Source: Streptomyces sp. NBC_01353
Lineage (GTDB): Bacteria; Actinomycetota; Actinomycetes; Streptomycetales; Streptomycetaceae
Direction: 5' to 3'
Assembly: GCF_036237275.1 (NCBI RefSeq)
Contig: NZ_CP108352.1
Location: 5,084,001 to 5,148,000 of the forward strand
Length of the DNA: 64,000 nt
A program made the translations under genes and the position numbers. The notes beneath the pieces were generated by a model. The model saw only the letters and a list, made by a program, of their open reading frames with translations, ran no database searches and was not told where the DNA came from. Within the stretch, counting starts at the first letter, position 1; each line of letters opens with the position of its first letter. Below, piece after piece: positions 1 to 64,000 of the stretch.

Positions 1-209
1 CCTACGCCGCCGTGCGCATCAACAACGGTGGAGTCGACGAGGAGAACCGCGCCGTGACGTCGTTCAGCGTGAACCTCTTCGCCAAGGACGGCCCGGCCGA
101 GGGCAGCAAGGTGGTCGAGGCCCCCGCCGGCGGCATCGCCGTCGACGACGCGGTCGCCAGGACCGGTTACTGGACGCACGAGCTGCGCAACGGCGCCGAC
201 GAGTTCTGA
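1..209 (+). CDS. C-terminal fragment of an unidentified protein
   Basis: The reading frame is open from the left edge (first full codon at base 3) to a TGA at 207-209, so only about 68 C-terminal residues are visible and the true start is outside the window. The fragment is hydrophilic, with a short stretch ending ARTGYWTHEL and an acidic C-terminus (GADEF). I recognise no family motif, signal peptide or membrane segment. Its codons have the normal GC-rich third positions of the neighbourhood, and it ends 26 bases before a strong hairpin, which supports it as the end of a real gene. No function can be assigned. Confidence 0.6.
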   Translation, partial: YAAVRINNGGVDEENRAVTSFSVNLFAKDGPAEGSKVVEAPAGGIAVDDAVARTGYWTHELRNGADEF

Positions 210-234
210 TCCCTCGCGCTCTCCGGTGTCCGAG

Positions 235-270
235 GGCGAGGGTGGCCGCGGCGACGCGGCCACCCTCGCC
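235..270. terminator. Bidirectional hairpin terminator
   Basis: A perfect 16-bp stem (arms 235-250 and 255-270) closes a GCGA loop. It lies between two convergent genes ending at 209 and 275, so it can terminate both. There is no U-tract, as is common for Streptomyces terminators. Confidence 0.85.
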
Positions 271-274
271 GTCG

Positions 275-622
275 TCAGGTGCGGGCGATCCACCGCTGGA
301 GCGCGATGTGGGTGAAGTCGTCGAGCGTGCACAGCGCCTCGATCGCGTCGAGGTCGCCGGGCAGCGGGGCGATGCCCGCCGTGGTGAGCGCGGCGTGCAG
401 CTCCAGCCGGCGTCGGTCCGCCGGCTCCAGAACCACGGGGAGCCGCGTGCCGGCCGCGGGCGCCGGCAGCGGGTAGTCCCCGGGCTCCAGGAAGCCGTGG
501 GCGATGTGCGTCCGCGTGTCCGTCTCCTCGGGAAGGTCGTCGAGGAACGCGGCGGGGAAGCGGTAGGGGTCGAGGTCCGCCATTACGGTCGGGGCCGCGG
601 TGAAAGACTGGAGTGCAGTCAT
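275..622 (-). CDS. Hypothetical protein, 115 aa
   Basis: This small protein matches no family I know. The start is ATG at 622 (MTALQSFTAAP), chosen because a GAGGAGG-like ribosome-binding site lies just upstream on the minus strand; the frame stays open further upstream but without such a site. It has no signal peptide, membrane segment or cysteine pair. The central part is proline-rich (YPLPAPAAG) and the C-terminal half looks helical and acidic. It shares the terminator at 235-270 with the convergent upstream gene and reads away from the protease gene behind it on the same strand. Function unknown. Confidence 0.7.
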   Translation of the reverse strand: MTALQSFTAAPTVMADLDPYRFPAAFLDDLPEETDTRTHIAHGFLEPGDYPLPAPAAGTRLPVVLEPADRRRLELHAALTTAGIAPLPGDLDAIEALCTLDDFTHIALQRWIART

Positions 623-802
623 GAGTTCCTCCTCGGTTGTCCTGCCACTGCCGACGAGGACTACGGCCGAGCCGCGGTCAGTTGCGATTCCCGCACCGGA
701 CCACCCGTTTGCCGTCAATCCCATCTCGTCACACAAGCGAGAGTCCGCGGCCCCCGGCGGAGGAGTGCGCCGGGGGCCGCGGCAGGGGTGTCGGGAAAGG
801 TG

Positions 803-1723
803 TCAGGACGCCTGGGCCCGGTCGTACAGGGCCTTCGCGTCATTGCCGAAGTACGGGCCGAACATGCGGTTGGGCAGGAAGGTGTAGCCGAAGCTGTTCA
901 CCGAGACCTGGAGGCCCGTGCCCGTGGCCTCGCTGAAGCCGGAGAACCAGGGGCCGCCGCTGGAGCCGCCCGTCATGTTGCAGCCGAGGCTGTGGTCCTG
1001 GGAGAAGAGGAAGTCCTTGGAGGAGTTCCCCGCGCAGTGGATCAGCTTCGAGCCGTCGTACGGGGAGGCGGCCGGGAAGCCGAAGGCGTACATCGGCTTG
1101 TTGTAGCCGCCGTTGAACTGGATGCCCTGGGCGCCGGTCACCGACGTCAGCTTCTGGCCGTTCAGCGGCGCCACGACCGCCGCGCCGACGTCGTAGTTGA
1201 TGTCCTCGCTCGCCTCCCACTGCGGGGTCGTGAGCGTCTTCGTCGCCGCCCACTGGCCGTACGGGGCGTTGCCGTTGTCGTAGGCCGGGACGAACACCCA
1301 GTTCGTGTGCCACGAGCCCTGGTACTTCACGCAGTGGCCGGCCGTGATGACCGTGCTCTGGTTCTGGCTGGTGACCGCGTTGCCGGAACAGGAGGCCGTA
1401 CGGCCCTGGAAGGTGAAGAACACCCGGCCCGAGGTCTTCACGACCGCGCCGCCGCCCGTCCAGGGGCCGCCCGGCTGCGGGAAGGCCGTCGGGGCGACGG
1501 AGGTCGGGGCGATCGTCGTCGGGGCGGACGAGCGGGCGACCTGCTTGAGGGACTTGAGCGCTCCGGGGGCGACCTCGAGGTCCAGCGGGGTCGCCGAGCG
1601 CATCCGCTCGGCGGTCCAGAAGGCGGGCTTCTCCGCCGCTTGCGCCGAGGTCGCGGTCAGAGCTCCGGTCAGCAGCGCTCCGACCGACAACAGGACAGCA
1701 GCGACTGTGCGATGGCGTCTCAC
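803..1723 (-). CDS. Secreted trypsin-like serine protease
   Basis: This 306-residue extracellular peptidase has the chymotrypsin/V8 (S1-like) fold. The GTG at 1723 follows an AAGGAG ribosome-binding site and begins a classical signal peptide: basic VRRHR, a hydrophobic core to about residue 22, and cleavage near AQA-A at 29-30. The triad is readable: His130 in ITAGHC, Asp178 in the INYDVG strand, and Ser255 in GGSSGGPW. An Ala/Pro/Thr-rich stretch (about 64-90) between signal and catalytic domain may be a short propeptide or linker. Four cysteines (112, 131, 230, 248) could form two disulfides. It is monocistronic. Substrate specificity cannot be read from sequence. Confidence 0.9.
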   Translation of the reverse strand: MRRHRTVAAVLLSVGALLTGALTATSAQAAEKPAFWTAERMRSATPLDLEVAPGALKSLKQVARSSAPTTIAPTSVAPTAFPQPGGPWTGGGAVVKTSGRVFFTFQGRTASCSGNAVTSQNQSTVITAGHCVKYQGSWHTNWVFVPAYDNGNAPYGQWAATKTLTTPQWEASEDINYDVGAAVVAPLNGQKLTSVTGAQGIQFNGGYNKPMYAFGFPAASPYDGSKLIHCAGNSSKDFLFSQDHSLGCNMTGGSSGGPWFSGFSEATGTGLQVSVNSFGYTFLPNRMFGPYFGNDAKALYDRAQAS

Positions 1724-1845
1724 GCATGTCTCCTTCTGCCGAGGCAGGTGGGGGATGAGAACGGTGCGGATCGACGTGCGTGAGGAAGCGTGCCAGATAC
1801 TGAGATGAATTGTCAGGGGCGCGTCACTAAATCGGCTCGGAGGTG

Positions 1846-2340
1846 TCAGCCCTCGTCGCTCGCGACCAGGGGCTTCGCGAAGCAGCGGCTGCTCTTGTAC
1901 CCCCGGTAGTGGCCGAACTTCGCGCACAGCTCGTAGCCGCTGCTGGCGTACAGCGCGATCGCCTCCGGCTGCGCCGTGCCCGTCTCCAGGACCATGCGGG
2001 TGCGACCCGCCGCGCGCGCGTCCTCCTCGAGAGCCGCCAGGATGCGGCGTGCCAGCCCCAGACCGCGCGCCTCGGGGACCACGTACATCCGCTTGAGCTC
2101 GGCGTCGCCGTCCGAGTAGCCCTCGTCGTTCTCGTCCTGGGTGCGCCAGCCGCCGGTCGCGACGGGGCGGCCCTCGGAGTCGTACGCGAGAAGGTAGAGG
2201 CCGAGCGGCGGTACGAACATCCCGGCGTCCAGCGGTGTGACATCGCCCTCGTCGCCGTAGCGGGCGGCGTACTCCAGCTGGACGGCGTCGTTGAGTTTGA
2301 CGGCGTCAGGGTGGTCGTAGGGAGTCGAGCGTATGTCCAT
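1846..2340 (-). CDS. GNAT family N-acetyltransferase
   Basis: This 164-residue cytoplasmic acetyltransferase carries the GNAT core: an ELKRMYVVPEARG strand followed by the acetyl-CoA loop RGLGLARRIL (R/Q-x-x-G-x-G/A type), then helices and the IALYASSGYEL motif near the C-terminus. The acceptor is unknown. I took ATG 2340 as start because a TACGAT hexamer (2348-2353 on the minus strand) lies exactly 7 nt upstream and no Shine-Dalgarno sequence is visible, fitting a leaderless transcript. Another ATG at 2349 would overlap that hexamer. It is divergent from the exonuclease III gene, 50 nt away. Confidence 0.85.
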   Translation of the reverse strand: MDIRSTPYDHPDAVKLNDAVQLEYAARYGDEGDVTPLDAGMFVPPLGLYLLAYDSEGRPVATGGWRTQDENDEGYSDGDAELKRMYVVPEARGLGLARRILAALEEDARAAGRTRMVLETGTAQPEAIALYASSGYELCAKFGHYRGYKSSRCFAKPLVASDEG

Positions 2341-2347
2341 GCGGATC

Positions 2348-2353
2348 ATCGTA
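2348..2353 (-). promoter_or_regulatory. Candidate -10 box, leaderless GNAT gene
   Basis: Minus-strand TACGAT lies 7 nt before ATG 2340, so transcription would start at or near the A of the start codon. This is inferred from spacing and the missing ribosome-binding site. Confidence 0.5.
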
Positions 2354-2378
2354 CATCTATGCATGGTCACTCGGTCGG

Positions 2379-2384
2379 TATTCT
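2379..2384 (+). promoter_or_regulatory. Candidate -10 box, leaderless exonuclease III gene
   Basis: TATTCT lies 6 nt before ATG 2391, and no ribosome-binding site lies between. With 2348-2353 it forms a compact back-to-back promoter pair. Confidence 0.5.
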
Positions 2385-2390
2385 CCCCGG

Positions 2391-3188
2391 ATGCTCACTG
2401 TGACGTCCGTCAATGTCAATGGTCTTCGTGCCGCCGCCAAGAAGGGCTTCGTGGAGTGGCTCGCCGGCACCTCCGCCGACGCCGTCTGTCTGCAGGAGGT
2501 GCGTGCCGAGGAAGCCCAGCTCCCGGACGAGGTCCGCGCGCCCGAGGGCTGGTTCACCGCGCACGCGCCCGCCGCCGCCAAGGGGCGCGCGGGTGTCTCC
2601 CTCTACACCCGGCGTGAGCCCGACTCGGTGCGGGTCGGCTTCGGGTCGAGCGAATTCGACGGCAGTGGCCGGTACATCGAGGCGGACCTGCCCGGTGTCA
2701 CCGTCGCCAGCCTCTACCTGCCCTCCGGCGAGGTCGGCACCGATCGGCAGGACGAGAAGGTCCGCTTCATGGACGAGTTCCTGCCGTACCTGAAGGAGCT
2801 CAAGGAGCGCTCCGCCGCCGACGGCCGTGAGGTCGTCGTCTGCGGTGACTGGAACATCGCCCATCGCGAGGCCGACCTCAAGAACTGGAAGACCAACCAG
2901 AAGAACTCGGGCTTCCTGCCCGAGGAGCGCGCCTGGCTGAGTCGCGTCTTCGACGAGGCGGAGTACGTCGACGTCGTCCGTGCCCTCCACCCGGACCAGG
3001 ACGGGCCGTACTCGTGGTGGTCGTACCGCGGACGCGCCTTCGACAACGACAGCGGCTGGCGCATCGACTACCAGGTCGCGACGCCGGGCCTGGCCGCCAA
3101 GGCCGTCAAGGCGTACGTCGAGCGGGCCGCCACGCACGCGGAGCGGTGGAGCGACCACGCGCCGGTGACGGCGGTCTACGAGCTGTAG
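2391..3188 (+). CDS. xthA: Exodeoxyribonuclease III (AP endonuclease family)
   Basis: This 265-residue DNA-repair nuclease of the endonuclease/exonuclease/phosphatase family cleaves at abasic sites and removes 3' blocking groups. The motifs are in family order: N10 in VNVNGLR, metal-binding Glu36 in CLQEVR, Asp153/Asn155 in CGDWNIAH, WRIDYQ at 223-228, and the catalytic S254-D255-H256 in WSDHAPV. Length matches XthA/ExoA. ATG 2391 sits directly behind a -10-like TATTCT, suggesting a leaderless mRNA. It ends 10 bases before a hairpin shared with the convergent MerR gene. Confidence 0.93.
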   Translation: MLTVTSVNVNGLRAAAKKGFVEWLAGTSADAVCLQEVRAEEAQLPDEVRAPEGWFTAHAPAAAKGRAGVSLYTRREPDSVRVGFGSSEFDGSGRYIEADLPGVTVASLYLPSGEVGTDRQDEKVRFMDEFLPYLKELKERSAADGREVVVCGDWNIAHREADLKNWKTNQKNSGFLPEERAWLSRVFDEAEYVDVVRALHPDQDGPYSWWSYRGRAFDNDSGWRIDYQVATPGLAAKAVKAYVERAATHAERWSDHAPVTAVYEL

Positions 3189-3198
3189 GGGAGTCGAA

Positions 3199-3222
3199 GG
3201 GGGGCGCCCCGGGGCGTCCCCC
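3199..3222. terminator. Bidirectional hairpin terminator
   Basis: A 10-bp G/C stem with one G-U pair (arms 3199-3208 and 3213-3222) closes a 4-nt loop. It lies between the converging exonuclease III and MerR genes. Confidence 0.8.
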
Positions 3223-3227
3223 TCTGT

Positions 3228-3914
3228 TCACGACGGTTCGCGCAGGCGGCGGTCCATGGCCATCGAGAGCTCCGCCTCCACCACGCTCTTCGCGAGCGGA
3301 CGCAGCCGCTGGAGATCCTTCTCGTCCGCGTGCTCGCGCAGCAGGTCCGTGAAGAGCCCCGCCAGTGCGTCCGCGTGTTCGCGCACCGCCCGGCCCGCCT
3401 CCAGGACCGCGGAGAGCGGGACGCCTTCCTTCACCAGGGCCGCGGAGACGTCGAGCAGCCGGCGGCTGATGTGGACGATCGCGTCGCCGTCGGTGGCGAG
3501 GTATCCGAGGTCGAGGGCGGCCAGCAGGTTCTCCGGGGTGACCTCGCCGGCGAAGTAGTCGGCCAGTTCCTGCGGGGTGAGCCGGATCGGCTCCTCCTCG
3601 GTGGGTTCGCCGAGGCCGAGGACCTCGCTGACGTCCTTGCCGCTCTCGAAGGCGGTGTTGAGGTCGGCGATGCCGTTGAGGGTGTGGCCGCGTTCGAGTA
3701 GGGCCGCGATCGTCCGGAGCTTGGCCAGGTGGTGGTCGTCGTACCAGGCGATGCGACCCTCGCGCCGGGGTGGTGCGATCAGTCCGCGCTCGCGGTAGAA
3801 GCGCAGGGTGCGCACGGTGATGCCGGCCGCCGCCGCGAGCTCGTCCATCCGGTACTCGCGTATGCCGGCGGCCCGACCCGCCTGGTCCGTCACCTGATCC
3901 GATCGTTCTGCCAC
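3228..3914 (-). CDS. MerR family transcriptional regulator
   Basis: This 228-residue regulator has an N-terminal MerR winged helix-turn-helix (about residues 21-90: MDELAAAAGITVRTLRFY, RERGLI, WYDD). A long helical C-terminal domain of about 140 residues lacks the cysteines of metal-sensing MerR proteins, so an organic effector is more likely. GTG 3914 is chosen because minus-strand TAGGCT lies exactly 7 nt upstream and no ribosome-binding site is seen; a TTG at 3959 would add 15 residues. It diverges from the monooxygenase operon, and a perfect TACCG-C-CGGTA palindrome lies in its own promoter, so self-regulation and control of the operon are likely. Confidence 0.85.
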   Translation of the reverse strand: MAERSDQVTDQAGRAAGIREYRMDELAAAAGITVRTLRFYRERGLIAPPRREGRIAWYDDHHLAKLRTIAALLERGHTLNGIADLNTAFESGKDVSEVLGLGEPTEEEPIRLTPQELADYFAGEVTPENLLAALDLGYLATDGDAIVHISRRLLDVSAALVKEGVPLSAVLEAGRAVREHADALAGLFTDLLREHADEKDLQRLRPLAKSVVEAELSMAMDRRLREPS

Positions 3915-3921
3915 GCCCGCC

Positions 3922-3943
3922 AGCCTATGTTGTACCGCCGGTA
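3922..3943 (-). promoter_or_regulatory. merR promoter with palindromic operator
   Basis: The -10 candidate TAGGCT (3922-3927, minus strand) is followed upstream by the palindrome TACCG-C-CGGTA (3933-3943). The palindrome falls in the spacer between -10 and -35, the classic MerR binding position. Operator function is inferred. Confidence 0.55.
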
Positions 3944-3987
3944 ACTTTCCCGTGCCCAACCCCTATCGCTCGGTATGGCGCTGCTCT

Positions 3988-4001
3988 ACAGTCCCGACTG
4001 T
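3988..4001. promoter_or_regulatory. Inverted repeat before the monooxygenase operon
   Basis: ACAGT-CCCG-ACTGT is a perfect 5-bp inverted repeat overlapping a -10-like TACAGT (3987-3992), about 50 nt before the monooxygenase start. It could be a second regulator site or the operon promoter. Confidence 0.4.
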
Positions 4002-4047
4002 GCCAGTGATTGCTGGCGGAATCTTGGCCGGGCGCACGGGAGGCGGC

Positions 4048-5574
4048 ATGGCGAAGCACGAGCACGTACGAGTGGCGGTGATCGGATCGGGGTTCGGCGG
4101 ACTCGGGGCCGCCGTCCGGCTGCGCCGCGAGGGGATCACCGACTTCGTCGTCCTGGAGCGGGCCGACTCCGTGGGCGGCACCTGGCGCGACAACAGCTAT
4201 CCCGGCTGCGCCTGCGACGTGCCGTCCCATCTCTACTCCTTCTCCTTCGCGCCCAACCCCGACTGGCCCCGCACCTTCTCCGGGCAGCGCCACATCCGCG
4301 CGTATCTGGAGCACGTCACCGACACCTTCCGGCTCCGCCCCCATCTGCGGCTGAACCACGAGGTGCCGCTGATGCGCTGGGACGCCGAGGAGCTGCGCTG
4401 GCACATCGAGACCAACCAGGGCTCCCTCACCGCCGATGTGATCGTCTCCGCGACCGGGCCGCTCTCCGACCCGAAGATCCCCGACATCCCCGGCCTGGCC
4501 GACTTCCCCGGCAAGGTCTTCCACTCCGCGCGGTGGGACCACGACTACGACCTCACCGGCAAGCGCGTCGCCATGGTCGGCACCGGCGCCTCCGCCATCC
4601 AGATCGTGCCCGCGATCCAGCCGCAGGTCGGGAAGCTGACGCTGTTCCAGCGCACCCCGCCGTGGGTCATGCCGCGCATGGACCGCGCCATCAGCGGAGC
4701 CGAGCGCTGGCTCCACCGCACGCTCCCCTTCACCGGGACCGCGCGCCGCGGGCTGCTCTGGGGCATCCGCGAGCTCCAGGTCAGCGCGTTCACCAAGCGC
4801 CCGGGCGAGCTGGGGCTCGTCGAATCGCTCGCCAAGGCCAACATGGCCAAGGCGATCAAGGACCCGGCGCTGCGGGCCAAGCTGACCCCCTCGTACCGCA
4901 TCGGCTGCAAGCGCATCCTGCTGTCCAACGCGTACTATCCGGCGCTCGCCCAGCCCAATGTGGACGTCGTCGCCTCCGGGCTGCGCGAGGTCCGGGGCTC
5001 GACCGTCGTCGCGGCCGACGGCAGCGAGACCGAGGTCGACGCGATCGTGTTCGGTACGGGATTCCATGTCACCGACATGCCGATCGCCGAGCGGGTCGTC
5101 GGCGCGGACGGCTGCACGCTCGCCGAGGCGTGGAAGGACGGGGTGCAGTCGCTGCGCGGCGCGACCGTCGACGGCTTCCCCAACTGGATGACGATCATCG
5201 GACCCAACACGGGCCTCGGGAACTCCTCCATGATCCTGATGATCGAGTCCCAGCTGAACTACATGGCCGACTATCTGCGCCAGTTGAACGTGCTCGGAGG
5301 GCGCGCCGCCCTCGCCGCCCGGCCGTCCGCGGTCGGGGCCTGGAACCGCAAGGTGCAGGACCGGATGGAGCGGACCGTGTGGAAGTCGGGCGGCTGCGAC
5401 AGCTGGTACCTGGACGCCAACGGCCGCAACACCACGCTGTGGCCGGGCACGACAGCTGAGTTCCGGCGCGAGACGCGCCAGATCGACCTCGCGGAGTACG
5501 AGGTGCTGCGGCCGGACGTCGCCGAGGCCGCGCCCCCGAAGCGCCCTGCCCGCAAGAAGGAGACCGTGAAGTGA
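4048..5574 (+). CDS. Flavin-binding Baeyer-Villiger-type monooxygenase
   Basis: This 508-residue FAD/NADPH monooxygenase inserts one oxygen into a ketone, aldehyde or heteroatom substrate. It shows the FAD Rossmann motif GSGFGG (13-18), the Baeyer-Villiger fingerprint FPGKVFHSARWD (153-164) and the NADPH motif GTGASA (178-183). ATG 4048 follows a GGGAGG ribosome-binding site. It heads an operon: its TGA overlaps the hydrolase GTG by 4 bases, and the hydrolase overlaps an SDR. Size and order (monooxygenase-hydrolase-dehydrogenase) recall the mycobacterial mymA-lipR-sadH order, but that resemblance is inferred from memory. The likely regulator is the divergent MerR protein. Confidence 0.88.
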   Translation: MAKHEHVRVAVIGSGFGGLGAAVRLRREGITDFVVLERADSVGGTWRDNSYPGCACDVPSHLYSFSFAPNPDWPRTFSGQRHIRAYLEHVTDTFRLRPHLRLNHEVPLMRWDAEELRWHIETNQGSLTADVIVSATGPLSDPKIPDIPGLADFPGKVFHSARWDHDYDLTGKRVAMVGTGASAIQIVPAIQPQVGKLTLFQRTPPWVMPRMDRAISGAERWLHRTLPFTGTARRGLLWGIRELQVSAFTKRPGELGLVESLAKANMAKAIKDPALRAKLTPSYRIGCKRILLSNAYYPALAQPNVDVVASGLREVRGSTVVAADGSETEVDAIVFGTGFHVTDMPIAERVVGADGCTLAEAWKDGVQSLRGATVDGFPNWMTIIGPNTGLGNSSMILMIESQLNYMADYLRQLNVLGGRAALAARPSAVGAWNRKVQDRMERTVWKSGGCDSWYLDANGRNTTLWPGTTAEFRRETRQIDLAEYEVLRPDVAEAAPPKRPARKKETVK

Positions 5575-6548
5575 GCCGCCTGACCCGATCCGGTACGTCC
5601 CGTACCGCCCCGCTCCCGCACCCGCACGAGGTGATCGCCGTCTCCGCGGACGGCGCCCGCATCCATGTCGAGGTGTACGGCTCCGAGGGTGCCCCGGCCG
5701 TGGTCCTGGCCCATGGCTGGACCTGCTCCATCGCCTTCTGGGCCGAGCAGATCCGCGACCTCGCCGGTGACCACCGGGTCATCGTCTACGACCAGCGCGG
5801 TCACGGCCGCAGCCCCGCCCCGGCCGGCGACTCCGGCCACTCCACGCGGGCGCTCGCCGACGACCTCGAAGCGGTCCTCTCCGCCACGCTCGCCCCCGGC
5901 GAGAAGGCGGTCCTGGCCGGGCACTCGATGGGCGGCATGACGATCATGGCGGCCGCCGCGCGCCCCGCGTTCAGGGAGCACGCCGCCGCCGCGCTGCTCT
6001 GCTCCACGGGCCCGTCCCGGCTCGCGGCCGAGTCCCTCGTCGTACCCATGCGGCCGGGCGGGCTGCGGACCCGGCTGACCAGGGCGATCCTGGGAGCGAG
6101 GGCACCGCTCGGACCGGTCACGCCCGTGTCGAAGAAGATCCTCCGGTACGCCACGATGGGCCCGGGTTCGGCGCCCGAGCGGGTCGACGCCTGCGCCCGG
6201 ATCGTGCACGCCTGCCCGCGCCTCTCACGGGTGGCCTGGTCGCATGTGCTCGCGGAGCTCGATCTCGAAGCGGGTGTACGGGAGTTGGAGCTGCCGGTGG
6301 CCGTGCTCGTGGGCACGGCGGACCGGCTCACCCCGCCCGTGCACTCCCGCTCCATGGTCGCCGCCCTGCCGCAGTGCGTGGGGCTCGACGAGCTGGCGGG
6401 GATGGGCCACATGACGCCGGTCGAGGCCCCGGAAGCCGTCACCGCGCGCATCAGGGACCTCGTGACCACGTACGTCGCGACCACGCCTGTCGAGCAGAAG
6501 CAGAAGCAGGTGCAGCAGCAGGGGCAGAAGCAGAAGGAGGACGCATGA
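5571..6548 (+). CDS. Alpha/beta hydrolase
   Basis: This 325-residue alpha/beta-fold hydrolase has oxyanion motif HGW (48-50), nucleophile Ser119 in GHSMGG, acid Asp251 in VGTADRL and His280 in GMGHMTP. GTG 5571 overlaps the monooxygenase stop by 4 bases and follows AAGGAG with 8-nt spacing, so the two are translationally coupled. The last 18 residues are an odd Gln/Lys run (EQKQKQVQQQGQKQK) beyond the fold. In context it probably hydrolyses the ester or lactone made by the monooxygenase. That pathway role is inferred; no substrate is evident. Confidence 0.88.
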   Translation: MSRLTRSGTSRTAPLPHPHEVIAVSADGARIHVEVYGSEGAPAVVLAHGWTCSIAFWAEQIRDLAGDHRVIVYDQRGHGRSPAPAGDSGHSTRALADDLEAVLSATLAPGEKAVLAGHSMGGMTIMAAAARPAFREHAAAALLCSTGPSRLAAESLVVPMRPGGLRTRLTRAILGARAPLGPVTPVSKKILRYATMGPGSAPERVDACARIVHACPRLSRVAWSHVLAELDLEAGVRELELPVAVLVGTADRLTPPVHSRSMVAALPQCVGLDELAGMGHMTPVEAPEAVTARIRDLVTTYVATTPVEQKQKQVQQQGQKQKEDA

Positions 6549-7435
6549 GCAGGGTCAGCCTCGAAGGACAGGTCGCGGTCGTCACCGGAGCGGCCCGCGG
6601 CGTCGGTGAACTCCTCGCCCGCAAGCTCTCCGCGCGGGGCGCGCGGATCGCGCTGGTCGGCCTGGAGCCGGAGGAGCTGAAGCAGGTCGCCGGCCGGCTG
6701 CACACGGAGGCCGACTGGTGGCACGCGGACGTCACCGACCACGAGGCGATGGCCCGGGTGGCGGCCGAGGTCAAGGAGCGCTTCGGCAAGGTCGACATCG
6801 TGGTCGCCAACGCGGGTGTCGCGTCGGGCGGCCCGTTCGTGGACTCCGACCCGGTCGCCTGGCGGCGGGTCATCGAGGTCAACCTGATCGGCGGGGCGGT
6901 GACCGGCCGGGCGTTCCTGCCCGTGCTGATGGAGTCCCGCGGCTACTTCCTTCAGATCGCCTCGCTCGCGGCCATCACGCCGGCGCCGATGATGACGGCG
7001 TACTGCGCCTCGAAGTCGGGCGTCGAGGCGTTCGCGCACAGCCTGCGCGCCGAGGTCGGCTACAAGGGGGTGAAGGTCGGCGTCGGCTATCTCTCGTGGA
7101 CCGACACGGACATGGTCCGGGGCGCCGACCAGGACGACGTCATGAAGGAGCTGCGGCAGCGGCTGCCCTGGCCGTCCAACCGTACGTATCCGCTGGGCCC
7201 GGCCGTGGACCGGATCGTGGCGGGCATCGAGCGGCGCTCGGCGCATGTGTACGCCCAATGGTGGCTGCGCGGGATGCAGTCGGTCCGCGGTTATCTGCCG
7301 GGGCTCATCGCCACGGTCGGGCAGCGCGAGATGAAGCGCTTCGAGCCGCGTCTCGCCGGTGTCTCCAAGGGCCTTGTGGGGGCCGGTGGGGCGGCCGACG
7401 AGCAGGCGCGCACGGGCAGCACCTCGCCGCGGTGA
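6545..7435 (+). CDS. Short-chain dehydrogenase/reductase
   Basis: This 296-residue classical SDR has cofactor motif TGAARGVG (14-21), NAG at 89-91, and catalytic Ser140, Tyr153 and Lys157 (YCASK). The C-terminal extension beyond residue 200 is longer than in minimal 250-residue SDRs. ATG 6545 overlaps the hydrolase stop (ATGA) behind an AAGGAGG site. As third gene of the operon it probably interconverts the alcohol and carbonyl forms of the substrate or product of the monooxygenase and hydrolase steps. Confidence 0.88.
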   Translation: MSRVSLEGQVAVVTGAARGVGELLARKLSARGARIALVGLEPEELKQVAGRLHTEADWWHADVTDHEAMARVAAEVKERFGKVDIVVANAGVASGGPFVDSDPVAWRRVIEVNLIGGAVTGRAFLPVLMESRGYFLQIASLAAITPAPMMTAYCASKSGVEAFAHSLRAEVGYKGVKVGVGYLSWTDTDMVRGADQDDVMKELRQRLPWPSNRTYPLGPAVDRIVAGIERRSAHVYAQWWLRGMQSVRGYLPGLIATVGQREMKRFEPRLAGVSKGLVGAGGAADEQARTGSTSPR

Positions 7436-7544
7436 CGGGGAGTATCTGATCGAAATGCGCGGAGTGTTCCGCCGTGCCACGCTGGTCGAGGCCCAAGGGG
7501 CGAGCCGCCCCGTTCCCCTCATACCCGTCTAGGAGTGAACCTTC

Positions 7545-7733
7545 ATGGGCATGCAAGACCAGTTCAAGGGCAAGGCGAAGCAGGCCGCCGAGCAGGCGAA
7601 GCAGAAGATGGGCAACGCGCGCGAAGAGGCGTCCGAGCGGGCCTCCCAGGCCAAGGGCCGCCCCTCCGAGGAGGAGCAGCGCCGGGCCCAGCAGCAGGAC
7701 CAGGACCGCCTGGACATGGACTACGACGCCTGA
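7545..7733 (+). CDS. Small charged helical protein, CsbD-like
   Basis: This 62-residue, very hydrophilic protein is rich in Gln, Lys, Glu and Arg with heptad-like alanines (QFKGKAKQAAEQAKQKMG). It resembles the CsbD/YjbJ type of small stress-associated proteins, but it is too short for a firm assignment. ATG 7545 has AGGAG 9 nt upstream; an internal ATG at 7551 is possible. It is monocistronic with its own strong terminator at 7759. There is no signal peptide or membrane segment. Confidence 0.6.
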   Translation: MGMQDQFKGKAKQAAEQAKQKMGNAREEASERASQAKGRPSEEEQRRAQQQDQDRLDMDYDA

Positions 7734-7758
7734 CGCCTGTCCGCCGAATGTCCTCCGA

Positions 7759-7790
7759 GAAGGTGCACCCGGGACGCCGGGTGCACCTTC
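7759..7790 (+). terminator. Strong hairpin terminator
   Basis: A perfect 14-bp stem (7759-7772 with 7777-7790) closes a GACG loop 26 bases after the small charged-protein gene. Confidence 0.85.
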
Positions 7791-7846
7791 CGGCGTTCCC
7801 CTCCCACCCCTGATGAATTCCGGTGCGACCCGGCCGCCGGGCCACG

Positions 7847-7852
7847 TACCGT
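7847..7852 (+). promoter_or_regulatory. Candidate -10 box, leaderless GNAT gene
   Basis: TACCGT lies exactly 7 nt before ATG 7860, with no Shine-Dalgarno sequence. Confidence 0.5.
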
Positions 7853-7859
7853 GCGGCCC

Positions 7860-8378
7860 ATGACCGAACTGCAGCCGCTCCGCGCCGATCACGCCCCGGC
7901 GCTCCTCGCGTTCGAGCGGGAGAACCGGGCGTACTTCGCCGCCCATGTGCCCGACCGGGGGGACGCGTACTTCGAGGAGTTCGCGGCGCGGCACCGGGCG
8001 CTGCTCGACGAGCAGGAGACCGGGGCGATCCGGTTCCATGTGCTGGTGGGGGAGGGCGGGGAGGTTCTGGGGCGGTTCAATCTCGTCGACGTGGCGGAGG
8101 GATCGGCCGACCTCGGCTTCCGGGTCGCCGAGAAGGCCGCGGGGCGCGGGGTGGCCACCGCTGCGGTGCGGGAGCTGTGCCGGCTGGCCGTCACCGCGTA
8201 CGGGCTCGACCGGCTCACGGCGGCCGCGGCCCTCGGCAACGCCGGTTCGAGGGCCGTCCTCGCGCGGACGGGGTTCGTGCCCGTCGGGGACGTCGTCCTC
8301 GACGGGCAGCCCGGGACCTCCTACGCGCTGGACCTCGGCGGGAGCTTCGGGCGGGAGTTGTCGGGGACGTCCGCGTAG
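7860..8378 (+). CDS. GNAT family N-acetyltransferase
   Basis: This 172-residue RimJ/RimL-like acetyltransferase acts in the cytoplasm. The acetyl-CoA motif is visible as EKAAGRGVATAAV, followed by LTAAAALGNAGSRAVLARTGF, the usual end of ribosomal-protein-type GNAT enzymes. The start is ATG 7860, immediately downstream of a TACCGT hexamer, implying leaderless expression. Its last 58 bases overlap the 3' end of the convergent tricorn protease gene, so the two transcripts are antisense there. Acceptor unknown. Confidence 0.87.
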   Translation: MTELQPLRADHAPALLAFERENRAYFAAHVPDRGDAYFEEFAARHRALLDEQETGAIRFHVLVGEGGEVLGRFNLVDVAEGSADLGFRVAEKAAGRGVATAAVRELCRLAVTAYGLDRLTAAAALGNAGSRAVLARTGFVPVGDVVLDGQPGTSYALDLGGSFGRELSGTSA

Positions 8379-11300
8379 CCGGGCGGGCTCGCCGCCGGGG
8401 TCTCGGCGAGCAGTGAGAGGGCCACCTCGACCGCGTCGTCGAGCTGCGCGTGGCGGCCCTCGGCCCAGTCCAGCGGGGTGCGCAGGATCGCCAGGTCCGG
8501 TTCCACGCCGTGGTTCTCGACGGACCAGCCGTACTCGGGGAACCACGCCGCGTTCATCGGGACCGTGATCTGTGTGCCGTCGCCGAGTCGGTGGCGGCCC
8601 GTCATGCCCACCACGCCGCCCCAGGTGCGCTGTCCGACGACCGGGCCGAGTCCGAGGAGCTTGAACGCGGCCGTGATCATGTCGCCGTCCGAGGAGGTGG
8701 CCTCGTCGGCGAGGGCGACGACCGGCCCGCGCGGGGCGTTCGAGGCGTACGAGACGGGCTGCGCGTTCCTGGTCAGGTCCCAGCCGAGGATCTTGCGGGT
8801 GAGCTTCTCCACGACCAGCTCGCTGATGTGGCCGCCCGCGTTGCCGCGCACGTCCACGATGAGGGCCGGCCGTGAGACCTCCATCCGCAGGTCGCGGTTG
8901 AACTGGGCCCAGCCCGAGCCGCCCATGTCCGGGATGTGCAGGTAGCCGCACTTGCCGCCGCTGACCTCCCGTACGACCGCGCGTCGTTTGGCCACCCAGT
9001 CCTGGTAGCGCAGCGGCCGCTCGTCGATCAGCGGCACGATCGCGACCCGGCGGGAGCGGCCCTGGCCCGCCGCCGGCTGGAAGGTCAGCTCGACCGTCGT
9101 GCCGCCCGAGGAGGACAGCAGAGGGTAGGGGCCGGTGACGGGGTCCACCGGGCGGCCGTCCACGTGCGTGAGGATCGCGCCCTCGCGGATGCCGGTGCCC
9201 GCGAGCGGTGAACGTGCCTTGGAGTCGGAGGAGTCGCCGGGCAGGATCCGCTTGACCATCCAACCGCCGTCCCGGGGAACGAGGTTGGCGCCGAGCAGGC
9301 CCATCGGCCGCTGGTAGTGCGGCGGGCCCTCGTTGCGGCGGGCGGGCGAGACGTAGGCGTGCGAGGTGCCCAGCTCGCCCATGACCTCCCGCAGCAGATC
9401 GGCGAACTCGTCGGGGGACGCGATCCGTTCGACCAGCGGGCGGTACTGGTCGAGGACGGCCGTCCAGTCCACTCCGCACATGTTCGGGTCCCAGAAGTAG
9501 GCGCGGACGATCCGGCCGGCCTCGTCGTAGGCCCCGCGCCACTCCGCCTCGGGGTCGACCTCGTGCAGGATCCGCCGCAGGTCCATGTAGACGGTCGAGT
9601 CGCCGTCCCCGGGCTCGGTCGCCGGCACCGCCCGCAGATCGCCCTCGTCGACCACGACGAGCCGCGAGCCGTCGCCGCTGACCGCGAACCAGTCGAGGTG
9701 GCCGACGAGTTCGGTCTTGCGGGCCTTGATGATGTTGAAGTGTTCCAGGGTGGGGCGGCCCGTGGTGTCGGAGGGGTTGGCGAAGGTCTCGCCGAGCGCG
9801 CCCGAGATCGGCCAGCGCAGCCAGACGAGCCCGCCGCCGCTGACCGGGTACAGCGCCGAGTACTTGGAGGCGGAGACCGGGAAGGGTGTGACCCGGTCCG
9901 GGAGCCCCTCCACCTCCACGATCGTGGTGCCCTCGCCGCCCTCGGTCTCGGTCTCGGTGGGGTCCAGGCCGCCCGCCGCCGGGCGTCCGTCCGGCAGCAG
10001 CGCGAACGGGGACGGCGTCGCCGAGGACAGCGGTACGAGATAGGGGCGGCAGCCCAGCGGGAACGACAGGTCGCCGGTGTGCACGTCGTACACCGGGTCG
10101 AAGCCCCGCCAGGAGAGGAAGGCGAGATAGCGGCCGTCGCTGGTGAAGACGGGATTCTCGTCCTCGAAGCGGCCGTTGGTGACGTCGACGACGGTCCGGG
10201 CGCCCGGACCGGAGATCCGGGCCATCTTGATCTGGCGCAGCGAGCGACCGATGCCGGGGTGCGCCCAGGTCAGCCAGGCCCCGTCGGGGGAGAAGGCGAG
10301 ATCGCGGACGGGCCCGTTGATGGAGCGGATCAGCTCCGTGGCTTCCCCGTTGGATTCCTCGGTCGCGTCGATGAGCAGCAGCCGGCCGTCGTGGGACGCG
10401 ATCGCGAGCCGTTCGCCGTCCGGGTCGGAGACCATCTCCTCCACCCGGCCGAGTTCGCCCGAGGCCAGCCGTCGCGGCTCGCGGTCGCCGCTGGCGCGCG
10501 GCAGGTAGGCGACCTCGATCGCGTCCTCGCCCTCCGCGTCCGTGACGTACGCGATCTGACCGCCGCTGCCCAGCATCTCGGGCAGCCGGACCCGTACGCC
10601 CGGGGTGTCCGTGATCGTGCGGGCGGGCCCGTCGCGGTGGGTGAGCCAGTACAGGCTGCCGCGCACGGAGACGGCGCTGGCCCGCCCGGTCTCGTCGACC
10701 GAGATCGCGTCCACGTGGTTGGCGGCCGGCACCTGGTAGGCGCGTCGTCCGGCGCGCGGGCCGCCGAGCCGTACGTCGAGCTTGCGCGGCCCGGCGTCGG
10801 GGGCGGTCAGGTCGTCGACGATCCACAGGTCGCCGGCGCACTGGTAGACCACGCGCCGTCCGTCGCTCGACGCGTGCCGGGCGTAGAAGGCGTCGTGGTC
10901 GGTGTGGCGGCGCAGATCGGTGCCGTCGGGCAGGCAGGAGTAGAGGTTGCCGATGCCCTCGTGGTCGGAGAGGAAGGCGATCCGTCCGGAGACGAACATC
11001 GGGGAGTCGAGCTGGCCGTCGAGGTCCGGCAGCAGCTGCTGTCCGTGCAGCCACAGCCGCCCGGTCGCGCCGCCCCGGTACCGCTTCCAGGCCGCCGCCT
11101 CGTGCGGCGGTTTGCCGGTGAGGAGGAGCGTGCGGCGCTCTCCGTCGAGGTCGGCCACGGCGATGTCGGAGACCGGGCCCCAGGGCATCTTGCCTCCGGG
11201 CGAGCCGTCGGTGGCGACGGTGTAGGCCCAGGAGTAGTAGGAGAAGGGCTGGCCGTGAGAGGAGACGGCGAGGATGTCGCCGTCGGGGGACCACGAGCAG

Positions 11301-11593
11301 ACCCGGGTGTCCGTGGAGCCCCAGTAGGTCAGCCGCCGGGCGGGCCCGCCCTCGACCGGTGCGAGATGGATCTCGGGGTCGAGGCTGCGCCAGCTCGTGT
11401 AGGCGAGGTGGCGCCCGTCGGGCGAGAAGCGCGGGTGGCCGACCCGGGTCCGGTCGACGGTCACCCGCCAGGCCCGGCCGGGCAGGTGTCCCTCGGGGAC
11501 GAGGGGCGCGACCCAGAGGTCGTCCTCGGCCGCGAAGCACAGCAGGTCGTCGTGGAGGTGCGGGAAGCGGAGATACGCGACGTCGTCACTCAC
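8321..11593 (-). CDS. Tricorn protease (S41-type)
   Basis: This is a 1090-residue cytoplasmic peptidase of the tricorn family, which trims oligopeptides released by the proteasome or other proteases. The N-terminal two-thirds is WD/PD40-like propeller (repeated FSPDG at about 56-60, WSPDG, FSPDGAW, FTSDGRY). A C-terminal region follows with a PDZ-like part (about 760-855) and the S41 catalytic domain. Catalytic residues match the archaeal enzyme: His745 in GTSHAYV, Ser968-Asp969 in ATSSDGD, Glu1026 in SVENHG. GTG 11593 gives the normal N-terminus (VSDDVAYLRFPHLHDD). The gene overlaps the convergent GNAT gene by 58 bases. Confidence 0.92.
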   Translation of the reverse strand: MSDDVAYLRFPHLHDDLLCFAAEDDLWVAPLVPEGHLPGRAWRVTVDRTRVGHPRFSPDGRHLAYTSWRSLDPEIHLAPVEGGPARRLTYWGSTDTRVCSWSPDGDILAVSSHGQPFSYYSWAYTVATDGSPGGKMPWGPVSDIAVADLDGERRTLLLTGKPPHEAAAWKRYRGGATGRLWLHGQQLLPDLDGQLDSPMFVSGRIAFLSDHEGIGNLYSCLPDGTDLRRHTDHDAFYARHASSDGRRVVYQCAGDLWIVDDLTAPDAGPRKLDVRLGGPRAGRRAYQVPAANHVDAISVDETGRASAVSVRGSLYWLTHRDGPARTITDTPGVRVRLPEMLGSGGQIAYVTDAEGEDAIEVAYLPRASGDREPRRLASGELGRVEEMVSDPDGERLAIASHDGRLLLIDATEESNGEATELIRSINGPVRDLAFSPDGAWLTWAHPGIGRSLRQIKMARISGPGARTVVDVTNGRFEDENPVFTSDGRYLAFLSWRGFDPVYDVHTGDLSFPLGCRPYLVPLSSATPSPFALLPDGRPAAGGLDPTETETEGGEGTTIVEVEGLPDRVTPFPVSASKYSALYPVSGGGLVWLRWPISGALGETFANPSDTTGRPTLEHFNIIKARKTELVGHLDWFAVSGDGSRLVVVDEGDLRAVPATEPGDGDSTVYMDLRRILHEVDPEAEWRGAYDEAGRIVRAYFWDPNMCGVDWTAVLDQYRPLVERIASPDEFADLLREVMGELGTSHAYVSPARRNEGPPHYQRPMGLLGANLVPRDGGWMVKRILPGDSSDSKARSPLAGTGIREGAILTHVDGRPVDPVTGPYPLLSSSGGTTVELTFQPAAGQGRSRRVAIVPLIDERPLRYQDWVAKRRAVVREVSGGKCGYLHIPDMGGSGWAQFNRDLRMEVSRPALIVDVRGNAGGHISELVVEKLTRKILGWDLTRNAQPVSYASNAPRGPVVALADEATSSDGDMITAAFKLLGLGPVVGQRTWGGVVGMTGRHRLGDGTQITVPMNAAWFPEYGWSVENHGVEPDLAILRTPLDWAEGRHAQLDDAVEVALSLLAETPAASPPGYADVPDNSRPKLPPRSSA

Positions 11594-11677
11594 CCCACAA
11601 TGCTTTCCATCCTGATGGGGTGCGGCAACTCGTACGGGCTTTCGCGTAGTGGCATCCGCCTGTGGCCCAGGACACGT

Positions 11678-11692
11678 ACGAAACGGTTTCGT
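11678..11692. promoter_or_regulatory. TetR operator, copy 1
   Basis: Perfect palindrome ACGAAAC-G-GTTTCGT, 85 bp from the tricorn start and 47 bp (centre to centre) from an identical copy next to the tetR start. Confidence 0.75.
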
Positions 11693-11724
11693 TTCGCTGG
11701 GCGGGTGGGATACCTTATAGGTGT

Positions 11725-11739
11725 ACGAAACCGTTTCGT
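11725..11739. promoter_or_regulatory. TetR operator, copy 2
   Basis: Perfect palindrome ACGAAAC-C-GTTTCGT just downstream of a -10-like TATAGG (11716-11721) and 17 bp before the tetR start. Binding here would block its promoter, so autorepression is likely. Confidence 0.75.
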
Positions 11740-11756
11740 TCGGATGGAGATCGGTC

Positions 11757-12329
11757 ATGGCTCGCAGCAGGCTCACACCAGAGCGTGAGTCCGAGCTGTA
11801 CGAAGCCGTGCTCGACCTCCTGCGCGAGGTCGGCTACGACGCCCTCACCATGGACGCCGTCGCCGCCCGCACCCACTCCAGCAAGGCCACCCTCTACCGC
11901 CAGTGGGGGAGCAAGCCCGAACTCGTCGCCAAGGCGATGCGCCACAACAAGCCCATCAAGATCGCCGAGATCGACACGGGCAGCTTGCGGGGCGACTTCC
12001 ACGCGATGATGGAGCTGACCGACGACTGCCAGATGGAGAAGGACTCCGCGCTGATGCGGGGTGTGGCCCATGCGGTCCACACCAACCCCGATCTCCTCCA
12101 GGCGCTGCGCGAACTGCTCATCGAACCCGAGATGAGCAGCCTGCGCGACGTACTGGAACGGGCGGTGGCGCGTGGCGAGATCAGCGCCGACAACCCGGCG
12201 CTGAAGTACGTCCTGCACATGATCATCGGGGCGTTCGTCGTTCGCCCGCTGATCGAGGATCAGCCGATCGACCACGCCTTCATCACCGACTACGTCAACG
12301 CCGTCGTGCTCCCCTCACTCGGCGTCTGA
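11757..12329 (+). CDS. TetR family transcriptional repressor
   Basis: This 190-residue repressor has a TetR helix-turn-helix near residues 12-58 (YDALTMDAVAARTHSSKATLYRQW) and a ligand-binding helical C-terminal domain. ATG 11757 has GGAG at 7 nt. Two identical 15-bp palindromes precede it, the nearer covering the likely transcription start. It lies directly before an MMPL-type exporter gene on the same strand (110 nt gap), so it most likely represses that transporter and itself. The ligand is unknown but probably an exported amphipathic compound. Confidence 0.88.
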   Translation: MARSRLTPERESELYEAVLDLLREVGYDALTMDAVAARTHSSKATLYRQWGSKPELVAKAMRHNKPIKIAEIDTGSLRGDFHAMMELTDDCQMEKDSALMRGVAHAVHTNPDLLQALRELLIEPEMSSLRDVLERAVARGEISADNPALKYVLHMIIGAFVVRPLIEDQPIDHAFITDYVNAVVLPSLGV

Positions 12330-12439
12330 CACTCCCCGCAGTACCACCCGCACCATCCGCACCACCTGACGTCGCACCGCTCACGCCGTCGGGCCGGCTC
12401 CCCATGCCCTGTCCCACCACGAAATGGGAGTACGCCCCC

Positions 12440-14599
12440 GTGGCCACGTTCCTCTACAAGTTGGGTCGCTCCGCCTTCCGGCGCCGACGGCTCGTCGCCC
12501 TCCTCTGGGTGGCGCTCCTCGCGCTCGCCGGGGTCGGCGCCGCCACCGCGCCCGCCGCGACCTCCAGCTCCTTCTCGATACCCGGCACCGAGGCCCAGAA
12601 GGCCTTCGACCTCCTTGAGCAGCGCTTCCCCGGCGGCAACGCCGACGGGGCCACCGCCCGCGTCGTCTTCAAGGCCCCCGAGGGCCAGAAGATGACCGAC
12701 CCGGCCAACAAGGCCAAGGTCCAGGACGTCGTCGGCGAGCTGAAGGCCGGCTCCGACGAGGTCGCCCAGGTCACCGACCCGTACACCGCCCAGGCGGTGT
12801 CGAAGGACGGCTCGACCGCCTACGTCTCCGTCAGCTACAAGGTCTCCGGCATGGAGCTGAGCGACGCGACGCGCGAGGCGCTGCAGAAGACCGGGCACGA
12901 CGCGCAGGGGAAGGGGCTGACCGTCGAGATCGGCGGTGACGCCCTTCAGACCATGCCCGAGACCGGCGCGGGCGAGATCGTCGGTGTGGTCATCGCCGGC
13001 ATCGTGCTCGTCATCACCTTCGGTTCGCTGGTCGCCGCCGGACTCCCGCTGCTGACCGCGATCATCGGCGTCGGCATCGGCGTCTCCTCGATCACGGCGC
13101 TCGCGAACGTCCTCGACCTCGGCTCCACCACCTCCACCCTCGCGATGATGATCGGCCTCGCGGTCGGCATCGACTACGCCCTCTTCATCGTCTCCCGCTA
13201 CCGCGCGGAGCTCGCCGACGGCAGGGAGCGCGAGGACGCCGTGGGCCGCGCGGTCGGCACGGCCGGTTCGGCCGTCGTCTTCGCCGGTCTGACCGTGGTC
13301 ATCGCCCTGGTCGGCCTGGCCGTCGTCAACATCCCGATGCTGACGAAGATGGGCTTCGCCGCCGCCGGCACGGTCGTGATCGCCGTCCTGATCGCGCTCA
13401 CCCTGATCCCGGCCATGCTCGGCTTCGCGGGCGCCAAGATCGTGGGCCGCAAGGAGCGCAAGGGGCTCAAGAAGCCGGACGACAAGCCCAACATGGGCAC
13501 CCGCTGGGCCCGGTTCGTCATCCGCCGCCCGGTCATGGTCCTGCTCGTCGGCGTCCTCGGCCTCGGCGCGATCGCCCTGCCTGCCGCATCCCTGGAGATG
13601 GGTCTGCCGGACGACGGCGTCAAGCCCACCTCCGCCACCGAGCGCCGCGCCTACGACCTGCTGTCGGACGGCTTCGGCCCCGGGTTCAACGGGCCGCTGA
13701 TGGTCGTCGTCGACGGTGACAAGGCCGTGGCCGACGCCACCGTGAAGAAGATCGAGGGCCTGAACGGGGTCGTGGCGGTCACCCCGCCGACGCCCAACAA
13801 GGCCGGCGACACCGCGATGATCACGGTGATCCCGAAGGACCGCCCCTCCTCGGTGGAGACCGAGAACCTGGTGCACGACATCCGGGACGCGACCGACGAC
13901 AACGTCCTGGTCACCGGCGCCACGGCGATGAACATCGACTTCTCGCAGAAGATGAACGACGCGCTCGTGCCCTATCTGGCACTCGTCGTCGGGCTCGCCT
14001 TCCTGCTCCTCATGGTGGTCTTCCGCTCGATCCTGGTCCCGCTGAAGGCGGCCCTCGGCTTCCTGCTCTCGGTGGTCGCCGCCCTCGGCGCGGTCGTCGC
14101 GGTCTTCCAGTGGGGCTGGCTCGGCTCCCTCTTCGGGGTCGAGCAGACCGGCCCGATCATGTCGATGATGCCGATCTTCATGGTGGGTGTCGTCTTCGGT
14201 CTCGCGATGGACTACGAGGTCTTCCTCGTCACCCGGATGCGCGAGGCGTACGTCCACGGGGAGCGCCCCGGCGAGGCGATCGTGACCGGCTTCCGGCACA
14301 GCGCCCGGGTGGTCACCGCCGCGGCGGTGATCATGATCGCGGTCTTCTCCGGCTTCATCGGCATGACCGACCAGATGATCAAGATGATCGGCTTCGGTCT
14401 CGCCGTCGCCGTCCTCTTCGACGCCTTCGTGGTCCGGATGGCGATCGTCCCGGCGGTGCTGGCCCTGCTCGGCCACAAGGCATGGTGGCTGCCCAAGTGG
14501 CTGGACAAGGCGCTGCCGAACGTCGACGTGGAGGGCGAGGGCCTGGTCACCGAGGACGCCGGGCCCCAGGAGCCCGAGCGTGAGCTCGTGAAGGTCTGA
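12440..14599 (+). CDS. MMPL family membrane transporter
   Basis: This 719-residue inner-membrane protein of the RND superfamily is a proton-driven exporter of lipids or drugs. Its layout is two-fold: one helix near 15-40, an extracytoplasmic loop to about 185, five helices (about 190-345), a short cytoplasmic linker (KERKGLKKPDDKPN), then the pattern repeated. Family motifs are visible as GIDYALFIVSRYR in the first half and AMDYEVFLVTRMRE in the second. GTG 12440 has GGGAG at 9 nt. It follows tetR and is probably co-regulated. A weak 8-bp hairpin (14612-14646) follows, then a strong one. Confidence 0.9.
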   Translation: MATFLYKLGRSAFRRRRLVALLWVALLALAGVGAATAPAATSSSFSIPGTEAQKAFDLLEQRFPGGNADGATARVVFKAPEGQKMTDPANKAKVQDVVGELKAGSDEVAQVTDPYTAQAVSKDGSTAYVSVSYKVSGMELSDATREALQKTGHDAQGKGLTVEIGGDALQTMPETGAGEIVGVVIAGIVLVITFGSLVAAGLPLLTAIIGVGIGVSSITALANVLDLGSTTSTLAMMIGLAVGIDYALFIVSRYRAELADGREREDAVGRAVGTAGSAVVFAGLTVVIALVGLAVVNIPMLTKMGFAAAGTVVIAVLIALTLIPAMLGFAGAKIVGRKERKGLKKPDDKPNMGTRWARFVIRRPVMVLLVGVLGLGAIALPAASLEMGLPDDGVKPTSATERRAYDLLSDGFGPGFNGPLMVVVDGDKAVADATVKKIEGLNGVVAVTPPTPNKAGDTAMITVIPKDRPSSVETENLVHDIRDATDDNVLVTGATAMNIDFSQKMNDALVPYLALVVGLAFLLLMVVFRSILVPLKAALGFLLSVVAALGAVVAVFQWGWLGSLFGVEQTGPIMSMMPIFMVGVVFGLAMDYEVFLVTRMREAYVHGERPGEAIVTGFRHSARVVTAAAVIMIAVFSGFIGMTDQMIKMIGFGLAVAVLFDAFVVRMAIVPAVLALLGHKAWWLPKWLDKALPNVDVEGEGLVTEDAGPQEPERELVKV

Positions 14600-14685
14600 G
14601 CCTCATGAACCCCGGGACGGCTCCTTGAGCGGGGGGCACGTCCCGGAACGCGCCGGGACCTGTGGGGACGGGGAGCCGACGCGGC

Positions 14686-14729
14686 ACCGCGCCGTCATCG
14701 TGTCGAGACCGACACGGTGACGGCGCGGT
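14686..14729. terminator. Bidirectional hairpin terminator
   Basis: A 12-bp perfect outer stem (14686-14697 with 14718-14729) holds an inner TGTCG/CGACA stem. It lies between the converging MMPL and endonuclease-like genes. Confidence 0.75.
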
Positions 14730-14768
14730 CGCGTTCCCGGGGGCTTGGCCCGCCGATGGGTCCGGGTC

Positions 14769-15689
14769 TCAGCCCGCCGGGGGAGTGATCGTCAGGCTCT
14801 CGATGACCACGTGGTGGTCCGAGCGCGGAGTGTCGGCCACCAGACACCACCGCCGGGCCTCGCTGCTGAAGAGGTAGTCGAGCTTCCAGCCGCCGTCGTG
14901 GGTGTCCCGGCCCGTGCGGGCCGCCCCCTGCTGGTCGCACTCCTGGTAGCCGGGGGTGCCCGGACCCTGGGAGTACAGCCCGGCCGGCCAGATCCAGACG
15001 TCGGGGTTGCCCGGCCGGTCCGGCGGGCTCGCGTTGAAGTCGCCGCCGAAGGCCACCTTCGGGAAGCCGGAGACGACCGTCTTGATCTCCGCGAGCTGGT
15101 CGTCGCGGTAGTCCCAGTCCGGGTGCTCCGGGTTGGCGCCCTTCGTCGACACGTGCACGCTGCAGAGCCGTACGTCGAAGTAGGTCGCGGTCGCGCACTG
15201 GAACGGCGGGTTCAGCCCGGTCCAGGGCTGGGTCGTCGGGTACTGCTGAGCGTCCGCGAGCCCGGCCTTGACGACGATCGCGGTGCCGACGAGGTCGTTC
15301 GGGTCGGAACCGGCGCCGGTCGCGCAGGGGCTCGGGGTCCGCACGCCCTTCTGCGACCAGTGGTACGGCGCGAAGCTCTTGCTCCAGCCCGCGCCGAGCT
15401 TGGTCATCAGGTCGTCGAGGCCGCCGGCGCAGACCTCCTGGAGCAGGACGGCCTGCACGTAGTGGCTCTGCACGTACTGCTTCACCACGTCGGCCTTCTC
15501 GGCCGCCGTGCCGGTGCCCTCGCATCCCCACCGCTCGACGCCGCACATGTTCCAGCTCATGACCTGCAGGTTGGTCCCCGGCGGCGGTGTCGCCGCCGCG
15601 GGCGCGGCCTGCGCCGTCCCCCCGGACGCCGACGCGCCGGACAGGGCCAGAAGGGCAGCGCCGAGCGCCCCCCACAGTCTCTTCCTCAA
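14769..15689 (-). CDS. Secreted endonuclease/exonuclease/phosphatase family protein
   Basis: This 306-residue exported protein starts at TTG 15689, has a basic-hydrophobic signal peptide and probable cleavage near AQA at 26-28. The EEP fold motifs are present: VMSWNMCG (43-50), LLQEV with Glu85, GGDFNAS with Asp217/Asn219, LDYLF with Asp271, and SDHH (290-293). Members hydrolyse phosphodiesters in nucleic acids or lipid head groups; which applies here is not readable. Several cysteine pairs suggest an extracellular disulfide-bonded enzyme. It lies 37 nt after the SsgA-like gene on the same strand and may be co-transcribed. Confidence 0.85.
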   Translation of the reverse strand: MRKRLWGALGAALLALSGASASGGTAQAAPAAATPPPGTNLQVMSWNMCGVERWGCEGTGTAAEKADVVKQYVQSHYVQAVLLQEVCAGGLDDLMTKLGAGWSKSFAPYHWSQKGVRTPSPCATGAGSDPNDLVGTAIVVKAGLADAQQYPTTQPWTGLNPPFQCATATYFDVRLCSVHVSTKGANPEHPDWDYRDDQLAEIKTVVSGFPKVAFGGDFNASPPDRPGNPDVWIWPAGLYSQGPGTPGYQECDQQGAARTGRDTHDGGWKLDYLFSSEARRWCLVADTPRSDHHVVIESLTITPPAG

Positions 15690-15726
15690 GTGGATCCCCC
15701 ATGATCGTCAGGATGACGACGGAACT

Positions 15727-16086
15727 CTACGGGGCGATCGACGCGGTGACGGCGTAGGTGTGTTTCAGGAAGCGCAGCAGGGCCGTGGTGTCGAACTGGA
15801 CGACCGCGACACCGTCCGTCGTGTGGAACTCGACCACCGTCTGCACCCGGCCGCAGGGCCAGACGCCTATGTCGCCGCGCCGCGTCGGGGCGCGCATCCC
15901 GGTCTCCAGGAGGGCGCGCGGGAAGGACCACTCGATGTTGCCGGGGAAGACGAAGCGCACGGTGGCGGGGGTCGCCTCGGGATCGAAGCGCAGGGCGACG
16001 GGGACGGGGCGAGAGAGCGGGGCGTCGGTGATGATCCGTCCCTTGGCGTGATCCACGACTGCTCGGTCATCCGCGGTGGGGGCCAT
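15727..16086 (-). CDS. SsgA-like sporulation/cell-division regulator (SALP)
   Basis: This 119-residue protein of the SsgA-like family is found only in morphologically complex actinomycetes, where paralogs steer septum localisation and spore-wall assembly. Recognisable parts are PVALRFDPEATPATVRF, the WSFPRALLETG segment and the C-terminal TTALLRFLKHTYAV. ATG 16086 follows GAGGAG. Length is slightly shorter than SsgA/SsgB, and I cannot say which of SsgC-G it matches. It diverges from the nickel transporter operon across about 130 bp. It is a strong marker for Streptomyces or a close relative. Confidence 0.88.
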   Translation of the reverse strand: MAPTADDRAVVDHAKGRIITDAPLSRPVPVALRFDPEATPATVRFVFPGNIEWSFPRALLETGMRAPTRRGDIGVWPCGRVQTVVEFHTTDGVAVVQFDTTALLRFLKHTYAVTASIAP

Positions 16087-16183
16087 CGAGTCACTCCTCA
16101 CACTCGTCCTATTCACCCCCTAATGTCGCATATTTCACGGCGCGCGCGTGGCGAGCGCTGCCTTTCTGTGATCTATGCGCTCT

Positions 16184-16198
16184 TGCAAGTCCTTTGCA
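16184..16198 (+). promoter_or_regulatory. Nur box (nickel regulator operator)
   Basis: TGCAA-GTCCT-TTGCA matches exactly the tGCaa-N5-ttGCA consensus I know for the Fur-family nickel sensor Nur of Streptomyces coelicolor. It lies 22 bp before the transporter start, just downstream of a -10-like TATGCG, suited to nickel-dependent repression. Confidence 0.75.
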
Positions 16199-16219
16199 GG
16201 AACGCTCATCATTCGGGAC

Positions 16220-17251
16220 GTGCATGTACCCGACGGATTCATCAACGCCCCTGTATCGGCCGCCGCCGGTGTCGTCGCCGTCGGCGCCGTCGCCGTCAGC
16301 CTGCGCGGTGCCCGCCGAGAACTGGACGAGCGGGCCGCCCCGCTGGCCGGCCTCGTCGCGGCCTTCATCTTCGCCGTGCAGATGCTGAACTTCCCGGTCG
16401 CCGCCGGGACCAGCGGACATCTGCTCGGCGGTGCGCTCGCCGCGATCCTCGTGGGGCCGTACACCGGAGTGCTCTGTATCGCCGTCGTCCTGCTCATGCA
16501 GGGCATCCTCTTCGCGGACGGCGGACTCACCGCGCTCGGCGTGAACATCACCGTCATGGGCGTCGTCACGGTCGTCGTCGCGTACGCGCTCTTCCGCGGC
16601 CTCGTCCTCGTCCTGCCGCGCACCCGCCGCTCGGTGACCGTCGCCTCCTTCGTCGCCGCGCTCGTCTCCGTGCCCGCCGCGGCCGCCGCCTTCACCCTCG
16701 TCCACGCCTTCGGCGGCACCATCGACGTACCGCTCGGCAAGGTGCTCACCGCGATGGTCGGCGTGCACACGCTCATCGGCATCGGCGAGGCCGCCATCAC
16801 CATGCTGACCGTCGGCGCGGTCGTCGCCGTCCGCCCCGACCTCGTGTACGGCGCCCGCGGCCTGAGCACCCCGCTCAAGCTGCGCGTGAACGGCGAACTG
16901 GTCGACGCGGTCCCGGCCGCCGCACCCGCCGACCCCCGCTCTCCGAAGAAGGTGTGGATCGGCGGCGTGGTCGCCGCCCTGGTCCTGGCCGGCTTCGTCT
17001 CCTTCTACGCCTCCGCCAGCCCCGACGGCCTGGAGAAGGTCGCCGCCGACAAGGGCATCGACAAGAACGTCGAGGAGCACGCCGTGGCCGACTCCCCGCT
17101 CGCCGACTACGGCGTCAAGGGCGTCGAGGCGGCCCGGCTCTCCGGCGGCCTCGCGGGCGTGATCGGCGTCGGCGCGACCCTCGCCGTCGGTACCGGCGCG
17201 TTCTGGGCCGTCAAGCGCCGCAGGGACGCCGCGTCCGTGGCGCAGGTCTGA
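16220..17251 (+). CDS. nikMN: ECF nickel transporter substrate subunit, NikM-NikN fusion
   Basis: This 343-residue membrane protein binds Ni2+ (or Co2+) for the ECF importer. GTG 16220 is preferred because it gives Met1-His2 (MHVPDGF); in NikM/CbiM the free N-terminus and His2 coordinate the metal. The further ligand His67 falls at residue 67 (GTSGHLLGG). About six helices span residues 10-210. The C-terminal third (about 245-335, two helices around a PDGLEKVA loop) is the NikN/CbiN-like part fused to NikM. It is first of a three-gene operon. A Nur box just upstream argues for nickel rather than cobalt. Confidence 0.9.
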   Translation: MHVPDGFINAPVSAAAGVVAVGAVAVSLRGARRELDERAAPLAGLVAAFIFAVQMLNFPVAAGTSGHLLGGALAAILVGPYTGVLCIAVVLLMQGILFADGGLTALGVNITVMGVVTVVVAYALFRGLVLVLPRTRRSVTVASFVAALVSVPAAAAAFTLVHAFGGTIDVPLGKVLTAMVGVHTLIGIGEAAITMLTVGAVVAVRPDLVYGARGLSTPLKLRVNGELVDAVPAAAPADPRSPKKVWIGGVVAALVLAGFVSFYASASPDGLEKVAADKGIDKNVEEHAVADSPLADYGVKGVEAARLSGGLAGVIGVGATLAVGTGAFWAVKRRRDAASVAQV

Positions 17252-17252
17252 C

Positions 17253-18017
17253 ATGGGAGCGGGGCACACGCACAAGCTGTACCGGCAAGGGGACTCGCCC
17301 ATCCACGCGCTGCCCCCGCACACCAAGCTCGTCGCCGTCCTCGCCTTCGTCGTGGTCGTGGTCTCCACGCCCCGCGAGGCGATCTGGGCCTTCGCCGCCT
17401 ACGCCGTCCTGCTCGGTGTCGTGGCGGCGCTGGCCCGGATCCCTGCCGGGTTCCTGCTGCGGCGGCTGCTGATCGAGATCCCGTTCGTGGCCTTCGCGTT
17501 CCTGATGCCCTTCGTGGTCCCCGGTGAGCAGACGGAGGTCCTCGGGATCTCCGTCTCCGTCCCCGGCCTGTGGGGCGCCTGGAACGTCCTCGCGAAGGGC
17601 ACCCTCGGCGTCGCCGCCTCCGTACTGCTCGCCTCCACCACCGAACTGCGCGCGCTGCTCCTCGGCCTCCAGCGGCTGAAGCTGCCGCCCCTCCTGGTGC
17701 AGATCGCCTCCTTCATGATCCGGTACGGCGATGTGATCACCGACGAGATGCGCCGGATGTCCGTCGCCCGCCGCTCGCGCGGTTTCGAGGCGAAGGGCGT
17801 ACGCCATTGGGGTGTCCTCGCCAAGTCCGCGGGCGCGCTCTTCATCCGCTCGTACGAGCGCGGTGAGCGCGTCCATCTCGCGATGGTCAGCCGGGGGTAC
17901 ACGGGGTCCATGCCGGTCATCGACGAGGCGACCGCCACCCGGACCCAGTGGACGTACGCCGCCGCCCTGCCCCTCGCCGCTCTGCTGATCTGCCTTCTGG
18001 GATGGACGCTCCGATGA
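17253..18017 (+). CDS. nikQ: ECF transporter T component (NikQ/CbiQ)
   Basis: This 254-residue integral membrane coupling protein transmits ATPase movement to the metal-binding subunit. It has five or so hydrophobic helices (about 27-45, 47-60, 68-85, 108-125, 232-250). A long amphipathic cytoplasmic section carries the two coupling motifs as RRSRGF (about 173-178) and VSRGYTG, equivalent to the ARG motifs that dock on the ATPase. ATG 17253 is 1 nt after the nikMN stop, and its own stop overlaps the nikO start (ATGA), so the three genes are co-transcribed and coupled. Confidence 0.9.
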   Translation: MGAGHTHKLYRQGDSPIHALPPHTKLVAVLAFVVVVVSTPREAIWAFAAYAVLLGVVAALARIPAGFLLRRLLIEIPFVAFAFLMPFVVPGEQTEVLGISVSVPGLWGAWNVLAKGTLGVAASVLLASTTELRALLLGLQRLKLPPLLVQIASFMIRYGDVITDEMRRMSVARRSRGFEAKGVRHWGVLAKSAGALFIRSYERGERVHLAMVSRGYTGSMPVIDEATATRTQWTYAAALPLAALLICLLGWTLR

Positions 18018-18754
18018 CCCCCTCGCTCGAAGTCCGCGGCCTCGCCTACGCCTACCCCGACGGCCACCAGGCCCTCTTCGGCGTCGACCTGACCGTCGGG
18101 CGCGGCGAGCGGGTCGCCCTGCTCGGGCCCAACGGCGCCGGCAAGACCACGCTCGTCCTCCACCTCAACGGCATCCTCACCGGCGGCGCCGGCACGGTCT
18201 CCGTCGCCGGACTGCCCGTCGAGAAGCGGAACCTGGCCGAGATCCGGCGCCAGGTCGGGATCGTCTTCCAGGACCCGGACGACCAGCTGTTCATGCCGAC
18301 CGTCCGCGAGGACGTCGCCTTCGGCCCGGCCTCGGCCGGGCTGCGCGGCGCGGAGCTCGAGGACGTCGTCCACCGCGCCCTGGAGCGCGTCGGCATGGCC
18401 GAGTACGCGGACCGGCCGCCGCACCACCTCTCCTTCGGGCAGCGCCGGCGCGTGGCCGTGGCGACCGTCCTCGCGATGGAGCCCGAGATCCTCGTCCTGG
18501 ACGAGCCCTCCTCCAACCTCGACCCCGCCTCGCGCCGCGAGCTCGCGGACGTCCTGCGCTCCCTGGACGTCACCGTCCTCATGGTCACCCACGACCTGCC
18601 GTACGCCCTGGAGCTCTGCCCCCGCTCGGTCATCCTCAGCGAGGGCGTGATCGCCGGGGACGGGCCCACGGCCGACGTCCTCGCCGACGAGGAACTGATG
18701 GCCCGCAACCGCCTGGAACTCCCGTACGGCTTCTCCCCCCGCCCGGCCGTCTGA
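18014..18754 (+). CDS. nikO: ECF transporter ATP-binding protein (NikO/CbiO)
   Basis: This 246-residue cytoplasmic ATPase powers nickel import. Motifs in order: Walker A GPNGAGKT (38-45), Q-loop VFQDPDDQLF (84-93), ABC signature LSFGQ (139-143), Walker B ILVLDE (159-164), and H-loop MVTHDL. The signature is LSFGQ rather than LSGGQ. ATG 18014 overlaps the nikQ stop; an in-frame ATG at 18002 would add four residues. There is a single ATPase gene, so it probably works as a homodimer. It ends at a short hairpin. Confidence 0.92.
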   Translation: MTPSLEVRGLAYAYPDGHQALFGVDLTVGRGERVALLGPNGAGKTTLVLHLNGILTGGAGTVSVAGLPVEKRNLAEIRRQVGIVFQDPDDQLFMPTVREDVAFGPASAGLRGAELEDVVHRALERVGMAEYADRPPHHLSFGQRRRVAVATVLAMEPEILVLDEPSSNLDPASRRELADVLRSLDVTVLMVTHDLPYALELCPRSVILSEGVIAGDGPTADVLADEELMARNRLELPYGFSPRPAV

Positions 18755-18762
18755 CCGTTCCC

Positions 18763-18781
18763 GACCCCGGAATCGGGGGTC
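18763..18781 (+). terminator. Short hairpin after the nickel operon
   Basis: A 6-bp GACCCC/GGGGTC stem with a 7-nt loop lies 9 bases after nikO. It is plausible but short. Confidence 0.5.
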
Positions 18782-18844
18782 CCGGTCCGGCGTTGCACGA
18801 TGGGGGCGCGACGGATCCGGTACGAGCGAGAAGGAGTGTGGGAC

Positions 18845-20008
18845 GTGGACGTCCGGGGCACGGTGGCGGCGGGATTCGAGCCGGTCAGGGACGCGTTCCT
18901 GCGCAACTTCGACGACCGGGGCGAGCGCGGCGCGGCGGTCGCCGTCTACCGCGACGGCATGAAGGTCGTCGACCTGTGGGCGGGCACCCGCGACGTGGAC
19001 GGCGAGGTCCCCTGGGCCATCGACACCGCGCAGGTCGTCCGCTCGGCCACCAAGGGCGTCGCGGCGGCCGTACCGCTGCTGCTGCACCAGCGCGGGCAGC
19101 TCGACCTGGACGCCCCCGTCGGCACGTACTGGCCCGAGTTCAAGGCGGCCGGCAAGGACCGGGTGAGCGTACGGCAGTTGCTCGCGCACCGGGCCGGGCT
19201 GCCGGTCCTGGACCGCCCGCTGACGCTCGCGGAGGCGATCGACCCGGTGACAGCCCAGGCGGCGATCGCCGCGCAGGCCCCGGTCTGGGAACCGGGCACG
19301 GCACACGGCTACCACGCCCACACCTTCAGCTGGCTGATCGGCGGCCTGGTCCACCGGGTCACCGGCCGCACCATCGGCCGCTGGGTCGCCGAGGAGATCG
19401 CCCGTCCGCTCGGCCTCGACCTCTGGATAGGCCTGCCGCCCGAGGAGGCCCACCGCGCCGGCCGCCTCGGCCCGGTCGAGGAGATCGACCCGCCCGGCGG
19501 CGGGGCCCTGAAGCTGCGCCCCAAGCGCTCGGTGACCGAGGCCTACCGCGACCCGGACTCCCTCACCCGGCGTGCCTTCGGTGCCATCGACCCCAAGCCC
19601 GACGAGAACGACCCGCTCTACCGCGCGGCCGAACTGCCCGGCTCGGCCGGCGTCTCCACGGCCCGCGCGCTGGCCCGCTTCTACGCCGCCACCCTCGGCC
19701 CGGTCGACGGCGGCCCCCGCCTCTTCGCCCCGGCGACCCTGACCCTCGCCCGCACCGAGGAGTCCGCGGGCCCGGACCGCGTCCTGATGGTCGGCACCCG
19801 CTTCGGCCTGGGCCATATGCTCCACGGCCCGGCCTCCCCCCTCCTCGGCCCCACGTCCTTCGGCCACCCCGGCCGAGGCGGCTCCCTGGGCTTCGCGGAC
19901 CCCGAGGCGGGCATCGCCTTCGGCTACGTGACGAACGGAATGCGCAAGACGGTCACGGCGGACCCGCGCGCCCAGGCTCTGGTGCGAGCGGTGCGGTCGG
20001 TGCTGTGA
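18845..20008 (+). CDS. Serine hydrolase, beta-lactamase/esterase (class C-like) family
   Basis: This 387-residue protein has the class C beta-lactamase/EstB fold. The nucleophile motif is S67-A-T-K70; a tyrosine at about 156 (GYHAHTF) could be the general base, and FGHPGRGG sits where the third motif is expected. There is no signal peptide, so it is probably a cytoplasmic esterase or lactonase rather than a resistance enzyme. GTG 18845 follows AAGGAG at 8 nt; GTG 18836 lies too close to that site. The downstream SDR starts 8 nt after its stop, suggesting one transcript. Confidence 0.85.
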   Translation: MDVRGTVAAGFEPVRDAFLRNFDDRGERGAAVAVYRDGMKVVDLWAGTRDVDGEVPWAIDTAQVVRSATKGVAAAVPLLLHQRGQLDLDAPVGTYWPEFKAAGKDRVSVRQLLAHRAGLPVLDRPLTLAEAIDPVTAQAAIAAQAPVWEPGTAHGYHAHTFSWLIGGLVHRVTGRTIGRWVAEEIARPLGLDLWIGLPPEEAHRAGRLGPVEEIDPPGGGALKLRPKRSVTEAYRDPDSLTRRAFGAIDPKPDENDPLYRAAELPGSAGVSTARALARFYAATLGPVDGGPRLFAPATLTLARTEESAGPDRVLMVGTRFGLGHMLHGPASPLLGPTSFGHPGRGGSLGFADPEAGIAFGYVTNGMRKTVTADPRAQALVRAVRSVL

Positions 20009-20015
20009 TCGACCC

Positions 20016-20789
20016 ATGGACAGGTTCGAGGGTTACGCGGCACTGATCACCGGCGGGGCGCGCGGCATCGGGGCCGCGACCGCGCGCAGGCTGGCGGAGG
20101 AGGGCGCGCGCGTCCTCGTCGCCGATCTGGACGAGGAGGTGGCGCGGGAGACCGCCGCCGCGCTGCCCGGGGCGGCGCACGCCGTGCGGTGCGATGTCGG
20201 CGATCCGGAGTCGGTGGCGGCGGCCGTCGCGTACGCGGCGGAGACGTTCGGCGGGCTCGATGTGCTCGTCAACAACGCCTTCGCCCGGGATCTGCCGGAC
20301 GTCGGCCCCTTCGAGGACGAGCCCGAGGACGGCTGGCGGCAGCAGTTCGACGTCACCCTGATGGGCGCGGTCCGCTGCGCCAAGGCCGCGCTGCCCCTGC
20401 TCGCGGCGGGCGGGCGCGGGGCGATCGTCAACATCGGCTCGGTCAACGCCGAGGCGTACTTCGGCAACCACTCCTACAGCGCGGCCAAGGCGGGCCTCGC
20501 CTCCCTGACCCGGACCCTCGCGGGCTCCGCGGCTCCGCGCGGGGTACGGGTCAACCAGGTCACCCCGGGCACGATCGCCACCCGCGCCTGGCACTCCCGG
20601 GAGAAGCAACTGGCCGCGCTCGCCGACCGCGTCTACCCACTGGGCCGGGTCGGCACCCCGGAGGACGTGGCCGCCGCGGTCGCCTTCCTCGCCTCCCGCG
20701 ACGCGGCCTGGATCACCGGCACGAACCTCCGTGTGGACGGCGGACTGCTCGCGGTGAACTCCCACTTCGCCGAGGTGCTGGGGGAGTAG
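20016..20789 (+). CDS. Short-chain dehydrogenase/reductase
   Basis: This 257-residue classical SDR has TGGARGIG (12-19), NNA at 86-88 in place of NNAG, Ser142 (NIGSVN), Tyr154 and Lys158 (YSAAK), and the typical C-terminus WITGTNLRVDGG. Asp37 after the second strand (VLVADLD) favours NAD over NADP. ATG 20016 lies 8 nt after the serine hydrolase stop and probably shares its transcript. It converges on the EamA gene with only 16 nt between stops. Substrate unknown. Confidence 0.88.
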   Translation: MDRFEGYAALITGGARGIGAATARRLAEEGARVLVADLDEEVARETAAALPGAAHAVRCDVGDPESVAAAVAYAAETFGGLDVLVNNAFARDLPDVGPFEDEPEDGWRQQFDVTLMGAVRCAKAALPLLAAGGRGAIVNIGSVNAEAYFGNHSYSAAKAGLASLTRTLAGSAAPRGVRVNQVTPGTIATRAWHSREKQLAALADRVYPLGRVGTPEDVAAAVAFLASRDAAWITGTNLRVDGGLLAVNSHFAEVLGE

Positions 20790-20805
20790 CCCCGGGCGGC
20801 CCCGG

Positions 20806-21657
20806 TCAACTCGTGTGCAGCATCAGGCCGATGCCGACCACCATCAGACCCGCCGCGGCCACCCTCGGCCCGCCGAAGCGCTCCTTGAAGAAGAGCGCTC
20901 CGATGGCCGCGCCCACGATGATCGAGGACTCCCGCAGGGCCGCGATCGGGGCCAGGGCCGCCTTCGTCTGGGCCCAGAGGACCAGAGCGTAGGCGGCGGT
21001 CGACAGCGCCGCCCCGAGCAGCCCCCGGACGGCGTGCGGCCGGAGTTGGGGGAGGAGCGCGGACCGCCGGGTCCACAGGGCGTACGCAGGGATGACCGCG
21101 CCCTGCAGGACCATCAGCCAGGCGATGTAACCGAGCGGGGTGCCCGAGGTGCGTACGCCGACGCCGTCGACGACCGTGTAGCCCGCGATGGCCAGGCCCG
21201 TCGCCCCGGCCGCGAGCAGCGCCGGCCAGTCGGGGCGGCGGCCGGAGCCGCGAACTCCCCACAGGGCCAGGCCCGTCAGGCCGGCGCAGGCGAACGCGAC
21301 CCCGGTGAGCTGCCAGCCGTCCGGGATCTCGTCGACGAAGGCGGCCGCGAGGAACGTGACGGCCAGCGGGGCCGTACCTCGCGCGATCGGGTACATCTGG
21401 CCGAAGTCCCCGAGTGTGAACGACCGCATGAGCAGGGCCATGTAGCCCACGTGCAGTACGGCCGACGCGATCAGGTACGGCCACGCCCCGGCCGCGGGCA
21501 GGGGGACGAAGAAGGCCGCGACGCTCCCGATCAGCGCCCCGCCGCCGGCGATCAGCGTGAAGGAGAGCAACTGGTCGCGGATCGTGTGGGCGAGCGCGTT
21601 CCAGCCGGCGTGGGTCACGGCGGCGAGCAGCACCGCCGCCGCGACCAGCGGCGTCAC
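20806..21657 (-). CDS. EamA/DMT family membrane transporter
   Basis: This 283-residue permease of the drug/metabolite transporter superfamily has about ten hydrophobic helices in two EamA repeats (about 1-135 and 145-283). Examples are LVAAAVLLAAVTHAGWNALAH and the C-terminal GLMVVGIGLML. GTG 21657 overlaps the upstream ybaK-type stop (GTGA), so they form a two-gene operon. Family members export amino acids or small metabolites; the substrate here is unknown. Confidence 0.85.
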   Translation of the reverse strand: MTPLVAAAVLLAAVTHAGWNALAHTIRDQLLSFTLIAGGGALIGSVAAFFVPLPAAGAWPYLIASAVLHVGYMALLMRSFTLGDFGQMYPIARGTAPLAVTFLAAAFVDEIPDGWQLTGVAFACAGLTGLALWGVRGSGRRPDWPALLAAGATGLAIAGYTVVDGVGVRTSGTPLGYIAWLMVLQGAVIPAYALWTRRSALLPQLRPHAVRGLLGAALSTAAYALVLWAQTKAALAPIAALRESSIIVGAAIGALFFKERFGGPRVAAAGLMVVGIGLMLHTS

Positions 21658-22142
21658 TTGGTCCGCTCGCGGACGTCCACGAGCGCGCCGCCGGCGTGGG
21701 CGATCAGCGACTTGGGGTCCAGCGCGAACACCGTGTGCGGGTTACCCGCCGCCGCCCACACCACGTCGTGGTCGAGCAGCCCGCGGTCGGCCAGGACCCG
21801 GGTCCGGGTGCGGTGCCCGAACGGCGGGACGCCCCCGATCGCGTACCCCGTGGTCTCCCGCACGACCCTCGCGTCGGCCCGCGTCACGGCCGCGGCGCCC
21901 AGCTCCTCGCGCACCCGCTCCACGTCGACCCGTGAGGAGCCGTCCATCAGGACCAGCACCGGGACCCCGTCCGCCGCGAAGATCAGCGACTTGACGATCT
22001 CGGAGACCTCGCAGCCGATGGCCTCGGCGGCCTGCGCGGCGGTGCGGGTCTCGTCCGGGAAGCGGCGGATCTCGACGTCCAGGCCGAGCTCCCGAAGGGC
22101 CTCGGCGAACTGGGGGTGGGCGTGGGAGTCAGGAGAGGTCAT
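21654..22142 (-). CDS. YbaK/EbsC family aminoacyl-tRNA deacylase
   Basis: This 162-residue cytoplasmic protein belongs to the YbaK/ProX-like trans-editing deacylases, which hydrolyse mischarged tRNAs such as Cys-tRNA(Pro). Visible features are IVKSLIF with the conserved lysine, the GYAIGGVPPFGH motif, and the C-terminal VFALDPKSL. ATG 22142 lies exactly 7 nt downstream of a TAGCGT hexamer, so a leaderless transcript is likely. It is the first gene of an operon with the EamA transporter. Confidence 0.85.
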   Translation of the reverse strand: MTSPDSHAHPQFAEALRELGLDVEIRRFPDETRTAAQAAEAIGCEVSEIVKSLIFAADGVPVLVLMDGSSRVDVERVREELGAAAVTRADARVVRETTGYAIGGVPPFGHRTRTRVLADRGLLDHDVVWAAAGNPHTVFALDPKSLIAHAGGALVDVRERTK

Positions 22143-22149
22143 GGCCCGC

Positions 22150-22155
22150 ACGCTA
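22150..22155 (-). promoter_or_regulatory. Candidate -10 box, leaderless deacylase gene
   Basis: Minus-strand TAGCGT lies 7 nt before ATG 22142, with no ribosome-binding site. Confidence 0.5.
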
Positions 22156-22193
22156 GCGGTCCGTGTACGGGCCACGCGAGTGGATTGGTCCGG

Positions 22194-22217
22194 GGTGGCT
22201 CACTCCCGCGAGCCACC
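22194..22217 (-). terminator. Hairpin terminator after the PBP gene
   Basis: Perfect 8-bp stem GGTGGCTC/GAGCCACC with an 8-nt loop, 16 bases beyond the PBP stop. Confidence 0.7.
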
Positions 22218-22233
22218 TCGATCCCTCCGGGAC

Positions 22234-23862
22234 TCACCCCGCGCGCAGCACGCTTGCGACCACCGGGCCGGCCGCGTCTCCGCCGTGCCCGCCCTCCTGC
22301 ACGACGGCCGCGGCCGCGAGGTCGTCGGAGTAGCCGGCGAACCAGCTGTTGGAGGTGGACTGGCCGTCGACCTCCGACGAGCCCGTCTTCGCGCCCTTGA
22401 TCCCGCCGACCGACGCCATCGCCTGCGCGCCCGTGCCTTCGCCGGTCGCCGCCGCCCGCATCATCGAGCGCAGCTGGCGGGCCACCGGGTCCGGCAGCGA
22501 ACGCGAGGCCTCGGCGAACGTCCGGCCGTCCAGCTCCTTGGACACCAGGAACGGCTGCTTGAACGTCCCGTACTTCGCGGTGGCGGTGATCGAGGCGATG
22601 TTGAGCACGTTCATCTGCACCGTGCCCTGCCCGATGTACTGCGCTGCCGCCACGCCCTGCGTCGCCTCGGGGACGGAGCCGTCGAAGGAGGTGATGCCCG
22701 TCTTCCAGTCGAGGTCGATCCCGAAGACGTCCCGGGCCTCCTTGCCGAGCGCGGAGTCGTCGTCGACCTCGTCGATCCACTTGATGAAGGCGGTGTTGCA
22801 GGACTTGGCGAAGCTCCGCGAGAAGGGCACGTCGCCGAGCGCGAAGTCTTCGAGGTTGTGGAAGGGCGTGCCGTAGTACGTGACGTTCTTCGGGCACGGG
22901 GCGGTGCCGTTCGCCGTCACGAGGCCCTTCTCCAGGAGCATCGCCGCCGTCACGATCTTCAGGGTCGAGCCGGGCGCCTGCTTGCCCTCGAACGCCGTGT
23001 TGAAGCCGGCGGACGGGCTGTTGGCGACCGCCCGTACCTCGCCTGTCGACGGCTTGATCGCCACGACCGACGCCTGCCCGTACTTCTTCACCGACCGCTC
23101 GGCCGCCGCCTGGACGGTCGCGTCGATGGTCGTCTCGAGCCGCCCGGGCTTGCCCGGGACATGGGTCACGAGGGTGGTGTCGGGGACGCCCTCGGTGTCG
23201 GACTGGATGAAGGTCTCGATACCCGGTTCCCCGCCGACCTTCGTCCCGTACTTCTCGCGCAGCTGGTCCAGGATCGGCCCGAGCGAGGGGTACTTCTCCT
23301 TCGTCAGCTCGACGCCCTTGCGGTCGACGGCCTTGACGGCGCCCGTCTTCGCCGCGCCGGTGCGCAGGGTCGAGTTCTTGGTCAGCTTCGGGTGGATGAC
23401 GGTCGGCTTCCACTCGATCAGCGGTCGCCCGGTGGTGAGCCCGCGCACCACGGTCAGCTCGGAGGAGTACGTCCAGGGCTTCGACTGTCCCTCGTACGTC
23501 ACGGTGGCGTTCACCGTGAACGGCACCTTCGTGCCGACCGCCGTGCCCGGGGTGATCTCCGCCGTGGAGACCTTCGCGCCTTCGCGGTAGTTCAGCACGG
23601 CCGGCCCGGCCTCGACGGGGTTGTTGGTCGCCTGCGCGGCCCGGTCGGACTCACCCGCCGCCCAGGCGGCCAGGAACTCCTTCGCTGCGGTCTCGACCTC
23701 GTCCCCGGTGACGGGCCCGGATCTCTTCTCCTCGGCCCCCTTGGTGCTCGCCCCCGAGCCGTCGTTGATCCCGCCGGCCAGGGTGTAGCCCCCGTACAGG
23801 ACTCCACCCGCGACGACGACGAAGACCCCCCCGACGATGGCCACCTTCGCTCCACTGCGCAT
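22234..23862 (-). CDS. Penicillin-binding protein, class B transpeptidase
   Basis: This 542-residue peptidoglycan cross-linking enzyme is anchored by one N-terminal helix (about 7-30). The order is an NTF2-like MecA-N domain (about 50-165), a dimerisation part (about 165-235), then the transpeptidase domain with S299-T-L-K302, S354-C-N356 and K492-T-G-S495. ATG 23862 follows a GGGGAG site. A -10-like TAGGCT lies about 30 nt upstream on the minus strand. It matches the small Streptomyces class B PBPs. It is monocistronic with its own terminator. Confidence 0.92.
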   Translation of the reverse strand: MRSGAKVAIVGGVFVVVAGGVLYGGYTLAGGINDGSGASTKGAEEKRSGPVTGDEVETAAKEFLAAWAAGESDRAAQATNNPVEAGPAVLNYREGAKVSTAEITPGTAVGTKVPFTVNATVTYEGQSKPWTYSSELTVVRGLTTGRPLIEWKPTVIHPKLTKNSTLRTGAAKTGAVKAVDRKGVELTKEKYPSLGPILDQLREKYGTKVGGEPGIETFIQSDTEGVPDTTLVTHVPGKPGRLETTIDATVQAAAERSVKKYGQASVVAIKPSTGEVRAVANSPSAGFNTAFEGKQAPGSTLKIVTAAMLLEKGLVTANGTAPCPKNVTYYGTPFHNLEDFALGDVPFSRSFAKSCNTAFIKWIDEVDDDSALGKEARDVFGIDLDWKTGITSFDGSVPEATQGVAAAQYIGQGTVQMNVLNIASITATAKYGTFKQPFLVSKELDGRTFAEASRSLPDPVARQLRSMMRAAATGEGTGAQAMASVGGIKGAKTGSSEVDGQSTSNSWFAGYSDDLAAAAVVQEGGHGGDAAGPVVASVLRAG

Positions 23863-23999
23863 GACCGCACTCCCCTCCCCAGGTGATCACGGCAGCCTAG
23901 GTGACAGGTGTGACTCGGGTGACGGTTGTTACCGGAACGGAACCGTGAGACCGGTGCGTACGACAGTGACCGTCCGACTCCCCCTTCACGTAAGGGACT

Positions 24000-24005
24000 T
24001 AGGCT
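24000..24005 (+). promoter_or_regulatory. Candidate -10 box, leaderless VOC gene
   Basis: TAGGCT lies exactly 7 nt before ATG 24013. Confidence 0.5.
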
Positions 24006-24012
24006 CGGCGTC

Positions 24013-24402
24013 ATGCGAATGAAGCTGACCGCGATCAACCTCGACTGCGCCGATCCCCTGGCGCTCGCCACCTTCTACGCGCGGGCCACCGGACTGTCGC
24101 TGCACGAGCGTTCCGACGGCGACTTCGCCGGGATCGTCGGCGAACAGGGGTTGGTCATCGGCTTCCAGCGGGTCGACGGCTACCGTCCCCCGTCCTGGCC
24201 GGGCCAGGACGTGCCGCCCCAGCTCCACCTGGACTTCGACGTCGACGACCTCGACGAGGCCGCGGCCCGGCTGGTCGAGTGGGGCGCGACCGTACCCGAG
24301 CCCCAGCCCCGCCCGGACCTGTGGCGGGTCGTCCTCGACCCGGCCGGACACCCGTTCTGCGTGTCCGCCCCGAAGAAGCGCCGTGCGGAGGCGCGCAGTT
24401 AG
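24013..24402 (+). CDS. VOC (glyoxalase-like) superfamily protein
   Basis: This 129-residue protein has two beta-alpha-beta-beta-beta repeats of the VOC fold (LTAINLDCADPLALATFYA... and LHLDFDVDDLDEAAARLVEWGA). The C-terminal DPAGHPFCVS is the usual metal-site strand. It could be a lyase, isomerase or dioxygenase, or a binding protein for resistance; sequence does not decide. ATG 24013 lies directly behind TAGGCT. It is monocistronic and divergent from the PBP gene. Confidence 0.82.
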   Translation: MRMKLTAINLDCADPLALATFYARATGLSLHERSDGDFAGIVGEQGLVIGFQRVDGYRPPSWPGQDVPPQLHLDFDVDDLDEAAARLVEWGATVPEPQPRPDLWRVVLDPAGHPFCVSAPKKRRAEARS

Positions 24403-24437
24403 GGCTTCCGCATCCCCGGTGCCGGTCTGATTGATCA

Positions 24438-24458
24438 CGGGCATATGCTCCGTGCCCG
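24438..24458 (+). promoter_or_regulatory. Promoter with inverted repeat
   Basis: CGGGCA (24438-24443) and TGCCCG (24453-24458) flank a -10-like TATGCT (24444-24449), about 40 nt before the next start. This is a possible operator; the regulator is unknown. Confidence 0.35.
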
Positions 24459-24486
24459 CACGCAAGGCAGACCGAGGGAGGCGTTC

Positions 24487-25116
24487 ATGAGTGATTCCGG
24501 GAGAGACGGTTCGGAGACCGGTGGCGGGGACTGGGTGGGCGAGGGGTCGAGAGGGACGCCGCCGTTTCCGGAAGACGTGAGTGGTGCGCCCGACAGCGGG
24601 ACCGGGCCGTGGCGCAGGTTGTCGTGCCTGGGGGCCGTTGTCATCGCTCTGGCAGCGCTGGCCGGAGGGATCGTCTGGCTGTTCCAGGATGAACCGTTCC
24701 ACCCGTTCGGTGACGTCCGGGCATGCGAGGGAAGCGACCTGCAGTTGCCGGACGCGATCCGCGCAGGGGGCGCATCGATACCCGCGGGCGCCTCCGACGT
24801 CCACTACTTCACCCGGAACAACAGCGCCCAGGTCACTTTCGTGAGCAACGAGATACCGGACTACCTTCACCGCGCGGGCATCCTCCCGGAGGGCGAGCCC
24901 CTGTTCGACGAGAAGTACGGCACCAAGGGGGTCGCCGACGATGAGATCGCTCTCCCGGACGGTCTGTGCGGCTCTTCCCTGCGGGGTCCCGTCTGGATCT
25001 ACCACTCCACAAGCGCCACCGGGACCAGCGTCGACGTCATGGTCGAGCGCTCTCCCACGGTCAACGACTACTTCCGACTGCCGGCCCGCGCCGTGGTCAC
25101 CTACAACCTCTCGTAG
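24487..25116 (+). CDS. Hypothetical single-pass membrane protein
   Basis: This 209-residue protein matches no family I recognise. A Gly/Ser-rich acidic N-terminus (about 1-44) precedes one membrane helix (about 46-66, LGAVVIALAALAGGIVWLF) and an extracellular domain with two cysteines (74 and 160). ATG 24487 follows a GGGAGG site. Its codons look slightly less GC-rich than the neighbours, and it sits just outside the duplicated pmt 3' end, so recent acquisition is possible but unproven. Confidence 0.7.
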   Translation: MSDSGRDGSETGGGDWVGEGSRGTPPFPEDVSGAPDSGTGPWRRLSCLGAVVIALAALAGGIVWLFQDEPFHPFGDVRACEGSDLQLPDAIRAGGASIPAGASDVHYFTRNNSAQVTFVSNEIPDYLHRAGILPEGEPLFDEKYGTKGVADDEIALPDGLCGSSLRGPVWIYHSTSATGTSVDVMVERSPTVNDYFRLPARAVVTYNLS

Positions 25117-25147
25117 CGGACCCGCGCCCTCTTCGTGTTCCTGCCCG

Positions 25148-25190
25148 GCTACACCCAGGTGTCGAGCCACATCCGATTCCGCCACTGGTC
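25148..25190. repeat. 43-bp direct repeat, relic of the pmt 3' end
   Basis: These 43 bases match 25879-25921 at 42 positions. Read on the minus strand they encode the last 13 codons of pmt (ending MWLDTWV) plus its stop, but no pmt gene is attached here. With the second copy they flank a 688-bp interval holding one GNAT gene. Confidence 0.9.
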
Positions 25191-25263
25191 GAGGGTGCCG
25201 CGGCGCGGGCACCCGCGCGTAGGTTGGCCGTCTCATCCGACGCACCGCGACGAGGATCAGTCC

Positions 25264-25791
25264 ATGCCCAGCAGCACCAGGATCCGCCTGATCGAGCCCA
25301 GCGACGCCGCCCCGATAGCCGCGCATCGGGTGCGGGACTTCGAGGCTTTCCGGCCGTGGGAACCGGCCCAGCCGGCCGACTTCTTCACCCCGGAGGGCCA
25401 GGCTGAGCGGATCGACAGCCTGCTGGCCGGATACCGGGCCGGCGCGGTCTGGCCGGGCGTGGTGGTCGCCGACGACCAGGTGATCGGGCAGGTCACCGTC
25501 GGAGGCATCCTGCCGCAGCCGCACCTGCGCCGCGGCTCCGTCGGATACTGGATCGCCGGCGTCGCCCAGAATCAAGGGCACGCCGGGCACGCCGTCGGGC
25601 TTGTACTCCGGGTGATGACGGACGAACTCGGGTTGCACCGCGCCGAGGCGTCCACCAATCTGGAGAATTTGCCGTCGCAGCGCGTGCTGCGCCGCAACGG
25701 GTTCAGCCCGTACGGCGTCGCGCACTCCTCGATCTTTCTCGACGGGAGCTGGCGGGACGGGCTGCTGTGGGAGCGGATCCTCGGCGACTGA
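25264..25791 (+). CDS. GNAT (RimJ/RimL-like) acetyltransferase between the pmt repeats
   Basis: This 175-residue acetyltransferase has the RimJ/RimL layout: an N-terminal IRLIEPSDAAPIAAHR strand-helix, a YWIAGVAQNQGHAGHAV segment as the acetyl-CoA site, and ASTNLENLPSQRVLRRNGF at the end. The pyrophosphate loop reads NQGHAGHAV instead of the usual Q/R-x-x-G-x-G/A, so activity may be altered. ATG 25264 has GAGGA upstream. It is the only gene inside the interval bounded by two copies of the pmt 3' end and was probably inserted there. Confidence 0.85.
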   Translation: MPSSTRIRLIEPSDAAPIAAHRVRDFEAFRPWEPAQPADFFTPEGQAERIDSLLAGYRAGAVWPGVVVADDQVIGQVTVGGILPQPHLRRGSVGYWIAGVAQNQGHAGHAVGLVLRVMTDELGLHRAEASTNLENLPSQRVLRRNGFSPYGVAHSSIFLDGSWRDGLLWERILGD

Positions 25792-25831
25792 CTACTGCCC
25801 ACCTGCCGGTAGGCACTGGAACGCCCCCTCT

Positions 25832-25866
25832 CCGAGAGGGCGCGGCCGATGGACGCGCCCTCTCGG
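25832..25866. terminator. Bidirectional hairpin terminator
   Basis: A perfect 13-bp stem (25832-25844 with 25854-25866) closes a 9-nt loop between the converging GNAT and pmt genes. Confidence 0.85.
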
Positions 25867-25878
25867 TGCAATTCCCCA

Positions 25879-25921
25879 GCTACACCCAGGTGTCCAGCCA
25901 CATCCGATTCCGCCACTGGTC
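25879..25921. repeat. 43-bp direct repeat, functional pmt 3' end
   Basis: This is the second copy of the 25148-25190 repeat (one mismatch). It forms the actual 3' terminus of pmt, including its TAG stop. Confidence 0.9.
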
Positions 25922-27622
25922 CATCGGAATCGACGTGCCCGTGTAGATCGGCCAGAAGTAGATGAAATTCCAGACGATGAGAAGAACGAGAACTCCCGCC
26001 CCCACCGCCCCGAACGTCCGGCGCCTTTCCGAGGAGCCCGGTGGGCCGATCATCGCGCCGATCATCATGGTCACCGCGAGGCACAGGAACGGCACGAACA
26101 CCACCGCGTAGAAAAGGAAGATGGTGCGTTCCTGATAGAGGAACCACGGCAGCCAGCCCGCCGCGATTCCGCACGCGATCGCGCCCGCACGCCAGTCCCG
26201 GCGGAAGGCCCAGCGCCACAGGATGTACAGGATCGCGAAGCACGCCGCCCACCACAGCAGCGGTGTGCCGAGGGCCAGGACCTCCTGGGCGCACTTCTCC
26301 GTCGCGTTCGTGGGGCAGCCCGCCGTGCCCGGTGACGGGGACTCGTAGAAGTACGAGACGGGGCGGCCCAGGACGATCCAGCTCCACGGGTTCGACTCGT
26401 ACGTGTGCGGCGAGTTCAGCCCCACGTGGAACTTGTAGACCTCGGTCTCGTAGTGCCACAGGCTGCGCAGCCAGTCCGGCAGGAACGCCCACGTTCCGCC
26501 GCCGTTCAGCCTGTCCTGCTCCGTCGCCCAGTTGCGGAAGTAGCCCTTGTCCGTGACGATCCAGCCCGTCCACGTGACCAGGTACGTGACGATCGCGACC
26601 GGCACCACCGAGACGAACGCCGGGATCAGGTCGCGCTTGATCACCGCGACGTACGGGCGGAACGCGCCGGCCGTACGCCGGGCGCCCACGTCCCACAGGA
26701 CCGTGAGGAGCCCGAAGGCCACCATCACGTACAGACCGTTCCACTTGGTCGCCGCCGCGAGCCCCAGCGTCACCCCCGCCGCGAGCCGCCACGGCCGCCA
26801 GCCGAGCCGCAGGGTCTCCGCGATGTCCGCGTCCGGCCGCAGGACCCCCTCCTCGTCCACGGGCAGGGCACCCGCCAGCCTCCGCCGAGCCCAGTCACGG
26901 TCGACGACCAGACAGCCGAAGGCGGCGAGCACGAAGAACATCAGCACCTGGTCGAGCAGGGCCGTACGGCTCATCACGAAGTGCAGACCGTCCACCGCGA
27001 GCAGCAGACCGGCCAGACACCCCAGGAACGTGGAGCGGAACAGCCGCCGCCCGATCCGGCACAGCATCAGCACCGAGAGGGTGCCGAGCAGCGCCACCAT
27101 GAACCGCCAGCCGAACGGCGTGAAGTCGAAGATCTTCTCGCCCAGACCGATGACCCACTTGCCCATCGGCGGATGGACCACATAGCCCGGCTCGGTGGGG
27201 ATCGCGACCGCGTCGGGGTTGGCGAGGATCGACTTGTCGATGTCCTTCGGCCACGCCCCCTCGTAACCCTGGTTGATCAGCGCCCAGGAGTCCTTGGCGT
27301 AGTACGTCTCGTCGAATATCACCGCATTCGGCTTGCCCAGGTTCCAGAACCGCAGCAGCCCCGCCAGCAGCGCCACGAGCAGGGGACCGCCCCAGGCGGC
27401 GAGCCGCCAGATCACGTCCGAGGCCCCGTGCGTGACCCCGAGCAGCGACCACAGCCGCTGCGACGGCCGTGTGTACGACGGCACGAGACGCTCCGGCAGC
27501 CCCGGCCCGGCGGCCCTCGATGCGGGCGGTGCGTAGCCGAAGCGCCGCAGACGCTGCTGCCACGACGGGGGCTCTTCCACGACGTGCTGACCCTGCAGGG
27601 CCTCGGGTGCGGTACTGGTCAC
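25880..27622 (-). CDS. pmt: Protein O-mannosyltransferase (GT39 family)
   Basis: This 580-residue polytopic membrane enzyme transfers mannose from polyprenyl-phosphate mannose to Ser/Thr of exported proteins. A cytoplasmic Pro-rich N-terminus (1-70) precedes helix 1 (about 75-92). The first loop carries the catalytic D104-E105 pair in FDETYYAKD, and HPPMGKW follows. About ten more helices precede a C-terminus ending WLDTWV. GTG 27622 lies 6 nt after a TACGAT hexamer, suggesting leaderless expression. In S. coelicolor the orthologue glycosylates lipoproteins and is needed for phage phiC31 infection. It diverges from rsmI. Its last 13 codons are duplicated 731 bp away. Confidence 0.93.
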   Translation of the reverse strand: MTSTAPEALQGQHVVEEPPSWQQRLRRFGYAPPASRAAGPGLPERLVPSYTRPSQRLWSLLGVTHGASDVIWRLAAWGGPLLVALLAGLLRFWNLGKPNAVIFDETYYAKDSWALINQGYEGAWPKDIDKSILANPDAVAIPTEPGYVVHPPMGKWVIGLGEKIFDFTPFGWRFMVALLGTLSVLMLCRIGRRLFRSTFLGCLAGLLLAVDGLHFVMSRTALLDQVLMFFVLAAFGCLVVDRDWARRRLAGALPVDEEGVLRPDADIAETLRLGWRPWRLAAGVTLGLAAATKWNGLYVMVAFGLLTVLWDVGARRTAGAFRPYVAVIKRDLIPAFVSVVPVAIVTYLVTWTGWIVTDKGYFRNWATEQDRLNGGGTWAFLPDWLRSLWHYETEVYKFHVGLNSPHTYESNPWSWIVLGRPVSYFYESPSPGTAGCPTNATEKCAQEVLALGTPLLWWAACFAILYILWRWAFRRDWRAGAIACGIAAGWLPWFLYQERTIFLFYAVVFVPFLCLAVTMMIGAMIGPPGSSERRRTFGAVGAGVLVLLIVWNFIYFWPIYTGTSIPMDQWRNRMWLDTWV

Positions 27623-27628
27623 CGCGCC

Positions 27629-27634
27629 ATCGTA
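27629..27634 (-). promoter_or_regulatory. Candidate -10 box for pmt
   Basis: Minus-strand TACGAT lies 6 nt before GTG 27622. Confidence 0.45.
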
Positions 27635-27683
27635 GGGAACGCGCCTGTGCGAGTCGCCTGTCCGGGCTGGGAGGATGACCCAT

Positions 27684-28562
27684 GTGACAGGAACGCTGGT
27701 ACTTGCAGGGACGCCCATCGGGGACATCGGGGACGCGCCGCCGCGGCTCGCGGCCGAGCTGGAGACCGCCGACATCGTCGCGGCGGAGGACACCCGGCGG
27801 CTGCGCGGCCTGACCAGGGCCCTCGGTGTGCACACCACGGGCCGGGTCGTCTCCTACTTCGAGGGCAACGAGTCCGCCCGTACGCCCGAGCTGGTCGAGG
27901 CGCTCGTCGGCGGCGCGCGGGTGCTGCTCGTCACCGACGCGGGGATGCCGTCCGTCTCCGACCCCGGCTACCGGCTGGTCGCCGCCGCCGTCGAGCAGGA
28001 CATCAAGGTCACCGCCGTCCCCGGCCCCTCCGCCGTGCTGACCGCGCTCGCCCTGTCCGGGCTGCCCGTGGACCGCTTCTGCTTCGAGGGCTTCCTGCCG
28101 AGGAAGGCGGGCGAGCGGCTCGGACGGCTGCGGGAGGTCGAGAAGGAGCGCAGGACGCTCGTCTACTTCGAGGCCCCGCACCGGCTCGACGACACCCTCG
28201 CCGCGATGGCCGAGGTCTTCGGCGCCGACCGCCGGGCCGCCGTCTGCCGCGAGCTCACCAAGACGTACGAGGAGGTCAAGCGCGGCGCCCTGGGCGAGCT
28301 GGCGGAGTGGGCGAAGGACGGCGTACGGGGTGAGATCACCGTCGTCGTCGAGGGCGCCCCGGAGGCCGCGCCCGCCGAACTGGACGCCGAGGAGCTGGTG
28401 CGCAGGGTGCGGGTGCGCGAGGAGGCGGGGGAGCGGCGCAAGGAGGCGATCGCGGCGGTCGCGGCCGAGGCGGGGCTTCCCAAGCGGGAGGTGTTCGATG
28501 CCGTCGTCGCGGCAAAGAACGCGGCTGCGACGGGCCCCGGAAAAGGTAAAGAGCTATCGTGA
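27684..28562 (+). CDS. rsmI: 16S rRNA (cytidine-1402-2'-O)-methyltransferase
   Basis: This 292-residue SAM-dependent enzyme 2'-O-methylates C1402 in the decoding centre. Family motifs: LAGTPIGDIGDAPPR at the N-terminus, AAEDTRR, LVTDAGMPSVSDPG, AVPGPSAVLTAL, and FEAPHR. GTG 27684 is preferred because GGGAGG lies 8 nt before it; ATG 27675, three codons earlier, overlaps that site. The C-terminus (after about 235) is a charged helical extension typical of actinobacterial RsmI. It diverges from pmt and is followed by a hairpin. Confidence 0.92.
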   Translation: MTGTLVLAGTPIGDIGDAPPRLAAELETADIVAAEDTRRLRGLTRALGVHTTGRVVSYFEGNESARTPELVEALVGGARVLLVTDAGMPSVSDPGYRLVAAAVEQDIKVTAVPGPSAVLTALALSGLPVDRFCFEGFLPRKAGERLGRLREVEKERRTLVYFEAPHRLDDTLAAMAEVFGADRRAAVCRELTKTYEEVKRGALGELAEWAKDGVRGEITVVVEGAPEAAPAELDAEELVRRVRVREEAGERRKEAIAAVAAEAGLPKREVFDAVVAAKNAAATGPGKGKELS

Positions 28563-28612
28563 AAAGCAAAGCGAAACCCGCGCGGCGGGCCTCCTGAAGG
28601 CCTGAGAGCAAG

Positions 28613-28632
28613 GGAACGCCAAAGGGTGTTCC
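28613..28632 (+). terminator. Hairpin terminator after rsmI
   Basis: GGAACGCC-AAAG-GGTGTTCC (one G-U pair) followed by ATTGTT resembles an intrinsic terminator about 50 bases after rsmI. Confidence 0.65.
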
Positions 28633-28701
28633 ATTGTTCGTCCGGCGCTGATGCGCTCCGGCCCGAAAAGGCGTCCACTGGATCGGTGGAGAGGAGCTGG
28701 C

Positions 28702-29178
28702 ATGAGTGAGATCACCGGCACCGGCATACCCGTCGCCCACGAGGCGTACGCCTTCGCCTGCATGAGGTGCGGGTACGGCTGGGAGCAGGCGTACGACATC
28801 GAGCACCACGTCGACGCGGCCGGCCAGGAATTCATCGTCTACAAGGCCGGCGGCGAACGGGTCCCCTCGCCGCTGTCCAGCCCCACCTGCATGAACTGCG
28901 GCGGCCATGTCGTCCGCATCATGCGTGCGGGCCAGGTTTCCTCGGTCCTCGACTCGTGGGAACAGGCCTACCATCCGCGCGCGGCCGGAGCCGCCGAAGC
29001 GACCGGGGCGAAGCGGCCGGTCACGCCCGCCGGCCCGATCGGCCTGGCGGGGCCGATCGGCCAGGACCTCGAACGGGGCGAGGCGCCTGAGGGGGACGCT
29101 CCCGGCCCGGTGTACGTGAAGGAATCCCGCAGGCGCCATCTGTCGGACCTGTTCCATCGCAAGCCCCCCGCGTCGTAA
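28702..29178 (+). CDS. Zinc-ribbon hypothetical protein
   Basis: This 158-residue protein has two knuckles, CMRCGYGW (C20-x2-C23) and CMNCGGH (C63-x2-C66), which together should bind one zinc. The region between is beta-rich. The C-terminal half is Pro/Gly-rich (GPIGLAGPIGQ) and ends with a basic RRRHL stretch. ATG 28702 follows GAGAGGAG. It lies between rsmI and tatD on the same strand. I know no assigned function; nucleic-acid or protein binding is a guess from the ribbon alone. Confidence 0.8.
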   Translation: MSEITGTGIPVAHEAYAFACMRCGYGWEQAYDIEHHVDAAGQEFIVYKAGGERVPSPLSSPTCMNCGGHVVRIMRAGQVSSVLDSWEQAYHPRAAGAAEATGAKRPVTPAGPIGLAGPIGQDLERGEAPEGDAPGPVYVKESRRRHLSDLFHRKPPAS

Positions 29179-29291
29179 GGCCCGGTTTCGTAGGCCCGGC
29201 TCCGTAACCACCGACAACCACCGAACCGCGGGCCACCGGCTCCGTAGCCACCCGCCCCGCAGGCCACCGCGAGTGAACTCATGGCCCCTCG

Positions 29292-29297
29292 TACGAT
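29292..29297 (+). promoter_or_regulatory. Candidate -10 box, leaderless tatD
   Basis: TACGAT lies exactly 7 nt before ATG 29305. The preceding bases (29179-29291) hold imperfect CCGGCTCCGTA-type repeats and no gene. Confidence 0.5.
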
Positions 29298-29304
29298 CGG
29301 GGTC

Positions 29305-30174
29305 ATGAGTTCCAAGGACGCCCCGCCGCCGCTGCCCGAGCCCCTCCTGGTGCCGGTGGCGGATTCGCACACCCACCTGGACATGCAGTCCGGCACCGTC
29401 GAGGAGGCCCTCACCAAGGCCGCCGCCGTCGGCGTCACCACGGTCGTCCAAGTGGGCTGCGACCTCAAGGGCTCCCAGTGGGCCGCCGAGACCGCGGCGG
29501 CCCACGAACACGTGCACGCCGCCGTCGCCCTCCACCCCAACGAGGCCCCCCGGATCGTGCTGGGGGATCCGGACGGGTGGTCCCGCCAAGGCGCCCGTGA
29601 GGCGGGAGGGGACGCCGCCCTCGACGAGGCGCTCGCCGAGATCGACCGGCTCGCCGCCCTGCCGTACGTACGGGCCGTCGGCGAGACCGGCCTGGACTAC
29701 TTCCGTACCGGCCCCGAGGGCATGGCCGCCCAGGAGCGCTCCTTCCGCGCCCACATCGAGATCGCCAAGCGGCACGGCAAGGCGCTCGTGATCCACGACC
29801 GCGACGCCCACGCCGACGTCCTGCGCGTCCTGGACGAGGAGGGCGCGCCGGAGCGGACCGTCTTCCACTGCTACTCCGGCGACGCCGAGATGGCCGAGAT
29901 CTGCGCAGCGAAGGGCTACTACATGTCCTTCGCCGGCAACATGACGTTCAAGAACGCGCAGCCGCTGCGCGACGCACTCGCGGTCGCCCCGCTGGAGCTC
30001 GTCCTCGTCGAGACGGACGCCCCGTTCCTCACCCCGGCGCCGTACCGCGGACGGCCGAACGCGCCGTACCTGATCCCGGTCACCGTCCGCGCGATGGCGG
30101 CCGTGCGGGGGATCGCGGAGGAGGAGCTCTGCGAGGCGATCGCCGTGAACACGGCCACCGCCTTCGATTACTGA
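29305..30174 (+). CDS. tatD: TatD family metal-dependent hydrolase (DNase)
   Basis: This 289-residue TIM-barrel hydrolase, 3'-5' exonuclease type, has metal-binding motifs in order: DSHTHLD near the N-terminus, GETGLDY with the bridging Glu, VIHDRDAH, FHCYSG, and VETDAPFL. A central segment (LGDPDGWSRQGAREAGG) is a Gly/Arg-rich insertion relative to the shorter E. coli protein. ATG 29305 sits 7 nt after TACGAT. The family works in DNA degradation or repair. Upstream of rpfB it keeps the common actinobacterial tatD-rpf-ksgA-ispE order. Confidence 0.92.
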   Translation: MSSKDAPPPLPEPLLVPVADSHTHLDMQSGTVEEALTKAAAVGVTTVVQVGCDLKGSQWAAETAAAHEHVHAAVALHPNEAPRIVLGDPDGWSRQGAREAGGDAALDEALAEIDRLAALPYVRAVGETGLDYFRTGPEGMAAQERSFRAHIEIAKRHGKALVIHDRDAHADVLRVLDEEGAPERTVFHCYSGDAEMAEICAAKGYYMSFAGNMTFKNAQPLRDALAVAPLELVLVETDAPFLTPAPYRGRPNAPYLIPVTVRAMAAVRGIAEEELCEAIAVNTATAFDY

Positions 30175-30246
30175 TGCATAACGGTTACGTGTAGTAGCCG
30201 GGTCGTTTTGGAGAGTGATCACCGCCGGGGCTAGGGTCCCGGCCTC

Positions 30247-31641
30247 GTGAGCACTTCCCAGGGCAGTCACCGAGCCGGACGGCGGGCGGCGGACCTGCCC
30301 GTCCACGAGCAGCCCACCCAGGCGGCCCCGCTCGTCCTCCCGGGCCGGCCCATCGGCCAGACCCCGGGCCGGCCCATCGGCCAGACGCCAGGCCAGACCC
30401 CGGGCCGGCCCGTCGGCCAGACTCCGGGCCAGGTTCCAGGCCAGGTTCCGGGCCAGGCCCCCGGTCCGGCCTCTGTTCAGGCCGCCGGCCGGGGCACCCG
30501 GGCCGAGGCCCGGCGGGCCGCCCGCCGCCGCAGGACCTTCCCCGGCGCGGGCGAGGGGCTGCGACGCATCGTCCCGCAGGCCCTCGTCGTCGCCTTCCTC
30601 GCCGGCGGCACCAGCGCCTTCGTCGCCAACGACAAGGCCATCCGGCTCTCCGTCGACGGCGTACCGCGCACCCTGCACACCTTCGCCGACGACGTCGAGG
30701 AGCTCCTCGCCGACGAGGGCCTGGCCGTCGGCTCCCACGACATCGTCGCCCCGGCGCCCGGCGAGGACCTGGCCAGCGGCGACGAGGTCGTGGTGCGCTA
30801 CGGCCGGCCCGTCGCCCTCACCCTCGACGGACAGCGCCGTCAGGTGTGGACCACGGCCAGGACCGTCGGCGGCGCCCTGCGCCAGCTCGGCGTCCGCGCC
30901 GAGGGCGCGTACCTCTCGGTCTCCCGCTCCGCCCCCATCTCCCGCCAGGGCCTCGCCCTCGACGTCCGTACCGAACGGACCGTCACCCTCCTCGCCGACG
31001 GCCGCGCACGGACCCTGCGCACCAACGCCGCCACCGTGCGCGAGGCCGTCGAGGAGGCCGGGATCACCCTCTCCGGCCAGGACACCACCTCCGTACCGCC
31101 GAACTCCTTCCCGCGCGACGGCCAGACGATCACCGTCATGCGGATCAGCGGCACCAAGGAGGTCCGGGAGGAGCCGATCCCGTACACCGTCGAGAGGTCC
31201 CGCGACCCCGAGCTCTTCGCGGGCACGGAGGTCGTCGAACGGCAGGGAGTACGGGGTGTGCGCCGGGTCACGTACGCCCTGCGGACCGTCAACGGCGTCA
31301 GGCAGAAGCCGAAGAAGATCGCCGAGGAGATCGTGCGGGAGCCGGTCACCCGCAAGGTGAAGGTCGGCACCCGGCCGCTGCCCTCGTCGGTGGACGGGGC
31401 GGACGGGCTGGACTGGGGCGCGCTCGCGGCCTGCGAGTCCGGCGGCCGGCCGAACGCGGTCGACCCCTCGGGAACGTACGGCGGGCTCTACCAGTTCGAC
31501 CCCGGCACCTGGCGCTCGCTCGGCGGCAGCGGGACCGCCCAGAACGCGTCCGCCTCGGAGCAGACGTTCCGGGCGAAGAAGCTCTACGTGCAGCGCGGCG
31601 CGAGTCCGTGGCCGCATTGCGGCCGAAGGCTGTACCGGTGA
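30247..31641 (+). CDS. rpfB: Resuscitation-promoting factor RpfB-like muralytic enzyme
   Basis: This 464-residue cell-wall hydrolase is expected to stimulate germination or regrowth by cleaving peptidoglycan. A cytoplasmic tail with tandem GRPIGQTPG-type repeats (33-73) and a basic patch (RRAARRRR) precedes a membrane anchor (about 108-126). Three DUF348 modules follow (about 130-290), then a G5 domain (about 300-378) and a lysozyme-like RPF domain (387-464) with catalytic Glu397 in AACESGG. GTG 30247 gives the anchored form. Only 72 bases separate it from tatD. Its 3' end is duplicated and supplies the ksgA promoter and start. Confidence 0.92.
   Translation: MSTSQGSHRAGRRAADLPVHEQPTQAAPLVLPGRPIGQTPGRPIGQTPGQTPGRPVGQTPGQVPGQVPGQAPGPASVQAAGRGTRAEARRAARRRRTFPGAGEGLRRIVPQALVVAFLAGGTSAFVANDKAIRLSVDGVPRTLHTFADDVEELLADEGLAVGSHDIVAPAPGEDLASGDEVVVRYGRPVALTLDGQRRQVWTTARTVGGALRQLGVRAEGAYLSVSRSAPISRQGLALDVRTERTVTLLADGRARTLRTNAATVREAVEEAGITLSGQDTTSVPPNSFPRDGQTITVMRISGTKEVREEPIPYTVERSRDPELFAGTEVVERQGVRGVRRVTYALRTVNGVRQKPKKIAEEIVREPVTRKVKVGTRPLPSSVDGADGLDWGALAACESGGRPNAVDPSGTYGGLYQFDPGTWRSLGGSGTAQNASASEQTFRAKKLYVQRGASPWPHCGRRLYR
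30343..30465 (+). repeat. In-frame tandem repeats in rpfB
   Basis: Degenerate 15- to 27-bp units encode GRPIGQTPG, GQTPG and GQVPG. They lie in the cytoplasmic tail and are a likely source of length variation between strains. Confidence 0.8.
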
Positions 31642-31663
31642 GCCGTAGGCTGTACCGGTGAGC
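31627..31663 (+). repeat. 20-bp tandem duplication joining rpfB and ksgA
   Basis: A 17-base sequence AGGCTGTACCGGTGAGC occurs at 31627-31643 and again at 31647-31663. Copy 1 holds the rpfB stop. Copy 2, preceded by T, makes TAGGCT (31646-31651) 6 nt before the ksgA GTG. Confidence 0.85.
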
Positions 31664-32530
31664 ACCACCACCGGCCCCGAAGGCCCCGACGCCCTGCTCG
31701 GCCCCGCCGACATCCGTGAACTGGCCGCAGCCCTCGGCGTGCGCCCCACGAAGCAGAAGGGCCAGAACTTCGTCATCGACGCCAACACGGTCCGGCGGAT
31801 CGTCCGCACGGCCGAGGTGCGCCCCGACGACGTGGTCGTGGAGGTGGGCCCCGGGCTCGGCTCGCTGACCCTGGCGCTCCTGGAGGCCGCGGACCGGGTG
31901 ACGGCCGTCGAGATCGACGACGTCCTGGCAGGGGCGCTGCCGGCGACGATCGCCGCCCGCCTGCCGGGGAAGAAGGACCACTTCGCGCTGGTCCACTCCG
32001 ACGCGATGCACGTCCAGGAGCTGCCGGGCCCGCCGCCCACGGCGCTCGTCGCGAACCTCCCGTACAACGTGGCCGTGCCCGTCCTGCTGCACATGCTGGA
32101 CCGCTTCCCGACCATCGACCGGACCCTGGTCATGGTCCAGGCGGAGGTCGCCGACCGGCTCGCGGCGAAGCCCGGGAACAAGGTGTACGGCGTGCCGTCG
32201 GTGAAGGCGAACTGGTACGCCGAGGTGAAGCGGGCCGGATCGATCGGCCGCAACGTCTTCTGGCCCGCGCCGAACGTCGACTCGGGTCTCGTCTCGCTCG
32301 TCCGCCGTACGGAGCCGGTGGCGACCACCGCCTCCAAGGCGGAGGTCTTCGCGGTCGTCGACGCGGCGTTCGCGCAGCGCCGCAAGACCCTGCGGGCCGC
32401 GCTCGCCGGCTGGGCGGGCTCGCCCGCGGCGGCGGAGGAAGCACTCGTGAAGGCCGGGATCTCGCCGCAGGCGCGGGGCGAGGCGCTGACGGTGGAGGAA
32501 TTCGCGCGGATTGCGGAGGCGAAGGCGTGA
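31658..32530 (+). CDS. rsmA: 16S rRNA dimethyladenosine transferase KsgA/RsmA
   Basis: This 290-residue SAM-dependent enzyme dimethylates A1518 and A1519 of 16S rRNA late in 30S assembly. Signatures: [10 protein letters not shown] near the N-terminus, SAM site [11 protein letters not shown], acidic VEIDD, catalytic NLPYN, and the C-terminal [12 protein letters not shown] 31658 lies 6 nt after TAGGCT and has no separate ribosome-binding site, so it may be read from a leaderless mRNA. Its stop overlaps the ispE start by 4 bases. Confidence 0.94.
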
Positions 32531-33528
32531 GCGGTACGGGTACGGGTCAGAGGCCCCAGGACGGCCTCGGCGGCGCGGTGACAGCGACCGGTGGCGCCAC
32601 GGCTGCCGCGAGCGGTGCGGGCTCGAATGCCGCCCCGGGCGTCACCGTACGGGTGCCGGCGAAGGTCAACGTCCAGCTGGCGGTCGGCGCGGCGCGCCCC
32701 GACGGCTTCCACGACCTGGCCAACGTCTTCCTCGCCGTCTCCCTGTACGACGAGGTCACGGCGGCGCCCGCCGCCGAACTGACCGTCACCTGCGAGGGAC
32801 CGGACGCGGACAAGGTCCCGCTGGACCGGACGAACCTCGCCGCGCGCGCGGCGGAGCTGCTCGCCGCCCGGCACGGCATCTCCCCGGACGTGCACCTGCA
32901 CATCGCCAAGGACATCCCGGTCGCCGGCGGCATGGCGGGCGGCAGCGCGGACGGCGCGGGCGCGCTGCTCGCCTGCGACGCGCTGTGGGGCCTGAACTCC
33001 TCGCGCGCGGAGCTCCTGGAGATCTGCGCCGAGCTCGGCAGTGACGTTCCGTTCAGCCTGGTCGGCGGGGCGGCGCTCGGTGTCGGACGCGGCGAGAAGC
33101 TGACGGAGCTTCCGGTGGGCGGCACGTTCCACTGGGTGTTCGCCGTCGCGGACGGCGGGCTCTCGACCCCGGTGGTGTTCGGCGAGTTCGACCGGCTCAC
33201 CGAGGGCGTCGACGTGCCCGAGCCCGCGGCCTCCCCGGCGCTCCTGGACGCCCTGCGCACCGGCGACGTGGCCGCCCTGGCCGGTGCGCTGGCCAACGAC
33301 CTCCAGCCGGCCGCCGTGTCCCTGCGGCCCGCCCTGAACGCCACCCTGGAGGCCGGCACGGCGGCGGGAGCCCTGGCGGCCCTCGTCTCGGGCTCGGGCC
33401 CGACGACGGCGTTCCTGGTGAAGGACGCGGAGGCCGCGGACGCCGTGGCGGCCGCCCTGATCGCCTCCGGCACCTGCCGCACGGCCCACGTGGCCATGTC
33501 GCCGGCGCCGGGCGCGACGGTCCTCTAG
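32527..33528 (+). CDS. ispE: 4-diphosphocytidyl-2-C-methyl-D-erythritol kinase
   Basis: This 333-residue GHMP kinase of the MEP isoprenoid pathway phosphorylates the 2-hydroxyl of CDP-ME. The core starts at about residue 38 ([13 protein letters not shown]), after an unusual Gly/Ala/Thr-rich N-terminal extension. The ATP motif is [17 protein letters not shown], and SGSGPT near the end is the third GHMP motif. GTG 32527 overlaps ksgA (GTGA), but an internal start closer to the core cannot be excluded. Its TAG shares the palindrome CTAG with the stop of the converging gene. Confidence 0.92.
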
Positions 33529-34511
33529 CGGCCCGTCCTGCCGTGGCCCCTGTCGAGCCGGGCCAGCAGCAGGTTCGGGTCGGGCGGGGTGACGAAGAAG
33601 GACGCGCTGGACACGTAGACGGTCTTGCCGCGCACGGCCACGGAGGTCGGGTTGGCCAGGCCGTCGTCCCGCGTGAGCACGACCTTGTGGGTGCCGTCGG
33701 GGCGCACGAGAGCGACCTGGTTGTTCACGTTCAGAGCGGCGAGGACCGTGTCGTCGTGCCCGGTGAAACCGAAGTCGTCGATCGTGGCGAGCCCGGTCGC
33801 CCGCGTCTCGACGGTGCCGGCGGACTTGTCGGGGCGTACGGGGATGCGCAGCAGGGTCTGCCGGTCGCTGTTGGACACCCACACGGCGCCGTTGTGGAAC
33901 TTGATGCCGTTGGCGCCGATGAAGCCGTCGGGGGCGGGCAGGGGCTGGAGCGCGGTTCCCGTGGCCCAGGCCGTGGGCGTGCCGCCTTCCCGGGGGACGC
34001 TCCACACCGTTCCGCGTACCGAGTCGGCCGCGTAGAGCACGCTGCATTCCTCGTCGAGGGCGAGACCGTTGGGGAACCCGTCGACCGGCAGCTCCGCGAT
34101 CTGGACGGGGGCGCCGCCGTGGGGGTCGATGCGCCAGATGCCGGTCTCGCTCGTACCGGTGGCGTAGTTGACGTACAGGGTTCCGTCGTGGGCGCGCACG
34201 ATCCCCGAGGCCACCGCCACGCCGACGGCGGGGGTGTTCGGGTCCGCCACCGGGGGCAGGGTCGCGAGGATCCGGGTGGTCCCCTGCTTGTCGACGCGGG
34301 CGACCTGCCCGGAGAAGGCGAAGGTCAGGTCGGCGGAGCCGTCGGGTTCGAGGGCGATGTTCTCCGCGGCCTGCCCGGCGGCGAAGTCGAAGTGGGCGAT
34401 GACGCGCGGGTCCGACACGGTCGGCTCTCCGGCCGACGTGGGGCCTGACGTGAGCACGATGAGGGCGACGGCGGCCGTGGGGACGGCGACCAGTCTGGGG
34501 AGTCGGGGCAT
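33525..34511 (-). CDS. Secreted NHL/SMP-30-like beta-propeller protein
   Basis: This 328-residue exported protein starts at ATG 34511 behind AAGGAGAG and carries a signal peptide (MPRLPRLVAVPTAAVALIVL, cleavage near 28). The mature part is repeated beta-propeller blades with ALEPDG, AHDGTLYVN, GLALDEE and NGIKFHNGAVWVSN motifs, as in SMP-30/gluconolactonase and NHL proteins. No clear catalytic set is visible, so it may bind or hydrolyse a sugar-like ligand. Its stop codon overlaps the ispE stop through a shared CTAG, so the genes touch tail to tail without a terminator. Confidence 0.82.
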   Translation of the reverse strand: MPRLPRLVAVPTAAVALIVLTSGPTSAGEPTVSDPRVIAHFDFAAGQAAENIALEPDGSADLTFAFSGQVARVDKQGTTRILATLPPVADPNTPAVGVAVASGIVRAHDGTLYVNYATGTSETGIWRIDPHGGAPVQIAELPVDGFPNGLALDEECSVLYAADSVRGTVWSVPREGGTPTAWATGTALQPLPAPDGFIGANGIKFHNGAVWVSNSDRQTLLRIPVRPDKSAGTVETRATGLATIDDFGFTGHDDTVLAALNVNNQVALVRPDGTHKVVLTRDDGLANPTSVAVRGKTVYVSSASFFVTPPDPNLLLARLDRGHGRTGR

Positions 34512-34745
34512 GGACCTCTCCTTGGGCGGGCGGGAGGTGCCGGGGGTGCGCGGCACCAGAAGAACATGACGATGCGTCATCCCGGACGGGCGGCAGCCAG
34601 GGCCGGGGGTTCGCCCGCCCGGCCGACGACATGGGGCCGGTTGGCAGGCGCGCGGGCGGTGCGACCCGGCTCCGGTACGTACTCAGAGGCCGGTTGAGTA
34701 TCCGCGCCCTGACGGGCCGGTAGGTGCCCGCGGGACCGTGCCCGT

Positions 34746-36065
34746 ATGGGAAACAGCGCAGTCGGCGGAGTCGGTGCTCGGGAGCTCGCCGCCGCCACGC
34801 CCGCGACGCGGGACCGGTACGTCGACCTGTTGCGGGTCGCCTCGCTCGCCGTCGTCGTCCTCGGCCACTGGCTGATGGCAGCGGTGACCACCGACGGGTC
34901 GGTGGGCAATCTGCTGGCCGTCGTGCCGGAGCTTCAGGTGGTGACCTGGGCGCTCCAGGTCATGCCGGTGTTCTTCTTCGTGGGCGGGTTCTCGCACGCC
35001 CTCGCCCACCGCTCACGCCCCCAGTACGCCTCTTTCCTGCGCGCCCGGCTCCAGCGACTGCTGCGGCCGACGATGGTGTTCGTCGGGGTGTGGGGCGCCG
35101 TCGCCCTGGTGATCCAACTCCTCGGTGTGGACAAGGGCCTGACCGGGGTCGCGCTGCGGCTCGTCACCCAGCCGCTGTGGTTCATCGGCATCTACCTCGC
35201 CATGGTGGCCTTCACCCCGCCGCTCCTGAAGCTCCACGAGCGCTGGGGATGGGGCGCGTTCGCCGCGCTCGCGGGTGGGGCGGTGGCCGTGGATGTGTTG
35301 CGGTTCGCGCTCGACGTGCCTTTCGTCGAGTTCCTGAACTTCGCCTTCGTCTGGCTGGCCGTCCACCAGCTCGGCTTCCTCAGGGCCGACGGCATGATCC
35401 GCCTGCCCGGCGTCCTCGCCGCGGGCGGCCTGCTCGGCGCGGGCCTCCTCGTCGCCCTCGGGCCCTACCCGCTCTCCATGGTCGGGATGCCCGGCGAGAA
35501 GGTCTCCAACATGGCCCCGCCGACCCTGGCCCTGCTGGCCCACGGCCTCTGGCTGGTCGGCGCGGTGGAGCTGCTGCGGGGGCCGGGCGCCCGGTTCGCG
35601 GCCCGCGCGGGCGTCTGGCACAAGGTGGTCGCGGCCAACGGGATCGCGATGACCGCGTTCCTGTGGCACCTGACCGCGATGCTCGGCGTGTACGGCACGC
35701 TCCTGGCGCTCGACGTGACGCTGCCCGCGCCCGCGACCGGCGCCTGGTGGGCCCAGCTGCCCCTCCGTATCGCCGCCGCGGCCGTCCTGACCGGCCTGCT
35801 GGTCGCCGCCTTCCGCCGCTTCGAGCGCCCTGCCCCCGCGGCCCCCACGACCCGCGCCGGCGGCCCTCTCGCCGCCGTCGGCATCACCCTGGCGCTCTTC
35901 GGCGTCCTGGGCCTGTCCATGGTCGGCTTCGGGGGCCTCCTGGAAAGCCACTCGGCGACGCTGATCGCGGTCGAGGTCACCGCCCCGGTGGCGGTGGCGA
36001 TGGCCCTGGCGGGCTGGCTCCTGGTCGAACGGGCGGGACGCGGGCGGAGCGCACGAATGTCCTGA
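34746..36065 (+). CDS. Acyltransferase-3 family membrane protein
   Basis: This 439-residue polytopic protein has about ten helices and acyltransferase-3 hallmarks: RDRYVDLLRVASLAVVVLGHW near the N-terminus with the conserved histidine, VMPVFFFVGGF, then RLQRLLRPTMVF. Members O-acylate sugars, antibiotics or envelope polymers using acyl-CoA. The stop lies inside a perfect 12-bp palindrome (36061-36072). The 234 bases before it contain no gene and no clear regulatory motif. No neighbour indicates the acceptor. Confidence 0.85.
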   Translation: MGNSAVGGVGARELAAATPATRDRYVDLLRVASLAVVVLGHWLMAAVTTDGSVGNLLAVVPELQVVTWALQVMPVFFFVGGFSHALAHRSRPQYASFLRARLQRLLRPTMVFVGVWGAVALVIQLLGVDKGLTGVALRLVTQPLWFIGIYLAMVAFTPPLLKLHERWGWGAFAALAGGAVAVDVLRFALDVPFVEFLNFAFVWLAVHQLGFLRADGMIRLPGVLAAGGLLGAGLLVALGPYPLSMVGMPGEKVSNMAPPTLALLAHGLWLVGAVELLRGPGARFAARAGVWHKVVAANGIAMTAFLWHLTAMLGVYGTLLALDVTLPAPATGAWWAQLPLRIAAAAVLTGLLVAAFRRFERPAPAAPTTRAGGPLAAVGITLALFGVLGLSMVGFGGLLESHSATLIAVEVTAPVAVAMALAGWLLVERAGRGRSARMS

Positions 36066-36253
36066 CGTCAGGTCAGATGTGTTGTCAGGAAGCGGTCGTT
36101 GAAGGGTGGCACGGGCAGTCGGGGTTCAGGTCCGCTCCGGGGCTCATCCGCGCGTCGAGGATTCGGACCGTGCGCACTCGCACGTAGGCGTACCCCTACG
36201 CTGGATCTCTTCCAGTGGTGGATCCGAGCAGTGCGATGGACGGGGTGTGACAG

Positions 36254-38065
36254 GTGACGGGGGCGAACGGCGCGGAACTGGTCGGCGAGGTTCTGGGTGG
36301 GCGATACCGGGTGACCGCGTTGATCGGGCGCGGTGGCATGGGTGTGGTCGCCCGGGCGGTGGACCAGTTGCTGAACCGTGAGGTCGCCGTCAAGGTGCTG
36401 CGGGCCTACACCGACGCCTCCGCGGCCGAACTGGCCGATCTGCGGGTACGGATGCAGCGGGAGGCGCAGGCCGCCGCCCGTATCCGGCACAGCGGGGTGG
36501 TCACCGTGCACGACGTGGTCGAGGAGCGGGGGCTGCCGGTCATCGTCATGGAGCTCGTCGACGGGCCCTCCCTCGACGACGTGCTGACGGAGCGCGGCCC
36601 GCTGGACCCGCGCGAAGCGGCCGTCATCGGCGCCAAACTGATGGACGCGCTCGACGCGGCCCACCGGGCCGGGGTCCTGCACAGGGACGTCAAGCCCGGC
36701 AACGTGCTCCTCGAACGGGGCGAGCGAAGCGAGACGGGGGTCCCCCCGGCCGGAGGCTGGGGGAGGATCGTGCTCACCGACTTCGGCATCGCCACCATGG
36801 AGACCTCCGGTGACGACGCCATGGCCAAGTTGACCCAGAGCGGTCAACTCGTCGGGTCCCTCGACTATCTGCCGCCGGAGCGCGCACAGGGACAGGACCC
36901 CGGCCCCGCCTCGGACATCTGGTCGCTCGGCATGACCCTGTACGCGGCGGTGGAAGGCACGTCGCCCTTCCGCCGCACGTCGGCCTGGTCCACGTTGTCG
37001 GCGATCGTCACCGAGCCGCTGCCGGAGCCGCGGCGAGCGGGACCGCTCACACCGGTGCTCCAGGCGCTGATGGCCAAGGATCCGCACCGGCGGCCCGACG
37101 CCGGGCAGGCGCGCGAGATGCTGGAGGCGGTCGCCGCGGGCGGGGGTACGTCCCCCGCGCCGGGGTACGTACCGGCTCCGGCCTTCGGTCCCGTCACCTC
37201 GGCGCCTGCTCCCGTACAGGCCCCGGCCCCCGTACCTGCTCCGGCCCCTGGTCCCGTCGCCCCTCCCGGTGCCTTCGGTCCCGCCGCGGCGCCCTTCCAG
37301 CAGACGTTCCAGCAGCCCGCCCAGCAGCCCGCCCACCCCGGCACACCCGTCGGCCCCGGCACCCCCGCCGGACCCGGCAGTCGCGCCGAGACCCGTACCG
37401 CGACCGTCCGTGCGCGTCGGCGCCGTACCCGTACCGTCGCCGCGGCCGCGGTCGCCACCGTCCTCGTCGGCGGCGGTGTCGCCTACGGGCTGATGAACAC
37501 GGAGAGCGAGCCCGGCGGCGGCTCGCAGGCGGCACGCCCCACGGCGAGCGCTCCGGCCGACGGCGACATGTCCGGTGGCGCAGGCCCGGGCGCAGGCCCG
37601 ACCTCCCCGGGGGACCTGACGTCCATGAGCCCCGGCGAGACCCCCTCCGCCACGCCCTCGAAGGAGACCGACGGTCCCGACGGCAAGGACGGCGGGAAGG
37701 GCTCCACGGCGCCGCCCGGCACCGGGACCGACGCGCCGGACGCGAAGCCGTCCGCCTCCGCGAAGCCCACGGCCACGGTGAAGGAGCCCACTCCGGCCTC
37801 GACGGCATGCACCGGCTGGGCCCACTCGAACCGCAGTGACGGCTACGGATACCTGGCCCAGAACTCCCACCTCTACACCGGACCGTTCTCGGAGTGTGGC
37901 TGGGTGACCGCGGTCAAGGACGGCGCGAAGGTCTACTACCACTGCTACGTCACCAACGCCCACGGCAACAAGTGGATCTACGCCCGTATCCAGGGCACGG
38001 AGACCGAGGGCTGGGTGTTCGCCGACAAGACCACCGGGGGGAGCGGCACCCTCGCCCGCTGCTAG
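36254..38065 (+). CDS. Membrane Ser/Thr protein kinase with SH3-like ectodomain
   Basis: This 603-residue Hanks-type kinase has glycine loop GRGGMG (25-30), Lys47, HRDVKPGN (143-150) with Asp145, DFG (176-178) and SLDYLPPER (202-210). A Pro/Ala/Gln-rich juxtamembrane region (300-380), an Arg-rich stretch, one helix (about 395-413), a Pro/Ser/Thr/Gly-rich stalk, and a C-terminal extracellular domain follow. That domain (about 518-603) has four cysteines and SH3b-like features (HLYTGPF, GWVFADKT). An unusual insertion of about 13 residues lies between HRD and DFG, encoded by a repeat-like DNA element. Start GTG 36254. Probably a wall-sensing kinase. Confidence 0.9.
   Translation: MTGANGAELVGEVLGGRYRVTALIGRGGMGVVARAVDQLLNREVAVKVLRAYTDASAAELADLRVRMQREAQAAARIRHSGVVTVHDVVEERGLPVIVMELVDGPSLDDVLTERGPLDPREAAVIGAKLMDALDAAHRAGVLHRDVKPGNVLLERGERSETGVPPAGGWGRIVLTDFGIATMETSGDDAMAKLTQSGQLVGSLDYLPPERAQGQDPGPASDIWSLGMTLYAAVEGTSPFRRTSAWSTLSAIVTEPLPEPRRAGPLTPVLQALMAKDPHRRPDAGQAREMLEAVAAGGGTSPAPGYVPAPAFGPVTSAPAPVQAPAPVPAPAPGPVAPPGAFGPAAAPFQQTFQQPAQQPAHPGTPVGPGTPAGPGSRAETRTATVRARRRRTRTVAAAAVATVLVGGGVAYGLMNTESEPGGGSQAARPTASAPADGDMSGGAGPGAGPTSPGDLTSMSPGETPSATPSKETDGPDGKDGGKGSTAPPGTGTDAPDAKPSASAKPTATVKEPTPASTACTGWAHSNRSDGYGYLAQNSHLYTGPFSECGWVTAVKDGAKVYYHCYVTNAHGNKWIYARIQGTETEGWVFADKTTGGSGTLARC
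36721..36764 (+). repeat. REP-like GC element inserted in the kinase gene
   Basis: The stretch contains GGGGGTCCCCC (36736-36746) and TCCCCC/GGGGGA arms (36741-36746, 36759-36764). It resembles a dispersed Streptomyces element I recall from many intergenic regions. Here it is in frame, encoding ERSETGVPPAGGWG. Confidence 0.65.
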
Positions 38066-38184
38066 GGGGTGTCCGGCGGATCATGGCCGGGGCCGCGGGG
38101 TCCCGGCGGATCTTGCAGGGCGTCGCCGTACCGGCCCGGCGTCTACCCTTGGACGTCGATCCATCCCCCCGTACAGGAGTCAAA

Positions 38185-40008
<1,824 letters not shown>

Positions 40009-40045
40009 AGAAGCCGTGCAGGACGCGTAACGAGGGCATCACGGG

Positions 40046-40086
40046 CCGGTCCTCCCTTGGGAACAAGGGACGGACCGGTCGCTTTT
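40046..40086 (+). terminator. Intrinsic terminator with U-tail
   Basis: CCGGTCC/GGACCGG outer stem plus CCCTT/AAGGG inner stem (40046-40078), followed by TCGCTTTT. This is the clearest canonical intrinsic terminator in the window. Confidence 0.85.
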
Positions 40087-40141
40087 GCGCCATCCCCGGA
40101 GTGGTAGAAAGAAAACCCGCTCACATCAAGGGGGAACGCTG

Positions 40142-41956
40142 ATGACCCAGCCGCCCAGCAACCAGCCGCCGGGCTTCGGCGCATCGAAGGATCCGCAGGA
40201 CCACGGCTCGGGACAGGGCGTCCCGCCGATGCCCCCGGTCCCGCCGCAGGCACCACCGGCTCCGCAGACGCCGCCGCCCGCCGCGCCCGGCCCGTACGAC
40301 CAGCCGCCGCAGCCCGGTTACGGCTATCCGCAGCAGGCGCCCCAGCCCGGCTACGGCTACCCGCAGCAGCAGCAGCAGCCGCAGCCCGGCCCGTACGGCC
40401 AGCAGCCGCAGCCGGGTCCGTACAACCAGCAGCCCGGTCCGTACGGCCAGCAGCCCGGCCCCTACGGCGGCTACCCCGGCCAGCCTCAGTACCCCGCTGC
40501 TCCCACCCCCTCCGGTGGCGGCAACTTCTTCAAGGGCAAGCCGGGTGTCATCGTCGCCGCGGCCGTGGCCGGACTCCTCGTCATCGGCGGCGGCACCTGG
40601 TTCGCCCTCAGCGGTGACGGCGAGAAGGAGCCGGTCGCCAAGCCGCCCGCGACCAGCGGCACCCCGAAGGCGTCCGAGTCCGTGGACCAGGGTGACGGCA
40701 GCGGCGACGGCCGTAACGCCGAGGACGACCTCAACGCCGGCCGCAAGTCCGGCGAAGCGAAGATCAACTGGCTGCTGAAGAACAACGTCGACCTGCCCCG
40801 CAACGGCGCCGACGTCTTCGGCCCGTGGATCGTCGGCGACATCGTCGTCAAGGGCATGTACAAGAGCCTCGACGGCTACAGCCTCAGCGACGGCTCCGCC
40901 AAGTGGCACCTGGACCTGCCCTTCGAGCTGTGCACGACCGCCCCCGAGCCCGCCGCCGACGGCAGCCTCGTCATCGGCGTCAACGACAGCGCCGGCGACC
41001 GCGCCAAGTGCACCGAGCTGCAGAAGATCGACCTCAAGACCGGCAAGGTCGGCTGGAAGAAGTCCGTCCCCAAGGGCACCGGCTTCAGCTCGCTGTCCGA
41101 CACCACCCTCGCCATCAGCGGCAACACGGTCACCGCGGCCGGCACCGGCAGCTCGCACGGCTACTCCCTCGCCGACGGGCGCGACCTCTTCACCGGGCCG
41201 ACCAGCGGCTGCAAGCCCTACGCCTTCGCGGGCGGCTCGAAGCTGATCGCCGCCGCCAGCTGCCCCACCAGCGACTACAAGAACAAGCAGGAGCAGATCA
41301 GCGAGGTCGACCCGAACACCGGAAAGCCCCGGTGGACCTTCAAGCTCCAGCCCAACTGGGAAGTCGACAAGGTCTACTCGGTGAACCCGCTGGTCGTCTC
41401 CGCCCAGCAGCGTGACGAGAAGAAGTGGACCGTCTTCGCGGTCTCGCCGGACGGCAAGCTCCGCTCGCAGATCGAGGGTGGCAAGGACAAGTACGCGCCC
41501 AAGTGCGGCGGCGGGTTCGTCGTCTTCGGTCGCAACCTCCAGGGCTGCATGGGCGTGGCCGCCGACGCCAACACGTTCTACATGGCCACCGAGGCCGCCT
41601 ACGGCACCGCCAACGCGGTCGTCGCCTTCGATCTGAACACCGGCAAGTCCAAGTGGCGCGCCTCGGCCCCGGCCGAGCGGACCATGACCCCGCTGCGCAT
41701 GGAGGGTGCGGACGTCCTGCTCTACCTGGACGCCTCGTACGACACCGGCGGCGGTGTCGCCACCCTCGCCCCGACCGGCGGAGCGCCGAAGATGCTGCTC
41801 CAGCACCCGGCGTCGACGGCACAGATCGAGAACACCTTCTACGACGCCGGCTACGCCTACGGCAACGGCACGTTCGTGGTGTCCAGCGGCCGGGTGAGCG
41901 CGCAGAACGACAAGCAGGAGAAGGAAGTCAAGACGATGATGGCTTTCAGCAAGTGA
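40142..41956 (+). CDS. Membrane-anchored PQQ-like propeller protein, paralog 1
   Basis: This 604-residue protein begins with a cytoplasmic tail of Pro/Gln/Gly/Tyr-rich repeats (PGYGYPQQ, PGPYGQQ; 1-125). One helix follows (about 135-156), then a Ser/Gly/Asp linker and an extracellular PQQ/WD-like beta-propeller (about 205-600; blades ending W as in GSAKWHLDL, GKVGWKK, GKPRWTF, GKSKWRA). Exactly six cysteines occur, in three pairs: 264/290, 357/374, 455/469. ATG 40142 follows GGGGGAA. Two paralogs follow on the same strand. No enzyme motif; ligand binding or protein interaction at the surface is inferred. Confidence 0.85.
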   Translation: MTQPPSNQPPGFGASKDPQDHGSGQGVPPMPPVPPQAPPAPQTPPPAAPGPYDQPPQPGYGYPQQAPQPGYGYPQQQQQPQPGPYGQQPQPGPYNQQPGPYGQQPGPYGGYPGQPQYPAAPTPSGGGNFFKGKPGVIVAAAVAGLLVIGGGTWFALSGDGEKEPVAKPPATSGTPKASESVDQGDGSGDGRNAEDDLNAGRKSGEAKINWLLKNNVDLPRNGADVFGPWIVGDIVVKGMYKSLDGYSLSDGSAKWHLDLPFELCTTAPEPAADGSLVIGVNDSAGDRAKCTELQKIDLKTGKVGWKKSVPKGTGFSSLSDTTLAISGNTVTAAGTGSSHGYSLADGRDLFTGPTSGCKPYAFAGGSKLIAAASCPTSDYKNKQEQISEVDPNTGKPRWTFKLQPNWEVDKVYSVNPLVVSAQQRDEKKWTVFAVSPDGKLRSQIEGGKDKYAPKCGGGFVVFGRNLQGCMGVAADANTFYMATEAAYGTANAVVAFDLNTGKSKWRASAPAERTMTPLRMEGADVLLYLDASYDTGGGVATLAPTGGAPKMLLQHPASTAQIENTFYDAGYAYGNGTFVVSSGRVSAQNDKQEKEVKTMMAFSK

Positions 41957-41969
41957 TGGTCCGACACCG

Positions 41970-43550
41970 ATGAGCACTCCGCAGCAGCCGGGTCCGCCCG
42001 CACCGACGCACGGACCGTACGGACGGCTCAATCCGTACGGGGGCGGGCAGCCCGGCTCGTACGGACCGCCCCCGTCGGCTCCGCCGCCGACGGAGCAGCA
42101 GCCGCAGGCCGAGCCGCCCGGCGGCCGCAAGCGCCGCACGACCGCCGTGATCGCGGCCGTCGTGGCGGCGCTGCTCGCCGTCGGCGGCGTGACCTGGTAC
42201 GCCCTCGCCGGCACCGGGGAGCGCAAGGACGACAAGGCGTCCCCGAGCGGGAGCCCCGCCCCGGTGAAGTCCTCCGCGAAGCCCTCGGGTCCCCCCGCGC
42301 CGGACGCCGCCGCCGCGGCCCGCTACAACACGGGCCGCGGCCCCGGCGACGCCTCCGTCCTCTGGGTCCGCAAGAACGACATCGACGTGCCCCAGCTCGG
42401 CGGCTTCGTCTTCGGCCCCTGGGTCGAAGGGGACGTCGTCGTCACCGCCATGTACCGCACGGTCACCGCTCATTCGGTGAAGGACGGCACGGTGAAGTGG
42501 CGACTGACCCTGGACACCGAGATCTGCAAGGCGCCGCATCTTCCCTCCGAGGACGGGAAGATCGCCCTCGCACTCGGTGACAAGCTCCACGCGGAGAGCG
42601 ACGACTGCCGTCGGCTCCAGATGGTCGACCTGCGCGCCGGCAAGCTCGGCTGGCAGCAGAAGGTCGCGAAGGAGGACACCTTCGACTTCATGACCCAGTA
42701 CTCCCTCGCGATGAGCGGCGGGACGGTGACCTTCGGCCGGCACGGGTTCTCGACCGGCTACCGCCTCAGCGACGGCAAGAAGCTGTTCGGCCGGTGGGAC
42801 AAGAGCGAGTGCCAGCCGTACGCGTACGCCGGCGGCCCCAAGCTCGTCGCCGCGGTCTCCTGCCCGACCTCCGACGCGGAGAAGCCGCAGGAGGAGATCC
42901 ACGAGGTGGATCCGGTGACGGGCAAGTCCCGCTGGAAGTACCGGCTCCCGGTCGGCTACCGGGTGGACCACGTCCTCTCCGTGCGGCCGCTCGTCGTCTC
43001 GGCCACCTACCGCGCCCAGGGCGGCCACGGCATCGTCGTCCTCAACGAGGACGGAACGAAGCGCAGCTCGCTCCAGGGGGACGGCCAGTACGCCGAAGGG
43101 TGCGCGGACGAGTCCACCCACGACGGCAACCTGCAGCGCTGTCAGGTCGTCGCGGACGACTCCACCGTCTACATGGCCACCGTCGCGCCGTCCAAGGACA
43201 AGCCCAACGAGATCGTCGCCTTCGACCTCGACAGCGGCAAGGTGGTCCGGCACATTCCCGGGACCCCGGGCCGCACGGCCTGGCCGCTGCGGATGGAGGG
43301 CGGTTCGCTGGTCGTCCGGATGGCGGCACTGCTCGACGAGCCCGGCTCGCTGGCCACCGTCGCGCCGGGCGCGACCAAGGCCGTCGAGCTGCTCCGTGTT
43401 CCGCCCGCCGCGGGGCGCGCCGCGGGGCGCTACTACGCCTCCCCGGCGCTGTACGTCGACGGCCGGTACATCCTTGTGCAGAGTCTCATCGTGGGCACGA
43501 CCGACGACGAGGAGCGGGAGAAGGAGACGCTGATGGCCTTCGGCAAGTGA
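41970..43550 (+). CDS. Membrane-anchored PQQ-like propeller protein, paralog 2
   Basis: This 526-residue protein is the middle of three paralogs. Its cytoplasmic Pro-rich tail is short (1-52, GPYGRLNPYGGG), then GGRKRR, one helix (about 58-79), linker and propeller (about 128-525). Blade motifs GTVKWRL, GKLGWQQ and GKSRWKY align with paralog 1, as do DVPQLGGFVFGPWVEGDVVV and the ends KETLMAFGK/KTMMAFSK. The six cysteines pair as 186/213, 281/298, 378/391. ATG 41970 lies 13 nt after paralog 1 without an obvious ribosome-binding site, suggesting an operon. Confidence 0.85.
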   Translation: MSTPQQPGPPAPTHGPYGRLNPYGGGQPGSYGPPPSAPPPTEQQPQAEPPGGRKRRTTAVIAAVVAALLAVGGVTWYALAGTGERKDDKASPSGSPAPVKSSAKPSGPPAPDAAAAARYNTGRGPGDASVLWVRKNDIDVPQLGGFVFGPWVEGDVVVTAMYRTVTAHSVKDGTVKWRLTLDTEICKAPHLPSEDGKIALALGDKLHAESDDCRRLQMVDLRAGKLGWQQKVAKEDTFDFMTQYSLAMSGGTVTFGRHGFSTGYRLSDGKKLFGRWDKSECQPYAYAGGPKLVAAVSCPTSDAEKPQEEIHEVDPVTGKSRWKYRLPVGYRVDHVLSVRPLVVSATYRAQGGHGIVVLNEDGTKRSSLQGDGQYAEGCADESTHDGNLQRCQVVADDSTVYMATVAPSKDKPNEIVAFDLDSGKVVRHIPGTPGRTAWPLRMEGGSLVVRMAALLDEPGSLATVAPGATKAVELLRVPPAAGRAAGRYYASPALYVDGRYILVQSLIVGTTDDEEREKETLMAFGK

Positions 43551-43596
43551 CACCGGTTCCCCACCCTCCTTCCGACACTTCAGAGGTACGCACACC

Positions 43597-45360
43597 ATGA
43601 CGCAGCCACCACCGCCCCCGCCGAACCAGCCGCCCGGCCCGCCCCAGGGGGGCTTCGGCGCGCCCCAGGACCCCCCGCCCGGCGGGTTCGGCGCGCCCAC
43701 TCCGCCGCCGGAGCAGCCCGGTTACGGGTACCCCCAGCAGCCGCCGACGCAGCCGCAGTACGGATACCCCCAGCCGCCGACGCAGCCGCAGTACGGGTAC
43801 CCGCAGCAGGGGCAGCCGCAGCCGCAGCAGCCGTACGGCTACCCGACCCAGCCGCAGTACCCGCAGGCGCCCGCGCCGGCCGGCGGCGGCAAGAAGCTGT
43901 CCACACAGATGCAGATCGTCATCGCCGCCGTGGTCGCCGTCGCCCTGATCGCCGGCGGCGGCATCTGGTACGCCAACTCCGGTGGCGGTGAGGAGAACCC
44001 CAACGCCAACGGCGGCTCCGGCTCGACCCAGGGCCAGAGCGGCGACAAGGGCAACGGCAACGGGCTCGGCGGCAACGGCAAGGAGAAGGTGCCCGCCAAC
44101 ACCCAGTCCAAGCTGTCCTTCCAGCTGCCGAAGCCGAAGGTCGCCGACCTCACGGACGTGACCGGTTCCTGGATCACGGACAAGGCGTTCGTGAAGACGG
44201 GCGTCAACTCGATCGTCGCCTACGACCTCGACAAGGGCACTCCGCTGTGGACGCTGCCCCTGGCGGGCCAGGTCTGCGGCTCCTCGCGCCATGTCACGGC
44301 CGACAACAAGGTCGCGATCCTCTTCGAGGCGACCAAGCGTGTCGCGCCGAAGTTCTACCAGCCGTGCACCGAGGTCGGCGTGGTCGACCTGACCAGCGGC
44401 AAGCTGGTGTGGTCGACGTCGGTCACCGGCGGTTCGGCAGGCGACCAGAAGGCGCGGTTCAGCGAGGTCACGCTGAGCGGTACGACCGTCGCCGCCGGCG
44501 GCACGGACGGCGGCGCCGCCTTCGACCTGGCCAACGGCAACCCGCGGTGGAAGCCGTCGGTCGACGCCAACAACTGCTACGACATGGGGTACGGCGGCGG
44601 CGAGGGCATCGTCGCCGCGCGCAAGTGCGGGTCGTACGACGCCCGGTACGTCATCATCCAGAACCTCGACCCGATGACGGGCCGGCCGATCTCGCAGTAC
44701 AAGATGCCCGCGGGTGTGGAGTACGCGTCGATCGTCTCGACCAAGCCGCTGGTCGTCGCGGCCGACGTCGGCGACACCGCCGGTGACGGCAGCGGCATCT
44801 CGGACTTCTTCTCGATCGACGAGAAGACCGGCAAGCTGAAGGCCAAGATCGCGGCGAACGCGGACCGGTTCGCGGCCCGCTGCCGCTCGACCACGGTCGA
44901 GGAGTGCTCCAAGGTGCTCGTCGGCAACAACCGGCTCTACCTGCCGACCGAGGAGCACGAGGGCTCCACCGGGGAGTACGGCGACGAGACCAACGAGATC
45001 GTCTCGTTCGACCTGGCCGACGGGAAGACGACGGCCGAGAAGGCGGACGCCGGGGACCGGTACACGCTGGTGCCGCTGCGGATGGACGGCGGCAACCTCA
45101 TCGCGTACAAGGTTCCGCCGTACGACAAGGGCGGACAGGTCGTCTCGATCGACGGCGGCACGATGAAGGCGACGGTCCTCATGGAGAACCCGTCGGACAA
45201 GTCGGTGCGCGACGCGGAGGACTCCTTCAGCGAGGACTACTCCGAGATCCTCTACGGGAACGGCCGGATGTTCATCTCCGCGCTGAATGTCAGCAAGCCG
45301 CGTGAGTCGTCCTCCACGGACCTCAAGGAGTACCTGGCCCTGGGGTTCAGCACGAACTGA
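43597..45360 (+). CDS. Membrane-anchored PQQ-like propeller protein, paralog 3
   Basis: This 587-residue protein is the most diverged of the trio. Its long cytoplasmic tail has PGYGYPQQ and QPQYGYPQ repeats (1-98). A helix (about 106-125), a Gly/Asn-rich linker and a propeller with blades GTPLWTL, GKLVWST and GNPRWKP follow. Six cysteines again form three pairs: 227/257, 327/344, 429/437. ATG 43597 starts MTQPPPPPP, like paralog 1 MTQPP, behind AGAGG. A 46-nt gap separates it from paralog 2, and a 19-bp terminator follows. Confidence 0.85.
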   Translation: MTQPPPPPPNQPPGPPQGGFGAPQDPPPGGFGAPTPPPEQPGYGYPQQPPTQPQYGYPQPPTQPQYGYPQQGQPQPQQPYGYPTQPQYPQAPAPAGGGKKLSTQMQIVIAAVVAVALIAGGGIWYANSGGGEENPNANGGSGSTQGQSGDKGNGNGLGGNGKEKVPANTQSKLSFQLPKPKVADLTDVTGSWITDKAFVKTGVNSIVAYDLDKGTPLWTLPLAGQVCGSSRHVTADNKVAILFEATKRVAPKFYQPCTEVGVVDLTSGKLVWSTSVTGGSAGDQKARFSEVTLSGTTVAAGGTDGGAAFDLANGNPRWKPSVDANNCYDMGYGGGEGIVAARKCGSYDARYVIIQNLDPMTGRPISQYKMPAGVEYASIVSTKPLVVAADVGDTAGDGSGISDFFSIDEKTGKLKAKIAANADRFAARCRSTTVEECSKVLVGNNRLYLPTEEHEGSTGEYGDETNEIVSFDLADGKTTAEKADAGDRYTLVPLRMDGGNLIAYKVPPYDKGGQVVSIDGGTMKATVLMENPSDKSVRDAEDSFSEDYSEILYGNGRMFISALNVSKPRESSSTDLKEYLALGFSTN

Positions 45361-45375
45361 CCCCGCCGGTGACCG

Positions 45376-45417
45376 GGACGGCCCGGCGCATCGACCTGTC
45401 GATGCGCCGGGCCGTCC
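45376..45417 (+). terminator. Very strong hairpin terminator
   Basis: A perfect 19-bp stem (45376-45394 with 45399-45417) closes a CCTG loop and ends the propeller operon. The rest of 45361-45629 holds only the leader of the next gene. Confidence 0.88.
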
Positions 45418-45629
45418 GTCCGTCCGCCCCTGGGCGATCCGGTCGGCCCGATCCGGCCATGGGACGGAGGCTGACGCTCCGCCAGGACGTCTCCGGGCAA
45501 GGCGATTTCGGCCCGTGGGTGGCATTCCGTCGGAGTTCGGGAACGTATGCCCCCAGGAGCGTGTAGTTTGCCGGGTCATCGGAGTGCTGGGGCCGGGGGA
45601 CGGCACCAGGGGGGATAAGGGGTTGCTCG

Positions 45630-46319
45630 ATGGGCGTGCGGCTCATGGTGGTCGACGACCACCGACTGCTCGCCGAGGCGCTCGCCTCGGCATTGAAATT
45701 GCGCGGGCACCGGGTGCTCGCGGCGGCCGCCCCGGTGGCGGGCGCCGCGGAGCTGGTGGTGAGCCGGGCGCCGGAGGTGTGTCTGCTCGGCACGGCCGCC
45801 CCGGCCGAGCCGGGCGTCTTCGACCCGATCGTACGGATCAAGCGCGAGCGGCCGCAGGTGGCCGTGGTCGTGCTCGGCCCGGTGCCCTCGCCGCGCGGGA
45901 TCGCGGCCGCCTTCGCGGCCGGCGCGTCGGGGTACGTACGACACGACGAGCGCATCGAGGGCGTCGAGCGGGCGCTGATCAAGGCGCGGGCGGGGGAGAC
46001 GGCGGTGGCGCCGCAGCTCCTCCAGGGGGCCTTCGCCGAGCTGCTCAACCCGGCGGTCCAGCCGGACGACGAGGGGCAGCGGCTGCTGGGGATGCTGACG
46101 CCGAGGGAGGTCGAGGTCCTGGTCCGGGTGGCGGAGGGGGAGGACACCCGCCTGATCGCGGCGGGCATGGGCATCGCCCCGAGCACGGCACGGACCCATG
46201 TCCAGCGGGTCCTGATGAAACTGGGCGTCGGCTCCCGCCTGGAGGCGGCGGCGCTCGCCGCGCGAACAGGGTTGCTGGACCACGCACCCGTGCCGGGCGC
46301 GCGGAGGGAGCACCCCTAG
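45630..46319 (+). CDS. LuxR-type response regulator with degenerate receiver
   Basis: This 229-residue regulator has an N-terminal receiver-like domain (MVVDDHRLLAEAL) and a C-terminal LuxR helix-turn-helix (LTPREVEVLVRVAEGEDTRL, STARTHVQRVLMKLGV). The phospho-acceptor Asp is missing: the strand reads EVCLLGTAAP, with Gly54 at the usual Asp position. It is therefore an atypical receiver, not controlled by normal phosphorylation. No kinase gene is adjacent. ATG 45630 has AAGGGG upstream. The stop lies within palindrome ACCCCTAGGGGT (46312-46323). It lies just before galTEK, whose control region is immediately downstream. Confidence 0.87.
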   Translation: MGVRLMVVDDHRLLAEALASALKLRGHRVLAAAAPVAGAAELVVSRAPEVCLLGTAAPAEPGVFDPIVRIKRERPQVAVVVLGPVPSPRGIAAAFAAGASGYVRHDERIEGVERALIKARAGETAVAPQLLQGAFAELLNPAVQPDDEGQRLLGMLTPREVEVLVRVAEGEDTRLIAAGMGIAPSTARTHVQRVLMKLGVGSRLEAAALAARTGLLDHAPVPGARREHP

Positions 46320-46342
46320 GGGTCGCGCGGGCCGCTCCCGTA

Positions 46343-46424
46343 GGAACCAACGTGTACAAAGCTCCCTGAGCGTTGACTGTCGATGTTTGGTTGTGGTTCC
46401 TTGTGCGTGGTTCTGTTTGGTTCC
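46343..46424 (+). promoter_or_regulatory. gal operon control region
   Basis: An inverted pair GGAACCAA (46343-46350) and TTGGTTCC (46417-46424) brackets a -35-like TTGACT. GGTT recurs at 46389, 46395, 46409 and 46419. This is a complex operator candidate before galT; the binding protein is unknown. Confidence 0.5.
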
Positions 46425-46440
46425 CCGCTGAGGACACCTT

Positions 46441-47484
46441 GTGAAGAAGACCGTCACCACGCTCGCCGACGGGCGTGAGCTCATCTACTACGACGCGCGG
46501 GGCGACGCCGTTCGCGACGGTGTCGACGTGCGGCCCCTCGATCCCGTCTCCTCCCGTTCCGAGATCCGGTACGACGCGCTCCTCGGGGACAACGTCGTCA
46601 TCGCCTCGCACCGGCAGACGCGGACCTACCATCCGCCCGCCGACGAATGCCCGCTCTGTCCCTCCGCCGACGGGCGGCAGAGCGAGATCCCGGCCGCGGA
46701 CTACGAGGTCGCCGTCTTCGAGAACCGCTTCCCCTCCCTCGCCGGGGACGCCGGGCGGTGCGAGGTCGTCTGCTTCACCGCCGACCACGACGCGTCCTTC
46801 GCCGACCTCACCCCCGAGCGCGCCGCGCTCGTCCTCGACGCCTGGACCGACCGGACCGCCGAGCTCGCCGAGCGGCCGGGCGTCGAGCAGGTGTACTGCT
46901 TCGAGAACCGCGGCGCCGAGATCGGCGTCACCCTCGGCCACCCCCACGGCCAGATCTACGCGTTCCCGTTCACCACCCCTCGTACCGCCCTCCAGCTGCG
47001 CAACGCCGCCGAGCACCGGGCCCGTACCGGACGCAACCTCTTCGACGACCTCGTCGCCCGCGAGCGCGCCGACGGCGTCCGCGTCGTCCTGGAGAGCGAG
47101 CACTGGATCGCCTTCGTGCCGTACGCCGCGCACTGGCCGTACGAGATCCACCTCCACCCGACACGCCGGGTGCCCGATCTCCGGGCCCTCGACGACGCGG
47201 CGCGCACAGACTTCGCACAGATCTATCTGGAACTGTTGAGGCGCTTCGACCGGATCTTCGGTCCGGACGAGCCGCCCACGCCGTACATCGCCGCCTGGCA
47301 CCAGGCGCCGTTCGCCGGCGCGGACCGGGAGGAGTTCGGGCTGCACCTGGAGCTTTTCACCGTCCGGCGGGCGCCCGGCAGACTGAAGTTCCTCGCGGGC
47401 ACCGAGTCCGGCATGGGCGCGTTCATGAACGACGTGCCGCCGGAGGCGGCGGCCGAGCGACTCCGAGAGGTGGCGACCACATGA
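46441..47484 (+). CDS. galT: Galactose-1-phosphate uridylyltransferase
   Basis: This 347-residue Leloir enzyme exchanges UMP between UDP-glucose and galactose-1-phosphate. It is a HIT-superfamily protein with the catalytic GHPHGQIYAFP motif. CPLCP near residues 70-74 is part of the zinc site. EIHLHPTRR and IAAWHQAPF are the later conserved histidine segments. GTG 46441 has TGAGG upstream. It is first gene of galTEK; its stop overlaps galE by 4 bases (ATGA). Confidence 0.95.
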   Translation: MKKTVTTLADGRELIYYDARGDAVRDGVDVRPLDPVSSRSEIRYDALLGDNVVIASHRQTRTYHPPADECPLCPSADGRQSEIPAADYEVAVFENRFPSLAGDAGRCEVVCFTADHDASFADLTPERAALVLDAWTDRTAELAERPGVEQVYCFENRGAEIGVTLGHPHGQIYAFPFTTPRTALQLRNAAEHRARTGRNLFDDLVARERADGVRVVLESEHWIAFVPYAAHWPYEIHLHPTRRVPDLRALDDAARTDFAQIYLELLRRFDRIFGPDEPPTPYIAAWHQAPFAGADREEFGLHLELFTVRRAPGRLKFLAGTESGMGAFMNDVPPEAAAERLREVATT

Positions 47485-48461
47485 AGGCTGCGACATCCAA
47501 ATACCTGGTGACGGGCGGCGCGGGATACGTGGGGAGCACGGTCGCCCGGCATCTGCTGGAGGCGGGCCACGAGGTCACCGTCCTCGACGACCTCTCCACC
47601 GGCTTCGCCGAAGGCGTCCCGGTCGGCGCCGAGTTCGTCGAGGGCCGCATCCAGGACGCCGCGAAGTGGCTCGACGGCTCGTACGACGGCGTCCTGCACT
47701 TCGCCGCCTTCTCCCAGGTCGGCGAGTCCGTCGCCAAGCCGGAGAAGTACTGGGAGAACAACGTCGGTGGGACGATGGCCCTGCTGGCCGCCATGCGCGC
47801 GGCGGGCGTGCGCAAGCTGGTCTTCTCCTCCACGGCCGCCACCTACGGCGAGCCGGAGTCCGTCCCGATCACCGAGTCCGCGGCGACCGCTCCGACGAGC
47901 CCCTACGGCGCCTCCAAGCTGGCCGTGGACCACATGATCGGCGGCGAGTGCGCCGCCCACGGCCTCGCCGCGGTCTCGCTGCGCTACTTCAACGTGGCGG
48001 GGGCGTACGGCGACCTGGGCGAGCGCCACGACCCCGAGTCGCACCTCGTTCCGCTCCTCCTGGAGGTCGCCCTCGGCCGCCGCGAGGCGATCAGCGTCTA
48101 CGGCGACGACTACCCGACCCCCGACGGCACCTGCGTACGCGACTACATCCATGTCGCCGACCTCGCCGAGGCCCATCTGCTGGCGCTCGGCGCCATGACG
48201 CCCGGCGAGCATCTGATCTGCAACCTCGGCAACGGCAACGGCTTCTCCGTGCGCGAGGTCGTCGAGACGGTCCGCAAGGTGACCGGGCACCCGGTTCCCG
48301 AGGTGACGGCCGCGCGCCGGGCCGGCGACCCGGCGGTGCTCGTCGCCTCGGCGGAGGCCGCGCGCGAGCGGCTCGGCTGGATTCCGTCCCGCCCGGACCT
48401 GGCGGACATCGTGCGCGACGCGTGGGCGTTCGCGAGAGAGAGGGAGCGGGGACGCGGATGA
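47481..48461 (+). CDS. galE: UDP-glucose 4-epimerase
   Basis: This 326-residue NAD-dependent extended SDR interconverts UDP-galactose and UDP-glucose. Features: TGGAGYVGS (11-19), HFAAFSQVGES, catalytic Ser in FSSTAATYG, YGASK, and the GalE-specific LRYFNVAGA and TCVRDYIHV. ATG 47481 overlaps the galT stop and its own stop overlaps galK, giving a fully coupled operon. The product also supplies UDP-galactose or UDP-glucose for wall glycans. Confidence 0.95.
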   Translation: MKAATSKYLVTGGAGYVGSTVARHLLEAGHEVTVLDDLSTGFAEGVPVGAEFVEGRIQDAAKWLDGSYDGVLHFAAFSQVGESVAKPEKYWENNVGGTMALLAAMRAAGVRKLVFSSTAATYGEPESVPITESAATAPTSPYGASKLAVDHMIGGECAAHGLAAVSLRYFNVAGAYGDLGERHDPESHLVPLLLEVALGRREAISVYGDDYPTPDGTCVRDYIHVADLAEAHLLALGAMTPGEHLICNLGNGNGFSVREVVETVRKVTGHPVPEVTAARRAGDPAVLVASAEAARERLGWIPSRPDLADIVRDAWAFARERERGRG

Positions 48462-49597
48462 GCGTGGCGGGCGAGTTCGAAGCGCTGTACGGGGTGGCGC
48501 CGGAGGGCGTCTGGGCCGCCCCCGGGCGCGTCAACCTGATCGGTGAGTACACCGACTTCAACGAGGGCTTCGTGATGCCGCTGGCCCTGCCGCACGCGGC
48601 CGTGGCCGCCGTGTCCCGGCGTGACGACGGGGTGCTGCGGGTGCACTCCGCGGATGTCGAGGACGGGGTCGTCCAGCTCGATGTCGACGCCCTCGAACCC
48701 CTCTCCGGCGCGGGCTGGGCCGCGTACCCCGCCGGAGTCGTCTGGGCGCTGCGCGAGGCGGGCCACCCGGTCACCGGGGCGGACATCCATCTCGCCTCGA
48801 CCGTCCCGACCGGCGCGGGGCTCTCCTCCTCCGCCGCCCTGGAGGTCGTCACCGCACTCGCCCTGAACGATCTGTTCGGGCTCGGTCTGAGCGGTCCCGA
48901 ACTCGCCGTTCTCGCCCAGCGCGCGGAGAACGCCTTCGTCGGCGTCCCCTGCGGGGTGATGGACCAGATGGCGTCCGCGTGCGCGGACGAGGGCCATGCG
49001 CTCTTCCTGGACACCCGCGACCTCTCGTACCGCCAGGTGCCCTTCGACCTCGCCGCGCGCGGGCTGCGGCTGCTCGTCGTGGACACCCGGGTGAAGCACG
49101 CGCTCGGGGACGGCGCGTACGCGGAACGGCGCGCCGGGTGCGAGGCCGGTGCGCGGGCGCTCGGTGTGCGCGCGCTGCGCGAAGTCCCGTACGTGCAACT
49201 GCCCGATGCTCTCGCGCGTTTGAGCGACGAATCGGTTCGCCGTTATGTCCGGCACGTCGTTTCGGACAACCACCGGGTCGAGCGGACCATCGCCCTCCTC
49301 GACGCCGGGGACGCAAGGGCTGTCGGCCCGGTCCTCACGGAGGGTCACGCCTCGCTCCGGGACGATCTGCGGGTCTCCTGCCCCGAGTTGGACCTGGCGG
49401 TCGAGGCGGCGAACGCGGCCGGGGCGCTCGGGGCGCGGATGACGGGCGGCGGCTTCGGCGGCTCGGCGGTCGTGCTGGTGGAGGAGCAGGCGGCGGACCA
49501 GGTGGCCGCGGCGGTGGAGAAGGCTTTCGCCGAGGCCGGGTTCACCGCCCCGAGGATCTTCCCCGCGGTGCCGTCGGAGGGCGCGCGACGGCTCTGA
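48458..49597 (+). CDS. galK: Galactokinase
   Basis: This 379-residue GHMP-family kinase phosphorylates galactose at C1. The galactokinase signature GRVNLIGEYTDFNEGFVMP is near the N-terminus, the ATP loop is PTGAGLSSSAALEV, and MTGGGFGGSAV is the third motif. ATG 48458 overlaps the galE stop and has a strong AGGGAG site. It completes the Leloir pathway; no galactose permease gene is in the operon. The 292 bases after it hold no gene; they contain the leader of the next regulator. Confidence 0.95.
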   Translation: MSVAGEFEALYGVAPEGVWAAPGRVNLIGEYTDFNEGFVMPLALPHAAVAAVSRRDDGVLRVHSADVEDGVVQLDVDALEPLSGAGWAAYPAGVVWALREAGHPVTGADIHLASTVPTGAGLSSSAALEVVTALALNDLFGLGLSGPELAVLAQRAENAFVGVPCGVMDQMASACADEGHALFLDTRDLSYRQVPFDLAARGLRLLVVDTRVKHALGDGAYAERRAGCEAGARALGVRALREVPYVQLPDALARLSDESVRRYVRHVVSDNHRVERTIALLDAGDARAVGPVLTEGHASLRDDLRVSCPELDLAVEAANAAGALGARMTGGGFGGSAVVLVEEQAADQVAAAVEKAFAEAGFTAPRIFPAVPSEGARRL

Positions 49598-49889
49598 ATG
49601 CCCGGAAAGAGCCCCTCAATTGTCGACTTCTGTCGTGATCGGACACATGCGGCACAGCTGTACCGAGGTGTTCGGCCACTTCTGCGAATCGGCTTCCGCG
49701 GCGGCGGCCCGCCCGTACTCTGATGCACAGCGCCGGTGGGGGCCGGTGCTGATCAGGGGGCGAGACCAGTCGGGTACGGCGTCCGGGACGGGGTAACAGT
49801 CACTGCACGGCGGCGGCCGTGCGGTCGACGGACCCCCGTCCCCGGCGCCGTACCCGCGCCGGTCCGTTCCTCGACACTTGGGGGTGTCC

Positions 49890-50678
49890 GTGGGTCGTAT
49901 CCGGGTTCTGGTGGTGGACGACCACCGCATCTTCGCCGAGTCGCTGGCAGCCGCGCTCGCGGCGGAGCCGGACGTCGACGTGTCCGCCGCGGGCAGCGGC
50001 CCCGCCGCCCTGCGCTGTCTGGACCGCGCGGTCGCCGAAGGGCGCCGGTACGACGTGATGCTGGTCGACGCCGACCTCGGCGCGGTGGCCGGGCCGACGG
50101 CGTCGGTCACGGTGGCCCGGGTCGTACCGGACCACGGGGAGGGCGTCGTCGACGGCATCTCGCTGGTCGCCGGGGTTCGTTCGGCCCAGCCGGCCGTCCG
50201 TACGGTCGTGCTCGCGGAGAAGGACGATGCCCACCGGGCGGCCCTCGCCCTGCAGGCCGGGGCCGCGGGGTGGGTCGCCAAGGACTGCTCGCTGCAGCGG
50301 CTGCTCGCCGTGATCCGCGGTGTCCTGCGCGACGAGACGCATCTGCCGCCCGCCCTTCTCACCGGCGTTCTGCGGGAGCTGACGGCGGCCCGGAAGCACC
50401 GGACCGAGAGCGAACAGCTGGTGGAGTCGCTGACCCCGCGCGAGCGGGAGGTGCTGCGCTGCATGGTGGCGGGCCTGGGACGCAAGGCCGTGGCCGAGCG
50501 GCTCTTCCTCTCCCCGCACACCGTCCGTACGCACATGCAGAACGTGCTCGGGAAGCTGGGCGTGCACTCCACGCTGGCCGCGGTCGCCCTGGCGCGCCGG
50601 GCCGGTGTCGGTCCCGCCGAGCTGGGCGAGCATCCGCTAGCCGGGGATGTTGTCGAACGGGGCGGTCAGCTGGCGTAG
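49890..50678 (+). CDS. LuxR-type response regulator with receiver insertion
   Basis: This 262-residue regulator has a receiver (VLVVDDHRIF; phospho-acceptor Asp60 in DVMLVDADLG) and a C-terminal LuxR helix-turn-helix (LTPREREVLRCMVAGLGRKAVAERL). About 20 extra residues (roughly 65-88, VAGPTASVTVARVVPDHGEG) follow the Asp strand, exactly where a kinase or partner would approach. GTG 49890 has GGGG 6 nt upstream; GTG 49884 and TTG 49878 are alternatives. No sensor kinase is adjacent. Its last 42 bases overlap the convergent tamR gene. Confidence 0.85.
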   Translation: MGRIRVLVVDDHRIFAESLAAALAAEPDVDVSAAGSGPAALRCLDRAVAEGRRYDVMLVDADLGAVAGPTASVTVARVVPDHGEGVVDGISLVAGVRSAQPAVRTVVLAEKDDAHRAALALQAGAAGWVAKDCSLQRLLAVIRGVLRDETHLPPALLTGVLRELTAARKHRTESEQLVESLTPREREVLRCMVAGLGRKAVAERLFLSPHTVRTHMQNVLGKLGVHSTLAAVALARRAGVGPAELGEHPLAGDVVERGGQLA

Positions 50679-51134
50679 CAGCCCCGCCAGGTCGCCCCGC
50701 TGGGCGCGGGAGAGCTGGGCCAGGATGGCCCGCTCCTGGGCGAGCAGCCCGGCGAGCGCCTGGTCGGCCCGGTCGCGGCCCTCGGGGGTCAGACGGACCA
50801 GGACCCCCCGCCGGTCGCTGGGGTCGGGCAGCCGTTCGACCAGACCCTTTTTGGTGAGCCGGTCGATGCGGTTGGTCATGGTGCCCGAGGTGACCAGCGT
50901 CTGGGTGAGGAGCTGGCCGGGGGAGAGCTGGTACGGGGCGCCGGCGCGGCGCAGCGACGTGAGGACGTCGAACTCCCAGGGCTCCAGCTGATGCTCGGAG
51001 AAAGCGAGCCGACGGGCGCGGTCGAGGTGGCGGGCGAGCCGTGAGACGCGGCTCAGCACCTCGAGCGGTTCCACGTCGAGGTCCGGGCGCTCGCGGCGCC
51101 ATGCAGCGACCAGCCGGTCGACCTCGTCCTCCAT
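50637..51134 (-). CDS. tamR: MarR/PecS family regulator, TamR-like
   Basis: This 165-residue winged-helix repressor has EFDVLTSLRRAGAPYQLSPGQL, TSGTMTNRIDRLTKKGLVERLP and the wing SDRRGVLVRLT typical of MarR proteins. It has a long N-terminal helix (MEDEVDRLVAAWRRERPDLD) as in the PecS/UrtR subgroup. It diverges from a trans-aconitate methyltransferase gene, the arrangement known for TamR of S. coelicolor, which responds to trans-aconitate and citrate. ATG 51134 lies 7 nt after TACACT. A perfect 12-bp palindrome lies between the two genes. Confidence 0.88.
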   Translation of the reverse strand: MEDEVDRLVAAWRRERPDLDVEPLEVLSRVSRLARHLDRARRLAFSEHQLEPWEFDVLTSLRRAGAPYQLSPGQLLTQTLVTSGTMTNRIDRLTKKGLVERLPDPSDRRGVLVRLTPEGRDRADQALAGLLAQERAILAQLSRAQRGDLAGLLRQLTAPFDNIPG

Positions 51135-51141
51135 GTCGATC

Positions 51142-51147
51142 AGTGTA
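51142..51147 (-). promoter_or_regulatory. Candidate -10 box, leaderless tamR
   Basis: Minus-strand TACACT lies exactly 7 nt before ATG 51134. Confidence 0.5.
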
Positions 51148-51170
51148 GAGGGTCTGTTGACATAAAGTCT

Positions 51171-51182
51171 CTTGACGTCAAG
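51171..51182. promoter_or_regulatory. Palindromic operator for TamR
   Basis: Perfect palindrome CTTGACGTCAAG adjoins the tam -10-like TATATT (51184-51189). Position and symmetry fit a shared operator for tamR and tam; binding itself is inferred. Confidence 0.7.
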
Positions 51183-51265
51183 ATATATTCCGCTGGACTA
51201 TGGGGAAGGACCGGGCCGGAACCCTGTTCCGCTTCGGCAACTCGTTCCAGCAAGGGGGCTCGAAC

Positions 51266-52108
51266 ATGCATTCCGCACCATCCTCGGCGTCCGCCGCACC
51301 GACATGGGACCCGCAGCAGTACCTCCGGCACTCCGGCCACCGCGCCCGACCCTTCCTCGACCTGCTCGCCCGAATACCGCACCTCCCCATCGGTGACCGT
51401 CCCGCTCGGATCGCCGACCTCGGCTGCGGCCCCGGCAATGTGACCGTTCTGCTCGCCGACCGCTGGCCCGACGCCCACATCACCGGCTTCGACCTCTCAC
51501 CGGACATGCTGGAACAGGCCGAGAAGGACTGGGCCGGCACGACGTCCGGCGGAGGCTGGCTGGACTTCCGGCGCGCCGACGCGGCCCACTGGACTCCCGA
51601 GGAGCCCTACGACCTGATCGTCTCCAACGCCGCCCTCCAGTGGGTCCCCAACCACCCCGAGTCCTTCGCCCCCTGGATCGGCGGCCTCAAACCGGGCGGA
51701 ACACTCGCGTTCCAGGTCCCCGGCAACTTCACCTCGCCGAGCCACGCCCTGCTCGGCGAACTCTGCGACGCCCCGCAATGGCGCGACCGCCTCCACGGCG
51801 AGGGGCGCCGATTCGTCCATGTCCTCGACGCGGCCGACTATCTGAACCGCCTTGCCGACCTCGGCTGCGAGACCGACACCTGGGAGACCACCTACTCACA
51901 ACTCCTGCACGGCGAGGACCCCGTCCTCGACTGGGTCAAGGGCACCGCCCTGCGCCCCGTACTGACCGCACTGGAAGGCGACCAGGAGGCGACCGACGCC
52001 TTCCTCGCCCAATACCGCGACCTGCTGCGCGAGGCGTACCCCCCCGGGCCGCACGGCACGGTCTTCCCCTTCCGCCGCATCTTCGCCGTCGCGACGAAGC
52101 CACGATGA
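51266..52108 (+). CDS. tam: Trans-aconitate 2-methyltransferase
   Basis: This 280-residue SAM-dependent methyltransferase esterifies trans-aconitate, an aconitase inhibitor, so protecting the TCA cycle. SAM motif DLGCGPGN (51-58) and acidic FDLSPDM follow the family N-terminus TWDPQQYLRHSGHRARPF; VSNAALQWVPNH and FQVPGNF are typical of Tam. ATG 51266 has AAGGGGG 6 nt upstream. An in-frame ATG at 51200 would add 22 residues but has no ribosome-binding site and lies almost at the expected transcription start. It is divergent from tamR and ends at a 16-bp terminator. Confidence 0.9.
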   Translation: MHSAPSSASAAPTWDPQQYLRHSGHRARPFLDLLARIPHLPIGDRPARIADLGCGPGNVTVLLADRWPDAHITGFDLSPDMLEQAEKDWAGTTSGGGWLDFRRADAAHWTPEEPYDLIVSNAALQWVPNHPESFAPWIGGLKPGGTLAFQVPGNFTSPSHALLGELCDAPQWRDRLHGEGRRFVHVLDAADYLNRLADLGCETDTWETTYSQLLHGEDPVLDWVKGTALRPVLTALEGDQEATDAFLAQYRDLLREAYPPGPHGTVFPFRRIFAVATKPR

Positions 52109-52142
52109 CGGAACCGCGGTCGACCAAGCCCCGGTTACGCAC

Positions 52143-52178
52143 GGGCGCCCCGCACCTGGAACCAGGTGCGGGGCGCCC
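52143..52178. terminator. Bidirectional hairpin terminator
   Basis: A perfect 16-bp stem (52143-52158 with 52163-52178) closes a GAAC loop between converging tam and tetR. Confidence 0.88.
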
Positions 52179-52198
52179 TGAACCGACCAACCGTCACG

Positions 52199-52876
52199 TC
52201 AGCTCTTGCGATGCCCTATCAACCGCGGCTTCTGCTCAAGACCGTCCAGGCCGTGCCACGCCAGATTCACCAGGTGCGCCGCGACCTCCGCCTTCTTCGG
52301 CTTACGGACGTCCAGCCACCACTGGCCCGTCAGCGCCACACTGCCCACCAGCGCCTGCGCGTACAGCGGGGCCAGTTTCGGGTCGAAGCCACGGGCCTTG
52401 AACTCCAGACCCAGGATGTCCTCGACCTGCGTGGCGATGTCGCTGATGAGCGAGGCGAACGTGCCGGTCGACTGCGCCACCGGCGAATCGCGGACCAGGA
52501 TCCGGAAACCGTCCGTGTACCGCTCGATGTAGTCCAGCAGCGCGAAGGCCGCCTGCTCCAGCAGCTCCCGGGGGTGGCCCGCGGTCAGCGCCCCGGTCAC
52601 CATGTCGAGCAGCTGGCGCATCTCCCGGTCGACCACGACCGCGTACAGCCCCTCCTTGCCGCCGAAGTGCTCGTACACCACCGGCTTGGAAACCCCGGCC
52701 TTCGCCGCGATCTCCTCCACCGACGTGCCCTCGAACCCCTTCTCGGCGAAGAGCGTCCGACCGATGTCCAGCAGCTGCTCCCGGCGCTCCGCGCCCGTCA
52801 TCCTCACCCGGCGGCCACGCCTGGGCTTGTTCTCGCTGCTGCTGGTACTGCCGTCGATCGCCACGTTCTCCATCAT
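52199..52876 (-). CDS. TetR family regulator paired with desaturase
   Basis: This 225-residue repressor has a helix-turn-helix near residues 28-75 (EQLLDIGRTLFAEKGFEGTSVEEIAAKAGVSKPVVYEHF, split here over the usual four helices), with a Ser/basic N-terminal tail before it. ATG 52876 overlaps the desaturase stop (ATGA); the adjacent ATG 52873 is also possible. It is co-transcribed behind a fatty-acid desaturase, so it probably senses acyl-CoA or unsaturated lipid and represses the operon at the TACG-N4-CGTA repeats upstream. That ligand is inferred from context. Confidence 0.87.
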   Translation of the reverse strand: MMENVAIDGSTSSSENKPRRGRRVRMTGAERREQLLDIGRTLFAEKGFEGTSVEEIAAKAGVSKPVVYEHFGGKEGLYAVVVDREMRQLLDMVTGALTAGHPRELLEQAAFALLDYIERYTDGFRILVRDSPVAQSTGTFASLISDIATQVEDILGLEFKARGFDPKLAPLYAQALVGSVALTGQWWLDVRKPKKAEVAAHLVNLAWHGLDGLEQKPRLIGHRKS

Positions 52877-53841
52877 GCCGCGTCGACGGGCTCGCCCCGG
52901 CGTCGGGCTTCGATCCGGGAGGCGTTCGGCCAGCGTACGTCGTACGCCCAGCCCAGCTGCTCGAACCAGCGGATCAGCCGCGCGCTGGAGTCGACCTGGC
53001 CCCGCAGCACCCCGTGCCGCGCCGAGGTCGGGTCCGCGTGGTGCAGGTTGTGCCAGGACTCGCCGCAGGACAGCACCGCCAGCCACCACACGTTGCCCGA
53101 ACGGTCCCGGGACTTGAAGGGGCGCTTGCCGACCGCGTGACAGATCGAGTTGATCGACCACGTCACGTGGTGCAGCAGCGCGACCCGGACCAGCGAACCC
53201 CAGAAGAACGCGGTGAACGCGCCCCACCAGGACATCGTCACCAGACCGCCGACCACCGGCGGGATCGCCAGGGACAGCACCGTCCAGAAGATGAAGTCAC
53301 GGGAGATCCGCCGGATCGCCGGGTCCTTGATCAGATCGGGGGCGTACTTCGCCTGCGGCGTGCGCTCCTCGTCGAACATCCAGCCGATGTGCGCCCACCA
53401 CAACCCCTTCATCAGGGCCGGCACCGTCTCCCCGAAGCGCCACGGCGAGTGCGGGTCGCCCTCCGCGTCGGAGAACTTGTGGTGCTTGCGGTGGTCCGCC
53501 ACCCAGCGCACCAGCGGGCCCTCCACCGCCAGCGAGCCCATGATCGCGAGCGCGATCCGCAGCGGCCGCTTGGCCTTGAAGGAGCCATGGGTGAAGTAAC
53601 GGTGGAAGCCGATCGTGATGCCGTGACAGCCGATGTAGTACATCGTCACCAGCAGGGCCAGATCGAGCCAGGACACGCCGCCCCAGCTCCAGGCCAGCGG
53701 CACGGCCGCGACCAGGGCGATGAAGGGCACCGTGATGAACAGCAGCAGCGTGATCTGCTCGATCGATCGCTTTTTGTCCCCGCCGAGCGTGGCGGAGGGC
53801 AGGTCCTGTTCGGTTTCGAGCATCTCGGGGCTTGTGGTCAT
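52873..53841 (-). CDS. Acyl-CoA delta-9 fatty-acid desaturase
   Basis: This 322-residue membrane di-iron enzyme introduces a double bond into fatty acyl chains. The three histidine boxes are HRYFTH (80-85), HRKHH (117-121) and HNLHH (264-268). Helices lie near 30-52, 58-75 and 185-230. ATG 53841 has AGGGGA at 4-5 nt. It is first gene of a two-gene operon with a TetR regulator, allowing feedback on membrane fluidity. Two TACG-N4-CGTA sites lie 70-95 bp upstream at a likely promoter. Confidence 0.92.
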   Translation of the reverse strand: MTTSPEMLETEQDLPSATLGGDKKRSIEQITLLLFITVPFIALVAAVPLAWSWGGVSWLDLALLVTMYYIGCHGITIGFHRYFTHGSFKAKRPLRIALAIMGSLAVEGPLVRWVADHRKHHKFSDAEGDPHSPWRFGETVPALMKGLWWAHIGWMFDEERTPQAKYAPDLIKDPAIRRISRDFIFWTVLSLAIPPVVGGLVTMSWWGAFTAFFWGSLVRVALLHHVTWSINSICHAVGKRPFKSRDRSGNVWWLAVLSCGESWHNLHHADPTSARHGVLRGQVDSSARLIRWFEQLGWAYDVRWPNASRIEARRRGEPVDAA

Positions 53842-53909
53842 GGGTGTCCCCTGGGGATGAAGGGATGTGGGATGAAAGTGAGCGGAACGGGACGAAAAGA
53901 GCGCGTGGC

Positions 53910-53936
53910 TACGCCTCCGTAACCTACGGCGACGTA
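53910..53936. promoter_or_regulatory. Twin TACG-N4-CGTA operators
   Basis: TACG-CCTC-CGTA (53910-53921) and TACG-GCGA-CGTA (53925-53936) are spaced 15 bp start to start. They cover a minus-strand -10-like TAGGTT (53921-53926). Likely sites for the TetR regulator of the desaturase operon. Confidence 0.6.
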
Positions 53937-54091
53937 AGTATGGCAGCGCGGTGGCGCGCGGCAAGAGGGCGCAAGAGGCCCTAGCAGGGAGTCCAAGGAA
54001 TGGACACCTATCCTGTGTGCGTCGGACAGCGCGGTCCGCAAGCCTCCAGTACCCCTCCAGACGTGCTCAAACACTGCAAGGAGCCGCACCT

Positions 54092-56821
<2,730 letters not shown>

Positions 56822-56838
56822 CCTGCCGCGCGTACGAC

Positions 56839-56874
56839 AGTGCCCCCGCCGGAATCCCTTCCGGCGGGGGCACT
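56839..56874. terminator. Bidirectional hairpin terminator
   Basis: A 16-bp perfect stem closes loop TCCC (56855-56858) between converging ppc and the wall-protein gene. Confidence 0.88.
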
Positions 56875-56889
56875 TCGCTGTAGCGGGAA

Positions 56890-57588
56890 TCAGTGCTGCT
56901 GGGCCTTGCGGCGACGCGTCACCATGAACGCACCGGCACCCGCGAGGGCGACGGCGACGGCGGCCATGATGCCGACGGGGGCGCTGGAGCCGGTCTCGGC
57001 CAGGTCACCACCGGTGCCGCCGGTGGTGTCGCCCGGCTCACCCGGGGCGGTGGCGGAGGGCGACTCGGAGGCGCCCGGCGTCTCGCTGCCGGGAGTCTCC
57101 GGGGTCTCCGTACCGGGGGTCTCCGTACCGGGCGTCTCGGTGCCGGGGGTTTCCGTGCCGGGGGTCTCGGCGGGCGGGCAGTCGGTCTTGAAGACCTTCT
57201 GCTTCGCGCGGCCGTTCTCGCCCTCGAAGTTCCAGAACAGCTTGTACTGGCCGTTCGGGAGGGTCATGTCCTCGGTGCGCTCGTGGCCGTCGGCGTCGAG
57301 CGTGATCAGGCCGGTCTTGACCGTGGTGCCCTTGTCCTGCTCGTTGTTCGCCCACGCCTCGATGTGCCAGTTCACCTTCTGGCCGGCGTCGAAGCCGAAG
57401 GCGTCGAGGTAGAAGGAGCAGACCTTGGGCTCGTTCTTACGGAGCTCCTCGCCGGTCTTCGAGTCGTGGATCTTCACGGTGCCGTTGTCGCCCTGGGGCT
57501 TGCCCGAGGCCGAGGCCGCGGGGGCCAGCAGCAGAGAGCCCGCGAGAGCCGCGACCAGCGCGCCTGCGGGAAGGAGAGATCGTCGCAT
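56890..57588 (-). CDS. LAETG sortase-anchored cell-wall protein
   Basis: This 232-residue surface protein has a signal peptide (1-28, APAASA). A compact domain (about 33-137) with cysteines 57 and 137 likely forms one disulfide. A stalk with four exact ETPGT repeats (141-160) and more Pro/Ser/Thr follows, then sortase signal LAETG (196-200), a hydrophobic helix (about 205-223) and RRRK tail. LAxTG is the preferred signal of actinobacterial class E sortases; no sortase gene is in the window. ATG 57588 lacks a good ribosome-binding site. The domain resembles other Streptomyces LAETG proteins of unknown function. Confidence 0.85.
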   Translation of the reverse strand: MRRSLLPAGALVAALAGSLLLAPAASASGKPQGDNGTVKIHDSKTGEELRKNEPKVCSFYLDAFGFDAGQKVNWHIEAWANNEQDKGTTVKTGLITLDADGHERTEDMTLPNGQYKLFWNFEGENGRAKQKVFKTDCPPAETPGTETPGTETPGTETPGTETPETPGSETPGASESPSATAPGEPGDTTGGTGGDLAETGSSAPVGIMAAVAVALAGAGAFMVTRRRKAQQH

Positions 57589-57710
57589 GTGCAGTCGTCC
57601 ATCTGGGATGAGGGATGCCGTGGGGGGCGGCGGGGGCAGCCTAGCTGCCTCTTTAAGTCATCCTTAACCCACGGCTTGATAACAATCCCGCCAGCCCCTC
57701 CCGTTATGGA

Positions 57711-58154
57711 TCACAACGCGAAGAACGTCCCAACCAGTAGCAGTCCACCCGCCCCCGCCAGCGACCACGCCGTCCGCGTCAGCCGCAGCCCACCCCCGAC
57801 GAGCGGCGCCGCGAGCAGCAGCGCCCCGCCCAACGGCAGCCAGGCGTGCAGGCCACCACCCCACCCCGTCCGTACGGCCTCCGCCGTGCCCGGCTTCACG
57901 ACCACCGGCACCGTCTGGCCCTTGCCGGCCGCCACCGAGCGGTCGATCGTCAGCGTGTTGTGCGGCGAAGGCGGACCGTCCGGGACATAACGGCCGCTGC
58001 ACGTCTCCTCGTTGCAGCCGGTCACCGTCAACGTGCCGTGCTCACGGCCCTTGGAAAGCAGGATGTGCTGCGCCGAACCCCAGGACGACCACGCTCCCGC
58101 GACGAGGAGCAGCAGGGCGACCAGGGCCATGGCGGCGTTACGGGCGTGCGTCAT
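57711..58154 (-). CDS. Hypothetical two-helix membrane protein
   Basis: This 147-residue protein has a hydrophobic N-terminal helix (about 8-24), an extracytoplasmic domain with cysteines 47 and 52 (GCNEETCSG), and two C-terminal hydrophobic stretches (about 104-118 and 127-147). I do not recognise the family. ATG 58154 lies 8 nt after a TACGAT hexamer on the minus strand, suggesting a near-leaderless transcript. It lies between pth and the LAETG protein gene; no functional link is evident. Confidence 0.72.
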   Translation of the reverse strand: MTHARNAAMALVALLLLVAGAWSSWGSAQHILLSKGREHGTLTVTGCNEETCSGRYVPDGPPSPHNTLTIDRSVAAGKGQTVPVVVKPGTAEAVRTGWGGGLHAWLPLGGALLLAAPLVGGGLRLTRTAWSLAGAGGLLLVGTFFAL

Positions 58155-58162
58155 GACCCGCG

Positions 58163-58168
58163 ATCGTA
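58163..58168 (-). promoter_or_regulatory. Candidate -10 box, membrane-protein gene
   Basis: Minus-strand TACGAT lies 8 nt before ATG 58154. Confidence 0.4.
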
Positions 58169-58186
58169 CAGTCGTACTGTTCCGGC

Positions 58187-58246
58187 GCGTCGATCAGGAG
58201 TTGCACACGGGCTGCCGCGTCGCTCAGGAGTTGTACGCGGACTGCG
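58187..58246. repeat. 30-bp tandem duplication of the pth 3' end
   Basis: Units 58187-58216 and 58217-58246 agree at 25 of 30 bases. The second holds the last pth codons (QSAYNS and stop). The first is a decayed copy reading QPVCNS-stop on the minus strand. Confidence 0.8.
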
Positions 58247-58820
58247 CGCTCTCCAGACCCTCCGCCACCAGACACTCGACGGAATCCGCCGCCCGGTCCA
58301 CGAAGAAGTCCAACTCCTTGCGCTCCGTCGACGAGAAGTCCTTCAGAACGAAATCCGCGACCTGCATCCGACCCGGCGGACGACCGATCCCGAACCGCAC
58401 CCGGTGATACTCGGCACTCATCGCCTTCGTCATCGACTTCAGACCGTTGTGGCCGTTGTCGCCACCACCGATCTTCAGCCGCAGCACCCCGTAGTCGATG
58501 TCCAACTCGTCATGGATCGCCACCACGTGCGCCGTCGGCACCTTGTAGAAGTCCCGCAGCGCCGTCACCGGACCGCCCGAGAGATTCATGTACGACATCG
58601 GCTTCGCAAGGATCACCCGGCGGTTCGCGGGCCCGGGAGGACCCATCCGGCCCTCGACCACCTGCGCCTGCGCCTTCTGCGCCCGCTTGAACTTCCCGCC
58701 GATACGGTCCGCGAGCAGATCCACGACCATGAAGCCCACATTGTGGCGATTCGCGGCGTACTCGGGGCCCGGGTTGCCGAGACCGACGATCAGCCAGGGG
58801 GCGTTCGCGTCGTCCGTCAT
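58224..58820 (-). CDS. pth: Peptidyl-tRNA hydrolase
   Basis: This 198-residue enzyme releases tRNA from prematurely dropped peptidyl-tRNA. Conserved parts: [21 protein letters not shown] with the catalytic His, [19 protein letters not shown] with the catalytic Asp, and [15 protein letters not shown] 58820 has GGAGACG upstream. It follows rplY on the same strand (102 nt with a hairpin), the usual rplY-pth order. Its final codons are duplicated in tandem beyond the stop. Confidence 0.95.
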
Positions 58821-58867
58821 CGTGGGACGTCTCCTCGTCTGCGTACTACTGGGCGGGGAACAGGGGA

Positions 58868-58899
58868 ACGGGGTGGCAGGCCGCAGCCCACCACCCCGT
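58868..58899 (-). terminator. Hairpin between rplY and pth
   Basis: A 9-bp stem (58868-58876 with 58891-58899) with a 14-nt loop. It may attenuate read-through from rplY into pth. Confidence 0.45.
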
Positions 58900-58922
58900 C
58901 CGCGTCAGACAGAGCCTACGGC

Positions 58923-59522
58923 TCAGGCCTCGGCGCCCTCGGCCGCGACGGCCTCGCCCTCGGCCTCGGCAGCCGGCTCCTCGGCCTGCGCGGCCAGGAC
59001 CTGCAGGACGACCGCGTCGGCGTCGGTGGACAGGGTCACACCGTTCGGGAGCGTGATGTCCTTGGCGAGGATGGAGGCACCGGCCTCCAGGCCCTCCACG
59101 GAGACCGTGACGGCCTCGGGGATGTGGGTGGCCTCGGCCTCGACGGAGAGCGTGTTCAGCACGTGCTCCAGCAGGTTGCCACCGGCGGCGAGCTCACCCT
59201 CGGCCTGGACCGGGATCTCGACGGTGACCTTCTCGCCACGCTTGACGAGGATCAGGTCGACGTGCACCAGGTAACCCTTGATGGCGTCACGCTGAACGGC
59301 CTTCGGGATCGCCAGCTCGTTCTTGCCGTCGATGTCCAGGGACAGCAGAACGTTCGGGGTACGCAGGGCGAGCAGCAGCTCGTGGCCCGGAAGCGTCACG
59401 TGGACCGGCTCGGTGCCGTGACCGTAGACGACGCCGGGAACCTTGTTCTCACGACGGATCGAACGGGCCGCACCCTTGCCGAACTCGGAACGAACCTCGG
59501 CGGAGATCTTCACCTCGGACAT
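58923..59522 (-). CDS. rplY: 50S ribosomal protein L25 (CTC form)
   Basis: This 199-residue ribosomal protein binds 5S rRNA. The N-terminal L25 domain (ISAEVRSEFGKGAARSIRR, PGVVYGHG) is followed by the TL5/CTC beta domain (about 95-185) and an acidic Ala/Glu-rich tail (AAEAEGEAVAAEGAEA). Length fits the long CTC type rather than the 94-residue E. coli L25. ATG 59522 (MSEVKIS) has GAGGAG upstream; an ATG two codons earlier lies inside that spacing. In many bacteria it directly follows prs; here a LysR/hydrolase pair on the other strand separates them. Confidence 0.94.
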   Translation of the reverse strand: MSEVKISAEVRSEFGKGAARSIRRENKVPGVVYGHGTEPVHVTLPGHELLLALRTPNVLLSLDIDGKNELAIPKAVQRDAIKGYLVHVDLILVKRGEKVTVEIPVQAEGELAAGGNLLEHVLNTLSVEAEATHIPEAVTVSVEGLEAGASILAKDITLPNGVTLSTDADAVVLQVLAAQAEEPAAEAEGEAVAAEGAEA

Positions 59523-59778
59523 ATGCACTCCTCGTAAGCAGAAACAGAACAGTGTGGCTACCCGGCCACGACTGGCCTGCTACGAAGAGCGCGTCGATAA
59601 CGGACCGCCGCACCTCACCGGTACGGCCTCCCTCGCCGAGCAACTACGGCAGTCTACTCGCCCCGCGCCGCCCCACCCAATTGGATCACCCGGCCCCCCG
59701 CCGACTCCGCCCACACCCCCGGGGACCACCCGACCCCGCCCCGAACCCAGATCGCCGGAAAGCAGATAGCCGTCTACC
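59523..59778. other. Intergenic region rplY / LysR
   Basis: About 256 bases hold the divergent promoters of rplY and the LysR gene. I see no tRNA, small gene, hairpin or long repeat here. The right half is unusually C-rich, like the following LysR gene. Confidence 0.5.
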
Positions 59779-59784
59779 TATCCT
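59779..59784 (+). promoter_or_regulatory. Candidate -10 box, lysR gene
   Basis: TATCCT lies 8 nt before ATG 59793, with no ribosome-binding site. Confidence 0.4.
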
Positions 59785-59792
59785 TGCCGCTC

Positions 59793-60752
59793 ATGGACCT
59801 GCTGCTGCACCTGCGGTACTTCCGGACCGTCGCCGAAGAACAACACTTCGGACGCGCCGCCGAACGCCTGCACATGGCCCAGCCCTCCCTCTCCCAACGC
59901 ATCCAACGCCTCGAACGCGAACTCGGCGTCCGCCTCCTCGACCGCACCAGCCGCGGCACCACCCTCACCCCCGCCGGCCGCCTCGTCCTCACCGAAGCCG
60001 AACACCTCCTCACCGCCGCCGACCGGCTCACCGCCGCCGTCGCCCGCCTCCGCAACGGCCAGGCCGGCACCCTCCGCGCCGCCGTCCCACCCCGCCTCGG
60101 CGCCGCCGCCGTCGGAGCCCTCCTCATCACGTACCGCGACCGCTCCCCAGGCGGCGACCTCGACCTCCGCGAACTCCCCAGCGCCCAACAGACCGCCGAA
60201 CTCACCGCCGGCACCCTCGACGTCGGCGTCGTCCGCCACCCCTGCCCCGCCCCCGGCCTCGCCTTCGGCCCCCTCCTGCACCAACCCCTCGGCGTCCTCC
60301 TCCCCGACACCGACCCCCTCGCCGCCCACCCCGACATCCCCGCAGCCGCACTCACCGGCCGCGACCTCGTCCTCTTCCCCCGCGCCGAAGCCCCCGCCCT
60401 CCACGACGAAACCCTCACCGCCTGCGCCCGACACGGCTGCACCCCCGCCACCGTCCACGAAGCCGCAGCACCCGACTTCACCCGCGGACTCGTCCTCTCC
60501 GGAGGCGCCGTCGCCCTCCAACCCCGCTCCCCGGCCGAACCCGGCACCGTCTGGCGCCCCCTGCGCGACAACCCCGTCACCTGGCGCACCTCCGCCGCCT
60601 GGCCCCAAGGCCGCGACGGACCCGCCGTACGCCTCTTCGCCGACACCGCCCACGAAACCCTCCGCGACCACGCGGGCATGATCACCGACACCCCCACCGG
60701 CGCATCCGCGAGGATGCTCTTCCCCCGCCCCGCATCGGAGTTCCCCCTGTGA
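59793..60752 (+). CDS. LysR family transcriptional regulator
   Basis: This 319-residue regulator has an N-terminal LysR winged helix (LRYFRTVAEEQHFGRAAERL, HMAQPSLSQRIQRLERELG, SRGTTLTPAG) and a type-2 periplasmic-binding-like effector domain (about 90-295). ATG 59793 is 8 nt after TATCCT; a TTG at 59784 lies within that hexamer. Its stop overlaps the following serine hydrolase (GTGA), so the two are one operon, unlike the usual divergent LysR layout. Codons are strongly biased to C over G at third positions. The pair sits inside the otherwise minus-strand glmU-prs-rplY-pth block. Confidence 0.88.
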   Translation: MDLLLHLRYFRTVAEEQHFGRAAERLHMAQPSLSQRIQRLERELGVRLLDRTSRGTTLTPAGRLVLTEAEHLLTAADRLTAAVARLRNGQAGTLRAAVPPRLGAAAVGALLITYRDRSPGGDLDLRELPSAQQTAELTAGTLDVGVVRHPCPAPGLAFGPLLHQPLGVLLPDTDPLAAHPDIPAAALTGRDLVLFPRAEAPALHDETLTACARHGCTPATVHEAAAPDFTRGLVLSGGAVALQPRSPAEPGTVWRPLRDNPVTWRTSAAWPQGRDGPAVRLFADTAHETLRDHAGMITDTPTGASARMLFPRPASEFPL

Positions 60753-61618
60753 CCGCCGCAGCCCGTACGCGCATCACCTCGGCCTTCACCGACGCGGGCG
60801 TCACCGGACAGCTCCACGCCACCGACATCGACACCGGCACCACCATCACCATCGGCGCCGACCTCGAAACCCCCACCGCCAGCGTCCACAAACTCTGCGT
60901 CATCGCCGCCCTCTACCGACACGCAGCCCACGGCCACATCGACCTGCGCCACCCCGTCGACATCCCCGCCGAAGGCCGCTCACCCGGCGCCACCGGCCTC
61001 GCCGCCATGCGCGACGCCGCCCGCCTCTCCCTGCGCGACCTCGCCGGCCTCGCCGTCGCCGTCAGCGACAACACCGCCGCCGACCTCCTCATCGACGCCA
61101 TCGGCCTCGACACCGTCAACCGCACCATGACCGACCTCGGCCTCACCCGCACCATCGCCGTCCACACCATGCGTGAGCTCTACGCCACCCTCCGCGAGGA
61201 CGCCGGCGGCGCACCCACCGCCCTCACCGACCCCACCGTCGTCACCCGCCTCCGCGCCCTCGACCCCACCCGCACCAACCGCTCCACAGCCCGCGAGATC
61301 GCCGCCCTCCTCGCCGCCATCTGGCGCGACGAGCTCTGCACGGGCGAGTACGCGCAAGAACTCCGCACCGTCCTCGGACTCCAAGCCTGGAGCCACCGCC
61401 TCGCCGCCGGATTCCCCTTCGACGACGTCCGCGTCAGCGGCAAGACCGGCTCCCTGCCCACCCTGCGCCACGAAGCCGGAGTCGTCGAATACCCCGACGG
61501 CGGCCGCTACGCCATCGCCGTCTTCACCCGGGCCGCCGCGACCACGGTCACACTCCCGGCGGCGGACGCCGCCATCGGCAGGGCGGCACGGATCGCGGTG
61601 GACGCGCTGAGGGCATGA
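60749..61618 (+). CDS. Class A beta-lactamase-like serine hydrolase, no signal peptide
   Basis: This 289-residue protein has the class A serine beta-lactamase fold: S45-V-H-K48, S106-D-N108 and K232-T-G234. The omega-loop ExxLN with the deacylating Glu is not recognisable, so true lactamase activity is doubtful. There is no signal peptide, unlike secreted lactamases, so the protein should stay in the cytoplasm. GTG 60749 overlaps the lysR stop. Possible roles are an intracellular esterase, amidase or penicillin-recognising protein controlled by the LysR protein. Confidence 0.85.
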   Translation: MTAAARTRITSAFTDAGVTGQLHATDIDTGTTITIGADLETPTASVHKLCVIAALYRHAAHGHIDLRHPVDIPAEGRSPGATGLAAMRDAARLSLRDLAGLAVAVSDNTAADLLIDAIGLDTVNRTMTDLGLTRTIAVHTMRELYATLREDAGGAPTALTDPTVVTRLRALDPTRTNRSTAREIAALLAAIWRDELCTGEYAQELRTVLGLQAWSHRLAAGFPFDDVRVSGKTGSLPTLRHEAGVVEYPDGGRYAIAVFTRAAATTVTLPAADAAIGRAARIAVDALRA

Positions 61619-61634
61619 CGCCGAGGACATGAGG

Positions 61635-61666
61635 AAGGCCCGCCTCCCGAAAGGGAAGCGGGCCTT
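61635..61666. terminator. Bidirectional hairpin with GAAA tetraloop
   Basis: AAGGCCCGC/GCGGGCCTT plus TCCC/GGGA around GAAA, with one mismatch. It lies between the converging hydrolase and prs genes. Confidence 0.85.
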
Positions 61667-61689
61667 GCTCAGAGACTTCTGGGGACTGC

Positions 61690-62664
61690 TCAGTGCTCCT
61701 CGAAGAGGCTCGTCACCGAGCCGTCCTCGAACACCTCGCGCACGGCGCGCGCGATTGTCGGAGCGATCGACAGAACCGTGATCTTGTCGAGCTCCAGCGA
61801 GCTCGGCACCGGCAGCGTGTCCGTGAACACGAACTCGCTCACCTTCGAGTTCTTCAGACGGTCCGCAGCCGGCCCCGACAGGATGCCGTGCGTCGCCGTC
61901 ACGATGACGTCCTCCGCGCCGTGCGCGAACAACGCGTCGGCAGCGGCGCAGATCGTGCCACCCGTGTCCACCATGTCGTCGACCAGGACACAGACCCGGC
62001 CCTTCACGTCACCGACGACCTCGTGGACCGTCACCTGGTTGGCGACGTCCTTGTCACGACGCTTGTGCACGATCGCCAGCGGCGCGTCCAGACGGTCGCA
62101 CCAGCGGTCGGCCACACGCACACGGCCCGCGTCGGGGGAGACGATCGTCAGCTTCGAACGGTCCACCTTGTTGCCCACGTAGTCCGCCAGGACCGGGAGA
62201 GCCGACAGGTGGTCCACCGGACCGTCGAAGAAGCCCTGGATCTGGTCCGTGTGCAGGTCCACCGTCAGAATGCGGTGCGCACCCGCCGTCTTCAGCAGAT
62301 CCGCGACCAGACGGGCCGAAATCGGCTCACGACCACGGTGCTTCTTGTCCTGACGGGCATAGCCGTACGACGGGATGATCACAGTGATGCTCCGAGCGGA
62401 AGCCCGCTTCAGCGCATCGATCATGATCAACTGCTCCATGATCCACTTATTGATCGGAGCCGTGTGGCTCTGGATCAGGAAGCAGTCCGCGCCACGAGCC
62501 GACTCCTGGAAACGGACATAGATCTCACCGTTCGCGAAGTCGAAAGCCTTGGTCGGCACGAGACCGACACCCAGCTGGTGCGCGACCTCCTCGGCCAGCT
62601 CGGGGTGGGCGCGGCCGGAGAAGAGCATCAGCTTCTTCTCGCCGGTCGTCTTGATCCCGGTCAC
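61690..62664 (-). CDS. prs: Ribose-phosphate pyrophosphokinase
   Basis: This 324-residue enzyme makes PRPP from ribose-5-phosphate and ATP for nucleotide, His and Trp synthesis. Motifs: FANGEIYVRF, SYGYARQDKKHRGREPISARL, VDLHTDQIQGFF, and the PRPP loop VDDMVDTGGTI. GTG 62664 follows AGGAG. It is downstream of glmU on the same strand (121-nt gap), the common glmU-prs pair, and probably co-transcribed. Confidence 0.95.
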   Translation of the reverse strand: MTGIKTTGEKKLMLFSGRAHPELAEEVAHQLGVGLVPTKAFDFANGEIYVRFQESARGADCFLIQSHTAPINKWIMEQLIMIDALKRASARSITVIIPSYGYARQDKKHRGREPISARLVADLLKTAGAHRILTVDLHTDQIQGFFDGPVDHLSALPVLADYVGNKVDRSKLTIVSPDAGRVRVADRWCDRLDAPLAIVHKRRDKDVANQVTVHEVVGDVKGRVCVLVDDMVDTGGTICAAADALFAHGAEDVIVTATHGILSGPAADRLKNSKVSEFVFTDTLPVPSSLELDKITVLSIAPTIARAVREVFEDGSVTSLFEEH

Positions 62665-62785
62665 AGCACTGTCTCCTCAGACGTGTCTTCTGGCCGCGAA
62701 CTCCGCGCTCCCGTGCGCGTGTGCGAGCCAGCCGAATTTATGTGCACGTATCACGGTACGCCGAGTTCGACGTACCCGTTTCCGG

Positions 62786-64000
62786 TCAGCTTTCGCCGGC
62801 GGGCTCCTCCGTGACCGCCTGAGCGGCCTGCGCCGCAGCGCTGCCGGGCCGCTTCCGAGCCACCCAACCCTCGATATTCCGCTGCTGGCCCCGGGCCACA
62901 GCCAGCGCACCCGACGGCACATCCTTCGTGATGACCGACCCCGCAGCGGTGTAAGCACCGTCCCCGATGGTGACAGGAGCCACAAACATGTTGTCCGAAC
63001 CGGTCTTGCAGTGCGACCCCACCGTCGTGTGGTGCTTCGCCTCACCGTCGTAGTTCACGAAGACACTCGCCGCGCCGATGTTCGTGTACTCACCGATCGT
63101 CGCGTCACCCACGTACGACAGATGAGGAACCTTCGTGCCCTCGCCGATCGTCGCGTTCTTCATCTCCACATACGTACCGGCCTTCGCCCTCACACCCAGG
63201 TTCGTACCCGGACGGAGATACGCGTACGGGCCCACGGACGCGCCCTCGCCGATCACAGCGGAATCCGCGACCGTGTTGTCCACCCGAGCGCCCTTGCCGA
63301 CCCTCGTGTCCTTCAGACGCGAATTCGGGCCGACCTCGGCGTCCTCCCCGATGTGCGTCGCACCGAGCAGCTGCGTACCCGGGTGGATCACGGAGTCCGG
63401 CTCGAACGTCACCATGACATCGACAAGAACCGACGACGGGTCGACCACCGTCACGCCGGCCGTCATCGCCCGCTCCAGCAGACGCCGATTCAGCAGCGCA
63501 CGAGCCTCGGCCAGCTGCACCCGGTTGTTGATACCGAGAATCTCGCGGTGATCACCGGCCACCGACGCGCCCACACGGTGACCCGCCTCACGCAGGATGG
63601 ACAGCACATCGGTGAGGTACTCCTCACCCTGACTGTTGTCCGTACGGACCTTGCCCAGAGCGTCGGCCAGCAGCCGGCCGTCGAACGCGAACACGCCGGA
63701 GTTGATCTCCTTGATGGCGCGCTGCTCCTCGGAGGCGTCCTTGTGCTCGACGATCGCGGTGACCGCACCGGAGGCGTCACGGACGATGCGCCCGTAGCCG
63801 GTGGAGTCCGGCACCTCGGCGGTCAGCACGGTGACGGCGTTGCCGTCGGCGGCGTGGGTGCCGGCGAGCGCCTTCAGGGTCTCCCCGGACAGCAGCGGAG
63901 TGTCGCCGCACACGACGACGACGGTCCCCTCGGGGGCCTGCCCCAGCTCCTCGAGGCCCATGCGGACGGCATGACCGGTGCCGTTCTGCTCGTACTGCAC
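62786..64000 (-). CDS. glmU: Bifunctional GlmU (N-terminus outside window)
   Basis: About 404 C-terminal residues are visible; the frame runs open to the right edge, so the N-terminal start is missing. The enzyme makes UDP-GlcNAc: the C-terminal domain acetylates glucosamine-1-phosphate and the N-terminal domain uridylates it. Visible parts are QNGTGHAV and VVCGDTPLL of the uridyltransferase domain. Hexapeptide repeats of the left-handed beta-helix follow (IGEGASVGPYAYLRPG, VEMKNATIGEG, LSYVGDATIGEYTNIGA), ending with an Ala/Glu-rich tail. It precedes prs on the minus strand. Confidence 0.95.
   Translation of the reverse strand: MQYEQNGTGHAVRMGLEELGQAPEGTVVVVCGDTPLLSGETLKALAGTHAADGNAVTVLTAEVPDSTGYGRIVRDASGAVTAIVEHKDASEEQRAIKEINSGVFAFDGRLLADALGKVRTDNSQGEEYLTDVLSILREAGHRVGASVAGDHREILGINNRVQLAEARALLNRRLLERAMTAGVTVVDPSSVLVDVMVTFEPDSVIHPGTQLLGATHIGEDAEVGPNSRLKDTRVGKGARVDNTVADSAVIGEGASVGPYAYLRPGTNLGVRAKAGTYVEMKNATIGEGTKVPHLSYVGDATIGEYTNIGAASVFVNYDGEAKHHTTVGSHCKTGSDNMFVAPVTIGDGAYTAAGSVITKDVPSGALAVARGQQRNIEGWVARKRPGSAAAQAAQAVTEEPAGES

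Follow-up and report, generated by a model that had tools for sequence, protein, structure and literature searches.

The window is the whole stretch of DNA analysed here, 64,000 nucleotides long (positions 5084001-5148000 of contig C1 in genome G000, which is 8.57 Mb in size). The region of interest within it is bounded by two genes read on the minus strand. One is a functional copy of pmt, encoding a protein O-mannosyltransferase (25880-27622; Pfam PMT 3.3e-23, PMT_4TMC 2e-21; NCBIfam NF058602 at E 1.1e-90, yet under the family cut-off); the other is pbp, a transpeptidase gene (22234-23862; Pfam Transpeptidase 3.1e-29), the customary downstream neighbour of pmt. Three accessory genes lie between them on the plus strand: a glyoxalase-like gene (24013-24402; Pfam Glyoxalase_6 3.8e-26); orf223 (24445-25116), of no recognised family, with no Pfam match for 24487-25113; and a GNAT block (25192-25791), made up of a coding sequence at 25264-25791 (Pfam Acetyltransf_3, E 1.3e-17) and its upstream region.

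The end of pmt is present twice. The two stretches, 25148-25190 and 25879-25921, are direct repeats with a spacing of 731 bp and 42 identical bases in 43; ungapped extension carries the match to 25123-25190 against 25854-25921, at 87% over 68 bp; given the base composition of the window and independent bases, a match of at least 42 in 43 would be expected by chance about 4e-12 times per 64 kb and about 1e-13 times within 1 kb. The right copy (25879-25921, minus strand) is the genuine end of the gene: its final 13 codons, the stop codon TAG (25880-25882, minus strand) and one further base. The left copy (25149-25190, minus strand) is a relic of the same 3' end, with a TAG stop and no pmt joined to it. 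It keeps 42 bp, under half, of an attachment core of about 87 bp at the pmt end (25880-25966), a length taken from attL/attR pairs and an attP in relatives. A further 26 bp are kept past its stop (25123-25148, minus strand), including one arm (about 25123-25137) of a terminator-type hairpin; the copy is thus truncated both at 42 bp of core and within the hairpin, which is broken (folding z 0.02). The hairpin 3' of pmt itself (25832-25866, minus strand) is intact, with 13-bp arms, -32 kcal/mol and z -3.66. This hairpin and a single intact 175-aa GNAT gene are all that lies between the repeats. The initial annotation had described much of this from the letters alone: a 42/43 repeat, the right copy as the real pmt end, the left as a stop-containing relic without pmt, and only a GNAT gene and a terminator between them. 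All of these stand, with the 68-bp extension and the left-hand tail and its hairpin arm as additions.

The tails that follow the two stop codons are of different kinds. Left and right agree at only 18 of 26 positions in the tail and at 40 of 41 in the coding part. The left tail is identical at 26 of 26 positions to the tail that follows pmt in genome G174, and at 24 of 26 to that in G129; when it was sought together with its TAG at three or fewer mismatches among 392 genomes, it was found in three, namely the window's own, G174 and G129, in the last two immediately 3' of pmt. The right tail is of an element type found in relatives, being nearest to that of G015 (23/26) among the three tails compared. 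In its coding part the left copy resembles the window's own pmt (40/41) more than that of G174 (36/41), so that only the tail points to G174.

The usual layout in relatives is pmt followed by pbp in the same direction, often with a YbaK-type gene (a label assigned here). The sample consisted of the best 80 of 265 confirmed pmt loci, all titled Streptomyces except one from Microtetraspora glauca. The initial annotation had proposed looking for relatives without the insert, and these are common: 35 of the 80 named loci are empty, with pbp 93-233 bp after the pmt stop. Another 43 are occupied, eight of them scored so since pbp was unseen within the 3.6-5.0 kb examined, and two (L047 and L089) are undecided at contig ends. 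The closest named pmt among these best 80 of 265 loci, that of Streptomyces sp. Je 1-79 (89% protein identity), has an occupied site. It had likewise been proposed to look for other genes in the same interval, and the slot proves variable: in 45 loci a home-made gene caller predicted 81 ORFs, which make up 55 clusters, 45 of them confined to a single locus. Occupancy goes with the character of the pmt end. A perfect stem of at least 8 bp follows pmt in 28/43 occupied versus 1/35 empty loci (Fisher 3e-9, not corrected for descent) and is missing by the same test in the remaining 15/43; the pmt stop is TAG in 36/43 occupied versus 7/35 empty loci, again not corrected for descent.

Short repeats of 13-29 bp occur in L042, L047, L053 and L110; in L042 (6743-9042), an exact second copy of 29 tail bases lies about 2.3 kb further downstream of pmt and may be another element end. 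A linear 407-kb Streptomyces plasmid (NZ_CP108303.1, L169) carries a pmt-type gene whose downstream neighbour is a two-component system and not pbp. G174 and G129 (loci L125 and L156) have, besides their near-identical pmt tails, a similar gene for a secreted-looking protein of 177-178 aa between pmt and pbp. The shared tail and cargo gene suggest transfer at this site; the cargo gene was not found in the window.

Second pmt ends lie downstream of pmt in four of the 80 loci (L050, L074, L075 and L088) and in genomes G015, G034 and G040, and tyrosine recombinases accompany them. The recombinase of G015 is intact (414 aa; Phage_integrase E 3.4e-11); that of L075 is a fragment (Phage_integrase E 4.5e-8); that of L050 is broken, with no Pfam match and a tblastn value of 1.7e-49. 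Matches to the G015 integrase at E <= 1e-50 are found in at least 121 of 199 genomes, and proteins at least 74% identical to it in at least eight, the next best standing at 66%; both counts are lower bounds, up to nine candidates having been scored per genome. All eight genomes with an integrase of this close type (G015, G019, G023, G034, G040, G086, G167 and G168) have two pmt-end matches, in G167 and G168 on separate contigs; a single pmt end is present in G174 and in G069, G049 and G074 (best integrase 65-66%). Between the end of the integrase gene and the displaced pmt end lie 20-92 bp in seven of the eight genomes, and about 690 bp in G015. The search for integrases adjoining pmt ends, also put forward in the initial annotation, thus leads to one integrase family. 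A phage origin for this integrase was considered and set aside: 804 phage records match it, all at less than 60% identity.

Measured from pmt stop to pmt stop, the elements are 8.8 kb long in G015, 16.6 kb in G034 and 19.0 kb in G040. By Pfam, G015 carries Phage_integrase, HTH_17, GntR-UTRA and HNH genes, with no FtsK-type gene recognised in its 8.8 kb; G040 carries FtsK_SpoIIIE (E 3.6e-7) and Prim-Pol (E 1.1e-9) genes; and G034 carries a DUF3631 gene, together with a 669-aa transfer candidate that has no Pfam match. What looks like the excised form of such an element has been deposited as a circular 18,451-bp plasmid of Streptomyces sp. NBC_00562 (NZ_CP107792.1, L168), annotated with FtsK, primase/polymerase, NUDIX, GntR, XRE, HTH and integrase genes. 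Its integrase, 88% identical to the G015 type, is encoded about 2 kb from a pmt 3' end that spans the origin of the record, with two small genes intervening; this end has a TAG stop and a strong hairpin (z -5.68), and is the attP that an insertion model requires. The record repeats 66 bp across its origin, which we take as an assembly overlap. Among them, the pmt elements of relatives have an integrase near att, an FtsK/TraB-type transfer gene, a replication gene of their own and a circular form with attP, and so qualify as AICEs; gene content was scored from G015, G034, G040 and NZ_CP107792.1.

The way in which these elements join pmt is read here from the sequences of relatives only. A circular element carrying a copy of about 87 bp of the pmt 3' end (attP) would recombine with the chromosomal pmt end; the reading frame of pmt would stay intact but close with a stop codon supplied by the element, usually TAG, and with the element's terminator hairpin behind it; the old 3' end would come to lie beyond the element, ahead of pbp. 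As the attP carries a pmt end, a TAG and a hairpin, integration would supply pmt with a new stop codon and terminator. Nine pairs of functional and displaced ends from the same genome, read by eye (G015, G019, G023, G086, G168, G065, L075, L050 and L088), are consistent with such an exchange: the functional end has TAG (seven) or TAA (two) and an element-type tail, and the displaced end has TGA (eight) or TAA (one) and the native upstream region of pbp. The two tails of G015 fold with z of -4.55 versus -0.89. L074, whose second copy has no stop codon, was left out of this set, and two weak tblastn ‘copies’ in L117 and L118 were dropped by eye. In G034, G040 and G167 the displaced copy itself has TAG and a hairpin; here a second element seems to have entered ahead of an older one, that is, by accretion. 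The sites can also be set out as a series of decay, from the intact element of G015, through the broken integrases of L075 and L050, to G065, where an integrase fragment and both pmt ends lie within 1.2 kb, and finally to the window.

Seen against this series, the window's two direct repeats match the att core of elements that occupy the same site in relatives, and they are very probably the leftover ends of AICE-type elements, now lost, that once inserted into the 3' end of pmt. The initial annotation had suggested a decayed or mini integrative element using pmt as its attachment site; the decayed ends are borne out, a working mini-element is not. It had also named two findings that would count against such an origin, the same GNAT gene in all relatives together with both copies at equal divergence, and a left copy lying within a conserved unrelated element, and neither was seen.

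The details favour a history of two insertions. A first element, with a tail like that of G174 and G129, would have inserted in the window's lineage; a second, with a G015-like tail, would then have inserted at the pmt end so restored, pushing aside the end of the first, which became the left copy. Two such successive insertions, which we consider likely, predict a near-identical coding core and two differing tails, both of element type, and this matches the window. Since both copies bear a stop and terminator tail of element type, the left one most plausibly represents attL of the older element, displaced by the newer one. Later deletions would account for what is missing, namely the genes of the elements, some 45 bp of core and half the hairpin at the left copy, and the end first displaced towards pbp, with the GNAT gene, orf223 and the glyoxalase gene presumably remaining between pmt and pbp. 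The right-hand tail type is frequent in related species, and could therefore have been inherited rather than brought by a second insertion.

Against this reading stand the shortness of the left core, under half kept, the closeness of its coding part to the resident pmt rather than to that of G174, and the missing genes. As the initial annotation had noted for the integrase, a search with 105 ORFs from seven element-bearing loci found no integrase, transfer, replication or other element genes in window 22101-25882; it returned the pmt-end and pbp matches and short, low-scoring ones (best 26 aa, E 0.001), which were rejected as element relics and taken as chance. No further pmt relic or displaced end near pbp was found in the window by a repeat finder or by tblastn of pmt ORFs. 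The window accordingly lacks between its repeats the genes expected of an AICE, and holds nothing found able to mobilise itself.

A window without any integrase found invites a different account, whose homologous form the initial annotation had named as its alternative: DNA from outside, carrying a pmt end like that of G174, would have come to lie beside the resident end by homologous or illegitimate exchange, with no integrase acting in this lineage. The near-identity of the coding parts could permit pairing, and the tail and cargo gene that G174 and G129 have in common speak for a stretch that passes between species. However, all eight genomes with an integrase of the one family have a second pmt end, a circular form with attP has been deposited, and both tails in the window are element-type, so that even moved ends would be element-made; we regard exchange as unlikely.

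The GNAT gene itself raises another possibility, that the block is a mobile cassette whose insertion created the duplication. The block does recur: at least 520 bp of it, at 84-97% identity, are present in at least 22 of 198 other genomes (two candidates scored per genome; shorter matches occur in a few more), with neighbours and flanks that are unrelated from one genome to the next. But its left end varies among genomes, no shared flanking repeat was seen by eye, and a duplication made by insertion predicts equal tails, where 18 of 26 positions agree. With no constant left end to the conserved block, self-mobility was rejected, and an origin of the repeats by this route is very improbable. 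Some GNAT flanks resemble IS or transposase ends by eye. At L005-L026 a RimJ/RimL-like GNAT gene, at 84-97% nucleotide identity, occupies many unrelated places in Streptomyces chromosomes, in several of them downstream of an apparent glycerol kinase gene (a label given by eye). No substrate is claimed for the protein, all NCBIfam matches (RimJ-type, aminoglycoside 6'-acetyltransferase and others) falling under their cut-offs.

Decayed element ends remain the preferred reading of the repeats, and the GNAT gene between them is an accessory gene of scattered occurrence. No pmt was found within 1.5 kb of the block in loci L005-L029; block and pmt are more than 2 Mb apart in the six genomes where both places are listed on one contig; and the gene is absent from pmt in every relative looked at, so that nothing indicates that an element delivered it. 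It may be element cargo or the filler of a deletion, its neighbours elsewhere being unrelated. As to the other two genes, orf223 was not found in the 80 pmt loci; similar DNA is present in G024 at 84% and 70% (four candidates scored per genome). The glyoxalase gene is 84% identical to a G015 gene with other neighbours; counterparts of the neighbours on one side of that gene lie about 46 kb from the window copy, and those on the other side about 72 kb away in the opposite direction, so either the gene or its surroundings must have shifted place, in one lineage or the other.

These observations document, at sequence level, a protein-coding gene that serves AICEs of Streptomyces as a target, and they bring together its empty, occupied, accreted and decayed states and the free circular form. 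A tail of stop codon and terminator would make past insertions readable from the pmt end alone, and the sequences suggest that such elements insulate themselves and alter the coupling of an O-mannosylation gene with a cell-wall gene. More tentatively, and with some doubt, it might be that the element's stop and terminator uncouple pmt from pbp and, even once the element is gone, lastingly mark the insertion, that the pmt-pbp gap is a recurrent slot for gene exchange, and that the GNAT gene could still be mobilised by an incoming element of like kind. The pmt site might also be put to use, together with its integrase, as a tool for integration.

No report of AICE integration at a mannosyltransferase gene, or of pmt as attB, in Streptomyces was found in the literature searched. 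Among known kinds of remnant, a CIME is a cis-mobilisable one flanked by att sites. The window resembles a CIME in having a gene between att-like repeats and no integrase of its own; it differs in that the left site is trimmed to 42 bp of core, and mobilisation in cis is a possibility only.

The intact elements of relatives resemble the actinobacterial AICEs described in PMC3218068: they share a tyrosine integrase, genes for replication and for FtsK-type transfer, insertion at a gene's 3' end, and direct repeats. The AICEs with tyrosine integrases in that account lie nearly all in tRNA genes, except those of the pSLS sub-family, whereas the target here is a protein-coding gene. A closer parallel is AICE06 of Streptomyces S1D4-23 (PMC9513070), inserted in a ‘phospholipid carrier-dependent glycosyltransferase’ gene and accompanied by decayed remnants in sister strains. 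The same product name is borne by the pmt-type gene of NZ_CP108303.1, whose end matches the core at 80%, and the target of AICE06 appears, by this shared name and not by sequence, to be a pmt ortholog. Like the pmt site, that of AICE06 and its derivatives is empty, full or decayed across strains; unlike the window, where no integrase was found, its decayed sites retain truncated integrases; and the example of accretion given there is at a tRNA-Arg gene, whereas accretion here is at pmt. Exchange of stop codon and terminator is not named in the sections of that paper on AICE06. As an AICE and its decayed remnants are described there in a like-named gene, the window is counted as a further case: the docking site seems to have been reported before, and the window appears to illustrate, with good documentation, something of a known kind and not to reveal a new mechanism.
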